DNA from: Kitasatospora albolonga
Lineage (GTDB): Bacteria; Actinomycetota; Actinomycetes; Streptomycetales; Streptomycetaceae
NCBI GenBank assembly: GCA_002082585.1
Contig: CP020563.1
Coordinates: 5,574,001-5,638,000 of the forward strand
Length of the DNA: 64,000 bases
Direction: 5' to 3'
Positions 1-64,000 of the stretch are shown one piece after another. Made by a program: the position numbers and the translations under genes. The first letter of the stretch is position 1, and the number at the start of each line of letters is the position of its first letter. The notes under the pieces are model-generated. The model was not told the DNA's origin, did no database searches, and saw only the letters and a list, made by a program, of their open reading frames with translations.

Positions 1-773
1 GCGAGATCGAGCTGTACGGCCCCGACCAGGACATCCACTCCGGATCGTTCGGGGGAGCCGTCCCCAACCCGGCCACCGAGATCGCCCGCCTGGTCGCCGC
101 CCTCCACGACGAGGACGGCAAGGTCGCGATCCCCGGCTTCCATGAAGGCGTCACCGACCTCACCGACACCGAGCGGGCCCTCTTCGCCGAGCTGCCCTTC
201 GACGAGGCGACCTGGCTGCGTACGGCGAAGTCGCGGGCGGCCTCGGGCGAGGCCGGGTACTCCACGCTGGAGCGCGTCTGGGCCCGCCCCACCGCCGAGG
301 TCAACGGCATCGGCGGCGGCTACCAGGGCGCCGGAAGCAAGACGGTCATCCCGTCCTCCGCGATGGTGAAGATCAGCTTCCGCCTGGTCGACGAACAGGA
401 CCCCGACCGCGTGGCGGAAGCCGTCCGCGCCTGGGTCGCCTCCCGCGTTCCGGCGGGCGTCCGGCACCGGATCACGTTCCAGCCCGCCACCCGCCCCTGT
501 CTGACCCCGCTGGACCACCCGGCGCTCCAGGCGGTGGTCCGCGCGATGGGCCGCGCCTTCGGCAAGAAGATCCTCTTCACCCGCGAGGGAGGCTCGGGCC
601 CGGCCGCCGACCTCAGGGACGTGCTCGGTGCCCCCGTCCTCTTCCTCGGCATCTCCGTACCCTCCGACGGCTGGCACGCCCCCGACGAGAAGGTCGAGCT
701 CGGCCTGCTGATGAAGGGCGTGGAGACGACCGCGTACCTGTGGGACGAGATGGCCGCGGCGCTCGGCCGATGA
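1..773 (+). CDS. M20-family dipeptidase, C-terminal part (5' end outside window)
   Basis: The reading frame is open from base 3 to the TGA at 771-773; the N-terminal half lies before the window. The visible 256 residues match the dimerisation and C-terminal catalytic parts of M20/M25/M40 zinc peptidases of the dipeptidase type. A YGPDQDIHSGSFGGAVPNP segment (near the start), a GIGGGYQGAGSKTVIPS segment and a TREGGSGPAADL segment are typical, and WHAPDEKVEL near the end supplies the usual late His/Glu region. The likely role is cytoplasmic hydrolysis of dipeptides. The next gene, nudC, starts 53 bp downstream in the same direction. The zinc ligands encoded upstream cannot be checked here. Confidence 0.9.
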   Translation, partial: EIELYGPDQDIHSGSFGGAVPNPATEIARLVAALHDEDGKVAIPGFHEGVTDLTDTERALFAELPFDEATWLRTAKSRAASGEAGYSTLERVWARPTAEVNGIGGGYQGAGSKTVIPSSAMVKISFRLVDEQDPDRVAEAVRAWVASRVPAGVRHRITFQPATRPCLTPLDHPALQAVVRAMGRAFGKKILFTREGGSGPAADLRDVLGAPVLFLGISVPSDGWHAPDEKVELGLLMKGVETTAYLWDEMAAALGR

Positions 774-826
774 ACCCGGCCCCACCTCCGCACACCCGAT
801 CCGCCCAGGGGGAGTAGAAAGCACCT

Positions 827-1783
827 GTGAGCACCTTCGACAACGCCACCGCAGACCGCCCGATCGGCCTCACCGCGCCCAGCGGTATCGACCGCGCGGC
901 GCACCACCGCCTCGACGAGGCGTGGCTGGCCGCGGCGTGGAGCCACCCGACGACCCGCGTCTTCGTCGTCTCCGGCGGGCAGGTGCTGATCGACGACACC
1001 CCCGAGGGCGGCACCGAGATCGTGATGACCCCGGCCTTCGAGGCCCCGGTCACCGAGACCCACCGGTATTTTCTGGGCACCGACGAGGAGGGCGTCAGCT
1101 ACTTCGCGCTCCAGAAGGACGCGCTGCCCGGCCGCATGGACCAGTCCGCCCGCCCGGCCGGACTGCGCGAGGCGGGCCTGCTGCTCGGCCCCCGCGACGC
1201 GGGCCTGATGGTGCACGCGGTCGCCCTGGAGAACTGGCAGCGCCTGCACCGCTTCTGCTCCCGCTGCGGCGAGCGCACCGTCATCGCGGCGGCCGGGCAC
1301 ATCCGCCGCTGCCAGGCGTGCGGCGCCGAGCACTACCCGCGCACCGACCCGGCCGTCATCATGCTCGTCACCGACGACCAGGACCGCGCGCTGCTGGGCC
1401 GCCAGGTGCACTGGCCCGAGGGCCGCTTCTCCACGCTCGCCGGGTTCGTCGAGCCGGGGGAGTCCATCGAGCAGTCCGTGGTCCGCGAGGTGTACGAGGA
1501 GGCGGGCATCACCGTCGGCGAGGTCGAGTACGTCGCCAGCCAGCCGTGGCCCTTCCCCTCCAGCCTGATGCTGGGCTTCATGGCCCGGGCGACCTCGTCG
1601 GAGATCGACGTCGACGGCGAGGAGATCGAGGAGGCCCGCTGGTTCTCCCGCGAGGACCTCACAGCGGCCTTCGAGTCCGGCGAGGTCATGCCCCCGTTCG
1701 GCATCTCGATCGCCGCCCGTCTGATCGAGCTCTGGTACGGGAAGCCGCTGCCGAGGCCGGGCAGCTTCAACCGGACGAACTGA
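827..1783 (+). CDS. nudC: NAD(+) diphosphatase / NUDIX hydrolase
   Basis: This 318-residue protein has the NudC layout: an N-terminal domain, a four-cysteine zinc ribbon (FCSRCGE and RRCQACGAEHYPR, about residues 143-170), then a NUDIX box (GFVEPGESIEQSVVREVYEE, about residues 206-225). After the box comes the SQPWPFPSSLMLGF signature that separates NADH/NAD pyrophosphatases from other NUDIX enzymes. Family members hydrolyse NAD(H) to NMN(H) and AMP, and in some bacteria remove NAD caps from RNA. Translation probably starts at the GTG at 827, preceded by a GGGGGAG stretch. A strong terminator follows at 1817-1850, so this gene and the upstream peptidase could form one unit. Confidence 0.95.
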   Translation: MSTFDNATADRPIGLTAPSGIDRAAHHRLDEAWLAAAWSHPTTRVFVVSGGQVLIDDTPEGGTEIVMTPAFEAPVTETHRYFLGTDEEGVSYFALQKDALPGRMDQSARPAGLREAGLLLGPRDAGLMVHAVALENWQRLHRFCSRCGERTVIAAAGHIRRCQACGAEHYPRTDPAVIMLVTDDQDRALLGRQVHWPEGRFSTLAGFVEPGESIEQSVVREVYEEAGITVGEVEYVASQPWPFPSSLMLGFMARATSSEIDVDGEEIEEARWFSREDLTAAFESGEVMPPFGISIAARLIELWYGKPLPRPGSFNRTN

Positions 1784-1816
1784 AGCAGCTTCGGCCGGAC
1801 GGACCGAACGGGAAAC

Positions 1817-1850
1817 ACCTCTGCCCCCGGCGGATGCCGGGGGCAGAGGT
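1817..1850. terminator. Bidirectional stem-loop terminator
   Basis: A perfect 15-bp stem (ACCTCTGCCCCCGGC) with a GGAT loop lies between the convergent nudC and mycoredoxin genes. There is no U-tract, as is usual for Streptomyces terminators. Confidence 0.8.
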
Positions 1851-1895
1851 GGAGGCCCAGCGAGCCGAGTGGAGCGCGCGACCCTAGTGCTCGGC

Positions 1896-2150
1896 TCAGG
1901 CGACCAGGGCCTGCTTCACCTGGGCGAGCGACGGGTTGGTCATGACCGACTCGGTGCCGGAGGGGGAGACGATCAGCAGGGTCGGGACCGTCTGGTTTCC
2001 GCCATTCGCCTTCTCGACGAACGCCGCCGAGTCCGCGTCGTGCTCGATGTTGACCTCGTTGTACGCGATGCCCTCGCGGTCCATCTGGCTCTTGAGCCGA
2101 CGGCAGTAGCCGCACCAGGTGGTGCTGTACATCGTCACAGTGCCCGCCAT
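1896..2150 (-). CDS. mrx1: Mycoredoxin / glutaredoxin-like thiol oxidoreductase
   Basis: This 84-residue protein has a thioredoxin fold. The redox motif is TTWCGYCRRL (Cys13 and Cys16), with the cis-proline segment TVPTLLI and a following SPSGTES turn. CGYC with this length and C-terminus is typical of actinobacterial mycoredoxin-1, which reduces mycothiol mixed disulfides. The start is the ATG at 2150 (minus strand); reading further upstream gives arginine-rich, non-homologous sequence. A near-perfect sigma-R-type promoter lies upstream (2246-2271), which fits a role in disulfide stress. The gene is divergent from uvrD2. Confidence 0.9.
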   Translation of the reverse strand: MAGTVTMYSTTWCGYCRRLKSQMDREGIAYNEVNIEHDADSAAFVEKANGGNQTVPTLLIVSPSGTESVMTNPSLAQVKQALVA

Positions 2151-2245
2151 GTCGCTGGCGCTCCCTTGTCTCGTCCGTCCCGCTGCGCGGCCGGCAGCGT
2201 CAACACGCGGCCCGGCGGACTGCGCCGCCTTCCCGCACCGGGTGG

Positions 2246-2271
2246 AACGTACGGGAGGCGGCCACCATTCC
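2246..2271 (-). promoter_or_regulatory. Probable sigma-R promoter for the mycoredoxin gene
   Basis: Read on the minus strand this is GGGAAT, 18 bases, then GTT, which is exactly the sigma-R consensus GGAAT-N18-GTT. GTT is at 2248-2246 and GGAAT at 2271-2267. It lies about 100 bp upstream of the mycoredoxin ATG and points at it. The sigR gene itself is at 35.6 kb in this window. Confidence 0.7.
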
Positions 2272-2398
2272 CACCGGCTCCCAGTACGGCTCGTGGTCCT
2301 CGTAAGTACGGCTCGTGGTCCTCGTACCAGTACGACGAACAGCTCACCCCTGTGGACAACCGCCGCATCCGCCCCGTGCGACCTGGCAGCATGGCGGG

Positions 2399-4621
2399 GT
2401 GACAGCAGCAACGCATTCCACCCTCTTCCCGCAGGTTCCCGAGACCCCGGACGCCGTGCTCGACGGGCTCGACCCCGAGCAGCGCGAGGTGGCTCTCGCC
2501 CTGCACGGACCGGTGTGCGTGCTGGCCGGCGCGGGTACGGGCAAGACCCGCGCGATCACCCACCGCATCGCGTACGGGGTGCGGGCGGGCATCCTCCAGC
2601 CCGCCACGGTCCTCGCCGTCACGTTCACCAACCGGGCCGCCGGGGAGATGCGCGGACGGCTCCGGCAGCTCGGCGCCACCGGGGTCCAGGCACGGACCTT
2701 CCACTCCGCCGCGCTCCGGCAGCTCCAGTACTTCTGGCCGAAAGCAGTCGGTGGCGAGCTGCCCCGGCTGCTGGAGCGGAAGGTGCAGCTGGTCGCCGAG
2801 GCCGCCGCCCGCTGCGAGCTCCGGCTCGACCGCAACGAGCTGCGGGACGTCACCGGCGAGATCGAGTGGGCCAAGGTCACCCAGACCGTGCCTGCGGACT
2901 ATCCGGCGGCGGTGGCGAAGACCCAGCGGGACGCCCCCCGCGACCCGGCGGTCCTGACCCAGATCTACTCCACGTACGAACAGCTCAAGCGCGACCGCTC
3001 GGTGATCGACTTCGAGGACGTGCTGCTGCTCACCGTGGGCATCCTCCAGGACCGCCAGGACATCGCCGACCACGTGCGCGGCCAGTACCAGCACTTCGTG
3101 GTGGACGAGTACCAGGACGTGAGCCCGCTCCAGCAGCGGCTGCTCGACCTCTGGGTCGGCGACCGGGACAACCTCTGCGTCGTCGGTGACGCCAGCCAGA
3201 CGATCTACTCCTTCACCGGGGCCACCCCCGACCACCTGCTGAACTTCCGCACCCGCCACCCCGGGGCGACGGTGGTCAAGCTGGTGCGGGACTACCGCTC
3301 CACGCCCCAGGTCGTCCACCTCGCCAACGGCCTCCTCAGCCAGGCCCGCGGCAGGGCCGCCGACCACCGGCTGGAGCTGGTGTCCCAGCGCGACAAGGGC
3401 CCCGAGCCGGTCTACGCGGAGTATCCCGACGAGCCCCATGAGGCCGAGTCCACCGCCCGGCGCGTCCGCGACCTGATCGCGGCGGGCGTCCCGGCCGGGG
3501 AGATCGCCGTGCTCTACCGGGTCAACTCCCAGTCCGAGGTCTACGAGCAGGCCCTCGCGGACGCCGGGGTGCCCTACCAGCTGCGCGGGGCCGAGCGGTT
3601 CTTCGAGCGGGCCGAGGTCCGGGAGGCGGGCACGGCCCTGCGCGGCGCGGCCCGCGCCGGGCGCAACGACTCCCTGCTCGACGGGGCGGAAGGGCTGCCG
3701 TCCCAGGTGCGGGCGGTGCTCTCCACCAAGGGCTGGACCACCCGGCCGCCCGCCGGGTCGGGTGCGGTGCGCGACCGCTGGGAGTCGCTGGCCGCGCTGG
3801 TGCGGCTGGCCGAGGACTTCGAGGCGGCCCGGCCGGGGGCGACCCTCACCGACCTGGTCCGCGAGCTGGACGAACGGGCCGCCGCCCAGCACGCCCCGAC
3901 GGTCCAGGGGGTGACGCTGGCCTCGCTGCACTCCGCGAAGGGGCTGGAGTGGGACGCGGTGTTCCTGGTCGGGCTCACCGAGGGCATGATGCCGATCGCG
4001 TACGCCAGGACCGACGAGCAGATCGAGGAGGAGCGGCGCCTGCTGTACGTCGGAGTCACCCGCGCCCGCCTCCACCTCTCGCTCTCCTGGTCCCTGGCGC
4101 GCTCGCCCGGCGGACGGGCGAGCCGCAGGCCCACCCGGTTCCTGAACGGGCTGCGGCCGGGCTCCACGGCGTCCGGCGCCCGGGGCGGGGCCGGGGGCGG
4201 CGGAGGGATCGACCGGGGCACCGGCCGGGCCACGGCGGCGGCCGGGCGGACCGAGGCCGTCGAGCGCAGGCCCCGGCAGCCGGTGCGGTGCCGCGTCTGC
4301 GGCCGGACGCTCACCGACGCGGGCGAGATGAAGCTGATGCGGTGCGAGGAGTGCCCGTCCGACATGGACGAGGCGCTCTACGGGCGGCTGCTCGACTGGC
4401 GCGCGGACCAGGCGGCCCGGCTGAGCCAGCCGGACTACTGCGTCTTCACCGAGAAGACCCTGATGGCCATCGCCGAGGCCGTGCCCTCCACCGAGGGGGA
4501 GCTGGTCGTCATCGCCGGCGTCGGAAACCGGAAGCTGACCCGTTTCGGAGCCGACGTACTCGCCATCTGCGCAGGTGAGGCGGTTGGCGAGGAGCCCGAG
4601 GAGGGCGCCGGGGAGAGCTGA
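2399..4621 (+). CDS. uvrD2: ATP-dependent DNA helicase UvrD2 (SF1, HRDC domain)
   Basis: The 740-residue protein is a superfamily 1A helicase. It has a Q-motif region (LDPEQREV), Walker A GAGTGKT (about residues 44-50), Walker B/DEXX as VDEYQDV, the QTIYSFTGA motif III region, and motif VI LLYVGVTRARL. The C-terminus carries a four-cysteine element (CRVCGRTL and MRCEEC) and an HRDC domain, the UvrD2 layout of Actinobacteria. It acts on DNA during repair or recombination. The GTG at 2399 is preferred because the family N-terminus begins just after it; an upstream in-frame ATG at 2315 would add proline-rich non-homologous sequence. Confidence 0.95.
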   Translation: MTAATHSTLFPQVPETPDAVLDGLDPEQREVALALHGPVCVLAGAGTGKTRAITHRIAYGVRAGILQPATVLAVTFTNRAAGEMRGRLRQLGATGVQARTFHSAALRQLQYFWPKAVGGELPRLLERKVQLVAEAAARCELRLDRNELRDVTGEIEWAKVTQTVPADYPAAVAKTQRDAPRDPAVLTQIYSTYEQLKRDRSVIDFEDVLLLTVGILQDRQDIADHVRGQYQHFVVDEYQDVSPLQQRLLDLWVGDRDNLCVVGDASQTIYSFTGATPDHLLNFRTRHPGATVVKLVRDYRSTPQVVHLANGLLSQARGRAADHRLELVSQRDKGPEPVYAEYPDEPHEAESTARRVRDLIAAGVPAGEIAVLYRVNSQSEVYEQALADAGVPYQLRGAERFFERAEVREAGTALRGAARAGRNDSLLDGAEGLPSQVRAVLSTKGWTTRPPAGSGAVRDRWESLAALVRLAEDFEAARPGATLTDLVRELDERAAAQHAPTVQGVTLASLHSAKGLEWDAVFLVGLTEGMMPIAYARTDEQIEEERRLLYVGVTRARLHLSLSWSLARSPGGRASRRPTRFLNGLRPGSTASGARGGAGGGGGIDRGTGRATAAAGRTEAVERRPRQPVRCRVCGRTLTDAGEMKLMRCEECPSDMDEALYGRLLDWRADQAARLSQPDYCVFTEKTLMAIAEAVPSTEGELVVIAGVGNRKLTRFGADVLAICAGEAVGEEPEEGAGES

Positions 4622-4635
4622 GAAAAATTGGTCCA

Positions 4636-4674
4636 GAAAATAGTTTGCGCCCGCCCCAGTCGTCACCATAGGTT
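4636..4674 (+). promoter_or_regulatory. wblC (whiB7)-type autoregulated promoter
   Basis: A -35 TTGCGC (4645-4650) and -10 TAGGTT (4669-4674) are separated by 18 bp, and an AT-rich GAAAATAG stretch abuts the -35. WhiB7 proteins bind such an AT-rich block through their AT-hook while contacting the sigma factor. The promoter sits 15 bp after the uvrD2 stop, about 600 bp upstream of wblC. Confidence 0.65.
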
Positions 4675-4787
4675 CTTAACCACGGGAACAGCGACTTCTC
4701 TGAAGCCCTGATTCCGTGCTGTACTTATCCGAATACGCAGGATCGGCCCCGGCCGGTCCCTTGAGACGCCGAGAGGAGGCGATTGAA

Positions 4788-5117
4788 GTGATCAGCATCA
4801 TCGAAACCCAGAAAATGACCGGTCTTTCGGTCGTCTCCACCTGCCCGCTCGGCCTCACCCGCACCTCGGTTGCTTCGCTCCGCGCCACCGGTCTGTCCGG
4901 CATCTCCGCCGTCAGCCCGCTGTCCCCGGCGAGCCTCCCCGTGATGCGGGAGCGCAATGAGCGACCGGTCGAGGCGTCGGCGGCAGCAGTAGCGAAGGAT
5001 GCACAGGCTCAGGTCTATGCCTTTGCGGCAGCCGACGCCGGAGCCGAGAAGCAGACGCAGCAGCACCACACGATGTGGGCCTTCCGTGGGCCTGAACCCT
5101 GGAGCGATCCAGCCTGA
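4788..5117 (+). CDS. Upstream ORF in the wblC leader
   Basis: This GTG-started ORF encodes 109 residues and is preceded by a very good ribosome binding site (GAGAGGAGG, 8 bases before the start). Its first 50 codons have the G/C third-position bias of real genes and are rich in Ser, Thr, Leu and Val; the rest is less biased. No family is recognised. It ends 23 bases before the intrinsic terminator at 5141-5184, so ribosome movement or stalling on it could control folding of the leader RNA. Known wblC/whiB7 leaders carry a regulatory uORF; that this one is the sensor is inference. A competing 11-codon uORF overlaps it at 4957-4992. Confidence 0.5.
   Translation: MISIIETQKMTGLSVVSTCPLGLTRTSVASLRATGLSGISAVSPLSPASLPVMRERNERPVEASAAAVAKDAQAQVYAFAAADAGAEKQTQQHHTMWAFRGPEPWSDPA
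4957..4992 (+). CDS. Possible 11-residue arginine-rich leader peptide
   Basis: ATG at 4957 follows a GGGAGCGC sequence and gives MSDRSRRRRQQ before TAG at 4990. It lies out of frame inside the longer uORF. The run of arginine codons, including AGG, would slow ribosomes, so it is an alternative candidate for the attenuation peptide. It could equally be chance. Confidence 0.25.
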   Translation: MSDRSRRRRQQ

Positions 5118-5140
5118 TCCAGCATCAGGCCGGCGCCTCA

Positions 5141-5184
5141 GGGCCGCGGAATCCCACTCGGATTCCGCGGCCCTTTTGTTTTGT
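5141..5184 (+). terminator. Intrinsic terminator / attenuator in wblC leader
   Basis: A perfect 13-bp stem (GGGCCGCGGAATC) with a 7-base loop is followed by a T-rich tract (TTTTGTTTTGT), rare in this G+C-rich genome. It lies about 100 bp upstream of the wblC start and downstream of the leader ORF. A smaller stem, CCTGAT...ATCAGG (about 5113-5129), precedes it and may compete with it. Confidence 0.85.
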
Positions 5185-5281
5185 CCGAACGGACGGGACA
5201 CACCGAAGGCGCCTCGGGCCAGCAGTACCAGCCGCCAACCGGCCAACAGGCCGGCACGACCAGACGAGGACACCACCCACC

Positions 5282-5650
5282 GTGCAACTCGAAGCGCACG
5301 CCCCGTCAGTACCGCAGTCCGACCCGATCTCCCCGCCCGGCTCCACGGAGGACTCCACCTTGCTCCCCCTCACCGCGCTCACCGCGCTCGACGACGCCAT
5401 CGAGAACCTCGGCGTACCCGTCCCCTGCCGCTCGTACGACCCCGAGGTCTTCTTCGCCGAGTCCCCGGCCGACGTCGAGTACGCCAAGTCCCTCTGCCGC
5501 ACCTGTCCGCTCGTCGAGGCGTGCCTCGCCGGTGCCAAGGAGCGGCGTGAGCCGTGGGGTGTCTGGGGCGGCGAACTCTTCGTCCAGGGCGTCGTCGTGG
5601 CCCGCAAGCGGCCGCGTGGCCGTCCGCGCAAGAACCCGGTCGCAGCGTGA
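5282..5650 (+). CDS. wblC: WhiB-family transcription factor WblC/WhiB7
   Basis: The 122-residue protein has the four iron-sulfur cysteines in VPCRSYDPEVFF, LCRTCPLVEACL, the WhiB signature EPWGVWGGEL, and an AT-hook RPRGRPRKNP at the C-terminus. The AT-hook and motif order identify the WhiB7 (WblC) branch, which binds region 4 of the principal sigma factor and activates intrinsic resistance to ribosome-targeting antibiotics. Translation starts at GTG 5282. The long leader with a uORF, intrinsic terminator and AT-rich promoter matches the known autoregulated, attenuated expression of this gene. Confidence 0.95.
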   Translation: MQLEAHAPSVPQSDPISPPGSTEDSTLLPLTALTALDDAIENLGVPVPCRSYDPEVFFAESPADVEYAKSLCRTCPLVEACLAGAKERREPWGVWGGELFVQGVVVARKRPRGRPRKNPVAA

Positions 5651-5742
5651 CCGCCGACTGCGGCGCCCCCGCCCCCACACGGTGGCTGCGCCTCGGAACC
5701 ATCGACCGTCCCCAGACCCATGACCCCCGGAATCAGGCCCCG

Positions 5743-6006
5743 ATGACCACCCCCACGAAGGAGCCCGTCGGCTCCGCAACCCCTGACGTCACCATCATCG
5801 GCGCGAACGACTCGCGTCAGAACAGGACCCGCGAAATGCAACTCATCCCAGAAGCCCTGGCTCGTGCGCATATGCGCGACCGCCTGCGGGAGGCCGAGGT
5901 GGACCGCCAGGCGGCCCGCCTCATGGCCGCCCGCCGGATGCAGCGCCGGGCGGAGCGCGCCTCGCTGCGCGCCCGCCGTGCGCTGGCCATGGCCGTCATG
6001 CACTGA
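5743..6006 (+). CDS. Small conserved hypothetical protein, basic and helical
   Basis: The 87-residue product has no recognised domain. Its C-terminal half is a strongly charged helix rich in Arg, Ala and Met (RDRLREAEVDRQAARLMAAR and following), suggesting RNA or protein binding or a coiled coil. ATG at 5743 gives the full form; an internal ATG at 5836 with the context GCGAAATG would give a 56-residue version. It follows wblC by 92 bp in the same direction and ends before a double hairpin. Its function is unknown. Confidence 0.6.
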   Translation: MTTPTKEPVGSATPDVTIIGANDSRQNRTREMQLIPEALARAHMRDRLREAEVDRQAARLMAARRMQRRAERASLRARRALAMAVMH

Positions 6007-6051
6007 GAGGCCCCGCCTCTCCGCTCCCCACAGGAGCAGCACCACCGGCTT

Positions 6052-6080
6052 CTCACCGGGCAACCGCTCTGCCCGGTGAG
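6052..6080 (+). terminator. Hairpin downstream of small basic protein gene
   Basis: A perfect 11-bp stem (CTCACCGGGCA) with a 7-base loop lies about 45 bp after the stop at 6006. It is followed closely by a second, stronger hairpin. Confidence 0.65.
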
Positions 6081-6093
6081 GAGCCACCACCCC

Positions 6094-6129
6094 ACCGCGG
6101 GGCCGTCCGGGCGAGGACGGCCCCGCGGT
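6094..6129. terminator. Strong stem-loop terminator
   Basis: A perfect 15-bp stem (ACCGCGGGGCCGTCC) with a 6-base loop ends 43 bp before the next gene. It is the second of two tandem hairpins. Confidence 0.7.
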
Positions 6130-6172
6130 GCGTTGTGCTGCCGGGTCCCCGTGGCGGGGATATCGTCACGAC

Positions 6173-6388
6173 GTGGACGAGGAGACGCATCCCCCCGACC
6201 GACCGGCTGAGCCACCGGCTGCCGGACCTGTGGTCTGCGCCCGCTGCGGCACCGCCGCCGAAGGCGGGACGGCCCCACTGACCTGGCTCTCCTCCGTGGA
6301 GGACGGCCGCCACCTCCACTTCTGCGAGACCTGCGCCCGTCTCCACATCAGAGCGATCGAGAGCCGCCTCGACTCCCTCTGGTGGTGA
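6173..6388 (+). CDS. Small zinc-ribbon-like hypothetical protein
   Basis: The 71-residue protein starts at GTG 6173. After a proline-rich N-terminus it has a CARCG pair (about residues 29-32) and a CETC pair (about residues 54-57), a spacing consistent with one zinc ribbon. It ends in an amphipathic helix and a tryptophan pair. Nothing in the neighbourhood defines its job. It faces the convergent ABC1 kinase gene. Confidence 0.6.
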   Translation: MDEETHPPDRPAEPPAAGPVVCARCGTAAEGGTAPLTWLSSVEDGRHLHFCETCARLHIRAIESRLDSLWW

Positions 6389-6478
6389 CCGGTACTCCTT
6401 CCGGCGGTGACCGGGTGTCTCGCCCTGCTCCGACGGCAGGTCTCCGGCGAGGGACCCCGGTCGCCCCTGCCTCCTCGG

Positions 6479-7936
6479 CTAGCTGTCGGCCCCCTCGGAA
6501 CCCTCCGCCTCCGGCATGAACCCCGGGAGCCATGCCTCCAGCTCGTCCCGCAGCCGGACCGCCGCGCCGAGCTGGCACAGCACCCCGATCGTGCTGAGCG
6601 TCACCCGGTGTATCAGGAGGTAGGACGGCGGGAGGTTCAGCTGTCTGCCGAGCTGGTGGGCGGGGGAGCGCGGATCGGCGATCCGGGCCGCCTGGTCCCG
6701 CAGCCAGCCCCGGGAGAAGGTGAACTCCTCCACCTGCGCCGGTTCGATGATCGGGAGCAGGTAGTCGAGCACCTCGTCCGGCTCCAGGTCGACCGACTCC
6801 TTCACGAAGCCCTCTTCGCGCAGCAGCCCGTACACCGCGGCGGCGTTCCCCTCCAGCGTCATCCGCAGGGATTCACCGATGGTCCCCGGCAGCCCGCCCG
6901 GAAGGCGGTCGACCGTACCGAAGTCCAGCACCCCCAGCCGCCACGCCCCGGCCGATGCGCCCTCCTTGCTCAGGAGGCCCGGGGCGCCCGAACCACCCGG
7001 GTCGCCCGAACCGTCCGGGGTGTCCGAGCCGTCCGGGTTGCTTTCCTCCGCCTCCGCCGCTGGCGGCAGCAGCCGGAAGTTCCCCGGGTGGGGGTCGGCG
7101 TGGAGCAGGCCGGTGCGTGCCGGGCCCGAGAAGAGGAAGCGCGCCAGCAGCTGTCCGGCCCGGTCCCGCTGCTCCTTCGTACCGTCCGCGATGACATCGG
7201 CCAGCGGGATTCCGTCGATCCACTCCGTCACCAGCACCTGGTCGCCCTGGTGCACCACCCCGGGGATCACCACATCGGGATCGTCCGCGAACTCCGCCGC
7301 GTGCTCCCGCTGGGACCGCGCCTCCAGCTCGTAGTCCAGCTCCTCCGCCACCCGGTCGCGCATCTCCTTGATGAGCGGCTTGATGTCCATCCCGGGCACC
7401 AGGGGGCCGAGCAGCCGGGCGAAGCGGCTGAGCTGGGCGAGGTCCGAGAGCAGCGCCTCGCCCGCGCCCGGATACTGCACCTTCACGGCGACCTCACGCC
7501 CGTCGTGCCACACCCCCCGGTGCACCTGCCCGATCGAGGCGGCGGCCGACGGCTTGTCCTCGAACTCCAGGAAGCAGTCCCGCCAGTCCTCCCCGATCCG
7601 CTCGGCCAGCACCGCGTGGACCGTGTGGGCGGGCAGGGGCGGTGCGGCCTCCTGCAACTTGGTCAGGGCGGCGCGGTAGGGGCCCGCGACCTCCTCGGGC
7701 AGCGCCGACTCGAAGACCGAGAGGGCCTGGCCCAGCTTCATGGCCCCGCCCTTCAGCTCACCCAGGGTCTTGAACAACTGGTCCGCCGTGCGCTGCTGGA
7801 CCTCGCGGGCGACCAGCTCGGCGGACCTCCCGCCGATCCGCTTGCCCAGACCCCACGTGGCACGGCCGGCGAAGCCCAGCGGGAGCGCGGCCAGCTTGGC
7901 GGTACGCGTAACCGCCTTCCGGGGAAGATCAGACAT
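6479..7936 (-). CDS. ABC1/UbiB-family atypical kinase
   Basis: The 485-residue protein has the signature features of the ABC1 (AarF/COQ8/UbiB) family: a KxGQ motif (KLGQALS, about residue 67), an alanine-rich loop in place of the P-loop (AAASIGQVH), the invariant lysine in EVAVKVQYP, and catalytic HADPHPGNF followed by DFGTVDRL. Members act as ATPases or kinases linked to isoprenoid lipid or quinone metabolism. An insertion of DGS/GSG repeats (PDGSDTPDGSGDPGGSGAPG, about residues 302-321) sits just before the DFG segment and looks like a local expansion. Upstream, 63 bp separates it from a ThiF-like gene on the same strand. Confidence 0.9.
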   Translation of the reverse strand: MSDLPRKAVTRTAKLAALPLGFAGRATWGLGKRIGGRSAELVAREVQQRTADQLFKTLGELKGGAMKLGQALSVFESALPEEVAGPYRAALTKLQEAAPPLPAHTVHAVLAERIGEDWRDCFLEFEDKPSAAASIGQVHRGVWHDGREVAVKVQYPGAGEALLSDLAQLSRFARLLGPLVPGMDIKPLIKEMRDRVAEELDYELEARSQREHAAEFADDPDVVIPGVVHQGDQVLVTEWIDGIPLADVIADGTKEQRDRAGQLLARFLFSGPARTGLLHADPHPGNFRLLPPAAEAEESNPDGSDTPDGSGDPGGSGAPGLLSKEGASAGAWRLGVLDFGTVDRLPGGLPGTIGESLRMTLEGNAAAVYGLLREEGFVKESVDLEPDEVLDYLLPIIEPAQVEEFTFSRGWLRDQAARIADPRSPAHQLGRQLNLPPSYLLIHRVTLSTIGVLCQLGAAVRLRDELEAWLPGFMPEAEGSEGADS

Positions 7937-7999
7937 GTGCCCCTCCAGTTCCCAGACTGCCGTGCCGCCTGAGCCTCCGGTGTCATCCGTCGACGGCGG

Positions 8000-9172
8000 T
8001 CACCCGGCCATTGTGTCCTGCGCCGGAATCCCTCCGGAGGCCCGTGCCCCCCGGCCGCTCTCCGCCGCCCCGCAGGAGCAGTCCGGGTGGGGGCCGATCC
8101 GTTCGCAGCGCCACTCCAGCAGGGGCAGCGCGGCCTCCCACCGGGCCCCGGCGCAGGCCGGCAGCTCCCCGTCCAGGAAGGACAGGGCGTGCGCCGCGGC
8201 GAGCCCGGCGACCGCCGTGGCCAGCCCCAGATCGCAGGCGGGCACCGCGGTCCGCCGCCCCGAGCGCCACTGCGCCAGCATCCGGGGCCACTGGGAATCC
8301 CGGTCCGCGCGGTGCAGCTCCAGACATCCCGCGCACCCGGTGCCGCCCGGAAGCACGAGCGGCCCGACCACCCCGGTGGCCTCGATCACTCCCGTATAGA
8401 GATGAGGAGTGCCGGACGCGATCCAGGGAGCCGCGGTGTCCGGGACCGGTGCGTACGCCGCGAGGCCGTCCCGGGGCGCGACGACGATCAGTGACAGGCC
8501 GGGCTGCCCGCCCGCCGCACCGGGGTCCGCCTCCGCCGACCGCGACCGGGGCGCGGGCCCGGGGGCGGCCTCGCGGACGACCCGGCGGGCCGCCGTGTCG
8601 CGCCGTTCCCCCACGGCCCCGGGCGGGAGCCCGGCCGGGGCCACGTCCCCCGGCCCGGCCCGGCCCCCGTCCAGCACCTCCACCTGGCCCACCCCCGCCC
8701 CGGACAGCACCGCCGCGATCGACGCGCCGACCCTGCCCGCGCCCCGCACCTGGACCCGCATCGCCCGCCGGGCCGCCATCCGGCGGGCTCCCTCGCCCGG
8801 CCCAGGGTGGACGACGGAGAGCGAGGCCACGTCCGGGCGTTGACGCTCCATCACCTCGGCCTGTCGGCGCAGCACATCTGCCTGTGGCCCACCGGCCCGT
8901 ACATCGTCCAGGAGGCCCGCCTCCGTCAGCCGGTGCACCAGGACGTCCACATGACGGTCCGACAGGTCGAGGGCGCGTGCCTCCTCGCGCAGCAGCGGCA
9001 GGCCACGCGTTCCGTCGAGCAGTTCCAGAAAGCTCCCCGTGGCGATGTCCACCGGCCCCAGTGTCACGGCGTGTGCGGGTGTCACCCCGAATTGCACGGT
9101 GTTCCGTCCGCGCCACGCACGGCGCAGCGCGGGCTTCAGCATCGGATGCGGGACTTCTCCCCCGAGACGCAC
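8000..9172 (-). CDS. ThiF/E1-like adenylyltransferase-fold protein
   Basis: The 390-residue protein has an N-terminal winged-helix-like segment, then a Rossmann start (VQVRGAGRVGASIAAVLSGA, about residues 140-159) typical of ThiF/MoeB/E1 enzymes. A CxxC pair (GCAGCLELH) and a late CSC pair in HPDCSCG resemble the zinc site of this family. Between them the region that should carry the ATP-binding Asp/Arg residues is poorly conserved, so adenylation activity is uncertain. Similar proteins are called TOMM leader-binding or cyclodehydratase-like, but no precursor peptide, YcaO or dehydrogenase gene is nearby. Start GTG 9172; the ATG at 9142 is an alternative. Confidence 0.7.
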   Translation of the reverse strand: MRLGGEVPHPMLKPALRRAWRGRNTVQFGVTPAHAVTLGPVDIATGSFLELLDGTRGLPLLREEARALDLSDRHVDVLVHRLTEAGLLDDVRAGGPQADVLRRQAEVMERQRPDVASLSVVHPGPGEGARRMAARRAMRVQVRGAGRVGASIAAVLSGAGVGQVEVLDGGRAGPGDVAPAGLPPGAVGERRDTAARRVVREAAPGPAPRSRSAEADPGAAGGQPGLSLIVVAPRDGLAAYAPVPDTAAPWIASGTPHLYTGVIEATGVVGPLVLPGGTGCAGCLELHRADRDSQWPRMLAQWRSGRRTAVPACDLGLATAVAGLAAAHALSFLDGELPACAGARWEAALPLLEWRCERIGPHPDCSCGAAESGRGARASGGIPAQDTMAG

Positions 9173-9462
9173 GGCATTCCCCCGATCGGTGTCGTGAACG
9201 CGGGCCCGGGAGGATTCCCGGTCGCGTCGAAACCATGGCCCGGCCGAGCCCTTGCCGACCGGACCATTGCCAGAATGCGCGCCCGCGGCGAAGCGTGCCC
9301 GGAGTTATCCACAGGTAGCGGGATTAGTCATTCAATAGTGCGGCTCGCGTCGCGGAGCAGTGCGGCTCATGGTGCGAAGCGAGGCGCGGGGAGTGCGGGG
9401 GATCGGTGGCGAACGGACCCGGAGGCGGGACTTCCCCCACTGACAGCGGGTAACGTCGAGGC

Positions 9463-10086
9463 GTGCCCGCAGACCCGTCACCCGGCGTCGCCGGGGAGAC
9501 CCCCGTGCGCAGCGCCGCAAGCCGCCAGCGAGGCGCGGCCGCCCGTGCGTCCCGCGCCCCGGCGACGAGCGCGGTCGAGGTCCGCAGGAGCACCCGGCGC
9601 AGGAAATCCGTCTCCGCGTACCGGGAGGGCGACCGCACGATCGTGCTCATCCCCGCGCGGATGTCGGAGGCCGAGGAGCGGCGCTGGGTGGGCGTGATGC
9701 TCGACAAGCTCGCGGCCCAGGAGAGCAGACGGGTCCTCGGGGACGCCGAGCTCACGGAGCGGGCCGAGCGGCTCTCCGCCCAGTACTTCGACGGCAGGGC
9801 CCGGCCCGCCTCGGTGCGCTGGGTGACCAACCAGAACACCCGCTGGGGCTCGTGCACCCCCGCCGAGGGCAGCATCCGGCTCTCGCACCGGCTCCAGGGC
9901 ATGCCGGAGTACGTCGTCGACTACGTACTCCTCCATGAGCTGGCCCATCTGCTCGTCCCTGGCCACGGCCCGGAGTTCTGGCGGCTGCTGGAGGCGTACC
10001 CCCGCACCGAGCGGGCCCGCGGCTACCTCGAAGGAGTGGTGGCGGCCGATCAGCTGCCCCGGCTGCCCGCCGCGCGCGAGGAGTGA
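9463..10086 (+). CDS. YgjP-type M48-like zinc metallopeptidase (DUF45)
   Basis: The 207-residue protein ends in the YgjP/DUF45 domain. It shows the TRWGSCTP segment, then YVVDYVLLHELAHLLVPGHG carrying the HExxH zinc motif (HELAH) with a third ligand in the downstream GHGPEFW. The N-terminal 50 residues are Arg/Ala-rich and disordered. It is soluble with no signal peptide; the substrate is unknown. GTG 9463 is the first reasonable start. It is divergent from the ThiF-like gene and ends before the hairpin at 10120-10170. Confidence 0.85.
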   Translation: MPADPSPGVAGETPVRSAASRQRGAAARASRAPATSAVEVRRSTRRRKSVSAYREGDRTIVLIPARMSEAEERRWVGVMLDKLAAQESRRVLGDAELTERAERLSAQYFDGRARPASVRWVTNQNTRWGSCTPAEGSIRLSHRLQGMPEYVVDYVLLHELAHLLVPGHGPEFWRLLEAYPRTERARGYLEGVVAADQLPRLPAAREE

Positions 10087-10119
10087 GCAGAGGCGCGAGG
10101 AGTGAGAGAGACGGTGAGA

Positions 10120-10170
10120 TCGGAGCGGCCCACGGCTCCGGCGGCCGACCGCTCAGGTGGGCCGCTCCGA
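10120..10170 (+). terminator. Long-stem hairpin after metallopeptidase gene
   Basis: A perfect 14-bp stem (TCGGAGCGGCCCAC) encloses a 23-base loop, 33 bp after the stop at 10086. Its 3' arm runs directly into a 13-bp tandem repeat. Confidence 0.55.
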
Positions 10171-10214
10171 CCGACCGCTCCGACCGACCGCTCCGACCGA
10201 CCGCTCCGACCGAC
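10163..10214. repeat. Tandem repeat, 4 x 13 bp
   Basis: Four perfect head-to-tail copies of CGCTCCGACCGAC lie in the intergenic region before the TerD-AIM24 gene, and a degenerate copy follows. The unit length is not a multiple of three and no gene is present. Confidence 0.9.
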
Positions 10215-10257
10215 CGCGTTCGGTGACTCGGCGATTCTGTACCGGGTGTGTACCGGC

Positions 10258-10288
10258 TTGGCCGGATGTCGGCGATTGCGGTTAGCCT
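10258..10288 (+). promoter_or_regulatory. Candidate vegetative promoter of the TerD/AIM24 operon
   Basis: TTGGCC (10258-10263) and TTAGCC/TAGCCT (10282-10288) are separated by 18-19 bp, resembling a principal-sigma promoter, about 45 bp before the start at 10332. Confidence 0.45.
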
Positions 10289-10331
10289 GACGCGACGCAT
10301 TCACCTTCGGGATGGGGGACGGTCGTTACGT

Positions 10332-11957
10332 ATGGCCAGGGAATTCCAACGAGGCCACAAGGCCAAGCTCAGTGATCTCACACAGGGGACGGATCTGTAC
10401 GTAGGTGTACAGATCGCCGCCCCTGGGCTGACCTTCGACATCAGCTGCTTCGGTCTGGACGCCGACGAGCAGCTCTCGGACGACCGGTATTTCATCTTCT
10501 TCAACCAGCCGAAATCGCCTGAGGAGTCCATTCAGCTCCTCGGCGCGCAGTCCGGCGACACCGAGTCCTTCCGCGTCACGCTCGACCGCATCCCGGCCGC
10601 CATCCAGAAGCTCTCCTTCACCGCGACGATCGACGGACCCGGCCAGATGTCGCAGGTCGGCCCCGGGTACATCCGGATCGTCGCCGGTGGGGAGGAAGTG
10701 GTCCGGTACGCCTTCACCGGTTCGGAGTTCACCACCGAGCGCGCGGTGATGCTCGGTGACTTCTACCTGAAGGACGTCTGGCGCTTCGCCGCCGTGGGAC
10801 AGGGCTTCGACGGCGGTCTCGAAGCGCTCCTGAAGAACTTCGGCGGCGAGGTCGCCGAGGAGGAAGAGGCACCGGCGGCCCCGCAGGCGGCCCCCGGATT
10901 CGCCCCGCCCGCCCAGGCCACCGCGCCCCCGGCCTTCGCCGCCCCGCCCGCCGCCCCCCAGGCCCCGCAGCCCGCGCCCTCCTTCGGCGCCCCGCCCGCC
11001 CCCGCCCCCGCGCCCCAGCAGCCGATGCACGCCGCGCCCACCATCGCGGCCCCGCTCACCCCGCAGACGCCCCCGGCCCAGTACGGCCAGCCGCAGCAGC
11101 TCCACCAGCCTCCGCAGCCGCAGTTCGGCCAGGTCCCCGGCCAGGCCGCCCCGCCCACGCCCCCCTACGGCCAGCCTGCGCCCGCTCCCTACGGCCAGCC
11201 GGTCCCGGCCCCGTACGGGCAGCCCGCCCCGGCCCCCTTCGGGCAGCAGCCCCCCGGCGTACCGCAGGGCGTCCCCCAGGGCGCTCCGGCGGCCGGTGCC
11301 GGGCTGCACGCGGCCCTCCAGAAGTACAAGGAGACCTCCACCGGGCAGCGCTGGACCCCGCAGAACCAGCAGCTCATGCGCGTCGACCTGACCATCGGCG
11401 GCACCGGGGTGCTGGCCCGCCAGGGCAGCATGGTGATGTACCAGGGCAAGGTCGACTTCGGCTACAAGGGCGCCGGGTTCGTCGGCCGGGTCGTCGGCAA
11501 CGCCACCGGCCAGGAAATGCAGCTGATGCGGTGTACCGGCCGTGGTCAGGTCTTCCTCGCCGAGGAGGGCTCGTACCTGCACCCCATCGAGCTCCAGGGC
11601 GACGCCATCTGTGTCTCCGCCGAGAGCGTCCTCGCCTTCGACGAGTCCCTCCAGTACGAGGTCCGCCGGGTGGACGGGCACGGCATCCCCGGCGGCGCCC
11701 TGTTCACCATGCAGTTCCAGGGCACCGGCACCGTGGTCATCAAGACCCACGGCACGCCGGTCGTCCTGCCGGTCACGCCCACCACGTTCGCCGACTGCAA
11801 CGCGGTGGTGGCCTGGTCGGCCGCCTCCCAGGTGATCGTCTCCAGCCAGGTCCGGCTGCGCCGCAACGCCTACCCGGGGCACAGCGGGGAGACCGTGAAC
11901 CTCCAGTTCCGGGGAGCCCCCGGCAACTTCATCGTCGTCCAGCCCTACGAGGTCTGA
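10332..11957 (+). CDS. TerD-AIM24 fusion protein
   Basis: The 541-residue protein joins three parts. Residues 1-170 are a TerD-type beta-sandwich (LTFDISCFGLDADEQLSDDR, FFNQPKSPE, DGPGQM), the family of tellurite/stress-response calcium-binding proteins. About residues 175-330 are a Pro/Ala/Gln linker with repeated APYGQP units. The C-terminal 210 residues are an AIM24-type beta-helix-like domain (HAALQKYKETSTGQRWTPQN, then GVLARQGSMVMYQGKVDFGY). The ATG at 10332 begins the conserved TerD sequence. It leads a run of three genes, the next two encoding stand-alone AIM24 proteins with 11- and 17-bp gaps, surely one operon. The role is unknown. Confidence 0.9.
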   Translation: MAREFQRGHKAKLSDLTQGTDLYVGVQIAAPGLTFDISCFGLDADEQLSDDRYFIFFNQPKSPEESIQLLGAQSGDTESFRVTLDRIPAAIQKLSFTATIDGPGQMSQVGPGYIRIVAGGEEVVRYAFTGSEFTTERAVMLGDFYLKDVWRFAAVGQGFDGGLEALLKNFGGEVAEEEEAPAAPQAAPGFAPPAQATAPPAFAAPPAAPQAPQPAPSFGAPPAPAPAPQQPMHAAPTIAAPLTPQTPPAQYGQPQQLHQPPQPQFGQVPGQAAPPTPPYGQPAPAPYGQPVPAPYGQPAPAPFGQQPPGVPQGVPQGAPAAGAGLHAALQKYKETSTGQRWTPQNQQLMRVDLTIGGTGVLARQGSMVMYQGKVDFGYKGAGFVGRVVGNATGQEMQLMRCTGRGQVFLAEEGSYLHPIELQGDAICVSAESVLAFDESLQYEVRRVDGHGIPGGALFTMQFQGTGTVVIKTHGTPVVLPVTPTTFADCNAVVAWSAASQVIVSSQVRLRRNAYPGHSGETVNLQFRGAPGNFIVVQPYEV

Positions 11958-11968
11958 GGGAGCCCGTC

Positions 11969-12649
11969 ATGAACCAGCAACTCGCGGGCTACGCCCCGAC
12001 CCCCGTCACGGCACGTATGGAGAACCACGGTTCGGCCATGCTCAAGGTCGCCATGGCCACCGGGCAGGACCTCTACGCGCGCACCGGCTCGATGGTGGCG
12101 TACGAGGGCTTCATCCAGTACGAGCCGAACCCGCCCGCCGTCCGGCAGATCGCCTCCCAGTGGATCACCGGCGAGGGCGCCCCCGTCATGAAGTGCTCCG
12201 GCGACGGACTGCTCTACCTCGCCGACTACGGCGCCGACGTGGTCGTCATCAACCTGAACAACGAGTCCATCTCGGTCAACGGCACCAACCTCCTCGCCTA
12301 CGACGCGCACCTCACCTGGAGCGTCGAGAGGGTCAAGGGCATGGCCAAGTTCGCCGGTCAGGGGCTGTGGAACGTCGTCGTCCAGGGCACCGGATGGGTC
12401 GCCATCACCTCCCGGGGCACCCCGATCGTCGTCGACTGCGGACGCGGCGAGGACGAGACGTACGTCGACCCCGACGCCCTGGTCGCCTGGTCCACGCACC
12501 TCAAGGTGAAGGGGAAGCGCAGCTTCAAGGCCGGGGCGCTGATCGGCCGCGGCAGCGGGGAGGCGTACCAGATGGCCTTCTCCGGGGAGGGCATCGTCGT
12601 CGTCCAGCCGAGCGAGGACAGTACGGACCGCCTGCGGGTCCGGAACTGA
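11969..12649 (+). CDS. AIM24-family protein
   Basis: The 226-residue protein is a stand-alone AIM24 domain: MENHGSAMLKVAMATGQDLY, RTGSMVAYEGFIQYEPN, MKCSGDGLLYLADYG, then VQGTGWVAITSRGTPIVV. The family is named after a yeast mitochondrial protein; its bacterial role is unknown. No signal or membrane segment is present. It follows the TerD-AIM24 gene by 11 bp. Sequence similarity among the three AIM24 domains of this operon indicates tandem duplication followed by divergence. Confidence 0.85.
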   Translation: MNQQLAGYAPTPVTARMENHGSAMLKVAMATGQDLYARTGSMVAYEGFIQYEPNPPAVRQIASQWITGEGAPVMKCSGDGLLYLADYGADVVVINLNNESISVNGTNLLAYDAHLTWSVERVKGMAKFAGQGLWNVVVQGTGWVAITSRGTPIVVDCGRGEDETYVDPDALVAWSTHLKVKGKRSFKAGALIGRGSGEAYQMAFSGEGIVVVQPSEDSTDRLRVRN

Positions 12650-12666
12650 GGGGAGGGGAACACACC

Positions 12667-13422
12667 ATGCAGAGTCCGCTTTTCAGCCACACCGAGCAGC
12701 AGTCCCAGGACCGGTACACGATCCAGAACCCGCAGCTCCTGCGGGTGGCGCTGACCGGGCAGGACGACGTCCTCGCCCGCAAGGGCGCCATGGTCGCCTA
12801 CCAGGGCCTGATGGACTTCGACGGCGAGTACCAGTCGCACGGGCAGCGCAGCGCCCGCGCACGCACCGGTGAGGGCCTCGACCTGATGCGGGTCTCCGGC
12901 CAGGGCACCGTCTACTTCGCCAACCTCGCCCAGTACATCCACGTCGTGGACGTCGACCGCGAGGGGATGACCGTGGACAGCGCCTATGTCCTCGCGCTCG
13001 ACTCCTCGCTGCACACCGAGGTCATCGCGGTGGACAGCCAGTACGGGATCTCCGGCAGCGGCAAGTACCAGCTCAACATCTCCGGCACCGGCAAGGTCGC
13101 TCTCATGACCTCGGGCCAGCCCCTGATGATGCAGGTCACGCCCGAGAAGTACGTCAACGTGGACGCCGACGCCATCGTGGCCTGGTCCAGCGCCCTGCGG
13201 GTGCAGATGCAGGCCCAGACGCACTCCAGCGGCGTCTTCCGGCGCCGGGGCAACACGGGGGAGGGCTGGGAGCTCAGCTTCCTCGGCCAGGGCTTCGCCC
13301 TCGTCCAGCCGAGCGAGGTCATGCCCCCGCAGAACGCCCAGATCGGCCAGGGCGCCCGCGCCCAGTTCGGCGTGGGCCAGCAGGGCGCCTACGGCCAGAA
13401 CCAGAACAACGCCTGGAACTGA
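12667..13422 (+). CDS. AIM24-family protein
   Basis: The 251-residue protein is the third AIM24 domain of the operon, with an N-terminal extension (MQSPLFSHTEQQSQDRYTIQ) and a Gln/Gly/Asn-rich tail (QQGAYGQNQNNAWN). The core motifs recur: LARKGAMVAYQGLMDFDGEY, GQGTVYFANLAQYIHVVDVD and GTGKVALMTSGQPL. It begins 17 bp after the preceding gene behind a GGGGAGGGGA ribosome binding site. A terminator follows, closing the operon. Confidence 0.85.
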   Translation: MQSPLFSHTEQQSQDRYTIQNPQLLRVALTGQDDVLARKGAMVAYQGLMDFDGEYQSHGQRSARARTGEGLDLMRVSGQGTVYFANLAQYIHVVDVDREGMTVDSAYVLALDSSLHTEVIAVDSQYGISGSGKYQLNISGTGKVALMTSGQPLMMQVTPEKYVNVDADAIVAWSSALRVQMQAQTHSSGVFRRRGNTGEGWELSFLGQGFALVQPSEVMPPQNAQIGQGARAQFGVGQQGAYGQNQNNAWN

Positions 13423-13435
13423 CCGGAGCACAGCG

Positions 13436-13469
13436 GTAAGGGGCGACCTCTATAGAGGCCGCCCCTTAC
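13436..13469. terminator. Stem-loop terminator between convergent genes
   Basis: A 15-bp stem with one mismatch (GTAAGGGGCGACCTC against its partner) has a TATA loop, between the AIM24 operon and the NUDIX gene facing it. Confidence 0.8.
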
Positions 13470-13482
13470 GCATATGTACCCG

Positions 13483-14022
13483 CTACAGCCGGGACCGCGT
13501 CGCCTCCAGCAGCCGTACGACGGAGGCGTCGGCCACCCCGGGCACGTCCCTGTAGCCGAACCACCGCAGATCGAGCGACTCCTCGCTGATCCGTTCCGCC
13601 GCTCCGGCCGGAGCCAGCGCCGCGTACTGCACGTCGAGGTGCCAGTTGCAGGGGGCCGGGATGGGGTGCCGGTCCAGCCGGACCGGTCCGCCCGGCAGCA
13701 GGGTGAGCCCCGTGATGCCGGACTCCTCCGTCGCCTCACGGAGCGCCGCCGTCTCCAGCGTGGCGTCCCCCTCCTCGCAGTGGCCGCCCATCTGGAGCCA
13801 CATCCGGAGCTTGCGGTGCAGGGTGAGCAGGACCCTCTCCCGCTCCGGGTCGATCACCAGGGCGCTGGCCGTCACATGGCCGGCCCCGCACGCCTTCCCC
13901 ATGCCGTCGGCGTGGCGGGCCAGATGGTCCAGGTAGGCATCGCGCAGCTCCGCCTGGTCGCCGCTCCCGTCCGCGGGGTCGTAACCCTTCAGTACGAGGG
14001 TGGCGTCGTCGTGCAGCGTCAC
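13483..14022 (-). CDS. NUDIX hydrolase
   Basis: The 179-residue protein has a NUDIX box with GGHCEEGDATLETAALREAT (about residues 94-113) continuing EESG. The flanking MWLQMGGH and DVQYAALAP sequences are common in actinobacterial NUDIX enzymes of unknown substrate. The GTG start at 14022 overlaps the TGA of the upstream zincin gene by the four bases GTGA, so the two are translationally coupled. The larger open frame continuing upstream is only antisense or out-of-frame overlap with that gene. Confidence 0.85.
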   Translation of the reverse strand: MTLHDDATLVLKGYDPADGSGDQAELRDAYLDHLARHADGMGKACGAGHVTASALVIDPERERVLLTLHRKLRMWLQMGGHCEEGDATLETAALREATEESGITGLTLLPGGPVRLDRHPIPAPCNWHLDVQYAALAPAGAAERISEESLDLRWFGYRDVPGVADASVVRLLEATRSRL

Positions 14023-15476
14023 TGGTCGCGGCCGTCCTTGCCGTCTTCTTCCTTCTTGTCCTCGGCCTGGTCCTCGGCGGGCTTCGGCTGCTCCTCGGCG
14101 GCGGGCTTCCGCGGGCCCTTCGCGGCCTCGCCGAGCATCTTGTCCAGCTCGGAGAAGTCCGCCTGCTCGTGGTGGACGAAACCGTCCGGGTCGTCCAGGT
14201 CGTGGGCGGTCGGCAGCATGTCCGGGTGCGCCCACAGCGCGTCCCGGCCCTCCAGGCCCCGGGCGTCGGTGAGCGAGGCCCAGAGCCGCGAGGCGTCCCG
14301 CAGCCGGCGCGGGCGCAGCTGGAGACCGATGAGCGTGGCGAACGTCTGCTCGGCCGGACCACCGGAGGCCCGGCGCCGCCGCATCGTCTCGCGCAGGGCG
14401 TCCGACGAGGTCAGCCGGGACTTCGCGGCCTCGTGGACCACCGCGTCCACCCAGCCCTCCACGAGCGCGAGGGCCGTCTCCAGCCGGGCGAGGGACGCCT
14501 TCTGCTCGGGCGTGTCCTCGGGCTGGAACATGCCCTGCTGAAGGGCGTCCTGCAACTGCTCGGGCTGCGAGGGGTCGAACTGGCCGACGACGTCCTCCAG
14601 CTTGCTGGTGTCGACCTTGATGCCCCGCGCGTACGACTCGACCGCGCCGAACAGATGCGAGCGCAGCCATGGGACATGGGCGAAAAGCCGCTGGTGGGCG
14701 GCCTCGCGCAGGGCCAGATACAGCCGCACCTCGTCCTGCGGGACGCTGAGGTCCTTGCCGAACCGCGCCACGTTCAGCGGGAGCAGCGCGGCCTTGCCCG
14801 CCGGTCCGAGCGGCAGCCCGATGTCGGTGGAGCCGACCACCTCACCGGCCAGCACACCCACGGCCTGCCCGATCTGCTGGCCGAACATGGCGCCGCCCAT
14901 GGACCGCATCATGCCGATCAGCGGGCCCGCCATGGCCTGCATCTCCTCGGGCAGCACGTCGCCCATCGCCGCGCCCACCCGCTCGGCCACCGGGTCGACC
15001 AGCTGCTGCCAGGCCGGCAGCGTGGCCTCGACCCACTCCGCGCGGCTCCACGCCACGGTGGAGACCGAACCGGAGGGCATCGACGTCACACCGTCCAGCC
15101 AGAGGTCGGCCAGCCGCAGCGCCTCGTCGACCGCCGTCCGCTCGGACGGGCCGACGCTGGCGTCCTTGGTGCCGTCGGACGTCCCCTGGGAGACGGTCTG
15201 GCGGGCGATCTGCTTGGCCATGTCCCAGTTCACGGGACCGCCCTCGTAGCTCAGCATCTGGCCGAGCTGCTGGAAGGCCGCGCCGAGATCGTTCGGGTTC
15301 ATCGAGCCGAACATCGCGGCGAACGGGTTGTCCCCGCCCGCCCCCGGCCCGAAGCCGAACGGGTTTCCCGGCCCGCCCGCGCTCTGCCCACCTTCGGTGG
15401 GGTCCTTCTTCTTGCCCTCGTCGCCGTTCTCCGGCTCCTCCGGCGGAAGGCCGAATCCGAATGGGGTGTCACTCAC
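14019..15476 (-). CDS. Zinc-dependent metallopeptidase, DUF2342 (zincin_2) family
   Basis: The 485-residue protein belongs to the actinobacterial DUF2342 family, sometimes labelled F420-biosynthesis-associated. It starts MSDTPFGFGLPPEEP, has a Gly/Asp-rich N-terminus, a conserved middle (PLIGMMRSMGGAMFGQQIGQ), and the zinc-binding helix region REAAHQRLFAHVPWLRSHL. The C-terminus is Glu/Lys/Asp-rich and disordered. It is presumably cytoplasmic and its substrate is unknown. It is the first gene of a two-gene unit with the NUDIX gene (GTGA overlap) and is divergent from the SDR gene. Confidence 0.85.
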   Translation of the reverse strand: MSDTPFGFGLPPEEPENGDEGKKKDPTEGGQSAGGPGNPFGFGPGAGGDNPFAAMFGSMNPNDLGAAFQQLGQMLSYEGGPVNWDMAKQIARQTVSQGTSDGTKDASVGPSERTAVDEALRLADLWLDGVTSMPSGSVSTVAWSRAEWVEATLPAWQQLVDPVAERVGAAMGDVLPEEMQAMAGPLIGMMRSMGGAMFGQQIGQAVGVLAGEVVGSTDIGLPLGPAGKAALLPLNVARFGKDLSVPQDEVRLYLALREAAHQRLFAHVPWLRSHLFGAVESYARGIKVDTSKLEDVVGQFDPSQPEQLQDALQQGMFQPEDTPEQKASLARLETALALVEGWVDAVVHEAAKSRLTSSDALRETMRRRRASGGPAEQTFATLIGLQLRPRRLRDASRLWASLTDARGLEGRDALWAHPDMLPTAHDLDDPDGFVHHEQADFSELDKMLGEAAKGPRKPAAEEQPKPAEDQAEDKKEEDGKDGRDQ

Positions 15477-15666
15477 GGGTTTCCTCGGCTCGTAGGGCCG
15501 CCGGCTCGAACCGGCGGCGACTGCCCGACATCACCATCCAGCGTAGACACCACGCCCGCTTCGGGCCTCAGTGCTCCGCCGACTCCCGGCCTGCGGCAGG
15601 ATGGACGCCACCTGGTACGTACGCGTCATTCGGGTACGTACTGAAGACAACCGCTGGAGACGCCCG

Positions 15667-16824
15667 GTGAGTTCCCCAGATCCGCAGGTTCGCGCAGCGC
15701 GAAACCTGACCGACCCCTCGCCCGAAAGCACATCCGAAAAGAAGCACCCCAGGGCCCCCAGGAACCGGGGACCCGTCGTCGCGGTCACCGGTGCCGCGAC
15801 CGGCGTGGGTGAGCTGCTGACCGCCCATCTCGCCGCATCCGACGAGATCAAGCAGGTCATCGCGATCGACGAGCGCCGCGGAGAGGTCTCCGAGGCGACC
15901 TGGCACATCCTGGACGTCCGCGACCCGATCATCGCGGAGAAGCTGCGCGGCGCGGACGTCGTGGTGCACCTGGCGCTCGATCTCGACCTGGAGACCGACC
16001 CCGCCGCCCGCACCGCGTACAACGTACGGGGCACCCAGACCGTCCTCACGGCCGCGGCCGCCGCCGGGGTCCGCCGGGTCGTCCTGTGCACCTCGGCGAT
16101 GGTCTACGGGGCGCTGCCCGACAACGACGTGCCCCTCTCCGAGGACGCCGAGCTGCGCGCCACCGCCGAGGCCACCGGGGTCGGCGACCTCCTGGAGATC
16201 GAACGGCTGGGCCGCCGCGCGCCCCGCGCGCACCCCGGGCTCAACGTCACCGTCGTGCGCCCCACCGTCCTGGTCGGCGGCACGGACACCGCGCTGACCC
16301 GCTACTTCGAGTCACCGCGTCTCCTCGTGGTCGCCGGTTCCCGCCCCACCTGGCAGTTCTGCCACGTCGAGGACCTGGTGACGGCCCTGGAGTACGCCGC
16401 CCTGGAGAAGATCGACGGAGAGCTGGCGGTCGGCTGCGACGGCTGGCTCGAACAGGAGGAGGTCGAGGAGCTCAGCGGCGTACGCCGGATGGAGCTGCCC
16501 TCCGCCGTCGCCCTGGGGGCGGCGGCCCGGCTGCACCGGATCGGGCTCACCCCGTCCCCGGCCGGCGACCTGGCGTACACGATGCACCCCTGGGTGGTCA
16601 GCGTGAGCCGGCTGCACGACGCCGGGTGGCGGCCGAAGTGGACCAACGAGGAGGTGCTCGGCGCGCTCCTGGAGGAGGTCGAGGGACGCCACACGGTCGC
16701 CGGACGACGGCTCGGCCGCAAGGACGCCACCGCCGTCTCCGCCACCGCCGCCGGGGCCACCGTCGCCCTGCTGGGCACGGCCGCCCTCGTCCGCCGCGCC
16801 CGCAAGGCCCGCCGCCGCATCTGA
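15667..16824 (+). CDS. NAD-dependent epimerase/dehydratase (extended SDR)
   Basis: The 385-residue protein has a disordered 40-residue N-terminus and then the Rossmann motif VAVTGAATGVGELL (TGxxGxxG). DVVVHLALDLDLE and VVLCTSAMVYGALPDND follow in the usual SDR order, although the YxxxK catalytic pair is not evident where expected. A C-terminal helix GATVALLGTAALVRRARKAR looks like a membrane anchor. The GTG at 15667 gives this form. The substrate is unknown; sugar nucleotide or lipid modification is possible. It is divergent from the zincin gene. Confidence 0.8.
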   Translation: MSSPDPQVRAARNLTDPSPESTSEKKHPRAPRNRGPVVAVTGAATGVGELLTAHLAASDEIKQVIAIDERRGEVSEATWHILDVRDPIIAEKLRGADVVVHLALDLDLETDPAARTAYNVRGTQTVLTAAAAAGVRRVVLCTSAMVYGALPDNDVPLSEDAELRATAEATGVGDLLEIERLGRRAPRAHPGLNVTVVRPTVLVGGTDTALTRYFESPRLLVVAGSRPTWQFCHVEDLVTALEYAALEKIDGELAVGCDGWLEQEEVEELSGVRRMELPSAVALGAAARLHRIGLTPSPAGDLAYTMHPWVVSVSRLHDAGWRPKWTNEEVLGALLEEVEGRHTVAGRRLGRKDATAVSATAAGATVALLGTAALVRRARKARRRI

Positions 16825-16933
16825 CGTGCTCCTCGGCGCCCGCAGCCTCCTGTAGGAGGCTCCAACGCGGCCGGCCGCCCGCCGGTCGAAGAGGCAATTC
16901 CACGATGTCGGTGCCGTACGGCACGATGGGGGC

Positions 16934-17395
<462 letters not shown>

Positions 17396-17396
17396 G

Positions 17397-17433
17397 CGCA
17401 AACCGGACCGGGGCGCATCAGCCCCGATTTGCG
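17397..17433 (+). terminator. Interrupted stem terminator after moaE
   Basis: CGCAAA and TTTGCG flank an inner CGGGGC/GCCCCG stem with a GCATCA loop, starting 2 bases after the moaE stop. Confidence 0.65.
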
Positions 17434-17520
17434 TAACCGCACCCCTGCCACGAGCGTTGGTGTTCCGATCGCTAATCTGCAGATCGATCACTCGGTCGCT
17501 CATGGGGTAGGGAGGTCGTA

Positions 17521-17691
17521 ATGGCGGCACTCGCTTGGCTGTTGATTCCACTTTTCGCTGCTGTCGGCGGTGCGATATGGGCGACGTGGGCTGCTCGCAA
17601 TCGCACGACCGGCGATGTCACCGAACTCGCCGGCTACGCCAGGTTCCGTGACGCGATGGAGAAATCGCACTCCGGTTCCGAGGCACTCTAG
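17521..17691 (+). CDS. Small membrane protein, 56 residues
   Basis: An ATG at 17521 follows a clear GGGAGG ribosome binding site and encodes 56 residues ending at TAG 17689-17691. Residues 4-23 (AWLLIPLFAAVGGAIWATW) form one transmembrane helix with a following basic flank (AARNRTT) and a soluble tail containing ELAGYARFRDAMEK. Codon bias and the ribosome site support a real gene. It sits 126 bp after moaE and 116 bp before the PDZ-Lon protease gene in the same direction, so it may share a transcript with that envelope protein. Confidence 0.7.
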   Translation: MAALAWLLIPLFAAVGGAIWATWAARNRTTGDVTELAGYARFRDAMEKSHSGSEAL

Positions 17692-17807
17692 AGGCCCTCC
17701 AGGGGCCGCCGAACGCCGCGTGACCTTCTTTCCGCCGCGTTCCCGCCGCTCCCCGTACGGACCGGCCCCGGCGGTGGACGGACAGGCCCTTCCCGTACTG
17801 TCGTTCC

Positions 17808-18914
17808 ATGCCACGCCGCACCGCGACGATGCTCGCCTCCACCCTCGTCCTCATCGCGCTTCTCTGCGCGGGGCTGCTGATCAAAGTGCCGTACGCGGAG
17901 ATGTCCCCCGGACCGACGGTGAACACCCTGGGCGAGGCGCGCGGCGAGCCGGTCCTGCGGATCAAGGGCCCCGACACGTACGAGACCACCGGGAACCTCA
18001 ACATGACGACGGTCCGGGTCACCGGAGCGGACTACCGGATGAACCTGGGCGAGGCCGTCTGGGGCTGGCTGGCCCACGACAGCGTCGTCGTACCGCACGA
18101 CACGCTCTACCCGGACGGCAAGACCGAGGAGCAGTCCACCCAGGAGAACGCCGAGGAGTTCAGCCAGTCCCAGGAGAGCGCCAAGGTGGCCGCCCTGAGG
18201 GAGCTGGACATCCCCGTCGCCACCCAGGTCGTCGTCGCCAGCGTGGTCAAGGGCAGCCCCTCCGAGGGCAAGCTGCACGCGGGTGACGTGATCGAGGCCG
18301 TCGACTCCACCGAGGTGAAGGAGCCGGGCGACGTCGCCGAGCTGGTCACGAAGCACAAGCCCGGCGAGGACGTCACGTTCACCATCATCCCGGCGAAGGA
18401 GGCGGCCGCCGCAGAGAAGGCCGGCCGGGCCCCCGAGGGCAGCCGGAAGGTCATCATCACCACGGAGAAGGCGCCCGCCTCGGAGGGGGACGGGGGGAAG
18501 GAGCGGGCGGTCGTCGGCATCCGGGCCGGGACGGACCACAGGTTCCCGTTCACGATCGACATCAAGCTCGCCGACGTCGGCGGTCCCAGCGCCGGCCTGA
18601 TGTTCTCCCTGGGCATCATCGACAAGCTCACCCCGGGCAATCTGACCGGCGGCAAGTTCATCGCGGGCACCGGGACCATCGACGACGAGGGCAAGGTCGG
18701 CCCGATCGGCGGGATCACCATGAAGCTGGTCGGCGCCCGCGACGAGGGCGCCCGCTACTTCCTCACGCCCGACGAGAACTGCGCGGCCGCCGCCGCGGAC
18801 ACCCCGGACGGGCTGACGCTGGTCCGGGTCAAGACCCTGGACGACGCCGTGAAGTCGCTGGAGAAGATCAGCTCCGGGAAGACCGACGCGCTGCCGAGCT
18901 GCTCGGCGAGCTGA
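17808..18914 (+). CDS. YlbL-type membrane PDZ-Lon serine protease
   Basis: The 368-residue protein has an N-terminal transmembrane anchor (LASTLVLIALLCAGLLI, residues 9-25). A PDZ domain follows (VVKGSPSEGKLHAGDVIEAV, about residues 147-166), then a C-terminal Lon-type S16 protease domain. The catalytic serine is in DVGGPSAGLMFSLG, and the partner lysine should be in GGITMKLVGA about 40 residues later. It is predicted to act on the outer face of the membrane; substrates are unknown. A Lys/Glu-rich insertion follows the PDZ domain (about residues 188-225). Confidence 0.9.
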   Translation: MPRRTATMLASTLVLIALLCAGLLIKVPYAEMSPGPTVNTLGEARGEPVLRIKGPDTYETTGNLNMTTVRVTGADYRMNLGEAVWGWLAHDSVVVPHDTLYPDGKTEEQSTQENAEEFSQSQESAKVAALRELDIPVATQVVVASVVKGSPSEGKLHAGDVIEAVDSTEVKEPGDVAELVTKHKPGEDVTFTIIPAKEAAAAEKAGRAPEGSRKVIITTEKAPASEGDGGKERAVVGIRAGTDHRFPFTIDIKLADVGGPSAGLMFSLGIIDKLTPGNLTGGKFIAGTGTIDDEGKVGPIGGITMKLVGARDEGARYFLTPDENCAAAAADTPDGLTLVRVKTLDDAVKSLEKISSGKTDALPSCSAS

Positions 18915-18947
18915 CAGCGCGTCGGGGGAGCGGACGGACGGCGTCCG

Positions 18948-19508
18948 TCAGGACTCGAACGTCGCCGCGAGGGCCTCGGCGAGCCCCGGGACCAGACCGG
19001 CGCCGGTCAGCACCTCGGTGGGGGAGTCCTTCTCGCGCAGCCGTACGGCGGACTCGCGCGCCCCGTCCCGCAGCACGGCCACCGTCATCCGCACCTCCTG
19101 CCGGTCCGGGTGCCGGGCCACCCACTGGGTGAGCTTCTTGTCGCTGAGCCCTTCCGGTACGGATGCCTCGGCGGACGGCGGCAGCATCAGCCGCTCCACG
19201 GTCATGGCACAGCCGGCCACGGCGTCGGGCCAGGCGATGGTGCCGAGGAAGTCGTCCAGGGCGGTACCGGCGGGCAGCTCCTCCTGCTCGATCGGGGTGA
19301 GGGAAGCGGCCGGGGCGGCGGTGTCGTCCAGCCCGAGCTGAGCGGCGAGCCCCGGCTCCTGGGCCCGCAGCCGGGCGGTGTCGACCAGGGCGAACAGCCG
19401 GGCGGGCTGGTCCCAGCCGAGGGTGGAGGCATAGGCGTCGATTTCGAGGACGGCGACGGTCAGCGGGCTCGCGGCCATCGGGGGTCCTGCGGGGGAAACG
19501 TTGGGCAT
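18948..19508 (-). CDS. PPA1309-family conserved protein
   Basis: The 186-residue protein matches the actinobacterial PPA1309 family: AVLEIDAYASTLGWDQPARL FALVDT near the N-terminus, then IEQEELPAGTALDDFLGTIA WPDAVAGCA and VARHPDRQEVRMTVAVLRDG ARESAVRLR. Function is unknown; it is soluble and acidic. The ATG at 19508 is used; an internal ATG at 19478 (MAASPLTV) is also plausible. It is divergent from the UPF0182 gene, with the ECF-type promoter in between, and converges with the PDZ-Lon protease gene. Confidence 0.8.
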   Translation of the reverse strand: MPNVSPAGPPMAASPLTVAVLEIDAYASTLGWDQPARLFALVDTARLRAQEPGLAAQLGLDDTAAPAASLTPIEQEELPAGTALDDFLGTIAWPDAVAGCAMTVERLMLPPSAEASVPEGLSDKKLTQWVARHPDRQEVRMTVAVLRDGARESAVRLREKDSPTEVLTGAGLVPGLAEALAATFES

Positions 19509-19542
19509 GGGCAATATCCTGCCTCCTTCGGCCCCGGTATCG

Positions 19543-19568
19543 GGAACTAGGTAAAGCTTCAGTAAGTT
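19543..19568 (+). promoter_or_regulatory. Candidate ECF sigma promoter (GGAAC-N18-GTT)
   Basis: GGGAAC (GGAAC at 19543-19547), 18 bases, then GTT (19566-19568). GGAAC is the -35 preferred by envelope-stress ECF sigma factors such as sigma-E; sigma-R prefers GGAAT. It is 66 bp upstream of the UPF0182 start. Confidence 0.5.
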
Positions 19569-19634
19569 GCATAGGTGGGCTCTGCGACCGCCGGGCCCCG
19601 CTCCAGACGACCCGCGAACTTCGAGGTGCGCACG

Positions 19635-22600
19635 TTGGCTTTCCAGATGCCGGACCGCGGCGGAGGCCCCACGGGGCCACGGATCAGTGTCGGCCGCCCG
19701 TCCCGGCGCGTCCGCACCCTGCTCATGACCTTGGGGGTCCTGGCGGTTCTCGCCATGGCCTTCGTCATGTTCGCCGGGTTCTGGACGGACTGGCTCTGGT
19801 ACCGGTCGGTCGCCTATTCCTCCGTCTTCACCACCACCCTGTGGACCAAGATCGGACTGTTCCTCGTCTTCGGACTGCTGATGGCCCTGGCCATCGGCGT
19901 CAACATCTGGCTCGCGCACCGGCTCCGGCCGCCGCTGAGCGCGATGTCGCTGGAGCAGCAGAGCCTGGACCGCTACCGCATGAGCGTCGCCCCCTTCAAG
20001 AAGTGGGTGCTGCTCGCCGTCACCGCGCTCGTCGGGCTGATCGCCGGGGCGTCCGCCTCCGGCCAGTGGCGCACGTGGCTGATGTACATCAACGGTGTGC
20101 CGTTCGGCCAGAAGGACCCCCAGTTCCAGCTGGACGTCGCCTTCTACGCCTTCGACCTGCCGTTCTACCGCTTCCTGCTGGGCTTCGGCTTCGCGGCGAC
20201 CGTGCTCTCGCTGATCGCCGCCGCCCTGACCCACTACCTGTACGGCGGGCTGCGCATCACCAGCCCCGGCGCCCGTGCCACCGGAGCGGCCACCGGCCAC
20301 CTCTCGGTGCTGCTCGGCATCTTCGTCTCCCTGAAGGCCGTGGCCTACTGGCTCGACCGGTATGGGCTCGCGGTGAAGTCCAGTGACTTCAAGGCCGCGG
20401 AGAACTGGACGGGCCTGCGGTACGTCGACGCGAACGCCTACCTCCCGGCGAAGACCATCCTGTTCTGCATCGCGGCGATCTGCGCCGTGCTGTTCTTCGC
20501 GACGCTCTGGCGCCGCACCTGGCAGCTGCCGGTCATCGGCTTCGGCCTGATGGTGCTCTCGGCGATCCTGATCGGCGGGCTCTACCCGGCGATCGTGCAG
20601 AAGTTCCAGGTCCAGCCGAACGAGCAGGCCAAGGAAGCGCCCTTCATCCAGAAGAACATCAAGGCGACGCGCGATGCGTACGACATCGATGACGCCCAGA
20701 TGGAGGACTACTCGGGCCAGGCCACCACGACGGACGACGCCAAGCTGCGCGCCGCCGCCAACACGGCCGCCAGCTACCGCGTGATGGACCCCAACGTGGT
20801 CTCCCCGGCCTTCCAGCAGCTCCAGCAGCGGAGGAACTACTACCAGTTCCCCGAGACGCTCGACGTCGACCGCTACAAGGGCGAGGACGGCAAGGAGCAG
20901 GACACGATCATCGGTCTGCGTGAGCTGAACATCCAGGGTCTGCCCAAGCGGAACTGGATCAACGACCACTTCACGTACACCCACGGCTACGGCGCCATCG
21001 CGGCCCGCGGCACCACCACCGGAAAGAACCCGACGGGCTCCCCGGACTTCACCGAGTCCGGTCTGCCGTCCACCGGTGAGTTCGGGAAGTACGAGCAGCG
21101 GATCTACTACGGCGAGAAGACCGAGCAGTACTCCATCGTCGGCGGGCCCCAGAAGGAGCTCGACTACGAGGAGGACGGCGAGAAGACCACCAGCTACAAG
21201 GGCGACAGCGGGGTCAGCCTCTCCAACACCTTCAACCGCGCGGCGTACGCGGTCTCCTTCAGCGAGCCGCAGATCCTGTACTCGGGAGCCATCGGTGACG
21301 GTTCGCGCATCCTGTACAACCGCACGCCCAAGGAGCGCGTCGAGGCGGTCGCCCCGTGGCTGACCATCGACGGTGACGCCTACCCGGCGGTCATCGACGG
21401 CCGCATCCAGTGGATCGTCGACGCCTACACCACGACGAACGGCTACCCGTACGCCTCCCGGACGACGCTCGGCGACACCACGGCCGACTCGCTGACCACC
21501 AACCAGCGCGCGGTCGTCGCCCAGCAGAACCAGGTCAACTACATCCGCAACTCGGTGAAGGCCACCGTCGACGCCTACGACGGCAAGGTCAGGCTCTACG
21601 AGTGGGACACGAAGGACCCGGTCCTCAAGACCTGGCGCAAGGCGTTCCCGGGCACGGTGAAGGCCCGTTCGGAGATCTCCCAGACGCTCATGGACCACCT
21701 GCGCTACCCGCAGGACCTCTTCAAGGTCCAGCGCGAGCTGCTCACCCGCTACCACGTCGAGGACCCCGCGCAGTTCTACAGCGGCTCCGACGCGTGGCAG
21801 GTGCCGGCCGACCCGACCACCAAGGACTCGGGCTCGGTCCCGCCGTACTACCTGTCCATGAAGATGCCGGGCCAGGACGAGCAGGCGTTCTCGCTGACCA
21901 CCACGTTCACCCCCAGGGGGCGGCCGAACCTCGGCGCCTTCATGGCGGTGAACGCGGACGCGGCCAGCAAGGACTACGGCACGATGAGACTGCTCCGGGT
22001 CACCTCCACGGTGAAGGGCCCGGGCCAGGTACAGAGTGAGCTGAACGGTAACGACGACGTCGCCGAGTTCGTGAGGAACCTCAAGGGCACGGACTCCGAC
22101 ATCGACTACGGCAACCTGCTGACGGTGCCGCTCGAAGGCGGCTTCCTCTACATCGAGCCCGTCTACACGCGCGGTGGCAACCAGAACTACCCGCTGCTGC
22201 GCAAGGTGGCCGCCTCGTACGGTTCGAAGATCGTCTTCGAGAACAACCTGGGAGACGCGCTCAACGCGGTCTTCGGGGTCGACGGGGACGCGGACACCAC
22301 ACCGCCCGATCCCAGTGACCCGCCGGGTGACACCACGAAGCCCCCGGCCACCGGCGGCGATGCGTTGCAGAAGGCCATCGCGGACGCCCAGAAGGCGTAC
22401 GCCGACGGCGAGAAGGCGCTCCAGGAGCAGGACTGGCCGGCCTACGGCAAGGCCCAGGACGCGCTCCAGGAGGCCCTGGAGCGGGCCGCCAAGGCCAAGC
22501 CCGCGGGCGGCGGTGAGGCGGCCGACAAGGCCGACGACAAGGCCGACGGGGCCGAGAAGCCGGAGAAGGACGACGGAGCCGACGCGGCCAAGAAGCCCGA

Positions 22601-22643
22601 TGAGGGCGACGAGGCCGATCCGGGCGGCGACCAGGGCACCTGA
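19635..22643 (+). CDS. UPF0182 family large membrane protein
   Basis: The protein is about 1002 residues from the TTG at 19635 ([12 protein letters not shown]), which has a GAGG 8 bases upstream; a longer form from 19575 would add 20 residues. The N-terminal third has about seven transmembrane helices (for example [20 protein letters not shown] and [19 protein letters not shown]). A large soluble domain then contains the family blocks [14 protein letters not shown] and [10 protein letters not shown]. The last 140 residues are Asp/Pro-rich then Lys/Ala/Glu-rich. The family is universal in Actinobacteria and its role is unknown. An ECF-type promoter upstream suggests envelope stress control. 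Confidence 0.9.
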
Positions 22644-22647
22644 GAAG

Positions 22648-22698
22648 GCTCCACCCCGCGTCGTGATACGGTTTGAACACAACGACGCGGGGTGGAGC
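22648..22698 (+). repeat. Perfect inverted repeat overlapping the 5' end of tRNA-fMet
   Basis: Arms GCTCCACCCCGCGTCGT (22648-22664) and ACGACGCGGGGTGGAGC (22682-22698) are 17-bp perfect complements with a 17-base loop. The right arm covers tRNA positions 1-13. The left arm starts 5 bases after the UPF0182 stop, so the hairpin would form in read-through transcripts. Confidence 0.85.
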
Positions 22699-22759
22699 AG
22701 CTCGGTAGCTCGCTGGGCTCATAACCCAGAGGTCGCAGGTTCAAATCCTGTCCCCGCTA
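22686..22759 (+). tRNA. Initiator tRNA-fMet(CAU), copy 1
   Basis: The 74-nt cloverleaf has acceptor CGCGGGG opposite CCCCGCT, leaving position 1:72 unpaired (C opposite T), a hallmark of initiator tRNAs. The anticodon stem CTGGG/CCCAG holds three consecutive G:C pairs around the loop CTCATAA with anticodon CAT, a second hallmark. The T stem-loop is GCAGG-TTCAAAT-CCTGT. CCA is not encoded. It is identical to the copy at 25429-25502. Confidence 0.97.
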
Positions 22760-22766
22760 CTGAAAG

Positions 22767-22805
22767 ACGAAGGCCCGGATCTCGATCAGAGATCCGGGCC
22801 TTCGT
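22767..22805 (+). terminator. Terminator of tRNA-fMet copy 1
   Basis: A perfect 17-bp stem (ACGAAGGCCCGGATCTC) with a GATCA loop starts 7 bases after the tRNA. The same stem follows the second copy. Confidence 0.85.
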
Positions 22806-22983
22806 CATGCCGCCGTGCGGAGCGTGTCTTTCTCGAACGAGTGGGCGTGAAGTGCGGTTCGCTGGGCACCAGTTGGGTTCCGGCGTGTTTGACTTGTCTC
22901 TCTGTGGGCATGTCGACAAAACGCTGAAGTGACCTCACTGACCGCGATATACCAGGTGTACGCGGGTTACAGGTGGTGCGACG

Positions 22984-25323
22984 ATGGTATTTATGGGGGA
23001 CAGGGCAACTCTGTTGGAGACAGGGCGGTTTGTGCAGCGGCACGGCCAGAAGGCGGACACGATGACAGATGCGGCTTTCGCTGCGGTCATCGCCGGGGCG
23101 GCCGGGACGAGCACGGGCACGCCCGGGGTGGCGGACGTCACCACCGCCGGAGAAGCAGGGCCCGCTGTCGAGGCGCCGGCCCGGGGCAGGGGGCGCACCA
23201 CGGGCAACGCCATCGGGACGGTGGAGGACGCGGACGCCGAAGCCGTACGCGCCACCGGCGCCACGCACACGACCGGTTCGCACGCGACCGCCGCACGCAC
23301 GGGTACCTCGCACACGGCGATCCCGCACACGGCTGCTTCGGACGTCACCCCTTCCGACGCGGACACCACGGACGAGGTCGACGCGGCGGACAGCGCCGAG
23401 ACCGAGGCGCGCCACCGCCGCGCGGCCGAGGCCGGGGACACCGCGTCGATGAGCGTGCTGGGCGCCCTGCTGCTGCGCCGGGGCGACCTGGACGGCGCCG
23501 AGACCTACCTCCGCGCCGCCACCGCCGACGGCGACCGGGCCGCCGCCAACAACCTGGGCGTCCTGCTCCACCAGCGCGGCTACCCGGACGAGGCCGCGGG
23601 CTGGTGGCGTATCGCCGCCGTGGCCGGTTCCGCCGCCGCCGCGCACGCGCTCGGCCGCCACTTCCGCGAGCGCGGCGACGAGCCCGGCGCCGAGTACTGG
23701 CTCCGCCAGTCCGCCGAGCAGGGCCACGCGCTGGGCGCCTACGCGCTCGCCGACCTCCTGGAGCACCGGGGCGACGTCGGCGCCGAGCGCTGGCTGCGCG
23801 CCGCCGCCGAGCAGGGACACCGGGAGGCCGCGTACCGGCTGGCCCGCACCCTGGAGCGGAACGCGGTCGAGGACCCGCACGGCGCCTTCGGCCTGGGCCG
23901 GGGGACCGGCACCGGCCGCACCGGTATGAGCCTCGGGCCCCACGCCGACCCGGTTGCGCCCGACGCGCGGGCGGCGGGCGCGACCGGCACAAAGCATGCG
24001 ACCGGCGCGAACGGTACGACCGGCGCGACGGGCGTCACCGGTACGAAGGGTACGCCCGGCACGAAGGGCGCTCCCGTCGGCGGTGACAGCCCCGTGGCCG
24101 GTCCGGCCACGGGCCGGGTCGGCGAGGCCGAGCAGTGGTATCGCCGCGCCGCCGCCCGGGGCCACCGCCGCGCCGCCCTCCACCTCGGCGCGATCCTGGA
24201 GCAGCGCGGCGAGCTCAAGGAGGCGGGCCGCTGGTACCTCACCGCGGCCAAGGAGGGCGAGGCCCGCGCCGCCTGCGCGCTCGGCTTCCTGCTGCGCGAC
24301 GCGGGCGACGAGGAGAGCGCCGCCGTGTGGTGGCTGCGCGCCGCCCAGGACGGCGACGGCAACGCGGCCAACGCGCTGGGCGCCCTGCATGCGGCGCGCG
24401 GCGAGCAGCAGACCGCCGAGCGCTGGTACCGCGCCGCCATGGACGCCGGTGACGTCAACGGGGCGTACAACCTCGGGCTGCTCTGCGCCGCCCAGGACCG
24501 TACGCCGCAGGCCGAGCAGTGGTATCGCCGCGCCGCCTACGCCGGGCACCGCGAGGCCGCCAACGCGCTCGCCGTGCTCCTCCTCCAGGCCGGGGACCAC
24601 ACCGGGGCCGAGCCCTGGTTCTCCAAGGCGGCCGAGGCGGGCAGCGTGGACGCCGCCTTCAACCTCGGCATCCTGCACGCGGGCCGCGACGAGGACCGTA
24701 CGGCGCTGGGCTGGTACCAGCGGGCGGCGGCGGCCGGGCACACCGACGCGGCGCTCCAGGTCGGCATGGCCCTGCTCCGCGACGGCGAGGACCGGGAGGC
24801 CGAGCGCCATCTGCGCTGCGCCGCGGGCGGCGGCAGCGCAGAGGCGGCGTTCCGGCTGGCCGGGGTGCTGGACGCGCGCCAGCCGCCGCCGGGCCCGCCC
24901 GCGCTGGGCGAGCCGATGCCCGCCAAGACCGAGTGCGAGGAGTGGTACGAGCGGGCCGCCCAGCAGGGCCACCGCCGCGCCCAGGTCCGGGTCGGCATGC
25001 TCGCCGCCGCCCGGGGCGACGTGGAGAGCGCCGCCCACTGGTACCGGGAGGCCGCCGAGGCGGGCAGCCGCAACGGGGCCTTCAACCTGGGGCTGCTGCT
25101 GGCCCGCGAGGGCAGCGAGCGCGAGGCCGCCCTGTGGTGGAGCCGCGCCGCCAACGCCGGTCACGGCCGGGCCGCGCTGCGGCTGGCCCTGCTCGCCGCC
25201 CGCCGGGGCGAGCTCACCGAGGGCCAGCGCTGGTGCGCCCGTGCCGTGGAGCTGGGCCCGGCCGAGGTCGCCGAGCGGGCGGCGCGGCTGCGCGAGGCGC
25301 TGCACCAGGAGCTGACCGCGTAA
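22984..25323 (+). CDS. Sel1/TPR-like repeat protein
   Basis: The 779-residue protein is built of many Sel1-like alpha-alpha repeats of about 36 residues. Each has the pattern A-x-x-x-G-x-x-x-A-A-x-x-L-G (for example AANNLGVLLHQRGYPDEAAG WWRIAAVAGS and HLGAILEQRGELKEAGRWYL). The first 140 residues are Thr/Ala/Gly-rich and disordered. A collagen-like Gly-x-Thr tract (about residues 327-366) interrupts the repeats. Sel1 proteins scaffold complexes; the partner is unknown. ATG 22984 is preceded by AGGTGG; ATG 22993 is an alternative. The gene lies alone between two identical tRNA-fMet genes. Confidence 0.9.
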   Translation: MVFMGDRATLLETGRFVQRHGQKADTMTDAAFAAVIAGAAGTSTGTPGVADVTTAGEAGPAVEAPARGRGRTTGNAIGTVEDADAEAVRATGATHTTGSHATAARTGTSHTAIPHTAASDVTPSDADTTDEVDAADSAETEARHRRAAEAGDTASMSVLGALLLRRGDLDGAETYLRAATADGDRAAANNLGVLLHQRGYPDEAAGWWRIAAVAGSAAAAHALGRHFRERGDEPGAEYWLRQSAEQGHALGAYALADLLEHRGDVGAERWLRAAAEQGHREAAYRLARTLERNAVEDPHGAFGLGRGTGTGRTGMSLGPHADPVAPDARAAGATGTKHATGANGTTGATGVTGTKGTPGTKGAPVGGDSPVAGPATGRVGEAEQWYRRAAARGHRRAALHLGAILEQRGELKEAGRWYLTAAKEGEARAACALGFLLRDAGDEESAAVWWLRAAQDGDGNAANALGALHAARGEQQTAERWYRAAMDAGDVNGAYNLGLLCAAQDRTPQAEQWYRRAAYAGHREAANALAVLLLQAGDHTGAEPWFSKAAEAGSVDAAFNLGILHAGRDEDRTALGWYQRAAAAGHTDAALQVGMALLRDGEDREAERHLRCAAGGGSAEAAFRLAGVLDARQPPPGPPALGEPMPAKTECEEWYERAAQQGHRRAQVRVGMLAAARGDVESAAHWYREAAEAGSRNGAFNLGLLLAREGSEREAALWWSRAANAGHGRAALRLALLAARRGELTEGQRWCARAVELGPAEVAERAARLREALHQELTA

Positions 25324-25387
25324 CGCCCGGGGCCCCGGTGGCGGGCGTGAAGGAAATCCGGGACCCCCGGGGCGGGCGTGAAGGAAT

Positions 25388-25416
25388 TTGCGCCGTTCGA
25401 CCCGCTGACGTAATGT
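25388..25416 (+). promoter_or_regulatory. Vegetative promoter of tRNA-fMet copy 2
   Basis: TTGCGC (25388-25393) and TAATGT (25411-25416) have ideal 17-bp spacing and end 12 bp before the mature 5' end. No equally good promoter is seen before copy 1. Confidence 0.7.
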
Positions 25417-25428
25417 TGCATTCACCGA

Positions 25429-25502
25429 CGCGGGGTGGAGCAGCTCGGTAGCTCGCTGGGCTCATAACCCAGAGGTCGCAGGTTCAAATCCTGTCCCCGC
25501 TA
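25429..25502 (+). tRNA. Initiator tRNA-fMet(CAU), copy 2
   Basis: This 74-nt sequence is identical to copy 1 at 22686-22759, with the same unpaired C1/T72 and GGG/CCC anticodon stem. CCA is not encoded. Identity extends for several bases on both sides and resumes in the terminator stem. Confidence 0.97.
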
Positions 25503-25509
25503 CTGAAGA

Positions 25510-25548
25510 ACGAAGGCCCGGATCTCCATAAGAGATCCGGGCCTTCGT
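25510..25548 (+). terminator. Terminator of tRNA-fMet copy 2
   Basis: The same 17-bp stem as after copy 1, with loop CATAA. Confidence 0.85.
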
Positions 25549-25646
25549 CATGTCCGGGCCCTCGTCCTGTCCGGAACGGCGCGAGGAGCGGGCAGCGAAA
25601 AGCCGGGCCCGCCTCGCGGGAGGCGGGCCCGGCGCAGCTCGCAGGC

Positions 25647-26066
25647 TCAGGCAGCGGCGGCGCAGCTCGGGCAGAGCCCCCGGTACGTCACCTCGACGCC
25701 GGAGACCGTGAAGCCGTAGCGCTCGTCCGCAGGCAGGTCCGCCAGCGGGTTGCCCGCCGGGTGCACATCGCGGATCGCGCCGCACTGTCCGCAGATCAGA
25801 TGGTGGTGCGGGCGGTGCGCGTTCGGGTCGTACCGCTTCGCCCGGCGGTCGGTGGAGACCTCCAGCACCTCGCCCAGGGACACCATCTCGCCGAGGGTGT
25901 TGTAGACGGTGGCGCGGGAGATCTCGGGCAGCTTGGCGACGGCCCTCGCGTGGACCTCGTCAGCCGTCAGGTGCACATGGTCCCCGTCGAGGACCTCGGC
26001 CACGACACGCCGCTGCGCCGTCATGCGCCAGCCACGTCCACGGAGTCGTTCCAGCAGGTCGCTCAT
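25647..26066 (-). CDS. Fur-family (PerR/CatR-type) metalloregulator
   Basis: The 139-residue protein has an N-terminal winged helix (RMTAQRRVVAEVL, then ISRATVYNTLGEMVSLGEV) and a C-terminal metal-binding dimer domain. The latter has HHHLICGQCGAIRDV and a late CPSC, giving the structural Cys4 zinc site of the family. It is divergent from catalase, the classic layout of peroxide-sensing CatR/FurA repressors that control a neighbouring catalase; this regulation is inference. A TAGGCT -10-like element (26074-26079) lies so close to the ATG that the mRNA is probably leaderless. Confidence 0.9.
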   Translation of the reverse strand: MSDLLERLRGRGWRMTAQRRVVAEVLDGDHVHLTADEVHARAVAKLPEISRATVYNTLGEMVSLGEVLEVSTDRRAKRYDPNAHRPHHHLICGQCGAIRDVHPAGNPLADLPADERYGFTVSGVEVTYRGLCPSCAAAA

Positions 26067-26126
26067 GCAGCCCAGCCTAACAGTGGCGGGATCGAGTCCC
26101 GATCGGGTGTGAATTTGGATGCTCGC

Positions 26127-26154
26127 TTGACTTAGACATTGTCCATTGTAGGAT
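26127..26154 (+). promoter_or_regulatory. Catalase promoter and likely CatR operator
   Basis: TTGACT (26127-26132), 16 bp, then TAGGAT (26149-26154). The spacer carries a direct repeat of CATTGT (26137-26142 and 26144-26149), an unusually AT-rich stretch for this genome and a plausible operator for the divergent Fur-type regulator. Confidence 0.6.
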
Positions 26155-26231
26155 CGGGACCGGCATTAGCCAAGGGACAGGGCTGTACAGAGCCGGAAGG
26201 ACTGTGCAGGAACGCGACGCAGGAGGCGCAC

Positions 26232-27683
26232 GTGACGCAGGGACCGCTCACCACGGAGGCCGGGGCCCCGGTGGCCGACAACCAGAACAGCGAGACCGCG
26301 GGCGCCGGCGGTCCGGTTCTCGTCCAGGACCAGGCGCTCCTGGAGAAGCTCGCCCACTTCAACCGGGAGCGCATCCCGGAGCGCGTCGTGCACGCCCGCG
26401 GCGCCGGTGCGTACGGCACCTTCACCGTGACCCGTGACGTGACGCGGTGGACCCGGGCGAAGTTCCTCTCCGAGGTCGGCAAGCAGACCGAGACGTTCCT
26501 GCGCTTCTCCACGGTCGCCGGAAACCTCGGCTCCGCCGACGCCGTGCGCGACCCGCGCGGCTTCGCGCTGAAGTTCTACACCGAGGAGGGCAATTACGAC
26601 CTCGTCGGCAACAACACCCCGGTGTTCTTCATCAAGGACGCCATCAAGTTCCCCGACTTCATCCACACCCAGAAGCGCGACCCGTACACCGGTTCCCAGG
26701 AGGCGGACAACGTCTGGGACTTCTGGGGGCTGTCCCCCGAGTCGACGCACCAGGTGACCTGGCTCTTCGGCGACCGGGGCATCCCGGCCACGCTCCGCCA
26801 CATGAACGGGTACGGCTCGCACACCTTCCAGTGGAACAACGAGGCCGGTGAGGTCTTCTGGGTCAAGTACCACTTCAAGACCGACCAGGGCATCAAGAAC
26901 CTCACCCAGGCCGAGGCCAACAAGCTCGCCGGTGAGGACCCCGACAGCCACCAGCGCGATCTGCGCGAGGCGATCGAGCGCGGTGACTTCCCGTCCTGGA
27001 CGGTGCAGGTCCAGATCATGCCCGCGGCGGACGCGGCGACGTACCGCTTCAATCCGTTCGACCTCACCAAGGTGTGGCCGCACGCGGACTACCCGCCGAT
27101 CGAGATCGGCAAGCTGGAGCTCAACCGCAACCCGGAGAACGTCTTCGCCGAGGTCGAGCAGTCCATCTTCAGCCCCGCCCACTTCGTGCCGGGCATCGGT
27201 CCGTCCCCGGACAAGATGCTCCAGGGCCGTCTCTTCGCGTACGGCGACGCCCACCGCTACCGCGTCGGCATCAACGCCGACCACCTGCCGGTGAACCGCC
27301 CGCACGCCACCGAGGCGCGCACCAACAGCCGGGACGGCTTCCTCTACGACGGCCGTCACAAGGGCGCCAGGAACTACGAGCCGAACAGCTTCGGCGGCCC
27401 TTCCCAGACGGACCGTCCGCTCTGGCAGCCGCTGCCGGTCACCGGCACCACCGGCAACACCGAGGCCCCCGCCCACGCCGAGGACGACGACTTCGTCCAG
27501 GCCGGAAACCTCTACCGGCTGATGTCGGAGGACGAGAAGGTCCGGCTGGTCGAGAACCTCTCCGGGTTCATCGCCAAGGTCTCGCGCGACGAGATCGCCG
27601 AACGCGCGATCAACAACTTCCGCCGGGCGGACGACGACTTCGGCAAGCGGCTGGAAGCCGCGGTCCAGGCCCTTCGCGGCTGA
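26232..27683 (+). CDS. katA: Haem catalase (clade 3 monofunctional type)
   Basis: The 483-residue protein is a small-subunit catalase. Catalytic histidine lies in [13 protein letters not shown], the asparagine in NLVGN-like [12 protein letters not shown], and the proximal haem tyrosine in [15 protein letters not shown]. It decomposes hydrogen peroxide in the cytoplasm. GTG 26232 has AGGAGG five bases upstream. Divergent transcription from the Fur-type regulator suggests peroxide induction. A terminator follows at 27703-27738. Confidence 0.95.
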
Positions 27684-27702
27684 CCCGACGCTTGCCGTCG
27701 AC

Positions 27703-27738
27703 GGTGGGCCGGACTCCCTCACGGGGGTCCGGCCCACC
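27703..27738. terminator. Bidirectional terminator after catalase
   Basis: A 16-bp stem with one G-U type pair (outer arm GGTGGGCCGGAC) and a 4-base loop lies between the convergent catalase and CBS genes. Confidence 0.8.
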
Positions 27739-27770
27739 GGGCGTCACGGGACCGGCCCCGTGGTCCGTCG

Positions 27771-28178
27771 CTAGGCCGTCCCGGCGGCGGTGACCGTACG
27801 GCGGCGGGTGGGCGCCCAGCAGCGGATGATGTCGCGCACCGACACGATGCCCACCGGGCCGGTGCCGTCCAGCACGATCAGATGCCGGAACCCGCCGTGC
27901 GTCATGGCTTCCGCGGCCTCCTCCAGGGTCCAGGCCGGGGCGGCGAACACCACGTCGGTGGTGGTGTGGGCGGAGGCGGTCTCCAGGTCGGGGTCCTGAC
28001 CCGAGCCGACCGCGTCGAGTATGTCGCGCTCGGTGATGATCCCGAGCCCGCAGGTGTCCGGGTCGTGGACGACGGCCGCCCCGATACGGCGGGCCGACAT
28101 CAGCCGGGCGGCCTGGCGGAGCGTGTGGTTGGGGCCGATGGTGAGGACCACCGTGCTCATGGCGTCACGGACGAGCAT
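27771..28178 (-). CDS. Tandem CBS-domain protein
   Basis: The 135-residue protein consists of two CBS motifs, the first MLVRDAMSTVVLTIGPNHTL with LMSARRIGAAVVHD and GIITERDIL, the second TTDVVFAAPAWTLEEAAEAM with RHLIVLDGTGPVGIVSVRDI. Such Bateman modules bind adenine nucleotides; the partner is unknown. ATG 28178 is favoured because AGGAGG lies 11 bases upstream; a GTG at 28190 would leave almost no spacing. A TGTGA-N6-TCACA palindrome lies 32 bp upstream. Confidence 0.85.
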   Translation of the reverse strand: MLVRDAMSTVVLTIGPNHTLRQAARLMSARRIGAAVVHDPDTCGLGIITERDILDAVGSGQDPDLETASAHTTTDVVFAAPAWTLEEAAEAMTHGGFRHLIVLDGTGPVGIVSVRDIIRCWAPTRRRTVTAAGTA

Positions 28179-28209
28179 GGAGCGAGCCACCTCCTCGGAG
28201 CGCCGACTC

Positions 28210-28225
28210 TGTGAGTCGATTCACA
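28210..28225. promoter_or_regulatory. CRP-like palindrome upstream of CBS gene
   Basis: TGTGA-GTCGAT-TCACA is a perfect TGTGA-N6-TCACA palindrome. A TTCACAAG element is repeated directly (28220-28227 and 28228-28235 region). The site is close to the start codon, so it would more likely repress than activate. Confidence 0.4.
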
Positions 28226-28388
28226 AGTTCACAAGTGGGGGGACTCTCAGAGTGGCACCCTTGGGGCGGGTCGACAAGGGGTGGCCGGGCGTGCACCGGG
28301 GGAGTGCGCGAGCACGCGCCGCGTCCACGGCGCGCCTGGTCACCGAACGCGCCGCGTCTCCCAGCACGCCCGGTGATCGGTGGAAGCG

Positions 28389-29189
28389 TCAGTAACGCTG
28401 GTTGAGATAGCCCAGCAGCTCGTCGTGGAGCAGGCCGTTCGACGCGGCCCCGTTGGCGCCGCCGGGCCCGTCGGCCCCGTCCAGGTCGGTGAACCGGCCG
28501 CCCGCCTCCTGCACGATGATCGCGTTCGCCGCCATGTCCCAGAGCGAGAGCTCCGGCTCCGCGCAGATGTCCACGGACCCCTCCGCGACCATCATGTACG
28601 GCCAGAAGTCGCCGTACCCCCGGGTCCGCCAGCAGGCCCGGGTCAGGTCCAGGAAGCCGTCCAGGCGGCCCTGCTCCTCCCAGCCGCCCAGTGAGGAGAA
28701 CGCGAACGAGGAGTCCGCGATGGTCTCCACCTTCGACACCCGCAGCCGGGTCGCGGACGTGAGGCTGCGCCCGGAGTACGCGCCGGAGCCCTTCGCCGCC
28801 CACCAGCGCCGGTTCAGCGCGGGCGCGGAGACCACCCCGACGACGGGCTGGAAACCGTTCTCCCCCGCCTCCATCAGCGCGATCAGCGTCGCCCACACCG
28901 GCACACCGCGCACGTAGTTCTTGGTGCCGTCGATCGGGTCGATCACCCAGCGCCGGGGCCCGGTGCCCTCGACGCCGTACTCCTCGCCCAGGATCGCGTC
29001 GCGCGGGCGGGCCCGGTGCAGATGGCCGCGGATCAGCTCCTCGGCGGCCTTGTCGGCCTCGCTCACCGGAGTCATGTCCGGCTTGGTCTCCACCTTCAGG
29101 TCGAGGGCCTTGAACCGGTCCATGGTCGCCGCGTCGGCGGCGTCCGCCAGTACGTGGGCGAGGCGCAGGTCATCGTGGTAGTCGGGCAT
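28389..29189 (-). CDS. hisN: Histidinol-phosphatase, inositol monophosphatase family
   Basis: The 266-residue protein has the metal-binding motifs of the IMPase superfamily: [10 protein letters not shown] (Glu), [19 protein letters not shown] (DPxDGT), and [20 protein letters not shown] (WD). The sequence matches the actinobacterial HisN branch, which dephosphorylates histidinol phosphate, rather than SuhB or CysQ; the assignment rests on overall similarity. No other his gene is nearby. It acts in the cytoplasm. ATG 29189 gives the expected length. Confidence 0.85.
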
Positions 29190-29354
29190 GCCGTCACAGT
29201 ATCCAGCGGTACGGGGCACGGGCCAGCGGCCCCCGGCCCCGCACCGGGGACCCACGGCGCCCCCGCCCCGTACGCGGACCCTTGACAGCCCCTACCCGCG
29301 CCTCAACTCTGAACCGCAGGCCCCCGGCACGGCCCCGGGGTGTGGGAGGCGGCG

Positions 29355-30101
29355 ATGCCGACAGCGCGAGAAGCCCTGCTGGACGCCGCCCTCAGGGCGC
29401 TCGCCGAGCGGCCCTGGCGCACGGTCCGGATGGTCGAGGTCGCCGCGCTGGCCGGTGTCTCGCGGCAGACCCTCTACAACGAGTTCGGCACCAAGGGCGG
29501 GCTCGCCACCGCCCTGCTGCGCCGGGCCGCCGACGGCTATCTGGCCGGCGTGGACCGCGCACTCGCGGCGCCCGCGCCGGAGCATCCGGCCGCCGTGGCG
29601 CACTGGACCGTACGGGCGGCCCGTGAGGACCCGCTGGTCAGGGGGTTGCTGACGGGGCTCTGGGGGGAGTGGTCACCCCGCCCCGGCCATGAGGTCCCGG
29701 CCCCCGCCCAGCTGCTCGGGCTGGCCCGCGACCGGATGGTGGCCGCCTCGGAGACCGTAACGCCGCCGCTCCCGCCCACGACGCTGGGAGAGACGGCGGC
29801 GCACCGGACAGCGGCGCCCGGGTCGGTCACGGACGGGACAGCGGGGCCCAGGACGGTCACGGACAGGGCGGCGGCACACCGGACCGCGACCGACAGGGCG
29901 GCGGCGCACCGGACGGCGGTGCGCTGCGAGACCGTACTCCGGCTCGCGCTCTCGTACGTGATCGTGCCCGGCGACTTCGCCGGGCCGAGGTCTCAGTGCG
30001 CGGAACCGGACAGCTGGAGCCCGATCACACCGATGATCACCAGCGAGATCGACACCAGCTTCAGCGTCGAGACGACGTCACCGAGGAAGACCATGCCGTA
30101 G
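29355..30101 (+). CDS. TetR-family regulator with repetitive C-terminal region
   Basis: The 248-residue product starts at ATG 29355 and carries a typical TetR HTH (REALLDAALRALAERPWRTV then VAALAGVSRQTLYNEFGTKG, residues 5-50). The ligand domain is interrupted from about residue 147 by an expansion of AHRTA/TDRAA/TDGTA units. After RCETVLRLALSYVIVPGDFA the frame runs 109 bp into the opposite-strand SMR gene before stopping, so the C-terminus is probably altered by mutation. It may regulate the adjacent exporter. Confidence 0.75.
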   Translation: MPTAREALLDAALRALAERPWRTVRMVEVAALAGVSRQTLYNEFGTKGGLATALLRRAADGYLAGVDRALAAPAPEHPAAVAHWTVRAAREDPLVRGLLTGLWGEWSPRPGHEVPAPAQLLGLARDRMVAASETVTPPLPPTTLGETAAHRTAAPGSVTDGTAGPRTVTDRAAAHRTATDRAAAHRTAVRCETVLRLALSYVIVPGDFAGPRSQCAEPDSWSPITPMITSEIDTSFSVETTSPRKTMP

Positions 30102-30316
30102 ATCGCCGTACCGGCCGCGCCGATGCCGGTCCACACCGCGTACGCCGGACCGACGTCGAGCTTCTTCAGAGCCATCGTCAGAAGGCCGAAACTGGCCAGG
30201 GCGAACGCCCCGAACGCCAGGGTCGGCCAGAGCCGGGTGAAGCCGTGCGAGAGCTTCAGACAGACGGCGAAGCCGGTCTCCAGCAGTCCGGCGACCACGA
30301 CCAGCAGCCATGCCAT
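29993..30316 (-). CDS. sugE: SMR transporter, Gdx/SugE (guanidinium exporter) type
   Basis: The 107-residue protein has four transmembrane helices and the Gdx/SugE signature: the proton-coupling glutamate in VAGLLETGFAVCLKLSHGFT (Glu13), then KKLDVGPAYAVWTGIGAAGT. This branch exports guanidinium rather than the drugs handled by EmrE. It converges with and overlaps the tail of the TetR gene. No clear guanidine riboswitch was recognised in the 175 bp upstream. Confidence 0.85.
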   Translation of the reverse strand: MAWLLVVVAGLLETGFAVCLKLSHGFTRLWPTLAFGAFALASFGLLTMALKKLDVGPAYAVWTGIGAAGTAIYGMVFLGDVVSTLKLVSISLVIIGVIGLQLSGSAH

Positions 30317-30491
30317 CGTCCGTTGCCTCCGCGTAGGTGCCCATCGTCGGTTCGTGAACGTACCCGGCAGGCGAAGTGACGCACCCGCACGGGGCGATTA
30401 TGCCTTTACCAGTCGTTGAAACCCGCAAACAGGCCCGCAGGACACCGGCCGAAAACGGCCGCTCCGCAGCTGCCCCCGCCGCCGCCCCTGC

Positions 30492-31508
30492 TCAGTCGCC
30501 CTCGCGCCGTTCGCGGGTCGCGAGCAGCCGCCGCAGCGAGTCGAGCCGGGCCGGATCGGCGTGGCCCCCGGCCACCCAGGCGTCCAGCGCGCACTCCGGC
30601 TGGTTCTCGTCGTGGGTGCAGCCGCGCGGGCACTCCTCGGTGCCCGGCTCCAGGTCGGGGAAGGCGTGGATGACGCGCGAGGGATCGACGTGGTGCAGCC
30701 CGAACGACCGTACGCCGGGGGTGTCGACGACCCAGCCGCGCCCGTCGGGCAGCGGCAGCGCGAGCGCGGAGGTGGTGGTGTGGCGGCCCCGGCCGGTGAC
30801 CGCGTTGACGATGCCGGTGGTCCGCCGCCGGTCCTTCGGCACCAGGGCGTTGACCAGCGTCGTCTTGCCGACCCCGGAGTGCCCGACGAAGGCGGTGACC
30901 TTCCCCGCCAGCTGCTCGCGCACCCGCTCCGCCGCGCCGCCGCTCTCCAGCTCCTCGCGGCTGGTCACGATGTACGGGACGCCGAGCGGGGTGTACGCCT
31001 CCAGCAGCTTGTCCGGCGAGGCCAGGTCCGACTTGGTCAGCACCAGGAGCGGGGTGAGCCCGCCGTCGTACGCGGCCACCAGACAGCGGTCGATCATGCG
31101 GGGGCGGGGCTCCGGGTCGGCCAGCGCGGTGACGATCGCCAGCTGGTCGGCGTTGGCGACGACTACCCGCTCGTACGGATCGTCGTCGTCCGCCGTGCGC
31201 CGCAGCACCGTACGGCGCGAGGCGATGCGCACGATCCGGGCCAGGGTGTCCTTCTCGCCGGACAGGTCCCCGACGATGGAGACGGTGTCGCCGACCACGG
31301 CGGCCTTGCGCCCCAGCTCGCGGGCCTTCATCGCCACCACGGTCCGGCCGTCGACGAGGCAGGTGAGCCGGCCCCGGTCGACGGTGAGGACCATGCCGTC
31401 CTCGGCGTCCTCGTGCTTGGGCCGGATGTGCGTACGCGGCCGGTTGCCCTTGCGGTTGGGGCGGACGCGGATGTCGTCCTCGTCGGGGTTCTTCCCGTAG
31501 CGGCGCAT
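30492..31508 (-). CDS. rsgA: Ribosome small-subunit GTPase RsgA
   Basis: The 338-residue protein has an N-terminal OB-fold region (GMVLTVDRGRLTCLVDGRTV), a circularly permuted GTPase order (G4 LTKSDL before G1 GHSGVGKTTLVNAL, then G3 DTPGVRSFGL), and a C-terminal zinc element with CPRGCTHDENQPEC. RsgA helps late 30S assembly in the cytoplasm. It begins 3 bp after the aroA stop, so the two are cotranscribed. The DDDD stretch near residue 106 is a small acidic insertion. Confidence 0.95.
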   Translation of the reverse strand: MRRYGKNPDEDDIRVRPNRKGNRPRTHIRPKHEDAEDGMVLTVDRGRLTCLVDGRTVVAMKARELGRKAAVVGDTVSIVGDLSGEKDTLARIVRIASRRTVLRRTADDDDPYERVVVANADQLAIVTALADPEPRPRMIDRCLVAAYDGGLTPLLVLTKSDLASPDKLLEAYTPLGVPYIVTSREELESGGAAERVREQLAGKVTAFVGHSGVGKTTLVNALVPKDRRRTTGIVNAVTGRGRHTTTSALALPLPDGRGWVVDTPGVRSFGLHHVDPSRVIHAFPDLEPGTEECPRGCTHDENQPECALDAWVAGGHADPARLDSLRRLLATRERREGD

Positions 31509-31511
31509 GAT

Positions 31512-32852
31512 CTAGATCCCGAGCATTCCGGTCCACATGTCCGGGAAGTCCGGCAGGGTCTTGGCGGTCGTGCCCACGTTCTCGATCTCTACGCCCTTGA
31601 CCGCGAGGCCGATGATCGCCCCGGCGGTGGCCATGCGGTGGTCGTCGTACGTGTGGAAGACGCCGCCGTGCAGCGGGCGCGGGCGGATGTGGAGCCCGTC
31701 GGCGGTCTCGGTGACGTCACCGCCCAGCTCGTTGATCTCCTTGGTGAGCGCGGCCAGCCGGTCCGTCTCGTGGAGCCGCAGATGGGCGACGCCGCTCAGC
31801 GTGGAGGGGGAGTCGGCCAGCGCCGCGACCGCCGCGATGCCCGGGGTCAGCTCGCCGACCTCGCCGAGGTCCACGTCGATGCCGTGGATACGGCCCGTAC
31901 CGGTGAAGGTCAGCCCGCGCTCGGTCAGCTCGCAGCTGCCGCCCATCGCGGTGAAGATCTCCCGCAGGGCGTCACCCGGCTGGGTGGTCCGCTCGGGCCA
32001 GTCGGGGATGGTGACCCGGCCGCCGGTCACCAGCGCGGCGGCCAGGAACGGCTGCGCGTTGGAGAGGTCCGGCTCGATCGTCAGGTCCCGGCCGAGCAGC
32101 GCGGAGGGGGAGACCCGCCACACGTTCGGCTCGCCGCCCGTCTCCGGCTCGTCCACCTGCGCGCCGACGGCCCGCAGCATGTCGACGGTCATCCGGATGT
32201 GCGGCATCGAGGGGAGGACGGAGCCGGTGTGCCGGACCTCCACGCCCTGGTTGAACCGCGGCCCCGACAGCAGCAGCGCCGAGACGAACTGCGAGGACGA
32301 CGAGGCGTCGATCGCCACCGGGCCGCCGTCCAGCGCCCCGCCGCCGTGCACGGTCAGCGGCAGCGCGCCGCGCCCGTCGTCGTCGATCCGCGCGCCCAGC
32401 GCCCGCAGCCCCTCGATCACACCGGTCAGCGGACGCTCGTACGAGCGCGGGTCGCCGTCGAAGCGGATCGGGCCGTCGGCGAGCGTGGCGACGGGCGGCA
32501 GGAAGCGCATGACGGTGCCGGCGTTGCCGACGTCGACGGTGGCCGGGCCGTGCAGCCCCGCCGGGATGACCCGCCATGCCTCGCCGGAGCCGCCGGGCTC
32601 GCCCGCGACGGTGGAGCTGGAGGAGACGGTCTCCTCGATGCCGACGCCCATCGCGCGCAGCGCCTCGGCCATCAGCAGGGTGTCGCGGGAGCGCAGCGGG
32701 CGGCGCAGCCAGCCCGGCTCGGAGGCGAGGGAGGCCAGCACGAGCGCCCGGTTGGTGACCGATTTCGATCCGGGCACGGTGACGGTCGCGTCGACGGCTC
32801 CGCTCGCGTGAGGGGCGGGCCAGAGGGCGGGGTGCACGGAACTCTCGGTCAT
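31512..32852 (-). CDS. aroA: 3-phosphoshikimate 1-carboxyvinyltransferase (EPSP synthase)
   Basis: The 446-residue protein catalyses the sixth step of the shikimate pathway. Visible motifs are [34 protein letters not shown] (the LPGNAGTAMR-type loop, here [11 protein letters not shown]), [13 protein letters not shown] and the late [12 protein letters not shown] plus [13 protein letters not shown] 32852 begins [12 protein letters not shown]; the longer frame from 32879 has no support. It is followed by rsgA and is divergent from nothing immediate; about 150 bp without a recognisable gene separate it from the M50 gene upstream. Confidence 0.97.
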
Positions 32853-33002
32853 GGCCCTTACTTTAGTGGCTCCGCGCAAACCCGGATCGTCACCAAAAGG
32901 GAGGAAACCGGTCCGTAACGAAGGACTGGTACGGACCGGATCGTCTTCCGCGCGGGAGGCAGGGGTCCCGCCACCTCGGCGGCCCCACCGCCCCCGGCGG
33001 CC

Positions 33003-33716
33003 TCACCACCCGAGCAGCCACCGTCCGCCGCCGATCAGCGAGCAGAGCGACACCGCGTGGAAGAGGAACAGCCACAGCGCCGCCGGGGCGTGCGTCAGCC
33101 GGGCCAGTTGGTCCGCGTCGGAGTCCGGGGCACCGCCGTAGCGCCGCTTGGACTGGAGCTCGAAGGGCGGCCGGACCCCGCCCAGCAGCAGGAACCAGAC
33201 CACCGCGTACGCGAACGCCGACTGCACGTCCGACGAGGTCAGCCAGGACACCAGCAGGAAGGCCGTACCGGTCAGGATGACGGTGAGGGCCCCGTACACA
33301 TTGCGGATCATCACCAGCATCGCGGCGAGCAGCGCCGTCGCGATCCACAGCAGCAGCGTGATCCGGCCATTGGTCAGCAGCCAGGCACCGCCCAGACCCA
33401 GCAGGGAGGGGGCCGTGTAGCCCGCCGCCGCCGTGAGGATCATGCCGATCCCGGTGGGCTTGCCCCGGCTCACGGTCAGCCCGCTGGTGTCCGAGTGCAG
33501 CCGGATGCCGGAGAGCTGGCGCCCGGTGAGCAGGGCCACCAGGCCGTGGCCGCCCTCGTGGGCGATGGTGATGGTGTTGCGGGCCAGCCGCCATATCGGG
33601 TTCGGCACGACGGCGATGAGCGCCAGGGCGGCGGTCACCACCACCAGCCACTGCTCGGGGGCGGGCTGGGTGCCGGTGAGGCGGTCCCACAGGTCGCCCA
33701 GTTCGGTGCTGTTCAT
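33003..33716 (-). CDS. M50-family intramembrane metallopeptidase-like protein
   Basis: The 237-residue protein has about six transmembrane helices. The zinc motif HEGGH lies in TITIAHEGGHGLVALLTGRQ (about residues 48-67), with the usual LSGIRLHSDTSGLT next. No second-motif Asp in the classical NPDG form is evident, so activity is uncertain. ATG 33716 gives MNSTELGDLWDRLTG. It is divergent from the SRAP gene by only 53 bp. Its substrate is unknown. Confidence 0.85.
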   Translation of the reverse strand: MNSTELGDLWDRLTGTQPAPEQWLVVVTAALALIAVVPNPIWRLARNTITIAHEGGHGLVALLTGRQLSGIRLHSDTSGLTVSRGKPTGIGMILTAAAGYTAPSLLGLGGAWLLTNGRITLLLWIATALLAAMLVMIRNVYGALTVILTGTAFLLVSWLTSSDVQSAFAYAVVWFLLLGGVRPPFELQSKRRYGGAPDSDADQLARLTHAPAALWLFLFHAVSLCSLIGGGRWLLGW

Positions 33717-33769
33717 CGGCCGGGCGACTCCTTGCGGTGGGGGCGGGCGGTCGTGGCAGTCTGGCACTT

Positions 33770-34585
33770 ATGTGCGGACGGTTTGCAGCCAGTCGGAAAC
33801 CCGAGGACCTGACCGGACTCTTCGGGGTCGAGAAGTGGGAACCCACCGAGACCCTGGAGCCGGACTGGAACGTGGCGCCGACCAAAGAGGTCTACGCGGT
33901 ACTGGAGCGTCCTGTTAAGGACGCGGACGACCGGCGTCCGGTTCGCCAGATGCGGTCCCTGAAATGGGGACTCGTGCCCTCCTGGTCGAAGACCCCCGAG
34001 GGCGCCGCCCGGATGATCAACGCCCGCGCGGAGACCGTGCACGAGAAGCCCTCCTTCCGCCGGGCCTTCGCCCAGCGCCGCTGCATCCTGCCCGCCGACG
34101 GGTACTACGAGTGGGTCACCGGCGCGGAGGAACGGCAGCTGGAGGAGAAGAAGGGCAAGAAGCGGGCGCGCAAGCAGCCGTATTTCGTCACCCCCGCCGA
34201 CGGCTCGGTCTTCGCGATGGCCGGACTGTACGAGTTCTGGCGCGACCCGACCCTCCCCGGCGAGCACGAGAACGCCTGGTGGGTGACGTGCTCGGTGATC
34301 ACCACCGAGGCCGAGACCACGCCCCTGGCCGTCGCCCCCGCCGAGGGTCCGGGCGCCCTCGCCGACATCCACCCCCGTATGCCGCTGATGCTCACCCCGG
34401 ACCGCTGGGACACCTGGCTGGACCCCTCGCACACCGACCCCGACGAGCTGCGTGCGCTGCTGGAGCCGCCGCCCGGCGGGCTGATGCGCGCCTACCCGGT
34501 CGCCACCGCCGTCAGCAACGTCCGCAACAACGGGCCCGAACTGCTGGAGGAGCTGGCCGCGCCGGAGGAGGCGACGCTGTTCTGA
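33770..34585 (+). CDS. SRAP (SOS response-associated peptidase, YedK/HMCES-like) protein
   Basis: The 271-residue protein starts MCGRFAASRKPEDL. Cys2, exposed after removal of Met1, is the residue that forms a thiazolidine link with abasic DNA in this family. Other conserved parts are WNVAPTKEV (Asn), CILPADGYYEW (Glu), and the histidine in LADIHPRMPLML. The protein shields abasic sites in single-stranded DNA. A Glu/Lys/Arg insertion (about residues 123-140) follows the YYEW segment. ATG 33770 must be the start, since Cys2 is essential. Confidence 0.95.
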   Translation: MCGRFAASRKPEDLTGLFGVEKWEPTETLEPDWNVAPTKEVYAVLERPVKDADDRRPVRQMRSLKWGLVPSWSKTPEGAARMINARAETVHEKPSFRRAFAQRRCILPADGYYEWVTGAEERQLEEKKGKKRARKQPYFVTPADGSVFAMAGLYEFWRDPTLPGEHENAWWVTCSVITTEAETTPLAVAPAEGPGALADIHPRMPLMLTPDRWDTWLDPSHTDPDELRALLEPPPGGLMRAYPVATAVSNVRNNGPELLEELAAPEEATLF

Positions 34586-34610
34586 GCGGCGCCCGGGGGA
34601 GGATGGCCCC

Positions 34611-35279
34611 GTGAGTCGTCAACCCCGTACACAGTCCCGAACGCAACCCCGTACGCAGAACGTCACCACCGACACCGGCGAGGCCCGGATCACCTGGTTC
34701 CCGGCCGCCACCGCGCCTCGCCTCGTGCTGGCCGCGAGCCACGGGGCCGGGGGCGGCATCGAGGCCCGCGACCTGAAGGCCCTGGCCGCCGTCCTGCCCG
34801 CACACGGTGTCACCGTCGCCCTGGTGGAGCAGCCCTGGCGGGTGGCCGGGAAGAAGGTGGCGCCCGCACCGAAGACCCTGGACACCGGCTGGCGGGGCGT
34901 GTGGCCCGCCCTGGCCGCCGCCGGGCCGCCGGTCGTCTCCGGAGGCCGCAGCGCCGGGGCCCGCGTCGCCTGCCGGACCGCCACCGAGCTGGGCGCCCGC
35001 GCGGTCCTCGCGCTCAGCTTCCCGCTGCACCCGCCGGGCAAGCCGGAGAAGTCCCGGGCGGACGAGCTGCTGGGCACGGGCGTCCCCACCCTGGTGGTCC
35101 AGGGCGGCAACGACCCGTTCGGGCGGCCGGAGGAGTTCCCGGCCGGACCGTACGAGCTGCGGGAAGTGCCCTACGGGGACCACGGCTTCGCCGTACCGAA
35201 GAAGTCCGGGCTGAGTGAGGATCAGGCGATGGCCGTCCTGACCGGCGCGGTGACGGAGTGGCTCACCGCACTCGGGTGA
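34611..35279 (+). CDS. Alpha/beta hydrolase (KANL3/Tex30-like)
   Basis: The 222-residue protein has an alpha/beta-hydrolase core: LVLAASHGAGGGIEARDLKA (oxyanion region), GGRSAGARVACR with the GxSxG nucleophile, LVVQGGNDPFG (Asp) and YGDHGFAVP (His). This is the small KANL3/Tex30 or dienelactone-hydrolase-like branch, probably cytoplasmic. The substrate is unknown. GTG 34611 lies 25 bp after the SRAP stop, so the two are likely cotranscribed. It is followed by the sigR promoter region. Confidence 0.8.
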   Translation: MSRQPRTQSRTQPRTQNVTTDTGEARITWFPAATAPRLVLAASHGAGGGIEARDLKALAAVLPAHGVTVALVEQPWRVAGKKVAPAPKTLDTGWRGVWPALAAAGPPVVSGGRSAGARVACRTATELGARAVLALSFPLHPPGKPEKSRADELLGTGVPTLVVQGGNDPFGRPEEFPAGPYELREVPYGDHGFAVPKKSGLSEDQAMAVLTGAVTEWLTALG

Positions 35280-35290
35280 CACGGGCCACG

Positions 35291-35316
35291 GGAATGCGGC
35301 GTACAGGGGCGCTGTT
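35291..35316 (+). promoter_or_regulatory. Autoregulatory sigma-R promoter (sigRp2)
   Basis: GGGAAT (GGAAT at 35291-35295), 18 bases, then GTT (35314-35316), an exact sigma-R promoter. It lies 12 bp after the hydrolase stop and upstream of the extended sigR start at 35433, matching the known S. coelicolor design in which this promoter makes the unstable long form of sigma-R. Confidence 0.85.
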
Positions 35317-35323
35317 GTTCGGG

Positions 35324-35367
35324 ACGTCGGTACAACAACGCCGGTACGTCGGTATGACGACGCCGGT
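35324..35367. repeat. Tandem 22-bp repeat in the long sigR leader
   Basis: Two units, each beginning ACGTCGGTA and ending ACGCCGGT, match at 19 of 22 positions. They lie in the 5' leader of the sigRp2 transcript. Confidence 0.7.
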
Positions 35368-35432
35368 GCACCGATGCCGCCGCACCACAACGCCGCTACA
35401 CCACCACCGCACGTGGAGAGGGAGTCCGTCGC

Positions 35433-35618
35433 ATGGGTTCGACCATCTGCCCCAGCCGCTCGAACGCCGCTGAACTGGAGTGGACCGTGCTGCCTGCGGC
35501 GAAGACCACCCGTGCGCGGTCGGCGGGCGGTGCAAATGGACAGGCCGTCTCCCAGCAAGGTCGACTATTCTCCGAGGCGAGCGGGTCCGGTTTCGGCTCC
35601 GCCACATCGTTGGAGGAG
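35433..35618 (+). other. sigR: N-terminal extension of the long sigma-R isoform
   Basis: An open frame continuous with sigR starts at ATG 35433 and would add 62 residues. In S. coelicolor an extension of about 55 residues made from sigRp2 marks sigma-R for ClpP proteolysis and gives a transient response. That this extension does the same is inference. The constitutive promoter (sigRp1) is expected inside it; a TATTCT at 35566-35571 is a candidate -10, without a clear -35. Confidence 0.65.
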
Positions 35619-36275
35619 GTGGGTCCGGTCACTGGGACCGACACAGGGACCGACGACGGCCGCGCACCGGAGACGCCCGCCGAGCGCAACGCGCGTTTCG
35701 AGCGGGACGCCCTCGGCTTTCTCGACCAGATGTACTCGGCCGCGCTGCGCATGACGCGCAATCCCGCCGATGCCGAGGACCTGGTCCAGGAGACCTACGC
35801 CAAGGCGTACGGCTCCTTCCACCAGTTCCGTGAGGGCACGAACCTCAAGGCGTGGATGTACCGCATCCTCACCAACACCTTCATCAACTCGTACCGCAAG
35901 AAGCAGCGCGAGCCCCAGCGCAGCGCCGCCGAGGAGATCGAGGACTGGCAGCTGGCGCGTGCCGAGTCGCACATGTCGACCGGTCTCCGTTCCGCCGAGT
36001 CCCAGGCGCTCGACCACCTCCCGGACTCCGATGTGAAGGCCGCGCTCCAGGCGATTCCCGAGGAGTTCCGCATCGCCGTCTATCTCGCCGACGTCGAGGG
36101 CTTTGCGTACAAGGAGATCGCGGACATCATGGGGACTCCCATCGGTACGGTGATGTCCCGGCTGCACCGTGGCCGCCGTCAGCTGCGCGGCATGCTGGAG
36201 GACTACGCCCGTGAGCGCGGGCTCGTCGCGGCCGGCACCGGTGGTTCGGACGATCGGAAGGGCTCTACCTCATGA
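35619..36275 (+). CDS. sigR: ECF sigma factor SigR (thiol-oxidative stress)
   Basis: The short form starts at GTG 35619 after GGAGGAG and has 218 residues. Sigma region 2 is [20 protein letters not shown] with [12 protein letters not shown] and the -10-recognition helix; region 4 is [20 protein letters not shown]. The sequence is nearly that of S. coelicolor sigma-R, which controls thioredoxins, mycothiol recycling and proteases under disulfide stress. The stop overlaps the rsrA ATG (ATGA). Two sigma-R sites are visible in this window, at 35291 and at 2246. Confidence 0.97.
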
Positions 36276-36601
36276 GCTGCGGAGAGCCGCACGAGACGGA
36301 TTGCTCGGAGGTCCTCGACCATCTCTACGAGTTCCTCGACCGGGAGATGCCCGAGGGCGACTGCACCAAGTTCGAGGTGCACTTCGAGGAGTGCTCCCCG
36401 TGCCTGGAGAAGTACGGCCTGGAGCAGGCCGTGAAGAAGCTGGTCAAGCGCTGCTGCGGTCAGGACGAGGTCCCGACCGACCTGCGCTCCAAGGTGATGG
36501 GCCGGATCGACCTGATCAGGGCCGGTGAGGCGGTGCCCGAGCAGGACATCACCGTCGCCGACGCGGATCAGACCGACCGGGCCGCGACCGCGCGGGAGTA
36601 G
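36272..36601 (+). CDS. rsrA: Zinc-containing redox-sensing anti-sigma factor RsrA
   Basis: The 109-residue protein is a ZAS-family anti-sigma factor. The metal motif is HFEECSPC (His37, Cys41, Cys44), with Cys3, Cys11, Cys31, Cys61 and Cys62 at the positions known for S. coelicolor RsrA. There, Cys11 and Cys44 form the trigger disulfide that expels zinc and frees sigma-R. Its start overlaps the sigR stop by ATGA, giving coupled synthesis of sigma and anti-sigma. Confidence 0.97.
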
Positions 36602-36737
36602 GGAGTAGCCGGACCGCGAACGCCACGGTCACCGCTGCCGTCACCCGAATGTGCTAATCGCCCCCGTAGCGGCTCCCTGAGTCCGCCGAATCGCTAGCGT
36701 GGCGCCTCCATGGACCACCAGGGGGGCGAGTGCGGGC

Positions 36738-38099
36738 GTGAGGGGTACACCGGCGGCGGCGCGCGTCTGCATCCTGGCGGCGGTGGCGGCAGCCGTCTGC
36801 TGTGCCCTCCCGGTGGTACGTCCCGGCTCCGCCGTCCCCTGGGGCGATCTGGGCCTCCTCGCCGCCCTCTGCCTCCTCTGCGAGTCCGTCGGCCGCCGCT
36901 TCGGCCCGGGCTCGGTCCAGGCCGGTGCCGGATCGTTCCTCCCCCTCCTGCCCGTCGCCGCCTTCCTCCTGCCGCCCCCGGCCGCCGCGCTGGTCGCGGC
37001 CGTGGCGGCGCTGGCGGGCCGGGTGGACCGGCCGCCCTTCGCGGCCCGCCGGGCCTGGCGGGCCGCACAGCTCGCCCTCGCCTGCTGCGCCGCCTCCTGG
37101 ACCCATACGTTCCTCGGTGGCCCCGCCTCGATCGCCGCCCCGGACCTCCCGTACGCCCTGCTGCCCGCCTGCGCGGCGGCCCTCGCCTTCAGCCTGGTGC
37201 TGACGGCCCTGGACTGCGTCATCCTCGCGGCGGCCGAAGGACAGCCCGTACGCCGCTCCTGGCGCACCCTGCTGCCGCGCGCCCTGGGGCCCCACCTGGT
37301 GCACGCGCTCGCCGGGCTGATGCCCGCAGTGCTGTGGCGCAGCTCGTACGGGCCCGGCTCCGCGCTCTTCGTCCTGCTGCCGATGTACATCTCCTGCTGG
37401 GTCTTCGCCCGGTACCACCGCGAGGACGCCGCCCACCGCGCCACCATCCGCGCACTGGTCCAGGCCGTCGACATCAAGGACGCCTATACGCGCGGCCACA
37501 GCGAGCGCGTCGGCCGGGCCTCCGTCCTGATCGCCCGTGAACTCGGCATGGACCGGGACCGGCTGGAGGCGCTCCGCTTCGCCGGGGTCCTGCACGACGT
37601 CGGCAAGCTGGGCGTACCGACCCGGGTGCTGCGCAAGGACGGCCCGCTCACCCCTGAGGAGCGCCGGGTCATGGAGCTGCACCCGGAGTACGGGCACGAG
37701 ATCGTGCGCGGCATCGGCTTCCTGGACGAGGCCCGCGACGCGATCCTGCACCACCACGAACGGCTCGACGGCACCGGCTATCCGTACGGGCTCAGCGGCG
37801 GACGCATCCCCGAGTCCGCCCGGATCGTCGCGGTCGCCGACGCCTTCGACGCCATGACCTCGACCCGCTCCTACCGGCGCGCACGGCCCGTGCCCGCCGC
37901 CCTGGCCGAGCTGCGGCGGTGCGCGGGCAGCCAGTTCGACCCGCGCATGGTGCGGGCGCTGGACCGCGCCGTGGGCCGGTACGGCTGGAGCGGCGCGGAC
38001 CCGGCGGTGACGGCGGACGAGGCGGGAGCGGCGGCCGTCCTCCCCACGGCCCGCGAGGGAGCTGACCGGCGAAGCCCTTCCCCGGCCCGGTACGAGTGA
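36738..38099 (+). CDS. Membrane-anchored HD-GYP-type phosphohydrolase
   Basis: From GTG 36738 the protein has 453 residues. The N-terminal half has about six transmembrane helices. The C-terminal half is an HD-GYP domain: HSERVGRASVLIARELGMDR, LHDVGKLGVPTRVL, HPEYGHEIVRG, then HHHERLDGTGYPYGL and AVADAFDAMTSTRSYR, with all metal ligands present. HD-GYP enzymes hydrolyse cyclic-di-GMP; this substrate is inferred. An upstream in-frame ATG at 36699 is possible but has no ribosome site. It overlaps the next gene by GTGA. Confidence 0.9.
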   Translation: MRGTPAAARVCILAAVAAAVCCALPVVRPGSAVPWGDLGLLAALCLLCESVGRRFGPGSVQAGAGSFLPLLPVAAFLLPPPAAALVAAVAALAGRVDRPPFAARRAWRAAQLALACCAASWTHTFLGGPASIAAPDLPYALLPACAAALAFSLVLTALDCVILAAAEGQPVRRSWRTLLPRALGPHLVHALAGLMPAVLWRSSYGPGSALFVLLPMYISCWVFARYHREDAAHRATIRALVQAVDIKDAYTRGHSERVGRASVLIARELGMDRDRLEALRFAGVLHDVGKLGVPTRVLRKDGPLTPEERRVMELHPEYGHEIVRGIGFLDEARDAILHHHERLDGTGYPYGLSGGRIPESARIVAVADAFDAMTSTRSYRRARPVPAALAELRRCAGSQFDPRMVRALDRAVGRYGWSGADPAVTADEAGAAAVLPTAREGADRRSPSPARYE

Positions 38100-39466
38100 A
38101 GAGCCCCGTGAGAAGTCCTACGCCCCCGAGCAGCCGCGAGCGTTCCGGCGCCCCCACCCCGCCCGCCCTCATCGCCCTGCGCGCGGCCGCCCTCCTCCTC
38201 GTCCTCGCCGCGCTCGCGCACACCCTCCGGTACGGCCTCACCGAGCCCGGCCACGCCCTCGCCTTCGGGCTCCTCGTCGCCCTCGGGGAACTGGCCCGCC
38301 GGGGCGGCGCGCCCGGGGAGCGGGAGCCCGCGCCGCTCGCCGCCGCCGGGGCGCTGGCGTACGCCCTGCTCGGGGACAGCGCGGGGGAGCCGACCGGGCA
38401 CGGGCCCCTCCAGGTGGTCGCCGTGGTCGCCGCCGGGCAGCTCGTGGCCGCCGTGGAGCAGCTCGCCCGGGGCGCGGGGCCGGACGCGGACCGGGTGGCG
38501 CGGCGGGTGCTCACGGTGGGGTTCGCCGCCGTCTGCTTCCAGCCGCTGTACAACTCCGGGCAGGCGGTGCGGTGGTTCGGGGACGGGCCGCGGTTCGCCC
38601 TGTTCCTGCTCGGCCTGCTGGTGCTGACCGCGCTCTGCGACGCGCTGCTCGCCGCCGTCGTGGCGCGCGCGAGGGCCCTGCCGTACGGGACCGGCGGCAC
38701 CCCGCCCCCGTACGAACGGTCGAGCCCGTCCCCGTACGGCACCGGGAAGCCACCCCCGTACGGACCGTTCCTCCAGGACGAGCTGCGGGCGCTCGCCGGG
38801 ATCGGGTCCGCCGTCGGGGCGAGCGGGGTGGTGATGGCGCTGGGGGTGGCCGTCGCCGGGCTGTGGGCGCTGCCCGTGCTCTGTGTGCCACCGCTGCTGA
38901 CCCAGGTCTCCTTCCGGCGGTACGCGGCCGTCCGGACGACCTATGGCCAGACCGTCGCCTCGCTCGCCCGCGCCACCGAGATCGCCGGGTACACCCCGCC
39001 CGGCCACGCCCGCCGGGTCGCCGCCCTCGCCACCGCCGTGGGGCGGGAGCTGGGGTTCACCGGGGCGCAGCTGACCGTGCTGGAGCACGCGGCCCTGATG
39101 CACGACATCGGCCAGCTCTCCCTGCTCGACCCGGTCGCCGACGGGGCCACCGCCCGGCTGCCCGCCGCCGAGCAGCGCCGGATCGCCCTGCTCGGCGGGG
39201 CCGTGGTGCGCCGGACCCGGGTGGACCCCCAGGTCGCGGCGGTGGTGGAGCAGCAGGCCGACCCCTACCGGGAACAGCTGCCCGCCGCCAGAATCGTCAG
39301 GACGGTCAACGCATACGACGACCTGTGCGGGGAAGGCGTCGGCGGGCCGCTGGGGGCGCTGGAGGAGCTCAGGCTCGGTACCGGCCACGACCACCAGCCG
39401 CAGGTGGTCGAGGCCCTTGTGAGAGTCCTCGGGCGGGGCGGTCTGACCCGGGTCGGGGCTGGGTAA
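38096..39466 (+). CDS. Membrane HD-domain protein with degenerate GYP motif
   Basis: The 456-residue protein resembles its upstream neighbour: an N-terminal membrane half, then an HD domain. It keeps HARRVAALATAVGRELG and MHDIGQLSLLDPV, but the segment equivalent to HHERLDGTGYP is replaced by EQQADPYREQLPAA, so the GYP motif and two metal-ligand histidines are gone. It is probably catalytically dead or a binding protein. A PYGTG/PPPYG repeat region (about residues 200-224) looks like an expansion. GTG 38096 overlaps the previous stop. Confidence 0.8.
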   Translation: MKSPVRSPTPPSSRERSGAPTPPALIALRAAALLLVLAALAHTLRYGLTEPGHALAFGLLVALGELARRGGAPGEREPAPLAAAGALAYALLGDSAGEPTGHGPLQVVAVVAAGQLVAAVEQLARGAGPDADRVARRVLTVGFAAVCFQPLYNSGQAVRWFGDGPRFALFLLGLLVLTALCDALLAAVVARARALPYGTGGTPPPYERSSPSPYGTGKPPPYGPFLQDELRALAGIGSAVGASGVVMALGVAVAGLWALPVLCVPPLLTQVSFRRYAAVRTTYGQTVASLARATEIAGYTPPGHARRVAALATAVGRELGFTGAQLTVLEHAALMHDIGQLSLLDPVADGATARLPAAEQRRIALLGGAVVRRTRVDPQVAAVVEQQADPYREQLPAARIVRTVNAYDDLCGEGVGGPLGALEELRLGTGHDHQPQVVEALVRVLGRGGLTRVGAG

Positions 39467-39558
39467 CCCATGGGTAATGAGCGGGCGTCCGGCCGGGCAT
39501 GGTTGGATGCGAAAGCAGAGCGGAAAACGAGGGTGTCCAGTCGGGACAGGCGGGAATC

Positions 39559-40554
39559 GTGAGGATCTTCGGGAAGGTACGGCATCGGCCGTCCGCCTCT
39601 TGGCGGCAGGCCACGGACCGCGCGTTCACGCTGATCGGCGACGGCCGGTACGAGGACGCGGGGGCGCTGCTGACGCGCGCGGCGGATCTGGAGCCCTGGC
39701 TCTCGGAGTCCTGGTTCAATCTGGCGCTGCTCCACAAGTTCCGCCACGACTGGGAACAGGCGCGCGCGGCGGGCCTGCGGGCGGTCGCGCTGCTGGACCG
39801 CGAGACCGGCGCCCCGGACTGGTGGAACGTCGGGATCGCGGCCACCGCGCTCCAGGACTGGCCGCTGGCGCGCCGGGCCTGGCAGGCGTACGGGCTCAGG
39901 GTGCCCGGCTCCGGGCTGAACAGCGCGGCCACCACCGAGCCGACCGGCATGGAGCTGGGCAGCGCGGCGGTGCGGCTCTCGCCGGAGGGCGAGGCCGAGG
40001 TGGTCTGGGGGCGCCGGCTCGACCCGGCCCGGATGGAGGTGCTCTCCATCCCGCTGCCGTCCTCCGGGCGGCGCTGGGGCGAGGTTGTGCTCCACGACGG
40101 GGTGCCCAACGGCGAGCGGGTCACCGCCGCCGGGCCCTCGTATCCGGTGTTCGACGAGATCGAGCTCTGGGCGCCCTCCCCGGTGCCGACCTGGGTGGTG
40201 CTGCTGGAGGCGGCCACCGAGGACGACCGGGACGCGCTGGAGAAGCTCGCGTCGGACGCCGGGTTCGCCGCCGAGGACTGGTCCTCCTCCGTACGGCTGC
40301 TGTGCCGGGCCTGTTCGGAGAGCCGGATGGAGAGCGACGAGGGCGACGGGGAGCACCTGGACCCGCACGACCACAGCGAGCCGGGCCACCCCGGGCCGCT
40401 CGGCCATCGCACGGCGGGCGGCGGTGACCTCTGGGTCCCCGAGCGCGAGTGCGGTCTCGCGGCCCCGGCCGGGCTGGTGCGGGGGCTGCTGGACGGCTGG
40501 GTGGCCGACAGTCCGGACAGCCGCGAGTGGCGGGATCTCGAAGAAGTCTGCTGA
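39559..40554 (+). CDS. TPR-like conserved hypothetical protein
   Basis: The 331-residue protein starts at GTG 39559 (VRIFGKVRHRPSASWRQATD). The N-terminal 110 residues contain two to three TPR-like helical pairs (AFTLIGDGRYEDAGALLTRA, SWFNLALLHKFRHDWEQARA). The remainder is a mixed domain with WGRRLDPARMEVLSIPLPSS and VLLEAATEDDRDALEKLASD, not matched to a known family. It is typical of Streptomyces and precedes def by 120 bp, so cotranslational processing is a loose possibility only. Confidence 0.75.
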   Translation: MRIFGKVRHRPSASWRQATDRAFTLIGDGRYEDAGALLTRAADLEPWLSESWFNLALLHKFRHDWEQARAAGLRAVALLDRETGAPDWWNVGIAATALQDWPLARRAWQAYGLRVPGSGLNSAATTEPTGMELGSAAVRLSPEGEAEVVWGRRLDPARMEVLSIPLPSSGRRWGEVVLHDGVPNGERVTAAGPSYPVFDEIELWAPSPVPTWVVLLEAATEDDRDALEKLASDAGFAAEDWSSSVRLLCRACSESRMESDEGDGEHLDPHDHSEPGHPGPLGHRTAGGGDLWVPERECGLAAPAGLVRGLLDGWVADSPDSREWRDLEEVC

Positions 40555-40674
40555 CCGCTGCCCGTAGGCTGTACGCGCACCGATCGCGGTGCTGTTCCTC
40601 CCGTGGTTCCCGGGCTCTCACCGGGTCCTGCGGGGTCACCGAGTTCAGGTTTTGCAGGAAGGCGTACGGCGGAC

Positions 40675-41313
40675 ATGTCGCAGCAGGAGACGGACGGGCG
40701 GATCGACGTGGACGACGAGGGGTTCGTCGTCGACACCGAGGACTGCGAGGCGCGCGAGCTGGCGTACCGGGAGCGCGGCACCTCGCGTCCGATCACGGTC
40801 GTGGGCAACCCGGTGCTGCACAAGGAGTGCAAGGACGTCACCGAGTTCGGCGACGAGCTGGCGCAGCTGATCGACGACATGTTCGCCAGCCAGAAGACTG
40901 CCGAGGGCGTGGGCCTGGCGGCCAACCAGATCGGTGTGGACCTGAAGGTCTTCGTCTACGACTGCCCGGACGACGACGGCAAGCGGCACACCGGCGTGGT
41001 CTGCAACCCGGTCCTGGAGGAGCTGGAGCCCGAGCGCCGGGTGCTGGACGACTCCAACGAGGGCTGCCTCTCGGTCCCGACCGCGTACGCCTCCCTCGCC
41101 CGCCCCGACTACGCGGTGGTGCGCGGCCAGGACGCCAAGGGGAACCCGATCCGGGTCCGGGGCACCGGCTACTTCGCGCGCTGCCTCCAGCACGAGACGG
41201 ACCACCTGTACGGGTATCTGTACATCGACCGGCTCTCCAAGCGCGACCGGAAGGACGCGCTGAGGCAGATGGAAGAGGGCACGCCGCGCTACGAGACGGT
41301 CCCGAACGCCTGA
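40675..41313 (+). CDS. def: Peptide deformylase
   Basis: The 212-residue protein has all three deformylase motifs: [10 protein letters not shown] (about residue 79), EGCLSVPT with the zinc-ligand Cys, and [10 protein letters not shown] with the HExDH pair of histidines. It removes formyl from nascent N-termini at the ribosome. The N-terminus has about 40 extra acidic residues compared with short deformylases. ATG 40675 follows AGGAAGGCG. A strong terminator follows. Confidence 0.95.
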
Positions 41314-41350
41314 GGACGCCGTGCCCGCAGGGGTACGTACGTACGTTCGG

Positions 41351-41385
41351 GAGGGCCCGGCACCGGGGAGCGGTGCCGGGCCCTC
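41351..41385. terminator. Terminator after def
   Basis: A perfect 14-bp stem (GAGGGCCCGGCACC) with a 7-base loop starts 38 bp after the def stop. Confidence 0.8.
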
Positions 41386-41437
41386 CGCTCTCTCAGCCGG
41401 GCCCTCCGCTCTCTGCGCCGGGCCTTCGGCCTTCTGT
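41375..41437. repeat. 21-bp tandem repeat, three units
   Basis: Units at 41375-41395, 41396-41416 and 41417-41437 begin GCCGGGCC; the first two match at 19 of 21 bases and the third is degenerate. The first overlaps the 3' arm of the def terminator. Confidence 0.75.
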
Positions 41438-41474
41438 GCCATTGGTCGGACAACTGGCGTTTCCCGAGGTGTAG

Positions 41475-41504
41475 TTGACGCGCGTCGACTCCTGGGTCAG
41501 GCTC
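41475..41504 (+). promoter_or_regulatory. Candidate promoter of the M15 peptidase gene
   Basis: TTGACG (41476-41481), 17 bp, then CAGGCT (41499-41504). The -35 lies in a near-perfect palindrome, GTTGACGCGCGTCGAC (41475-41490), a possible regulator site. Confidence 0.45.
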
Positions 41505-41543
41505 GCCTGGACATCGCCCGTGACGTTCAGAGGGAGACCCCCT

Positions 41544-42281
41544 GTGCTGAGACGTACCGCACGCGTTCTGCTCGGATTTGTCATGACCATTTCATTCGCG
41601 CTGGGCGGGGCGGTGCTGACCGCCGGTCCCGCGCAGGCCGACGGCTGCTACACCTGGACCCGTACGCTCGCGCCGGGAGCCACCGGCAACGACGTCACCC
41701 AGCTCCAGATCCGGGTGGCGGGCTGGCCCGGGTACGACTCCGTGCTCGCCATCGACGGCTCCTACGGCCCGGCCACCACCGCCGCCGTCAAGCGGTTCCA
41801 GGCGGCCTACGGCCTGGCCGCCGACGGGATCGCGGGCCCGGCGACCCAGGCCAAGATCTACGCGCTCCAGGACAACGACTGCACCCCGATCCACTTCACG
41901 TACCCCGAGCTCAACAAGTGCAACAGCACCTGGGCGGGCGGCAAGGTCGCGGCGGGCACGGCCAAGGCCAACGCGCTGAGCAGCATGTGGAAGCTGGAGG
42001 CGCTGCGCCACGCGCTGGGCGACAAGTCGATCCGCGTCACCAGCGGCTTCCGCTCCACCTCCTGCAACGCGGCCGTCGGCGGAGCGACCAACAGCCGCCA
42101 CCTGTACGGCGACGCGGTCGACCTCGGCGCCTCGCCGCACTCCCTGTGCACCCTGGCCAAGCAGGCCCGCTACCACGGCTTCCGGGGCATCCTCGGTCCG
42201 GGTTACGCCGGTCACGGCGACCACGTGCACGTCAACCAGGGGCCGAACCGCTTCTGGTCCGCCTCCCAGTGCGGCATCTGA
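41544..42281 (+). CDS. Secreted M15-type zinc D-Ala-D-Ala carboxypeptidase with peptidoglycan-binding domain
   Basis: The 245-residue precursor has a Sec signal peptide (VLRRTARVLLGFVMTISFAL then GPAQA, residues 1-30). A peptidoglycan-binding PG_binding_1 domain follows (GNDVTQLQIRVAGWPGY to GIAGPATQAKIYAL). The C-terminal M15A domain has SRHLYGDAVDLG and GHGDHVHV, giving the His, Asp and His zinc ligands, like the Streptomyces albus G enzyme. It trims peptidoglycan stem peptides outside the cell. GTG 41544 is chosen because the signal peptide starts there, after AGGGAGA. Confidence 0.92.
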   Translation: MLRRTARVLLGFVMTISFALGGAVLTAGPAQADGCYTWTRTLAPGATGNDVTQLQIRVAGWPGYDSVLAIDGSYGPATTAAVKRFQAAYGLAADGIAGPATQAKIYALQDNDCTPIHFTYPELNKCNSTWAGGKVAAGTAKANALSSMWKLEALRHALGDKSIRVTSGFRSTSCNAAVGGATNSRHLYGDAVDLGASPHSLCTLAKQARYHGFRGILGPGYAGHGDHVHVNQGPNRFWSASQCGI

Positions 42282-43304
42282 TCAGCTGAGCCCGCCCTCC
42301 GCGCCCCGCGCCCGCCCCCGGGCCGCGCCGGGCACGGAGGGCGCGGTGTCCGCCGGGCCCCGGAAGGTCCGGCGGTAGGCGTTCGGCGTCGTACCGAGCG
42401 TGCGGGTGAACTGGTGGCGCAGGGTCGCCGCCGTACCGAACCCCGTCTGCCCCGCGATCGTGTCGACCGTCCGGTCGGAGGTCTCCAGCAGGTGCTGGGC
42501 CAGCAGCACCCGCTGCCGCAGCAGCCAGCGGTACGGGGTCGTCCCGGTCTCCTGCTGGAAGCGGCGGGCGAAGGTGCGCGGCGACATGTGGGCCAGGGCC
42601 GCCAGTTGTTCCACGGTCATCTCCTGGTCGAGGTGGCCCTCCATCCACGCCAGCGTGGAGCCGACCGTGTCGCACGCGTTCCGGGGCAGCGGCCGGTTGA
42701 TGTACTGCGCCTGCCCGCCGTCCCGGTGCGGCGGCACGACCATGCGCCGGGCGATGGTGTTGGCCGCGTCCTGCCCGTACGCCTGGCGGACCAGGTGGAG
42801 GCAGGCGTCGATGCCCGAGGCGGTCCCGGCCGAGGTGATGACGGGCCCCTCGTCCACGTACAGCACATCCGGCTCCACGATCGCCTTCGGATAGCGGCGG
42901 GCCAGCTCCGCCGCGTGGCGCCAGTGCGTGGTGCAGCGGCGCCCGTCCAGCAGCCCCGCCGCCCCGAGGACGTACGCCCCCGAACAGACGCTCAGCACCC
43001 GTGCCCCGCGCTCCACGGCCCGGCGCAGCGCGTCCAGGACCTCGTCCGGATACTCCCGGTCCATGAAGTTGCTGCCCGCCGGTACGGCGATGAGGTCGGC
43101 CGTCTCCAGCCGCTCCAGGCCGTGTTCGGTACGGATGGTGAAACCGGCGTGGGTGCGCAGCTCGGGGCCCTCGGCGGAGACGACCGCGAAGTCGTGGACC
43201 GGGAGCCCCTCTTCACTGCGGTCCAGTCCGAACACCTCGCTCAGCACGCCGAGTTCGAAGGGGTGGACCTCGTCGAGCAGCAGGGCGGCGACATTTTTCA
43301 GCAT
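42282..43304 (-). CDS. GlxA-type AraC-family regulator with DJ-1/PfpI domain
   Basis: The 340-residue protein has an N-terminal DJ-1/PfpI-like domain (VAALLLDEVHPFELGVLSEV, VLSVCSGAYVLGAAGLLDGR with the nucleophile-elbow cysteine) and a C-terminal AraC double HTH (MTVEQLAALAHMSPRTFARR, VDTIAGQTGFGTAATLRHQF). This is the architecture of GlxA/FtrA/AdpA-like regulators; shorter than AdpA and not clearly AdpA itself. ATG 43304 is used. Two GTGGCAG elements 21 bp apart lie just upstream and may be its operator. Confidence 0.88.
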   Translation of the reverse strand: MLKNVAALLLDEVHPFELGVLSEVFGLDRSEEGLPVHDFAVVSAEGPELRTHAGFTIRTEHGLERLETADLIAVPAGSNFMDREYPDEVLDALRRAVERGARVLSVCSGAYVLGAAGLLDGRRCTTHWRHAAELARRYPKAIVEPDVLYVDEGPVITSAGTASGIDACLHLVRQAYGQDAANTIARRMVVPPHRDGGQAQYINRPLPRNACDTVGSTLAWMEGHLDQEMTVEQLAALAHMSPRTFARRFQQETGTTPYRWLLRQRVLLAQHLLETSDRTVDTIAGQTGFGTAATLRHQFTRTLGTTPNAYRRTFRGPADTAPSVPGAARGRARGAEGGLS

Positions 43305-43313
43305 GGAGCCAGT

Positions 43314-43350
43314 GTGGCAGTAATTCGATGCTGTGTGGCAGTGCTGCCAC
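43314..43350. promoter_or_regulatory. Candidate operator of the GlxA-type regulator
   Basis: GTGGCAG occurs at 43314-43320 and 43335-43341, two helical turns apart. The second is half of a palindrome with CTGCCAC at 43344-43350. It lies in the 81-bp divergent interval between the regulator and a small protein gene. Confidence 0.5.
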
Positions 43351-43385
43351 TGACCGGATGGGGCCGGACGGACGAAGGTAGAGCC

Positions 43386-43613
43386 ATGAACATCTTCCTG
43401 GACTACCTCGTCGTCACCGCCCTCTTCGCTCTCGTCCTTCTCCCCGCAGTCGTCGGCGCGGTCCGTGACCGCCGCATCGACCGCCAGCTGCGCGACGCGG
43501 AACGGGGGGAGGTGCTGCCTGCCAGGAGGGAGAGCGCCGCGCGGCCCGTCGCGGCCACGCGGCGTCTCCCGTCGTGGAGTTGGGCGAAGGCCCAGACGGC
43601 CGGCCGCCCCTGA
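43386..43613 (+). CDS. Small single-pass membrane protein
   Basis: The 75-residue product starts MNIFLDYLVVTALFALVLLP, a hydrophobic segment that forms one transmembrane helix (residues 5-25), followed by a basic soluble tail. No family is recognised. It is divergent from the GlxA-type regulator and may be its target. Confidence 0.6.
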   Translation: MNIFLDYLVVTALFALVLLPAVVGAVRDRRIDRQLRDAERGEVLPARRESAARPVAATRRLPSWSWAKAQTAGRP

Positions 43614-43736
43614 CCTCCCCCCTCCATCGCCTCGCAGCCCCGCCCCCGCCGACCCACTCGTCCCCGTCTTCCCGCACGCCCGCCCGCCCGCTCGTCCCGG
43701 ATAAACGGATGGCCGGGGCGGGCGGCACACGGCAGG

Positions 43737-44312
43737 ATGCTCCGCATGACCCTGCCCACCCCCCAGCTGCACACCGCCCGCCTGCGGCTGCGCCCGTTCA
43801 CCGACGCCGACGCGGAACCGCTCTACGCCCTGCACAGCGACGCCCACGTGCTGCGGTACTGGGACTCTCCGCCGTGGACCGAACCGGCCCGCGCCCAGCG
43901 CTTCCTCGCGGTCTGCCGGAGGATCGAGGAGGAGGGCACGGGCGCGCGGGTGGCCGTCGACCGCGCCTCCGACGGCGCGTTCCTCGGCTGGTGCGGCCTG
44001 ACCGGCTGGAACCCGGACTTCCGCAGTGCGTCCCTGGGTTACGCCTTCAACGCCGCCGCGTGGGGCCACGGCTACGCCACGGAGACCGCGCACGCCGTCC
44101 TGCGGTGGGCGTTCGACACCCTGGACCTGAACCGCGTCCAGGCCGAGACCGACACCCGTAACGTGGCGTCCGCCCGGGTCCTCAAGAAGCTCGGCTTCGT
44201 CCACGAAGGCACGCTCCGCGAGGACTGCGTCGTCAACGGAGACATCTCCGACTCCTGGGTCTTCGGCCTCCTCCGCCGGGAGTGGCACCCGACGGCCCCA
44301 CCGACGGCATGA
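43737..44312 (+). CDS. GNAT N-acetyltransferase (RimJ/RimL type)
   Basis: The 191-residue protein has the GNAT fold: ARLRLRPFTDADAEPLYALH at the N-terminus, SLGYAFNAAAWGHGYATETA with the acetyl-CoA pyrophosphate loop (WGHGYAT), and the RimJ/L-like ending ETDTRNVASARVLKKLGFVH EGTLRED. Such enzymes acetylate N-termini of ribosomal proteins or small amines. The start may be ATG 43737 or ATG 43746 (MTLPTPQL). It overlaps the next gene by ATGA. Confidence 0.88.
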   Translation: MLRMTLPTPQLHTARLRLRPFTDADAEPLYALHSDAHVLRYWDSPPWTEPARAQRFLAVCRRIEEEGTGARVAVDRASDGAFLGWCGLTGWNPDFRSASLGYAFNAAAWGHGYATETAHAVLRWAFDTLDLNRVQAETDTRNVASARVLKKLGFVHEGTLREDCVVNGDISDSWVFGLLRREWHPTAPPTA

Positions 44313-44716
44313 CGCCGCCGCTGCGCCACCCCCGGCCAGGGCTCACGTGGGACTGGTGGGCGGTGGACGCCCGGGGCTTCCTCGTCCAGTTCAGCGACGG
44401 GCCCGCCCCGGAACATCTGCTGGCGCACGCGGAACGTGTCGACGCCGCGGCTGCGTGGGCCGATGAGCACCGCCCCACCTGGTTCAACGGCCCGCCCTCA
44501 CCCGTGCACGCCTTCACCTGCACCGGAGAGCTGCCGGTCTACACCCGCAACGGTGTCCCGGACTCTCCCCTGCACCTGTCCGACGCTCCGGCGGTCATCG
44601 CGGAGGTCGCGGCCCTGGTCGAACTGCGCAGGGCCGTGGGGGACACCTGGACGGTCCGGCTCGATGAGGGGTGGGTCCAGGGTGCTATCAAAGTGTCAGG
44701 CCCATATCAGGAGTGA
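44309..44716 (+). CDS. Hypothetical protein coupled to GNAT gene
   Basis: The 135-residue protein starts at the ATG that overlaps the acetyltransferase stop (ATGA), so it is translationally coupled. It is rich in Trp, Ala and Pro, with TWDWWAVDARGFLVQFSDG and RPTWFNGPPSPVHAF. It has no recognised domain, signal or membrane helix. It could be a substrate, partner or immunity-type protein of the acetyltransferase. Confidence 0.65.
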   Translation: MTPPLRHPRPGLTWDWWAVDARGFLVQFSDGPAPEHLLAHAERVDAAAAWADEHRPTWFNGPPSPVHAFTCTGELPVYTRNGVPDSPLHLSDAPAVIAEVAALVELRRAVGDTWTVRLDEGWVQGAIKVSGPYQE

Positions 44717-44833
44717 TGTGCCGAGGCATTCTCCTCCAGGACGACAGCACCCGAGATCTTCTCCGAACAACTTCTCCCTAGCACGAAGAGTGGTTCCTGC
44801 TGGCACGGAGTCCATGCATGGGTGCTTGTTCTG

Positions 44834-44839
44834 TAGCCT
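44834..44839 (+). promoter_or_regulatory. Candidate -10 of the restriction-modification operon
   Basis: TAGCCT occurs 69 bp upstream of the endonuclease start; no convincing -35 is seen at 17-18 bp. It is a weak call. Confidence 0.3.
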
Positions 44840-44907
44840 CGGGGCATCATCGCCGTGAACGGCGGTCAGGGTGGACGCTGAGCTATAGAGGGTGACAGAG
44901 GGTGCCG

Positions 44908-45669
44908 ATGAGTGCGGTCGAGCAGGTATTTCTGGAGTGCGAGCGTGCTCGGGCAGACGGTGACTTGATTCAGCGGGTCTCCGCCAGTGACAAGGAGTAC
45001 CACTTTCAGAATTGGGTGCAGGCCCGCATAGAGGCATGCAGGCTTTCGTATGATGATCCCGGCCGGAACACCTATCCGGACTTCCGGCTCATCCACCACC
45101 CGGAAGGGTACGAGGTCAAGGGCCTGGAGTTTCCCGGCCGCGAGGCCGACTATGACTCCAACTCCCAGGTGCCCACCGGTAACCACGGCGGGCGTGAGGT
45201 CTTCTATGTGTTCGGTCGCTACCCGAAGGCAGAGCGCGGCGTCGAGGAGTACCCGGTTGTCGACCTAGTGGTGTGCCACGGCAGCTTCCTCAATGCCGAT
45301 AGCGAATACATTCACAAGAACAAGTCGTTCCGTGGCTTCGGCTCGTACGGAGACATCCTGGTCCGCGACCGCAAGATGTACGTCGTGCCAACGCCGTTCG
45401 CGCTGGCTTCCGGAACTGCAGGGCTCGCGACTCTGATCGTTCCTGCGGAATTCGAGCCGCAGTCGGATGCTCTTGTCCAGGTGGGTGAACTTGATCGAAC
45501 CGAGGTGGACGAGGTCATCGTATCGTACGAGTTCAACCTTCAAACCAATGAGATGGTGACACATAAGGCGCCTAATCCCTATGCAGGTAAGGTCCATAGG
45601 TTCCGGGCATACCGCTCGCGTGGCGCAGGCGACTCCAAGTCGGTTTCCTTCGCGAGAGGTCGACTGTGA
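44908..45669 (+). CDS. Probable PD-(D/E)xK restriction endonuclease
   Basis: The 253-residue protein is unlike its neighbours in codon use, being less G/C-biased. Pro57-Asp58 in NTYPDFRLIHHPEGYEVKG are followed ten residues later by Glu69-Val70-Lys71, a PD-(D/E)xK nuclease core. The GREADYDSNSQVPTGNHGGR and DLVVCHGSF segments are typical of a nuclease beta-sheet. It overlaps a DNA methyltransferase gene by GTGA, which gives the function by context. ATG 44908 has GAGGG five bases upstream; a GTG at 44902 is an alternative. Specificity is unknown. No database search was possible. Confidence 0.6.
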   Translation: MSAVEQVFLECERARADGDLIQRVSASDKEYHFQNWVQARIEACRLSYDDPGRNTYPDFRLIHHPEGYEVKGLEFPGREADYDSNSQVPTGNHGGREVFYVFGRYPKAERGVEEYPVVDLVVCHGSFLNADSEYIHKNKSFRGFGSYGDILVRDRKMYVVPTPFALASGTAGLATLIVPAEFEPQSDALVQVGELDRTEVDEVIVSYEFNLQTNEMVTHKAPNPYAGKVHRFRAYRSRGAGDSKSVSFARGRL

Positions 45670-47768
45670 CGCTCGTGGTACCGCAACGCACCAGCCTGGA
45701 GTCGAACTTTCCGGCGGCGATGCTCAGCGGTGTCGGAACGAAGGAATCCTGGCGCAAGGAAGTGCACCGTCCGGCCACCAGTACGCACAAGTGGTGGGCC
45801 AAGCGCCTCGGCACCGTATTCCGGGGGATCATTACGTCGGCGGCGACGCCTGCTGGAGCCGACGCCGCGGGAGCCTACGGATCGTCGCTCGATCTGGAGG
45901 GAGCGGTTGTGCTCGACCCGTTCTCCGGATCAGGTGTGACCGGTGTGGAAGCCCTTAAAGCCGGGGCCAAGGCTGTTTGTTTCGATATCAACCCTGTCGC
46001 AACGCTCGTTCAGCGCCAAGCTATTCAACCGTGGGATCTCGGTTCTCTTGAAGCTGCCTACAAGGAGGTCGAGTCGGCCTGTCGATCCGAGGTTGACCGG
46101 CTCCACTGCGCAGAGGACGGGAGGACGGTTCTCTACTACTTTTGGGTCGCGGCCCTCGGCTGCCCCGAGTGTTCCAGGAAAGTTCACCTGTTTGACTCGC
46201 CAGTTTTCTCCAAGAACGCGTACCCGAAACGAGTACCCAAAGCGCAAATTGTTTGTCCCGAGTGCCTCTCCGTCAAGGAGAGTCGGTACGACTTCGTCGC
46301 TGAGACCTGTTCGAATGGTCACACAATTTCGCAGCGCGGTGCGGTGCGGGGTCAGTCGGCGACATGCGGGAACGGTCACAGCTTCAAGGTCCTCGGCGCC
46401 CTGAACGGATCGCCACCGGTATACGAAATGTATGCCAAGCTGGTAGCCAACTCGGATGGCTCGAAGAGCTACGAAGCCATTACCGACTGGGATCGTGCAC
46501 TCTACGACGAGTGTGTTGCCATGCTCGCAGAGCTATCACAGTCTGCCGTCCTTCCGAGCAGTCGGCTAGCTCCCGGAAATAATACTGACCAGGCCCTGAA
46601 GTGGAACTTTCGGGAGTGGCGTGATTTCTTCAACGCGCGTCAGCTGATCTCCCTCTCGCTGATTGCTACGGCGATTCGTGACCTGACTGGATCAGCTCCT
46701 GAACGCGAAGCGCTCTGTGCCCTGTTCTCAGGAACGCTTGAGTTCAATAACCTGTTCACATCATTCAAGGGTGAGGGGACAGGGGCTGTCCGGCATATGT
46801 TCAGCCATCACGTCCTGAAGCCGGAGCGAACTCCGCTGGAAGCGCACCCCTGGGGTACGTCGCAGTCCTCCGGCGCCTTCTCGACTCTCTTCAAGAGCCG
46901 TCTGCGGCGTGCTCACGAGTACAAGAGGAAACCCGTAGACCTCGTTGACAGGGGTGCAGGGATCGAGCGGATCTCCGGGGTGTCAAAGCCAGTGGGCACG
47001 AGCATTGCGGATTCGTGGGAGGCTTTCGTCTCCAGCGAAGGGCAGGCAGCCTATGTCGCCACCAGGAACTCGGCGCATATGGATATCCCGGATGGGTCGG
47101 TTGACCTGATCATTACTGATCCGCCCTACATGGACAACGTCCACTACGCGGAGCTCGCGGACTTCTTTCATGCGTGGCTCCAGCACATGCAGCCGTACGT
47201 CGGCTATTCCGATGCGACAACGACCCGTCGAGTGGGCGAGGTCCAGCATGCTGACCCGGTTGAATTCAGGAAGGCAATCGAGGCCGTATGGACCGAGTCG
47301 GCGAGAGTCTTGAAGCCGGGTGGTCTGCTGGCCTTCACGTTCCACCAGGCTCGGATCAGCGGGTGGGTGCAGGTAGTTGAGTCGCTACGCTGCTCCGGGT
47401 GGGTCGTGATGGCCGTCCAACCGGTGAAAGGTGAGATGACGACCAGCGTCGTCAAGGCTGGTTCCCGTGAACCCTCCAATCTCGATAGCGTTGTGGTGTG
47501 CCGCCGGGCTGTGGACGGGGCTACGAATCCTCATTCTTCGGCGGAGGAAGCTCTAGCGGCTGTTATCAGGGAGCTGACAGACCTTCGAGATGCCCAGGTC
47601 GATATCGGGGCAGGCGACATCAGATCAGTTGTCCGCGGTGCGCTTCTGGCCTATCTCGCGTCCACAGGCGTGGACCTTGATGATTCAGCCACCGCGCAGG
47701 TGGACTTCCTGGCAACAGAAAGCATTCAGAAGCTGCTTGGGTCCGATTCGGGTAGCGGCGGTCGCTGA
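45666..47768 (+). CDS. Site-specific DNA methyltransferase with zinc-ribbon-like inserts
   Basis: The 700-residue protein begins with STHKWWAKRLGTVFRGII, like the WWA motif of DUF1156-type methylases. Then come motif I DPFSGSGVTGVEAL (residues 84-97) and, far downstream, motif IV DLIITDPPYMDNVHY (DPPY at 485-488) with ESARVLKPGGLLAF. This order resembles alpha-class adenine or cytosine-N4 methylases. Between them lie CPEC pairs at 166/169 and 197/200 and CSNGH and CGNGH near 218 and 235, suggesting zinc ribbons. GTG 45666 overlaps the endonuclease stop. Codon bias is low, indicating transfer. Confidence 0.85.
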   Translation: MTLVVPQRTSLESNFPAAMLSGVGTKESWRKEVHRPATSTHKWWAKRLGTVFRGIITSAATPAGADAAGAYGSSLDLEGAVVLDPFSGSGVTGVEALKAGAKAVCFDINPVATLVQRQAIQPWDLGSLEAAYKEVESACRSEVDRLHCAEDGRTVLYYFWVAALGCPECSRKVHLFDSPVFSKNAYPKRVPKAQIVCPECLSVKESRYDFVAETCSNGHTISQRGAVRGQSATCGNGHSFKVLGALNGSPPVYEMYAKLVANSDGSKSYEAITDWDRALYDECVAMLAELSQSAVLPSSRLAPGNNTDQALKWNFREWRDFFNARQLISLSLIATAIRDLTGSAPEREALCALFSGTLEFNNLFTSFKGEGTGAVRHMFSHHVLKPERTPLEAHPWGTSQSSGAFSTLFKSRLRRAHEYKRKPVDLVDRGAGIERISGVSKPVGTSIADSWEAFVSSEGQAAYVATRNSAHMDIPDGSVDLIITDPPYMDNVHYAELADFFHAWLQHMQPYVGYSDATTTRRVGEVQHADPVEFRKAIEAVWTESARVLKPGGLLAFTFHQARISGWVQVVESLRCSGWVVMAVQPVKGEMTTSVVKAGSREPSNLDSVVVCRRAVDGATNPHSSAEEALAAVIRELTDLRDAQVDIGAGDIRSVVRGALLAYLASTGVDLDDSATAQVDFLATESIQKLLGSDSGSGGR

Positions 47769-47857
47769 AGCGTTTGCAGAAGTCTGGTGCTGGGCCGGTG
47801 AAGCCGGGCTCTGGTGTCGGCGTCGATGGTGACCCGCACGTTCGCGGAGAAGGGGAG

Positions 47858-48271
47858 GTGAGCGCTTTGTCCTGGCCGTCTGTGATCATTCTTGTCGCCG
47901 CAGAGCAGAGGCCGTCCCTTGAGGGACGAATTCGTGCCTTCGGGCTCGTGCCGGACCCTGTGACGGGCGGCGAAAGGCTGCACCGGCACGACTACGCGTA
48001 CTGCCTCGACCTCTCGGGCGGCATCCTGGCGGACTACGAGCCGGACGAGCTCGGCCAGGTCACGTCCTCGATCGGCGAGCCGTACGCGGTCTACGTGTCG
48101 TGCCAGTCCCTGGACGCGGCCCGGGCGTTCCTCCGTGAGGTTCTTCCCGGTGTCGACGGCCTCGTCGACACCAACCATTTCGAGATCCTGCCGACGAGCG
48201 CATTCCTCACGCTGATGGGCCGCCACCCCGACTGGGACTGGCGTCGTCGACCGAGCACCGATCTCCGGTAG
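47858..48271 (+). CDS. Conserved hypothetical protein
   Basis: The 137-residue product from GTG 47858 contains LSWPSVIILVAAEQRPSLEG RIRAFGLVP and RHDYAYCLDLSGGILADYEP and ends HPDWDWRRRPS. It resembles a widespread Streptomyces hypothetical protein (from memory). TTG 47867 has a better-spaced GGGGAGG and is an equally good start. It returns to normal high-G+C codon use, so the transferred segment ends between 47.77 and 47.86 kb. Function unknown. Confidence 0.65.
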   Translation: MSALSWPSVIILVAAEQRPSLEGRIRAFGLVPDPVTGGERLHRHDYAYCLDLSGGILADYEPDELGQVTSSIGEPYAVYVSCQSLDAARAFLREVLPGVDGLVDTNHFEILPTSAFLTLMGRHPDWDWRRRPSTDLR

Positions 48272-48382
48272 TCCGTCGTCGACGGCACACCCGCCGCCAT
48301 CGGGCGTCGGAGTGATGCCGACGGAGGCGGCACGGCCGACCGGAAACTCGTTCACCGCGCGGTCCGCCGCCGAGCCGACATC

Positions 48383-48418
48383 ATGCCGCTGCTTCCTTTG
48401 CTTCCTTTGCTTCCTTAC
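48383..48418. repeat. Nine-base tandem repeat at a start region
   Basis: GCTTCCTTT-like units occur three times between 48389 and 48416, immediately before the probable ribosome binding site GGAGG of the next gene. Confidence 0.7.
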
Positions 48419-48427
48419 GGAGGATGG

Positions 48428-49549
48428 TTGTTCGTCTTCGTGTGCGCAGGCTGTGGGGCCAGGCTGACCGTCCCGCTGTCCCAGGTCGCGCTGCCTGCCC
48501 ACGCCCATCAGAAGTACGGGAACGGGGTCCAGCTCCCGGTGCTCATGGCGTCGGGCACCTTCGCCGTGGACCCGGAGCCCTCGGGGCCGCCGTGGCGGAA
48601 GTGGGAGGAGATCGGTCCGGATGAAGCAGCCGCCCGCGGTGTGTACGCCCCGGTGTCCGCCCTCTCCGACGGTGCGCCCGGCGCGATCGTCATCGCACCC
48701 GGCGACGCCGACGGCACGGTGCTGATCCCCGGGAACCGCCCGGACGGCTACTGCTGCGGCCTCGACGGTGCCGACGGCCCCAATGTTGCCTGCGCCCAGT
48801 GTTCCCTGCCCGTGGCGAGCAGGGTCGACGACTGCTCGCTCTGGCAGGCGATGTGGCTCGCCCCGGACGCGGTACGCCGCCTTCGCATCGACGGCCACGG
48901 CGCCGCGCCGCCCACCTGGACCGAGCTGATGGCGCAGAACGCGGGCACGCCCCCGTACGAGCCCATCGCCTCCTGGAGAGCGCGGACGGAGCCGGGCCAC
49001 TGGGCGAACTACTGGTGGTCGTGGAGCCCCCAGTGGGAGGCAGCGGCCGGCCAGGCGCTCGCCCACCTCCTGGCGGCGTCCGGCGGTCAACCGGTGCTCG
49101 TCCCGGGCGGTTTGGCCGAGCAGGTGTTCCAGCGTGCGCTCACCGCTCTGCTGCCCGCAGGGCCACCGGCGCGGCACGCCGTCCTGGCCGGACCCGGACT
49201 ACCTGCTCCCGGCGGGGACGCCCCCATCCTCCTCGTGCCGTCCCACCCCCGGACGGGTACGACCTGGGCTCCGGCCGACCCGGTGCCGTACCTGGTGCCG
49301 CTGCCGTTCGGCGTGTGGCGGTGGCTGGCCTTCCCCGTACCGGACCTGCCCGTCCCCATGTCGGGGGTCCTGCCGGCCGGGGTCCGCCACGACGACTTCG
49401 ACCCTCCCGCGCCGCACCCCCCTCGCCTCTTCCGGGCCGACCTGGATGTGCTGCGGCGCACCCTGGTCCAGCTGTCGGCCGTCCGCAGCCCGTGGTTGCG
49501 CAAGATCCTCGACGACCTTACGCACCCCCGGCACTCCGGCCTCTTCTAG
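48428..49549 (+). CDS. Conserved hypothetical protein with N-terminal zinc-finger-like CxxC
   Basis: The protein has 373 residues from TTG 48428 (FVFVCAGCGARLTVPLSQVA), which has GGAGG four bases upstream; an upstream ATG at 48383 would add 15 residues (repeat-derived). Features are the CAGC pair near residue 6, a CCGLDGADGPNVACAQC cluster near 115, and WWSWSPQWEAA. Streptomyces homologues are annotated as unknown. It belongs to the accessory stretch upstream of the five-gene operon and converges with it. Confidence 0.65.
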   Translation: MFVFVCAGCGARLTVPLSQVALPAHAHQKYGNGVQLPVLMASGTFAVDPEPSGPPWRKWEEIGPDEAAARGVYAPVSALSDGAPGAIVIAPGDADGTVLIPGNRPDGYCCGLDGADGPNVACAQCSLPVASRVDDCSLWQAMWLAPDAVRRLRIDGHGAAPPTWTELMAQNAGTPPYEPIASWRARTEPGHWANYWWSWSPQWEAAAGQALAHLLAASGGQPVLVPGGLAEQVFQRALTALLPAGPPARHAVLAGPGLPAPGGDAPILLVPSHPRTGTTWAPADPVPYLVPLPFGVWRWLAFPVPDLPVPMSGVLPAGVRHDDFDPPAPHPPRLFRADLDVLRRTLVQLSAVRSPWLRKILDDLTHPRHSGLF

Positions 49550-49599
49550 CCGATCGGCAGGGGTCCGTACGCCCCTCTCCCGGTTCTCGCGGGCAGCCG

Positions 49600-50010
49600 T
49601 CAGCTCCCGTCTTCCTCTTCGGTGCGTTCGGCGATCTCGGGGGTTCCGGGGAAGAGGTGGGGGTGTTGCCGGGCGAGGTCGTGGGTGATCGCTTCGTGGG
49701 TGGGGTCGGTGATGTCCCAGCTGTGGGGCGAGGGGTGGTCGGCGAAGAGTTCGCAGGCTTCTTTACGGGGGTCGAGGGCGAGGCACCAGGGCAGCGGGAT
49801 CAGCCGGGCGCGGTGGGTGTTCCAGCGGGCCCAGACGGCGCCTCCGGTCGGGCCTCCTTCGTCCCAGAGCATGGTGGCGTGGTCGCCGGGGTGGTCGGTG
49901 GCGAGTTCGCAGAGGATGTGGCCGGGTTCGGCGGCGAGGGTGATGAGGTGGTCGGGAGGCGGCAGGAGGGCGACTGCGGTGCACTGGCGCATGGCGGGGT
50001 CCCCCGTCAT
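49600..50010 (-). CDS. Unknown protein with C-x-L-x3-H-x3-H repeats, gene 5 of operon
   Basis: The 136-residue protein starts MTGDPAMRQCTAVALL and contains the motif twice: CELATDHPGDH (about residues 36-46) and CELFADHPSPHSWDITDP (about 95-112). Cys and two His at fixed spacing suggest metal binding. It is clearly related to the product of the upstream gene (QCTAV start, PWC, HSW-x-TDP). The ATG at 50010 overlaps that gene's stop (ATGA). Last gene of a coupled operon running from 51437 to 49600. Function unknown. Confidence 0.65.
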   Translation of the reverse strand: MTGDPAMRQCTAVALLPPPDHLITLAAEPGHILCELATDHPGDHATMLWDEGGPTGGAVWARWNTHRARLIPLPWCLALDPRKEACELFADHPSPHSWDITDPTHEAITHDLARQHPHLFPGTPEIAERTEEEDGS

Positions 50011-50453
50011 CTCGGTTTGCCGGTGGGGTCGTCGGGCGTATCGCCGTTCTTGGTGCTGCCCGTGGTGACCGGTCCGGCGAGGAGGTCGCTCAGGGGGTCG
50101 GTCACGCCCCAGGAGTGGTCTCCGGTGTGCTGGGCGAGGAGCGAGCACGGCAGTACGGAGTCGGTGTCGAGGATGCGCAGGACGGCGGGGCACCACGGCA
50201 CCGTGGTGATGCGGTGGGTGCGGTCCATGTCGGTGCCGGTCCAGAGGAGCCAGAGCGCGGGGCGGTGGGGTGTTCCGCCCGGGCAGAGGAGCGCGGCGTG
50301 TTCGGTGTGGGTGTCGTGCTCGCCGAGTTCGCACAGGACGTAGTGGGCCGGGGGGAGTGAGCTGAGGGGGTTGTCGGGGCCGCTTTCCATGGTGGTGAGG
50401 GCGAGGAGTACGTCGGTGAGGGGGGCCAGGGTCACGGCGGTGCACTGGAGCAC
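50007..50453 (-). CDS. Unknown protein with C-x-L-x3-H-x3-H repeats, gene 4 of operon
   Basis: The 148-residue protein starts at GTG 50453 (VLQCTAVTLAPLTDVLLALT) and is a paralogue of the next gene's product. It has CSLLAQHTGDHSWGVTDP (exact C-x-L-x3-H-x3-H) and a shifted version CELGEHDTHTEH. The ribosome binding site is weak. It starts 30 bp after the previous stop and overlaps the next gene by ATGA. Function unknown. Confidence 0.6.
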   Translation of the reverse strand: MLQCTAVTLAPLTDVLLALTTMESGPDNPLSSLPPAHYVLCELGEHDTHTEHAALLCPGGTPHRPALWLLWTGTDMDRTHRITTVPWCPAVLRILDTDSVLPCSLLAQHTGDHSWGVTDPLSDLLAGPVTTGSTKNGDTPDDPTGKPR

Positions 50454-50482
50454 GGTCGGGGGCCTTGTCTTCTGAGAGGGGT

Positions 50483-50857
50483 TTACGGGTGCCCGGCGGG
50501 GGAGCCGTGCCACCCGGCGAGGGTGAGGGTCAGCTCGACGGCGGGGTCGAGGACGGTGAACTGGAGCGGGAATCCGGCTTCGAGGGTGCGTATCGCGTCG
50601 TCCTGGCGGCGGCCGTCGGTGGCCCAGAACCGCAACCCTTCGGGGGCGTCGGAGCTGCGGAAGAGTACGGGGCGTACGTCGTTGGGTGCCGCGTCCCGTA
50701 CGGTGCCCCCGCATCCGTGTCCGTCGGCGAGGCGGAGCGCCTGCCTGCGGAGCCAGAGGAGGACGAGTCGCCGGTTGCGTACGGTGATGCCTCCGAGCGA
50801 GGCGGAGCGGTGGCCGTGGGAGAGGGTGACCTGGGCGGCATAGCGGGTGTGGGTCAT
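50483..50857 (-). CDS. Unknown protein, gene 3 of operon
   Basis: The 124-residue protein starts MTHTRYAAQVTLSHGHRSAS and contains NRRLVLLWLRRQALRLADGH, then ATDGRRQDDAIRTLEAGF and LTLTLAGWHGSPAG. No domain is recognised. ATG 50857 overlaps the stop of the preceding gene (ATGA). The next gene starts 30 bp downstream. Confidence 0.6.
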   Translation of the reverse strand: MTHTRYAAQVTLSHGHRSASLGGITVRNRRLVLLWLRRQALRLADGHGCGGTVRDAAPNDVRPVLFRSSDAPEGLRFWATDGRRQDDAIRTLEAGFPLQFTVLDPAVELTLTLAGWHGSPAGHP

Positions 50858-51177
50858 GCGGCCCGCCCGTGGTCGCCGGAGACGGAGTTGGGGTCGGTGA
50901 CGAGGTGCCGGAGGTGTTCGGCCGCCGCCTCGATCGCGTGCACCACCGCCTCGCGTTCCGCGTCCCGGTCGGTGATCGCCGCGTTGAGCCGGGCGAGGAA
51001 CAGGGCCCGGTAGGCGGGGTCGGTCTCGATGCGTTGCAGCTCGGCGAAGGGGGCGTCGGGGGCGGTCCGGCGGCGGGTGAACGCCCACATCAGGCGGGGG
51101 AGGTGGCGCCGCAGGTGGACCTCGGCGGCCCCGAGTGCGAGGGTGAGCCGGACCCGTAACCGGGCGAGGGTGTTCAC
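50854..51177 (-). CDS. Unknown helical protein, gene 2 of operon
   Basis: The 107-residue protein has an amphipathic N-terminus (NTLARLRVRLTLALGAAEVH) and a charged helical rest (AELQRIETDPAYRALFLARL, AAEHLRHLVTDPNSVSGDHG). GTG 51177 overlaps the preceding stop (GTGA). No family is recognised. Confidence 0.6.
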   Translation of the reverse strand: MNTLARLRVRLTLALGAAEVHLRRHLPRLMWAFTRRRTAPDAPFAELQRIETDPAYRALFLARLNAAITDRDAEREAVVHAIEAAAEHLRHLVTDPNSVSGDHGRAA

Positions 51178-51437
51178 CGGGCCTCACCCCGGCTGCTGGT
51201 GTTCATCCGCGCGGTGTGGGAACGCAGTTGCTCTGTGGGGGGTGCGGGTCGTACGTGGCGGGGGTCGGCCTCCCACTCCCGTCCGCCGCCGATGGGGCGT
51301 AGTGCCCAGTAGCAGCCGGCGAGTCCTTGGAACTCGCCCACGCGGTTGTTGCGGCTGGTGTCCACCAGGAGGGTTCCGGGGGCGGGGAGGTCGGGGGGTG
51401 GTTCCTCGGGATTCGGGCAAGCGTTCACGCCGTACAC
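51174..51437 (-). CDS. Unknown small protein, gene 1 of operon
   Basis: The 87-residue protein starts at GTG 51437 behind GAGAGGAG (7-base spacing), the best ribosome site of the operon. Sequence features are PGTLLVDTSRNNRVGEFQGL and CYWALRPIGGGREWEADPRH. It may be a small SH3-like or beta-barrel fold; this is a guess. It is divergent from the XRE gene across 108 bp. Confidence 0.6.
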   Translation of the reverse strand: MYGVNACPNPEEPPPDLPAPGTLLVDTSRNNRVGEFQGLAGCYWALRPIGGGREWEADPRHVRPAPPTEQLRSHTARMNTSSRGEAR

Positions 51438-51502
51438 CGATCGGCTCCTCTCTGCCGCTGAACGGTTACCGAGGCGACTCAGGCTGACCTACCGTGAAGA
51501 AC

Positions 51503-51526
51503 CCTTCAACTGGCTGAAGTTGAAGG
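51503..51526. promoter_or_regulatory. Candidate operator of the XRE regulator
   Basis: CCTTCAACT-ggctga-AGTTGAAGG, a perfect 9-bp inverted repeat with a 6-base spacer, lies 20 bp before the XRE start and in the divergent interval shared with the five-gene operon. Confidence 0.6.
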
Positions 51527-51545
51527 AAGGATCAAAGGGGGCGGC

Positions 51546-52385
51546 ATGGTCAACATCAAGCAACTGGAGCCGGAGAGCAGCCCGCAGGCGGCGTTCGGTG
51601 CCCGTATCCGGCAGTTTCGCGAGGAGCGGGGGTGGACCCAGGACATGCTGGCCCCGAAGATCGGGTACTCCAGCCAGCACATCTCGGCCGTGGAAACTGT
51701 TCGCAAACCGCCAACTCTGCGGTTTTCGCGGAAGTCTGACCAGGCATTTGGTACGACCAACACGCCCGATTCCTTCGAGCGCGAGTACGCCAAGATGAGG
51801 AGCGGGGCGCTGCTGGAGGGCTTCCCCGAGTACGTGGGGTACGAGGGGCGGGCGGTGGAGATCAGGCTCTACAACCTGGGCCTGGTTCCGGGGCTGTTAC
51901 AGACTCCGGAGTACGCGCGGGCGGTGGCCTACGGGGACGTTGAACGTGGGTCCATCACCGCTGAACAGGCTGATGAGCGCGTCGCGTTCCTGGCGGAGCG
52001 GCAAGAGGCACTGGTTCGGTCGCGGCCGCCCATGGTGTTCGTCGTCATGGATGAGAGCTGTCTGCATCAGGCCGTCGGCGGGCCGGAGGTCATGGACGCC
52101 CAGCTGCAACGGCTGGAGGAGGTGGCCGCGCGGCCCAACTGGATCATCCAGGTCGCGCCGTTCAGCATGGGGGTGCGCAGGGCGTTCCATCTGCCGGTCA
52201 ACCTGCTGACCATGGACGACCGCTCCATCGTCGCGTACGCCGAATCGCAGGCTCAGGGGTACGTCGAGCGTGAAACGTCATTGGTGGCGCCGATGTTCAC
52301 GACCTACCATCAAATGCAGGGCGAGGCGTTGTCGAAGGCGGCGTCTGCGGCCAGGATCAGCCAGTTGCGAAAGGGCACCTCGTGA
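51546..52385 (+). CDS. XRE-family regulator with DUF5753 (Scr1 type)
   Basis: The 279-residue protein has an N-terminal HTH (FGARIRQFREERGWTQDMLA PKIGYSSQHISAVE, residues 17-50), followed by the DUF5753 ligand-type domain: EYAKMRSGALLEGFPEYVGY, LGLVPGLLQTPEYARAVAYG, QVAPFSMGVRRAFHLPVNLL. Streptomyces encode many such proteins paired with DUF397 proteins, as here (GTGA overlap with the next gene). They act as regulators of development or as toxin-antitoxin-like pairs. Confidence 0.9.
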   Translation: MVNIKQLEPESSPQAAFGARIRQFREERGWTQDMLAPKIGYSSQHISAVETVRKPPTLRFSRKSDQAFGTTNTPDSFEREYAKMRSGALLEGFPEYVGYEGRAVEIRLYNLGLVPGLLQTPEYARAVAYGDVERGSITAEQADERVAFLAERQEALVRSRPPMVFVVMDESCLHQAVGGPEVMDAQLQRLEEVAARPNWIIQVAPFSMGVRRAFHLPVNLLTMDDRSIVAYAESQAQGYVERETSLVAPMFTTYHQMQGEALSKAASAARISQLRKGTS

Positions 52386-52591
52386 AGACCGAATCCCCCC
52401 GTTGGTTCAAGTCCTCCTACAGCTCGAACGGCGGTGACTGCGTCGAGGTGGCCGCCAATCTCGTCGCCTCGCAGGGCATCGTCCCGGTGCGTGACTCCAA
52501 GTGCGTGGACGGTCCGGTGGTCGGCGTCCGTACCGCCGCGTTCTCCGCGTTCGTCGCGGGCGTGCAGGCCGGAGCGCTCGACGCCGTCTGA
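52382..52591 (+). CDS. DUF397 protein, copy 1
   Basis: The 69-residue protein has the DUF397 signature: WFKSSYSSNGGDCVEVAANL, then PVRDSKCVDGPVV and FSAFVAGVQAG. The GTG at 52382 overlaps the XRE stop, the usual arrangement. DUF397 proteins probably oppose or tune the partner regulator. A close paralogue lies at 54424-54630. Confidence 0.9.
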   Translation: MKTESPRWFKSSYSSNGGDCVEVAANLVASQGIVPVRDSKCVDGPVVGVRTAAFSAFVAGVQAGALDAV

Positions 52592-52601
52592 CGAGCCGAC
52601 C

Positions 52602-52640
52602 CAGGACGCCCCACCGCTTGCAGTGCGGTGGGGCGTCCTG
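52602..52640 (+). terminator. Terminator after DUF397 copy 1
   Basis: A perfect 16-bp stem (CAGGACGCCCCACCGC) with a 7-base loop, 11 bp after the stop. Confidence 0.85.
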
Positions 52641-52690
52641 CTGTCTGGGTATGACCGGAGTCGCCGTGCCCTGACTTGCGGAGGTCGGAT

Positions 52691-53716
52691 ATGGACCCTT
52701 CTCGCCGTAGCGTGCTGGGAGTTGCCCTGTTGCCTGTCGTGCTCACCCTGCCGGATCGGCCGGACGCAGTGGGCCGTATGGAGGCCGCGCAGCTAGGAGC
52801 TCGTACGCGCATCGGCTTGTCCGACGTGCACACCGTCTCCGCCATGACCGAGCAACTCTCCTCAATGGATGATCAGTTCGGGGGGCGCGTCGCCCGCCCC
52901 CTCGCCGCAGCGTTTCTGGTGAACACGGTTGTGCCGTTCCTGCGGACCAGCGGCTCCGACGACGTACGCAGAGCGATGATGTCGGCGGCGGCGGACCTCT
53001 GCTACCTCACGGGATACATGGCGGTCGACGAAGGGCTGCACGGGCTCGCCCAGCGCTACTATCTCCAGGCACTGGAGCTTGCCGGAGCGTCGGAGGATCA
53101 CCTGACGTTCTGCACCACGCTCCGAGGGATGAGCGTGCAGGCCGTGGATCTGGGGCAAGGGCCGGTGGCCATGCGCCTCGCGGACGCCGCAGCGGCTGCG
53201 TCCCCTCAGGCCGGACCCCGGATGCGCGCCTTCCTCGCCGGACAACAGGCCCACGCGGCAGCGCAGACCGGTGACCGCCGCTCAGCCCTCATGTACTTGC
53301 AGGAAGCCGAATTCGCCATGGACAAGGCTGAAGCCCGGGGAAAGACCTTCGGCTCGTACGACCCTGCGTCCCTGAGCTATCACACCAGCCAGGTGCGGTT
53401 CGAAATGGGCGACGTACACGGCGCCGTTGTCGCCATGCAGGAATCGGACCGGCTGCGGTACAGCGTCTATCGCCGTACGCGTGTGAAGGAGCGAGCGATC
53501 CTCGCCGAGCGCCAATTGTCGACGGGGCACCTCGAAGCCGCCTGCAAGACGTGGGGGTTCGCGCTGGACGACTATCCCCTGGTCAACTCGGGGCGCATCG
53601 ACAAGCGCATGACCGACATGTTCAACCTCATCCGCCCGCACATCAGGAACCACGATGCCCAAGCGCTGTACGAGCGGGCTCGGGAGACCGTCCGGCCTGA
53701 GCTGATTCCGGCATGA
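52691..53716 (+). CDS. TPR regulator-like protein lacking the HTH
   Basis: The 341-residue protein starts at ATG 52691 (MDPSRRSVLGVALLPVVLTL) after GGAGG. It matches the C-terminal part of Streptomyces TPR/HTH regulators, where an R-RSVLG motif follows the HTH domain. Here the protein begins at that motif and the DNA-binding domain is missing. Helical repeats include GLAQRYYLQALELAGASEDH and SALMYLQEAEFAMDKAEARG. The N-terminal hydrophobic stretch could be mistaken for a signal peptide. Confidence 0.75.
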   Translation: MDPSRRSVLGVALLPVVLTLPDRPDAVGRMEAAQLGARTRIGLSDVHTVSAMTEQLSSMDDQFGGRVARPLAAAFLVNTVVPFLRTSGSDDVRRAMMSAAADLCYLTGYMAVDEGLHGLAQRYYLQALELAGASEDHLTFCTTLRGMSVQAVDLGQGPVAMRLADAAAAASPQAGPRMRAFLAGQQAHAAAQTGDRRSALMYLQEAEFAMDKAEARGKTFGSYDPASLSYHTSQVRFEMGDVHGAVVAMQESDRLRYSVYRRTRVKERAILAERQLSTGHLEAACKTWGFALDDYPLVNSGRIDKRMTDMFNLIRPHIRNHDAQALYERARETVRPELIPA

Positions 53717-53770
53717 CGAACCAGGGAAGGCAGGCGTGGTACGTACTTCCAGGGTGAAGGGCTTTCAGAC

Positions 53771-54337
53771 GTGCGGAAGGAGTGGGGGGTGGTCCGGGAC
53801 TTCCAGCCGCTCAGGCGGCGCGGGATTCAGCGGCTGGCGCGTGAGCAGTGGGGGACCGGGCGCTCCGTCTGGGAAGCGGATCTCGGCGATGGCCGGGAAC
53901 TGGTCGTGGACCAGGTGGAGGTGCGTGAGGGGGCTGCACCGGAGAGCGTGGCGAGGGTGCTCGGCCTTGGGGCGGGGGAGCGGGCCTGGGTCAGGAGTCG
54001 CCGGTTCGTGCTGGACGGTAAGCCGGTGCTGCTGTCGACGTCGTACCTTCCCGCGTCCCTGGTCGGGGGCTCAGCCATCACTCAGCCGGACACGGGCCCC
54101 GGAGGCATCTACGCACGGCTGGCCGAGCTGGGCCACCGGCCGGTCCGCTTCCGGGAGGAGATCCGCTCCCGTATGCCTCTGCCGGAGGAGGCGTCGAAGC
54201 TGAGTCTTCCGGCCGGGACGCCCGTCATGCTCGTCTGCCGGACCGCGTTCGCGGAGGAGGGCCGCCGTCCCGTGGAGGTCAACGACATGGTCCTCGACGC
54301 GGCGGCCTATGTACTGGAGTACGACTTCGACGCGTGA
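53771..54337 (+). CDS. UTRA-domain protein, GntR-type regulator without HTH
   Basis: The 188-residue protein contains a UTRA ligand-binding domain (VRVLGLGAGERAWVRSRRFV region with LDGKPVLLSTSYLP and SLPAGTPVMLVCRTAFAEEG). In GntR/HutC regulators this follows a winged helix of about 70 residues, which is absent. The start is GTG 53771 or GTG 53789. It may be a truncated regulator that binds a ligand or forms mixed dimers. The DUF397 copy 2 follows at 54424. Confidence 0.75.
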   Translation: MRKEWGVVRDFQPLRRRGIQRLAREQWGTGRSVWEADLGDGRELVVDQVEVREGAAPESVARVLGLGAGERAWVRSRRFVLDGKPVLLSTSYLPASLVGGSAITQPDTGPGGIYARLAELGHRPVRFREEIRSRMPLPEEASKLSLPAGTPVMLVCRTAFAEEGRRPVEVNDMVLDAAAYVLEYDFDA

Positions 54338-54423
54338 GGGCCTCACGTCGGCCAGAGGCCCTCTGGTGCCGTCCTGTCGTGCCGTGCATGGTGGAACCTC
54401 CGCCTACGAAGGGGAACTTCGCG

Positions 54424-54630
54424 ATGACCGAGCACCCGCAGTGGTTCACGTCCTCGTACAGCGCTAACGGCGGCAACTGCGTCGAGCTGGCCGTCAATCT
54501 CGTCGCCTCGCGGGGCGTCGTGCCGGTCCGGGACTCGAAGTGCGTGGGCGGTCCGGTGGTCGACGTCCGTACGGGGGCGTTCTCCGCGTTCGTCGCAGGC
54601 GTGCGGGCCGGGACGTTCGACGCCGTGTGA
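54424..54630 (+). CDS. DUF397 protein, copy 2
   Basis: The 68-residue protein (MTEHPQWFTSSYSANGGNCV and PVRDSKCVGGPVVDVRTGAF) is a close paralogue of copy 1 at 52382. No XRE-DUF5753 gene precedes it; the neighbour is the UTRA protein. It is probably a duplicated leftover. Confidence 0.85.
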   Translation: MTEHPQWFTSSYSANGGNCVELAVNLVASRGVVPVRDSKCVGGPVVDVRTGAFSAFVAGVRAGTFDAV

Positions 54631-54643
54631 CACCGGGGGCCGG

Positions 54644-54669
54644 GGCCGGGGCTCGGTGAAGCCCCGGCC
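54644..54669. terminator. Hairpin between convergent genes
   Basis: GGCCGGGGC pairs with GCCCCGGCC across an 8-base loop, between DUF397 copy 2 and the ABC permease. Confidence 0.6.
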
Positions 54670-54680
54670 GGCGGACCCGC

Positions 54681-55481
54681 TCAGTGCCCGCTGCTCTCGT
54701 AATGGCGGGACTGCCGTTCCCAGAAGCGGTACGCGGCGTACATGAGCACCACGCCGATACCCGGGGCGCCCCAGGCGAGCCACTCCGGTACCGCCAGCTC
54801 CTCTCCCCGGTCCATCAGCACGGTCGCGGGCAGATAGGCGACGAAGGCCAGCGGGAAGACGAAGGTCAGGCCGAAGCCCGCCACCGGGCCGAAGATCTTC
54901 AGCGGGTAGTTGCCGAAGTCGCTGAAGATCATGTCGATGGCGAACTTGATGGGGGAGACCCGCTTCATCCGGAAGACCAGGGCCGAGGCGGCCAGTTGCA
55001 GGGCGCCTTCCACCAGTGCGCCGCCCACCACCGCGAGCAGGAGGAAGCCGATGGCTCCCGGTGACCAGTCGACCGGGGCGGAGGCCGAGGCGATGGAGAG
55101 GAGGACCACTCCGCCCGCCAGGTCGCCGAGAGAGCTCAGCCGTACCCTGCGGGTGAGGAGCTGGACCAGGGGCGGTACCGGGCGGACGAGGTAGCGGTCG
55201 TACTCGCCCTCGATGACGACCTCGTCGACGTGGATCAGCTGGTGGCCGGGGAGCAGCCACAGGCCGTGGGCGGTGAGCCTGATCCCGTACAGGAAGGCGA
55301 TCTCGCCCAGTCCCCAGCCGCCGACCTGCCCGAAGCGGTCCAGCACCGCCCAGATGAAGGCCAGTCCGACGCCCTGGTAGAACAGGCCGCCGATGATGTT
55401 GATGAACAGGTTCCCCCGGTACTGGAACTCGGCGCGGAACGCCGCACCGGCCAGCAGCAGATAGACACGCGGTCCTCGCAT
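54681..55481 (-). CDS. ABC-2 type permease, second subunit
   Basis: The 266-residue protein has six predicted transmembrane helices (for example LFINIIGGLFYQGVGLAFIW) and the ABC-2/DUF990 motif VEGEYDRYLVRPVPPLVQLL-like segment (IEGEYDRYLVRPVPPL). It lies 6 bp downstream of the partner permease and shares its operon. With the ATPase at 56345 it forms an exporter of unknown substrate. Confidence 0.88.
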   Translation of the reverse strand: MRGPRVYLLLAGAAFRAEFQYRGNLFINIIGGLFYQGVGLAFIWAVLDRFGQVGGWGLGEIAFLYGIRLTAHGLWLLPGHQLIHVDEVVIEGEYDRYLVRPVPPLVQLLTRRVRLSSLGDLAGGVVLLSIASASAPVDWSPGAIGFLLLAVVGGALVEGALQLAASALVFRMKRVSPIKFAIDMIFSDFGNYPLKIFGPVAGFGLTFVFPLAFVAYLPATVLMDRGEELAVPEWLAWGAPGIGVVLMYAAYRFWERQSRHYESSGH

Positions 55482-55487
55482 CGTCCC

Positions 55488-56348
55488 TCATCCCCCCTGC
55501 GACATGACACGGCGCCGGGCGCGCGACCAGACGAACGCGGACAGCGCGCCGAGCGCGGCGATCCACGCGAGCTGGACCCCGAGGGCGACCGCGATGCCGG
55601 AGCCCTCGATCTGGCCCAGGTAGACGGCCGCCGGGGTGTACGCGGTGGCCTGGAAGGGCAGCCACTCCGCGGCCACCCGGACCGGGCCGGGCATGAACCA
55701 CAACGGGACCAGGGCGCCGGAGAAGAACTGCGCGATGAACCGGTAGGCCATGAGGGCGCCGGTCACCTCCAGGGTCCAGAAGGAGACCATGCCGAGCAGC
55801 AGCCCGAGCAACTGGTTCACGAGCAGCGCGCCGAGCAGGGCCACGGGGTAGGCGAACCCCGCCGCCGTGGACGCGGGGGCCTGGCCCGCCCCGATCAGCA
55901 GCGCGAACGGCAGGGCCACCAGCAGGACCGGGACGGCGGACGACGCCCACCCGAGCTGGCCCGCGAGCATCTGCCCGGGGAAGCCGACGGGCCGTAGCAG
56001 GTCGACGGCGACCTTGCCCTCCCGTACCCGCTGGTCGATGGGGGAGGAGCGCCACGGGCTGACCAGCTGGTACTGGAGCGTGGTCAGCGTCGCGTACGCC
56101 GTCATGGTGGCGAGGCTGAGCCCGTCCACCTCCGTACGGCCGTCGTAGAGGGCCCTCCAGACCACCGTCAGCAGCCAGATCTGGAGCAGCATCATCGCGA
56201 AGGACGACAGATAGGACGTGCGGTACGTGAGGGCGGTGCGGAACTCCATCCGGGCGCAGGCGAGATGGGCCCGGAGCGGCGTCGCCCGTGGCCGTTTCGC
56301 GGCGGCGGAGGGCGGCTGAGGCGCGGCGGGGGCCGTCGGGGCGCTCAT
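55488..56348 (-). CDS. ABC-2 type permease, first subunit
   Basis: The 286-residue protein has a disordered Ala/Pro-rich N-terminus and six transmembrane helices, with SSPIDQRVREGKVAVDLLRP matching the ABC-2 family loop shared with the other permease. The ATG at 56348 overlaps the ATPase stop by ATGA. Two ABC-2 permeases plus one ATPase is the usual three-gene exporter arrangement. Confidence 0.88.
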   Translation of the reverse strand: MSAPTAPAAPQPPSAAAKRPRATPLRAHLACARMEFRTALTYRTSYLSSFAMMLLQIWLLTVVWRALYDGRTEVDGLSLATMTAYATLTTLQYQLVSPWRSSPIDQRVREGKVAVDLLRPVGFPGQMLAGQLGWASSAVPVLLVALPFALLIGAGQAPASTAAGFAYPVALLGALLVNQLLGLLLGMVSFWTLEVTGALMAYRFIAQFFSGALVPLWFMPGPVRVAAEWLPFQATAYTPAAVYLGQIEGSGIAVALGVQLAWIAALGALSAFVWSRARRRVMSQGG

Positions 56349-57316
56349 CCGCGGTCCGCGTAGATCCGGTGGATGACGCTCTCCAGCTCGGGTTCCACGA
56401 TCGACAGGTCGGTCACCTGGTGCTGGGCCAGCACCGCGGCCACCAGTTCGGCGGGCGGAGTGCGTACGGGGTCGAAGCGCAGCCACACCTTGCCGTCCTC
56501 GCGGCGGACGACCTCCGCACCCTCGACGCTCTCCAACCGGTCGGTCTGCACGACGAGTTCGCGGTGCGGGGCGTAACGCGTCTTCAGCTCGCCCACCGCG
56601 CCGTCGTAGGCGACCTTGCCATGGTCGATGAGGATGATCCGGTCGCAGAGCTCCTCGACGTCGTCGAGGTCGTGGGTGGTGAGGACGACCGTCGTCCCCG
56701 ACTCGCGGTTCAGCTCGCCGACGAAGGTCCGTATCCGCTCCTTGGCGATGACGTCGAGCCCGACGGTCGGCTCGTCCAGGTAGAGGATGTCCGGGTCGTA
56801 GAGCATCGCGGCGGCGAGGTCGCCGCGCATCCGCTGGCCCAGGGAGAGTTGGCGTACGGGGGTGTCGAGGAACGGGCCGAGGCCGAGCACCTCGCTGAAC
56901 TGCCGCTGCCGCTCGCGGAACCGGGCCTCCGGTACGTCGTAGAGGCGGCTGATCAGCCAGAGCGAGTCGCGCAGCGGCAGGTCCCACCAGAGCTGGCTGC
57001 GCTGGCCGAAGACCACGCCTATCCGGCGGGCGTTGCGGGACCGGTCCCGCCAGGGCGTGGCACCGGCGACCGTGACCGTGCCGGAGGTGGGGACGAGGAT
57101 GCCGGTGAGCATCTTGATGGTGGTGGACTTGCCCGCGCCGTTGGGGCCGAGGTAGCCGACCATCTCGCCCTGCTGGACCGTGAAGTTCACGCCGTCGACG
57201 GCACGCTTGACGACCTGCTCACGCGTCAGCAGCGTACGGATGCCCGCGAAGCTGCCCTCCTGCCGTTTGGTCCGGCTGAACTCCTTGACGAGGTCTGCCA
57301 CTTCGATGACGGGCAT
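56345..57316 (-). CDS. ABC transporter ATPase
   Basis: The 323-residue protein has Walker A LGPNGAGKSTTIKML, Q-loop FGQRSQLWWDLP, signature LSLGQRMRGDLA, Walker B DILYLDEPTVGL and the H-loop TTHDLDD. The long insert EFSRTKRQEGSFAGIRTLLT before Walker A and the DUF4162-like C-terminus are typical of ABC-2 exporter ATPases. ATG 57316 follows GGAAGG. A DasR-like palindrome lies 72 bp upstream. Confidence 0.92.
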   Translation of the reverse strand: MPVIEVADLVKEFSRTKRQEGSFAGIRTLLTREQVVKRAVDGVNFTVQQGEMVGYLGPNGAGKSTTIKMLTGILVPTSGTVTVAGATPWRDRSRNARRIGVVFGQRSQLWWDLPLRDSLWLISRLYDVPEARFRERQRQFSEVLGLGPFLDTPVRQLSLGQRMRGDLAAAMLYDPDILYLDEPTVGLDVIAKERIRTFVGELNRESGTTVVLTTHDLDDVEELCDRIILIDHGKVAYDGAVGELKTRYAPHRELVVQTDRLESVEGAEVVRREDGKVWLRFDPVRTPPAELVAAVLAQHQVTDLSIVEPELESVIHRIYADRG

Positions 57317-57387
57317 GTACGCCTTCCTGGAGCGGGCCGAGCCCGGCCCTGTCGGGTGGGCCGATCTGAGAGTGTGCATGCCAGCGT

Positions 57388-57399
57388 TGGTCTAGTCCA
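57388..57399. promoter_or_regulatory. DasR-like (dre) palindrome upstream of ABC exporter operon
   Basis: TGGTCTAGTCCA matches the DasR core TGGTCTAGACCA at 11 of 12 positions, embedded in TTGGTCTAGTCCAA. It lies upstream of the exporter ATPase and 88 bp from the divergent 57487 gene. Confidence 0.45.
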
Positions 57400-57486
57400 A
57401 TCATTTTTTCCGCCCCTTCCTGGAGCTCCGGCACCGTCGCCCCCCTCGCACGGTTTCGAAGCGCACCGGAGGGGCAACCGGCCGCC

Positions 57487-57795
57487 ATGGACACCGAAGA
57501 GAGCATCGAAGGCGGCATCAAGGAGACGTCCGTGGCTCAGGGGGCTCAGGTGACTCAGGGAGCTCAGGTGACTCAGGGGGGCGAGCATCACGTCCTCCTC
57601 AGCGCGGACACCAACGGCGACGGAAAGCCCGATGTGTGGGTCACCGACACGACCGGCGACGGCACGGCGGACCTGTACCAGTTCGACACCACGGGTGACG
57701 GGACGGTCGATGTGACGGTCGTGGAAGGGGCGGAGGAGCCCGGTACGGACAGGCTCGTCGTGGAGGGGGACGGGGGGCACCCGCAGCAGGTCTAG
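57487..57795 (+). CDS. Small protein with tandem EF-hand-like calcium loops
   Basis: The 102-residue protein contains three repeats of the pattern D-T-[NT]-G-D-G-x-x-D: DTNGDGKPDVWVT, DTTGDGTADLYQF, DTTGDGTVDVTVV (about residues 40-80). Each resembles the calcium loop of EF-hand or FG-GAP proteins, with Asp at positions 1, 5 and 9. A QGAQVTQGAQVTQG stretch precedes them. No signal peptide is present. ATG 57487 is preceded by weak ribosome-site sequence. It may be a cytoplasmic calcium buffer or sensor. Confidence 0.65.
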   Translation: MDTEESIEGGIKETSVAQGAQVTQGAQVTQGGEHHVLLSADTNGDGKPDVWVTDTTGDGTADLYQFDTTGDGTVDVTVVEGAEEPGTDRLVVEGDGGHPQQV

Positions 57796-57801
57796 GGGGC
57801 C

Positions 57802-58590
57802 ATGTCCGATGCCCGATGCCCGGTGCGGCGGAGGGTGGCTGCCGGGAGGGGTGGGGGAGGAGACGGTGACGGAGGGGCGGGGATGGCTGGGGTGACGGGG
57901 GCGACCGGAGGGGCGGGGATGACCGGAGGGGCGGGGATGGCTGGGGCGACCGGGGCGACCGGGGCGACCGGAGGCGGACGTAAGCGACGGGTGCGGGCGG
58001 GGGCGGCCGGGGCGGTCCTCGCCGTGGTCGCCACGGCGGCGCTGGCGGGCTTCCTGGCGGGAGCGGTCTTCGGCGGGGAGGACGGTGTGAGCGTCCTCTC
58101 GGGGCTGCTGGTAGCCGGTTCCTTCATCCTGGCGGCAGTGGTCGGCGCCCTGATCTGGTGGCGGTGGGCGAGCCGCCGGGCGACGAAGGTGGGCCTGTCC
58201 GCCGGGCGGTACGTGCGGGTGGCCCGGCAGATCCAGCGCGGTGAGGTGCCGGACGACCCGGCGGAGCTCCCGGCCACGATCGAGATCGCCGGACGGGCAC
58301 GGCGTGCGTTGGACGTCCAGCAGCGCCGATTGGTGTGGTGGCTGATGGGCGGTGCGGCGTTCCTGATGCTCACGAGCGCCGCGATCCACGTCGCGACCCG
58401 CGAGTACCTCAGGGCCTTCCAGTACCTCGCCCTGTCGGGGATCTTCCTCATCAACCCCCTGACCATGCGTCGGCAGCGCCGCCGCCTCGACGCGGTCGAG
58501 CAGGCGCTGAGCCGCCGTACGTCAGTGACGGGCACGGGTTCCCCCGGCGGTGCCGAACCGGAGGGTCGGACATATCCATCCGGCAAATGA
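57802..58590 (+). CDS. Membrane protein with glycine-rich collagen-like N-terminus
   Basis: The 262-residue protein starts MSDARCPVRRRVAAGRGGGG, then a Gly-Ala-Thr repeat (GATGGAGMTGGAGMAGATGA) of about 35 residues. Three to four transmembrane helices follow (AGAVLAVVATAALAGFLAGA, LLVAGSFILAAVVGALIWWR, LVWWLMGGAAFLMLTSAAIH, AFQYLALSGIFLINPLT). No family is recognised. It begins 6 bp after the calcium-loop gene and is likely cotranscribed with it. Confidence 0.6.
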   Translation: MSDARCPVRRRVAAGRGGGGDGDGGAGMAGVTGATGGAGMTGGAGMAGATGATGATGGGRKRRVRAGAAGAVLAVVATAALAGFLAGAVFGGEDGVSVLSGLLVAGSFILAAVVGALIWWRWASRRATKVGLSAGRYVRVARQIQRGEVPDDPAELPATIEIAGRARRALDVQQRRLVWWLMGGAAFLMLTSAAIHVATREYLRAFQYLALSGIFLINPLTMRRQRRRLDAVEQALSRRTSVTGTGSPGGAEPEGRTYPSGK

Positions 58591-58680
58591 CCGTGTTGTC
58601 GCCGGAGTCGGGGGTACCCGACCGTCAGGCCGGTCCGATCGGGACCGGGTCTCGCAGCGACCGTCCCGAAGGAGCGACAG

Positions 58681-58953
58681 ATGGCTACGCACTACACCGA
58701 CCAGCCGGCCGACCGGCCGCACCGGAGCACGCCGCAGAGCGGCGCGGCCAACAACGTGGCCAGCATCTTCGCGATGGTCCTGGGTGTGATCGGGCTGCTC
58801 TTCCTGCCCGTCGTCATCGGCCTGACCGGCGTGATCCTGGCCATCATCGCGAAGACCGTCCGGCACGAGCGCCTCTCCACCATCGCCATCGTCGTGAGCA
58901 CCGTCGGCATGGTGGGCGGCATGATCCTCGGAGCCGTGTTCGCCAGCATGTGA
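58681..58953 (+). CDS. Small DUF4190-like membrane protein
   Basis: The 90-residue protein has a 28-residue soluble N-terminus and two transmembrane helices (FAMVLGVIGLLFLPVVIGLT, TIAIVVSTVGMVGGMILGAV) around a short basic loop KTVRHER. It resembles DUF4190-type actinobacterial membrane proteins. ATG 58681 follows GAAGGAG. A terminator follows at 58991-59023. Confidence 0.7.
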   Translation: MATHYTDQPADRPHRSTPQSGAANNVASIFAMVLGVIGLLFLPVVIGLTGVILAIIAKTVRHERLSTIAIVVSTVGMVGGMILGAVFASM

Positions 58954-58990
58954 CCCCGGGTGACCTCTCTGGCTGAGGGGTACAGGAGGA

Positions 58991-59023
58991 CAGGCCCCAC
59001 CGCGCTCGGCGCGGTGGGGCCTG
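58991..59023 (+). terminator. Terminator after small membrane protein gene
   Basis: A perfect 13-bp stem (CAGGCCCCACCGC) encloses a 7-base loop that can extend by two pairs. Confidence 0.8.
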
Positions 59024-59100
59024 ACGCTGCTCCGGACACCCCGGGATGCGGTGCGTTCGTATGCTTGTCCGTGAGCTGCGGGTGATGGGGTGGGGCAGGT

Positions 59101-59547
59101 ATGCGGGTACGTCGGGTGAGGAAGAGGCGTACCTTCTGGGCGCTCGGCTACTTCCTGATGGGCGGCGCCTGCCTCCTGGTCGCCGGAGTGATGGCGGCGG
59201 GCGCGGACCGGGTGATCCATCTGATCCCGGTCGCGGTCGTCGGCGTACCGGGTGTGCTGCTGACGCTGCGCGCGCCGGGGCTCGGGGTCTCCTACGGTCC
59301 GGCGGGGGTGCGGTACTCCGGGCTGTTCGGGGCGCGTTCTCATGCGTGGGCGGACATCCGGGAGGTGCGGGTGGCCGTCGTGCCGGGCACGGTCTACTCG
59401 TCCGACGTCCCGGAGCTGGTGCTGGCCTCCGGCGGGACGGACCAGCTGCTGATGCTCGGGGGCCACAGCTGGGGCCGGACCCGGAACCGGCGGGTCACAC
59501 GGCTGGTGGCCGAGCTGGAGGCGGCGCGGGTGGCGGCGTCGTCCTGA
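59101..59547 (+). CDS. PH-like domain membrane protein
   Basis: The 148-residue protein has a basic start, two transmembrane helices (FWALGYFLMGGACLLVAGVM and LIPVAVVGVPGVLLTL), then a soluble domain with GVSYGPAGVRYSGLFGARSH and AWADIREVRV, the strand-turn pattern of bacterial PH domains (bPH_6-like). Function is unknown. It stands alone. Confidence 0.65.
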   Translation: MRVRRVRKRRTFWALGYFLMGGACLLVAGVMAAGADRVIHLIPVAVVGVPGVLLTLRAPGLGVSYGPAGVRYSGLFGARSHAWADIREVRVAVVPGTVYSSDVPELVLASGGTDQLLMLGGHSWGRTRNRRVTRLVAELEAARVAASS

Positions 59548-59696
59548 CGGCGGGGGAGGGACCGGTGCCTGCGGGGCTTCGGGCGGGGTGCGGGGCGAAA
59601 GTCGGGTGCGTGATGCGCGGCCCACGGCCATGATGCCGACCATGACGGCCGCCACCACCGGCTCGTCCGGCGCCCGAACTCACTGAAGGAGCTTCC

Positions 59697-60221
59697 ATGG
59701 AACAGCACGTGGAGACCGTGCGCACGGAGAACGCCATCGCCTGGGCGCGGCAGCACCTCGGGACGACGTCCTACGCCTCCCGCTGTCTGGCCTTCGTGGA
59801 GGACGCCTACGAACGGTCCAACGAACTGGAGCTGTTCGGGGGCGACTTCGCCGCCGAGTCCGCCGCGCTGTACGCGGCGCGGGACAACGACGGGGAGCCT
59901 CCGGCCGGGGCCTTCGTGTTCTACGACTTCCACGGCGAGATGCTCGGCCGGCGGCAGAACTGGGGCCATGTGGGGCTGTGCGTGGGCGACGGCCTGGTCA
60001 TCCATGCCTGGGACGAGGTCAGGACCGACCACTATCGGCAGATCCCGGCCCTGGTGGTCCCGCCGGGCTGGGACGCCCCTCGGTGGGCCGGATGGACCCC
60101 CGTACAACGCGTCCTGGAGGGCTGCCGGCCGAAGGACTGGACCCCGGAGGGCGACGCCGCCACGGCCGCGCGGCGCATGCAGGCCGCCAGATTCGGTGAC
60201 GGGACGACAGCGACGGCCTGA
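59697..60221 (+). CDS. NlpC/P60- or CHAP-like hypothetical hydrolase
   Basis: The 174-residue protein has a cysteine in ASRCLAFVEDAYERS (Cys29 region) and histidines in NWGHVGLCVGDG and GLVIHAWDEV, consistent with a papain-like Cys-His amidase such as CHAP or NlpC/P60. No signal peptide is present, unusual for a cell-wall enzyme. ATG 59697 follows AAGGAG. The assignment rests on pattern only. Confidence 0.6.
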   Translation: MEQHVETVRTENAIAWARQHLGTTSYASRCLAFVEDAYERSNELELFGGDFAAESAALYAARDNDGEPPAGAFVFYDFHGEMLGRRQNWGHVGLCVGDGLVIHAWDEVRTDHYRQIPALVVPPGWDAPRWAGWTPVQRVLEGCRPKDWTPEGDAATAARRMQAARFGDGTTATA

Positions 60222-60255
60222 CACGACGAGGTGAAGCGGTCGCGCGATGGCGCCT

Positions 60256-60582
60256 CTACCGCATCACTCGCAGCGCTGCGGCCGAAGCGACCAGGCCCTC
60301 CCGCTCCAGCGAGGCGATCACATCGGACACCACCGCGTCAGGGGGCACCATCCACGCGTCCGCTATCTGTGTCAGCACCCCGTAGACCAACTGGGGCGAC
60401 AGGCCGACCTGCGCTTCGATGAACGCGTCCGGATGGACAGCCTGGACGTCCCAGACCGACAACTTGTCGGCCGGGAAGTCCTTGAGGTTGAACGTGACGA
60501 TCACCTGAGCCTTCGCGCGGACAGCCGCCGCGAGAACGTGCCGGTACAGAACGTCGGCGTCGTAGACGGCGGTGAAGGCCAT
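60256..60582 (-). pseudogene. PIN-domain toxin with internal in-frame deletion
   Basis: The 108-residue product keeps MAFTAVYDADVLY (first metal-ligand Asp) and then jumps to RHVLAAAVRAKAQVIVTFNL KDFP, which in full-length relatives lies about 80-90 residues later, after a RNase-like middle and a DPDDRHVLAAA segment. The frame is kept, but the central metal ligands are lost. The end contains VIASLEREGLVASAAAL. It is probably inactive; the antitoxin upstream is intact, and the gap to it is 4 bp. Confidence 0.65.
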
Positions 60583-60586
60583 GGCC

Positions 60587-61045
60587 TCAGTTCATTCTCA
60601 TCTCCTGGCCGAGCTGAGTGAGCTCGTCCGCCACCAGGCGGCGATGGTGGTCGTCCTGACGCTTGTACTCCAGTAGAGAGGACGCGGTGATCCTGCGGTG
60701 TGTGCCGACGGTCCTGTACTCGATTTCCCCCGCCTCCAGCAGCCCGATGAGGAAAGGGCGGGACACGTTGAGCATGTCGGCGGCTTGCTGGGTGGTGAGT
60801 TCGGCGTCGGAGGGAACGACGGACACGGCGCGGCCGGCGCCGAGGTGGGCGAGGAGCGACGCGAGAAGCTCCACGGCCTCGCGGGGGAGGATCAGGGGTT
60901 CAGAGTTCTCCCCCTGAACGCTGACGCGGACCTGGGACGCTTCTTGATGCTCCGCCAAGTACGTCCGAACCCGCGCGAGGGCGTGGTTGGCGGCTTCCTT
61001 CTTGTCGTCCGGAAGCTTGACCGGACGAAGGTCGGTCTTTGTCAT
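60587..61045 (-). CDS. Antitoxin with excisionase-type HTH
   Basis: The 152-residue protein has a variable N-terminus and a MerR/excisionase-type HTH (LTTQQAADMLNVSRPFLIGL LEAGEIEYRTVGTHRRI), ending YKRQDDHHRRLVADELTQLG. It precedes a PIN toxin gene by 4 bp, the layout of the PIN/HTH-antitoxin pairs of Actinobacteria. ATG 61045 is the start. Confidence 0.8.
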   Translation of the reverse strand: MTKTDLRPVKLPDDKKEAANHALARVRTYLAEHQEASQVRVSVQGENSEPLILPREAVELLASLLAHLGAGRAVSVVPSDAELTTQQAADMLNVSRPFLIGLLEAGEIEYRTVGTHRRITASSLLEYKRQDDHHRRLVADELTQLGQEMRMN

Positions 61046-61054
61046 GGGGCGCCC

Positions 61055-61249
61055 CTAGGTGTGGGCCGACCGCCGTTGGCGCGGCGGAGAGCTGACGACG
61101 ATGGCGGGCCTCATGAGTTTTGGCGCAAACATGAAGCCCACTGACGTGAGGGCAGTGGCGACGGGTCCGGTGGTGCCCAGTGACTGACCCGCTATCCGCA
61201 GTATCCGCAGTATCCGCAACAAACGCAACATCTTGAAGATGTGGATCAT
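61055..61249 (-). CDS. Possible small Leu/Arg-rich peptide
   Basis: The 64-residue frame starts MIHIFKMLRLLRILRILRI, an amphipathic or membrane-active helix made by a 9-base repeat, and then GQSLGTTGPVATALTSVGFM. No ribosome site or homologue is recognised. It may be a remnant, a small toxin or chance. Confidence 0.3.
   Translation of the reverse strand: MIHIFKMLRLLRILRILRIAGQSLGTTGPVATALTSVGFMFAPKLMRPAIVVSSPPRQRRSAHT
61191..61221. repeat. Nine-base tandem repeat
   Basis: TATCCGCAG occurs three times in succession between about 61191 and 61217, and CAACAAACGCAAC follows. On the minus strand it encodes LRILRILRI. Confidence 0.75.
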
Positions 61250-61339
61250 CTGGATGGACCCTGTGGGCGAGGGGCGGCCTCCCCGGCGCTCATCCCGCCG
61301 GGGAGGCCGCCTGTGGTGCGGCTGCCTGCTGCTCCGGGC

Positions 61340-61822
61340 TCAGCTGCCGCAGGCGCAGCCCGCTGCCGTCGGCTCGGGTGTCACGGTTTCGGCGGCCTCG
61401 CTCCCGCTGGTGCAGCAGGCGCCGCCTTCGGGTGCGGGGGTCTTGGTGAGCTGGTCGGCGTCGGCCTTGACGACGTAGACCTCCCACGGCTCCTTGCCGG
61501 GGCCGTGGACCCACACCTTGTCCTGGAGCGCGTAGCAGCAGGAGGTGTCGTTCTCCTCGAACGTGGCGAGGCCCGCCTCCTTGAGCCGGGTGGTGGCGGC
61601 GCTGACCTCGTCGGTGGTCTCCACCTCCACGCCGAGGTGGTCCAGGCGGGTTTCCTGGCCCGGCTCACCCTCGATGAGGACGAGCTTGAGCGGCGGGGCG
61701 GTGATCGCGAAGTTCGCGTAGCCGGGGCGGCGCTTGGCGGGCTCGACGCCGAAGAGCTGGGAGTAGAACGTGACCGACGCTTCGAGGTCGGCGACGTTGA
61801 GGGCGAGTTGGGCACGGGACAT
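61340..61822 (-). CDS. arsI: ArsI/CadI-family glyoxalase-fold metalloenzyme
   Basis: The 160-residue protein has a VOC fold: MSRAQLALNVADLEASVTFY at the start (first metal-ligand region), LDHLGVEVETTDEV (His), and DTSCCYALQDKVWVHGPGKE PWEVYVV with the vicinal cysteines and Glu. These cysteines mark ArsI C-As lyases and CadI cadmium-induced proteins. The Cys-rich tail (GACCTSG and AAGCACGS) adds metal ligands. It is divergent from arsR-acr3-arsC, with a shared operator. Confidence 0.85.
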   Translation of the reverse strand: MSRAQLALNVADLEASVTFYSQLFGVEPAKRRPGYANFAITAPPLKLVLIEGEPGQETRLDHLGVEVETTDEVSAATTRLKEAGLATFEENDTSCCYALQDKVWVHGPGKEPWEVYVVKADADQLTKTPAPEGGACCTSGSEAAETVTPEPTAAGCACGS

Positions 61823-61840
61823 GACGGTCTCCCTGGTTGG

Positions 61841-61866
61841 GTTGTATCGATGTCTGTCGATGCAAC
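61841..61866. promoter_or_regulatory. ArsR operator candidate
   Basis: GTTGTATCGA and TCGATGCAAC form a 9/10 inverted repeat with spacer TGTCTG. A related half-site TGCATCGA follows at 61876-61883. It sits in the 80-bp divergent interval between arsI and arsR. Confidence 0.65.
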
Positions 61867-61902
61867 CTTGTGCTCTGCATCGAAGAATGTCAACATAGAA
61901 GC

Positions 61903-62424
61903 ATGTCGAAACAAGAGCTCGTGGTGCTCGGCCAGGACGCCGCCGCCGAGGGGTGCTGCCCCGCCCTGCTGGCCACCCCCCTGGACGAAGGCCAGGCCGA
62001 GACGCTGGCGAAGGTGTTCAAGGCCCTGGGTGACCCGGTCCGGCTGCGGCTGCTGTCGATGATCGCCTCCCGTGCGGGCGGGGAGGTCTGCGTCTGCGAC
62101 CTCACGCCCGCCTTCGACCTGTCCCAGCCGACGATCTCCCACCACCTCAAACTGCTGAAGCAGGCCGGGCTCATCGACTCCGAGCGGCGCGGAACCTGGG
62201 TGTACTACCGGCTGCTGCCACAGACGACCGACCACCTCGCGGCGATCCTCACCCGGCCCGCCGGGCAGTCCCGGGCAGGGATCGCGCAGCCCGGGGCCGT
62301 ACAACAGACCGGGGTCGTGGAGCCCGGGACCGTACAGCAGTCCGGGGCCGTACAGCAGTCCGGTGCTGCCCCGGAGAAGCCCGCACCCGCCAGGGGCGCC
62401 GCACCCGCCGCGGCCGCTTCATGA
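61903..62424 (+). CDS. arsR: ArsR-family repressor with repetitive tail
   Basis: The 173-residue protein has a winged helix (AKVFKALGDPVRLRLLSMIA, FDLSQPTISHHLKLLKQAGL) and a metal site EVCVCDL (Cys63, Cys65) with Cys18-Cys19 nearby, an arsenite-type site. The last 50 residues are a Q-S-G-A-V repeat tail followed by Pro/Ala, unusual for this family. ATG 61903 is chosen over upstream non-homologous sequence. The stop overlaps acr3 (ATGA). Confidence 0.9.
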   Translation: MSKQELVVLGQDAAAEGCCPALLATPLDEGQAETLAKVFKALGDPVRLRLLSMIASRAGGEVCVCDLTPAFDLSQPTISHHLKLLKQAGLIDSERRGTWVYYRLLPQTTDHLAAILTRPAGQSRAGIAQPGAVQQTGVVEPGTVQQSGAVQQSGAAPEKPAPARGAAPAAAAS

Positions 62425-63527
62425 GCACCGGGCCCGCCGGGGTCGTCGCCGGGCGGTTGTCCTTCCTGGACCGCTTCCTGACCGTGTGGATTCTCGTCGC
62501 GATGGCCGCCGGCCTCGGTCTGGGCCGCCTCGTGCCCGGGCTGGGGGACGCGCTCGCGAAGGTCACTGTCACCGGCGTCTCGCTGCCGATCGCGCTCGGC
62601 CTGCTCGTGATGATGTACCCGGTGCTCGCCAAGGTCCGCTACGACCGCCTCGGCACCGTCACCCGTGACCGGCGCCTGCTGATCCCGTCCCTGGTCCTGA
62701 ACTGGGTCGTCGGCCCGGCCCTGATGTTCGCGCTGGCCTGGATCTTCCTGCCGGACCTGCCCGAATACCGCACCGGCCTGATCATCGTCGGCCTCGCCCG
62801 CTGCATCGCCATGGTGATCATCTGGAATGACCTCGCCCGCGGTGACCGCGAGGCCGCCGCCGTCCTGGTCGCCCTGAACTCCGTGTTCCAGGTGGTCGCG
62901 TTCGGCCTGCTCGGCTGGTTCTACCTCTCGCTGCTCCCCGGCTGGCTCGGCCTGGAACAGGCCGCGCTCGACGTGTCCGTGTGGGAGATCGCGCGCAGCG
63001 TGCTGATCTTCCTCGGCATCCCGCTGGTGGCGGGGTTCCTCACCCGCCGCCTGGGCGAGAGGGCCAAGGGGCGCACCTGGTACGAGACGCGGCTGATCCC
63101 CCGTATCGGGCCGTTCGCCCTGTACGGGCTGCTGTTCACGATCGTGGTGCTGTTCGCCCTCCAGGGCGAGGCCGTCACCTCGAAGCCGTTCGACGTCGTC
63201 CGGATCGCGGTGCCGCTGCTGGTGTACTTCGTTCTCATGTGGGCCGGGTCCATGGCCGTCGGCCGCGCCGTGGGGCTCGACCACCCGAAGGCGACCACGC
63301 TGGCGTTCACCGCTGCGGGCAACAACTTCGAGCTGGCCATCGCGGTCGCCATCGCCACCTTCGGCGCCACTTCCGGCCAGGCTCTCGCCGGGGTCGTCGG
63401 ACCTCTCGTTGAAGTCCCCGTTCTCATCGGCCTGGTCCATGTCGCCCTGGCCGCCCGCCGCTTCTTCCCCCGGCCCGCCCCGACGGCCGGACCGGCCCTC
63501 TCCCCGGAAAGTTCCGCCCATGTCTGA
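62421..63527 (+). CDS. acr3: ACR3-family arsenite efflux permease
   Basis: The 368-residue protein has ten transmembrane helices and the ACR3 signature: GLARCIAMVIIWNDLARGDR with the conserved Cys, and AFTAAGNNFELAIAVAIATF. It exports arsenite from the cytoplasm using the proton gradient. ATG 62421 overlaps the arsR stop and its own stop overlaps arsC by 8 bp. Confidence 0.95.
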   Translation: MSTGPAGVVAGRLSFLDRFLTVWILVAMAAGLGLGRLVPGLGDALAKVTVTGVSLPIALGLLVMMYPVLAKVRYDRLGTVTRDRRLLIPSLVLNWVVGPALMFALAWIFLPDLPEYRTGLIIVGLARCIAMVIIWNDLARGDREAAAVLVALNSVFQVVAFGLLGWFYLSLLPGWLGLEQAALDVSVWEIARSVLIFLGIPLVAGFLTRRLGERAKGRTWYETRLIPRIGPFALYGLLFTIVVLFALQGEAVTSKPFDVVRIAVPLLVYFVLMWAGSMAVGRAVGLDHPKATTLAFTAAGNNFELAIAVAIATFGATSGQALAGVVGPLVEVPVLIGLVHVALAARRFFPRPAPTAGPALSPESSAHV

Positions 63528-63948
63528 GCCCAGGCCGTCCGTGCCCAGGCCGTCCGTACTGTTCGTGTGCGTCCACAACGCCGGCCGTTCGCAGATGGCC
63601 GCCGCCTTCCTCGCCCACCTCTCCCGGGGTGAGGTCGAGGTCCGCTCCGCCGGGTCCGCACCGGCCGACGCCGTGAACCCGGCCGCCGTGCGGGTGATGG
63701 CGGAGGTGGGTATCGACCTGTCCGCCGAGACGCCGAAGGTCCTGACCGCCGACGCCGTACGGGCGTCGGACGTCGTGATCACCATGGGCTGCGGCGACAC
63801 CTGCCCCGTCTTCCCGGGCAAGCGCTACCTCGACTGGCAGCTCGACGACCCGGCCGGGCTCGGTGTCGAGGCCGTGCGGCCCGTCCGCGACGAGATCGAA
63901 CGGCGCGTTCGCGGCCTGCTCGCCGAGCTGCTGCCCGAACACGCCTGA
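63520..63948 (+). CDS. arsC: Arsenate reductase (low-molecular-weight phosphatase type)
   Basis: The 142-residue protein starts MSEPRPSVPRPSVLFVCVHN. The phosphate-binding loop is CVHNAGRS (Cys followed by R), then SAGSAPADAVNPAAVRVM, ITMGCGDTCPVFPGKRYLDW (with the Cys-Cys pair GCGDTCP) and DDPAGLGVEAVRPVRDEIE. It reduces arsenate to arsenite, using mycothiol/mycoredoxin or thioredoxin depending on the subtype. Its start lies 8 bases inside acr3. About 50 bp remain after the gene. Confidence 0.93.
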   Translation: MSEPRPSVPRPSVLFVCVHNAGRSQMAAAFLAHLSRGEVEVRSAGSAPADAVNPAAVRVMAEVGIDLSAETPKVLTADAVRASDVVITMGCGDTCPVFPGKRYLDWQLDDPAGLGVEAVRPVRDEIERRVRGLLAELLPEHA

Positions 63949-64000
63949 CGCGGGCGGGCCTGTACGGGGTGGTCGCCCGGCTCGGGGATCAGCGCGGTGC

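Follow-up and report, generated by a model that had tools for sequence, protein, structure and literature searches.

The window (the whole stretch of 64,000 nucleotides of Kitasatospora albolonga DNA analyzed here) contains five small genes, g1 to g5, that run on one strand and diverge from a gene pair encoding an XRE-type regulator and a DUF397 protein, the Pfam matches of which confirm the identity given in a preliminary description (Table 1). Coordinates and junction sequences bear out the translationally coupled five-gene operon of that description: three of the junctions are overlaps, as it had said (GTGA between g1 and g2, ATGA between g2 and g3 and between g4 and g5), but the gap between g3 and g4 is 29 bp and not 30 bp. 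A simple gene finder based on codon usage called g2 to g5 and missed g1; the gene call for g1 was made on the existence of conserved relatives. A search of Pfam and NCBIfam with g1 to g5 reached no family for any product, in agreement with the earlier statement that none belongs to a recognized family. The only sub-threshold match was SlyX for g2 (E = 0.067, below the family cut-off). In a PHROG search, g1 (E = 1.4e-4) and g3 (E = 2.5e-3) weakly matched groups to which no function is assigned.

Table 1. Genes and intergenic elements of the operon and its divergent neighbors (positions in the window)
Feature	Position	Strand	Description
g5	49600-50010	-	ATG start, 136 aa; ZH-family Cys/His protein
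g4	50007-50453	-	GTG start, 148 aa; ZH-family Cys/His protein
g3	50483-50857	-	ATG start, 124 aa, 13.6 kDa, pI 10.9
g2	50854-51177	-	GTG start, 107 aa, basic; without family; TTA codon
g1	51174-51437	-	GTG start, 87 aa; SH3/Tudor-like small barrel with C-terminal helix (predicted)
Shine-Dalgarno stretch of g1	51443-51453	-	AGAGAGGAGCC, directly after the dyad position
Position of the relatives' 16-bp dyad	51454-51469	-	GTAG-N8-CTAC in relatives; degenerate here, GTAACCGTTCAGCGGC
Conserved block	51479-51510	-	GTTGAAG-N12-TAGGTCAGCCTGA
Perfect inverted repeat	51503-51526	.	CCTTCAACT-N6-AGTTGAAGG, 9 + 9 bp; one half is the conserved GTTGAAG
WhiJ-type regulator gene	51546-52385	+	XRE helix-turn-helix and DUF5753; DUF5753 E = 6e-44, HTH_31 E = 3e-12 (Pfam); TTA codon
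DUF397 (BldB-like) partner gene	52382-52591	+	Pfam E = 7e-19; 4-bp overlap with the XRE gene
NsdA-family TPR gene	52676-53716	+	Same strand as the XRE and DUF397 genes

The last two products had been called paralogs, and both alignment and a search of the own genome (one contig of 8.03 Mb) with g5, which yielded eight places including g5 and g4, support this. By these comparisons, the two proteins form part of an undescribed family, here named ZH. The motif C-x-L-x3-H-x3-H is present as originally written, twice in g5 (CELATDHPGDH and CELFADHPSPH) and once in g4 (CSLLAQHTGDH), together with a shifted version in g4 (CELGEHDTHTEH). From 120 ZH segments found, one was dropped for its low score and one duplicate was removed, leaving 118 non-identical segments. 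The proposed conservation of the Cys/His spacing holds for the C-terminal motif, which reads C-x5-H-x3-H in 109 of the 118 segments and has the exact C-x-L-x3-H-x3-H form in 88, but the N-terminal motif is looser, with C-x5-H-x3-H in 36, C-x4-H-x5-H in 32, and C-x4-H-x4-H in 25 segments and the exact form in 38. Seven Cys/His columns are nearly invariant (in g5 numbering, the N-terminal Cys in 113 segments, C34 in 115, H44 in 115, C76 in 112, C86 in 114, H92 in 113, and H96 in 113), as are L36 (115), W60 (113), and W63 (113). Conservation extends beyond the motif to the N-terminal Cys, the Cys of LPWC, and two Trp residues. All seven Cys/His columns are kept jointly in 105 of the 118 segments, a number that is biased upward by the selection of segments with the family profile, which favors members keeping these residues. 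Judged by this conservation across the family, the Cys/His motifs are a genuine family feature and not a product of chance.

A conserved set of Cys/His ligands is what is expected of a zinc protein, and metal binding by the ZH proteins is likely; the pattern would be compatible with one or two metal sites. Because structure prediction with six sequences gave an unusable model (mean pLDDT of 44), the argument for metal binding is one from conservation. Small zinc-finger proteins also carry conserved Cys/His clusters in short chains, but ZH differs from this general class in having no conserved CxxC pair and in its C-x5-H-x3-H spacing. A search of PDB chains and Pfam with the ZH profile gave no match. 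The suggestion of a compact fold used in tandem found no support, because the two half-motifs within g4, like those within g5, show no detectable homology to each other (profile comparison probability of 0.2%). At two loci, ZH continues in frame into a second domain, which is a GNAT domain in one case (L112) and a NUDIX domain in the other (L089), the latter with a weak helix-turn-helix match (E = 0.11) in between.

A profile search for the motif family, with a nine-row alignment (A1) as the query, found ZH in at least 67 of 392 Streptomyces genomes, including that of the window; this is a lower bound, as the best 10 candidates per genome were scored. In wider samples, each again including the own genome, ZH was present in 8 of 61 genomes from the taxonomic family and in 5 of 197 from the class. 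For the neighborhoods we used 90 ZH loci, composed of 80 fetched places (among the matches listed, mostly from the top of the list with several rows skipped), six own-genome regions, three named loci, and the window; one locus is counted twice among them (L048 and L109). Genes of the relatives were taken from six-frame HMM searches with self-set thresholds and from the simple gene finder based on codon usage, by which small genes were missed. The neighborhood HMMs were built from the same loci, which aids recall and does not create gene order.

The window carries the features of a WhiJ/BldB-type locus: an XRE protein with DUF5753, an adjoining DUF397 gene on the same strand, and a divergent third component. 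This arrangement recurs. A divergent XRE gene within 5.5 kb, accompanied by DUF397, was found at 53 of the 90 ZH loci, a count in which the relatives are not independent of each other; 35 loci have no XRE gene nearby and two have one in a different arrangement. At 45 of the 53 XRE-linked loci g1 and/or g3 match additionally, and g2 matches at 15. The common gene order is DUF397-XRE and, divergently, g1-(g2)-g3-ZH-(ZH). Thus, the link between the operon and the XRE/DUF397 pair that had been suggested for the window is real across loci and genomes: the operon recurs as the cargo that faces, divergently, a WhiJ-type XRE-DUF5753 gene with a DUF397 partner. Since 35 of the 90 ZH loci lack a nearby XRE gene, the function of ZH is not tied to a WhiJ-type switch.

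Clusters of whiJ, bldB (DUF397), and abaA (orfA) have the same layout, in which the XRE gene precedes a DUF397 gene and a third component occupies the divergent slot, as described in PMC4255298 and PMC10294661. Most whiJ paralogs are accompanied by a small SCO4542-type gene, an antisigma-like gene, or both, according to PMC4255298. At the window, the slot is filled by g1-g2-g3-ZH-ZH instead; Pfam and family searches detected no HATPase domain in g1 to g5, and the third component is therefore not of the AbaA type. The same slot is used by HATPase genes elsewhere in this genome: in a survey of its DUF397 loci, the divergent slot holds a HATPase gene at 16 loci (one, L138, with an unusual position of DUF397), a HATPase gene plus ZH at one (L043), a g1-type operon at three (the window, L041, and L044), and nothing recognized at about 10. 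In a tree of 30 XRE proteins, which covers the window's own genome alone, the three g1-type XREs form one clade (support 100/99), and the HATPase-type XREs are scattered. Within genomes, the identity of XRE pairs was not correlated with that of ZH pairs (rho = −0.29, 41 pairs). The description of the operon as an undescribed module is thus right with respect to its unnamed families, but the slot has a precedent in the described whiJ/bldB/abaA (iosA) loci.

The closest published parallel is iosA of S. venezuelae, which encodes a non-AbaA small protein, adjoins whiJ9-bldB9, and thus has the same context as the abaA paralogs (PMC10294661). In that work, loss of bldB leads to upregulation of five abaA paralogs and iosA, the latter by about 750-fold; activation of the divergent iosA requires WhiJ9, which binds three direct repeats of CGXXCTCAAC downstream of the whiJ9 promoter, and whiJ9 transcription is doubled when WhiJ9 is lost. 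There, BldB interacts with BldB9 and no DNA binding of BldB was seen; in the literature considered here, dependence on the neighboring WhiJ is described for iosA alone, the abaA paralogs being responsive to BldB. IosA (reported as 15 kDa, pI 10.3) is close to the g3 family (36 members; median of 15.1 kDa and pI of 10.7), a comparison by size and pI alone. The iosA message is leaderless (PMC10294661), whereas the cargo here consists of as many as five coupled genes preceded by a leader and a Shine-Dalgarno stretch. The open-access papers listed for the terms searched name no Cys/His cargo of WhiJ loci.

The intergenic region adds a signature of its own. The perfect operator claimed for the window exists as a palindrome, the 8 + 8 core of which (spacer of 2 to 10 bp) occurs once in the 8.03-Mb genome, but it is not conserved as a whole; a second half comparable to that of the window is present at L060 alone, and imperfectly. 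As judged from 53 upstream regions, the conserved elements are the GTTGAAG half, the TAGGNCANNCTG block, and the 16-bp dyad, which typically follow each other as GTTGAA, 13 to 14 bases, TAGGNCANNCTG, about 10 bases, GTAG-N8-CTAC, and RGAGAGGAG. The dyad was found in 44 of the 53 regions at near-constant spacing and in 0.4% of shuffles (two-base blocks). The nine regions without it are the window, where it is degenerate, the HATPase loci L043, L050, L119, and L127, at which the intergenic signature was found neither here nor by the own-genome pattern search, L072, L084, and L088, which have no g1 or g3, and L126, which has g1. GTTGAAG-N11..14-TAGGNCANNCTGA occurs at three places in the own genome, and these are the three g1-type loci; the reversed control gave none. 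The full signature with the dyad is present at 80 places in 54 of the 392 genomes, again with none in the reversed control, and the window is not among the 80 because of its degenerate dyad.

Thirty of the signature places were fetched, 22 outside and 8 inside the regions obtained via ZH, and all 30 have the divergent XRE and DUF397 genes. A match to g1, g3, or ZH (E of 0.01) lies within 1.5 kb at 21 of them, and at 9 there is none. Among 20 longer signature regions, chosen mainly where ZH had previously not been seen, nine have a called g1-, g2-, or g3-like gene and none has ZH; the other genes vary. Accordingly, it is the regulator pair that the signature identifies, with a partly exchangeable cargo. 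That a fast-evolving operon of small genes was paired with an unrelated regulator by chance would fit the patchy distribution of ZH, but it is extremely improbable given the recurrence, the shared slot, the single own-genome XRE clade, and the single signature with the regulator pair at every place fetched.

XRE-DUF397 pairs have been proposed to be toxin-antitoxin systems (PMC6262351). The pair could accordingly be a type II system, with the small genes as bystanders or as part of a mobile defense island. Indeed, a DNA methyltransferase gene with PglX/DUF1156-like matches ends about 2 kb beyond g5, and the XRE protein of the window weakly matches helix-turn-helix models of defense systems. 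Relatives of g1 are found next to the signature and DUF397 in a contig of viral origin as well as with XRE and DUF397 on the megaplasmid of S. cattleyicolor. However, 14 XRE/DUF397 pairs tested in S. coelicolor behaved as pleiotropic regulators and not as toxin-antitoxin systems, as stated in PMC10364602, g1 to g5 and DUF397 match no defense model at an E of 0.01, and recurrence with one signature in 54 genomes is not expected of bystanders. We therefore consider this explanation very improbable.

The dyad may be an operator for the XRE protein or, instead, a hairpin in the RNA, adjacent to the ribosome-binding site and active in translational control. It directly precedes the Shine-Dalgarno stretch, and at pair 5/12, T-G is tolerated (14) and C-A rare (1) among 39 distinct sites. 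In this sample (39 distinct dyads from 64 sites, the invariant outer pairs 1 to 4 being largely fixed by the search patterns), pairing at 5/12 and 6/11 exceeds that of shuffles, of which 51 and 18 of 2,000 reach the value. Against a hairpin, the inner pairs 7/10 and 8/9 lie below the shuffles (1,980 and 1,957 of 2,000 reach the value), the asymmetry is in part accounted for by base bias at positions 5 and 12, and the listed full-signature places include three C-A sites. A hairpin in place of a DNA operator thus appears unlikely to us, and the two readings can be compatible with each other.

Taken together, we consider it probable, though well short of certain, that the locus is a WhiJ/BldB-type divergon in which a small-protein operon in the divergent slot is switched by the XRE protein and restrained by DUF397/BldB and delivers ZH proteins as metal-stabilized effectors or adaptors. 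In this model, g1-g2-g3-ZH-ZH takes the place that is usually held by an AbaA-like HATPase gene, or by iosA in S. venezuelae. The XRE-DUF5753 protein would bind the intergenic region via the block containing GTTGAA (TTCAAC on the XRE coding strand), which lies about 36 bp upstream of the XRE start codon. The WhiJ9 repeat CTCAAC resembles this TTCAAC (GTTGAA/G on the other strand), a likeness of about six bases and of sequence only. Most loci have one conserved TTCAAC/CTCAAC, and the window has two, inverted; the triple CGXXCTCAAC repeat was not seen by eye in the upstream regions inspected. By analogy to WhiJ9, the XRE protein may restrain its own promoter and activate or release the divergent operon, and the DUF397 protein, together with BldB, may restrain the switch until a signal arrives. 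Coupled translation would then allow the products of g1 to g5 to be made together, and the ZH pair, stabilized by a metal that would most likely be zinc, may act on the timing of specialized metabolism or of development.

It is also imaginable that the operon serves as an accessory to a peptide natural-product (RiPP) pathway, in which peptide-modifying enzymes would be the targets or partners of ZH and g1/g3, and the WhiJ-type switch would be the pathway regulator. At several loci, a solo ZH gene lies upstream of a radical SAM gene and a peptide of 45 to 54 aa ending in DDNPH or DDNPYR; the family search confirms radical SAM at L042 and L095 only and gives a weak GNAT match at L042. Furthermore, a PCMT gene, a 63-aa peptide, a lantibiotic dehydratase-like gene, and then ZH follow each other at L040; in S. 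cattleyicolor, one strand of the plasmid encodes g1, a PCMT-like protein (assigned by eye), and a DDNPYR peptide, with gaps between them, and the L039 region has a match, below the cut-off, to the methyltransferase of an ATP-grasp system. The window locus itself, however, is without a recognized precursor peptide or modifying enzyme, and at most XRE-linked loci only g1 to g3 and ZH were recognized, the remaining genes being outside the search. Hence, we regard the RiPP explanation as unlikely and prefer that of a WhiJ/BldB-type divergon.

In Streptomyces, WhiJ/BldB loci have undergone heavy duplication. The signature singles out, within a genome, a group of these loci together with their cargo, the conserved Cys/His family ZH is a likely output of such loci, and the question of WhiJ-BldB targets thereby becomes open to direct tests at an intergenic element that is now defined. 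A far-reaching extension is doubtful, if with a real chance of being right: WhiJ-BldB pairs may be a general plug-in switch of streptomycetes with exchangeable small-protein cargo in the divergent slot, of which one clade, with its own promoter/leader signature, would deliver an IosA-like brake (g3) and the new zinc family ZH (also fused to GNAT or NUDIX domains and found beside radical SAM peptide cassettes) and so tie the decision on sporulation or peptide production to metal or redox state.

A TTA codon would tie a WhiJ-type switch to bldA. The XRE gene of the window has such a codon, as do 22 of 60 XRE domain matches across the 53 loci; as a control, 2 of the 67 called genes of the window carry TTA, a number that is biased because the gene caller favors typical codon usage. 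The g2 gene of the window carries a TTA codon as well, but only 1 of 15 g2 matches does.

Solo ZH genes, which belong to the Cys/His protein family of g4 and g5, stand upstream of genes for a radical SAM protein of about 372-374 aa, a peptide of 45-54 aa with the C-terminal end DDNPH or DDNPYR, and a protein of 273-290 aa. This gene set looks like an uncharacterised RiPP-type cassette. An NsdA-family regulator is often divergent from these cassettes, with a NUDIX gene behind the regulator. One such cassette is at the fetched locus L042 (5389-8144). By eye, a similar cassette is seen at L085, L087, L090, L093, L094, L095, L101, and L110 and a partial one at L105 and L113; the cassette families were checked by family search at L042, L087, and L095, and the remaining cassette loci were judged by eye.

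The Streptomyces cattleyicolor plasmid pSCAT (L228, 571-5884) carries an XRE gene and two DUF397 genes with g1 divergent. Farther along the g1 strand, a 381-aa protein that is PCMT-like by eye and a 52-aa peptide ending in GCNDDNPYR are encoded, with a gap between. L228 may connect the WhiJ/g1 arrangement with the peptide cassette.

The ZH frame also continues into other domains, namely, a GNAT domain at L112 (6064-7068) and a NUDIX domain at L089 (7223-8371). An internal start at L112 could allow GNAT to be made as a separate protein.

A g3 homologue of about 136 aa, MHDEFLCHVTAYG or close to it, was found at L208-L211, L214-L216, L218, L219, and L223-L225, none of which has an adjoining XRE/DUF397 pair; this type gives a single match per genome across many Streptomyces. 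XRE and DUF397 were present in 4 of the 20 fetched g3 regions (L220, L221, L222, and L227).

Further genes of the window are listed below. The methyltransferase was not called by the codon-usage gene caller, no XRE of its own was recognised for the second DUF397 gene, and the NsdA family is shared with the neighbourhood of the L087 solo ZH gene.

Other genes in the window
Gene	Position	Remark
255-aa gene without family	44902-45669	adjoins 700-aa DNA methyltransferase
DNA methyltransferase, 700 aa	45666-47768	PglX/DUF1156-like matches
NsdA-family TPR protein	52676-53716	directly after DUF397 gene
UTRA-domain gene	53789-54337	precedes second DUF397 gene
Second DUF397 gene	54424-54630	downstream of UTRA-domain gene

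The viral contig IMGVR_UViG_2934680705_000002 (L129, 3859-5255) contains DUF397, the full intergenic signature, and g1. At another signature locus (L205, 3191-6358), the divergent side has, by eye, an apparent ATP-grasp gene and a PCMT-like gene.
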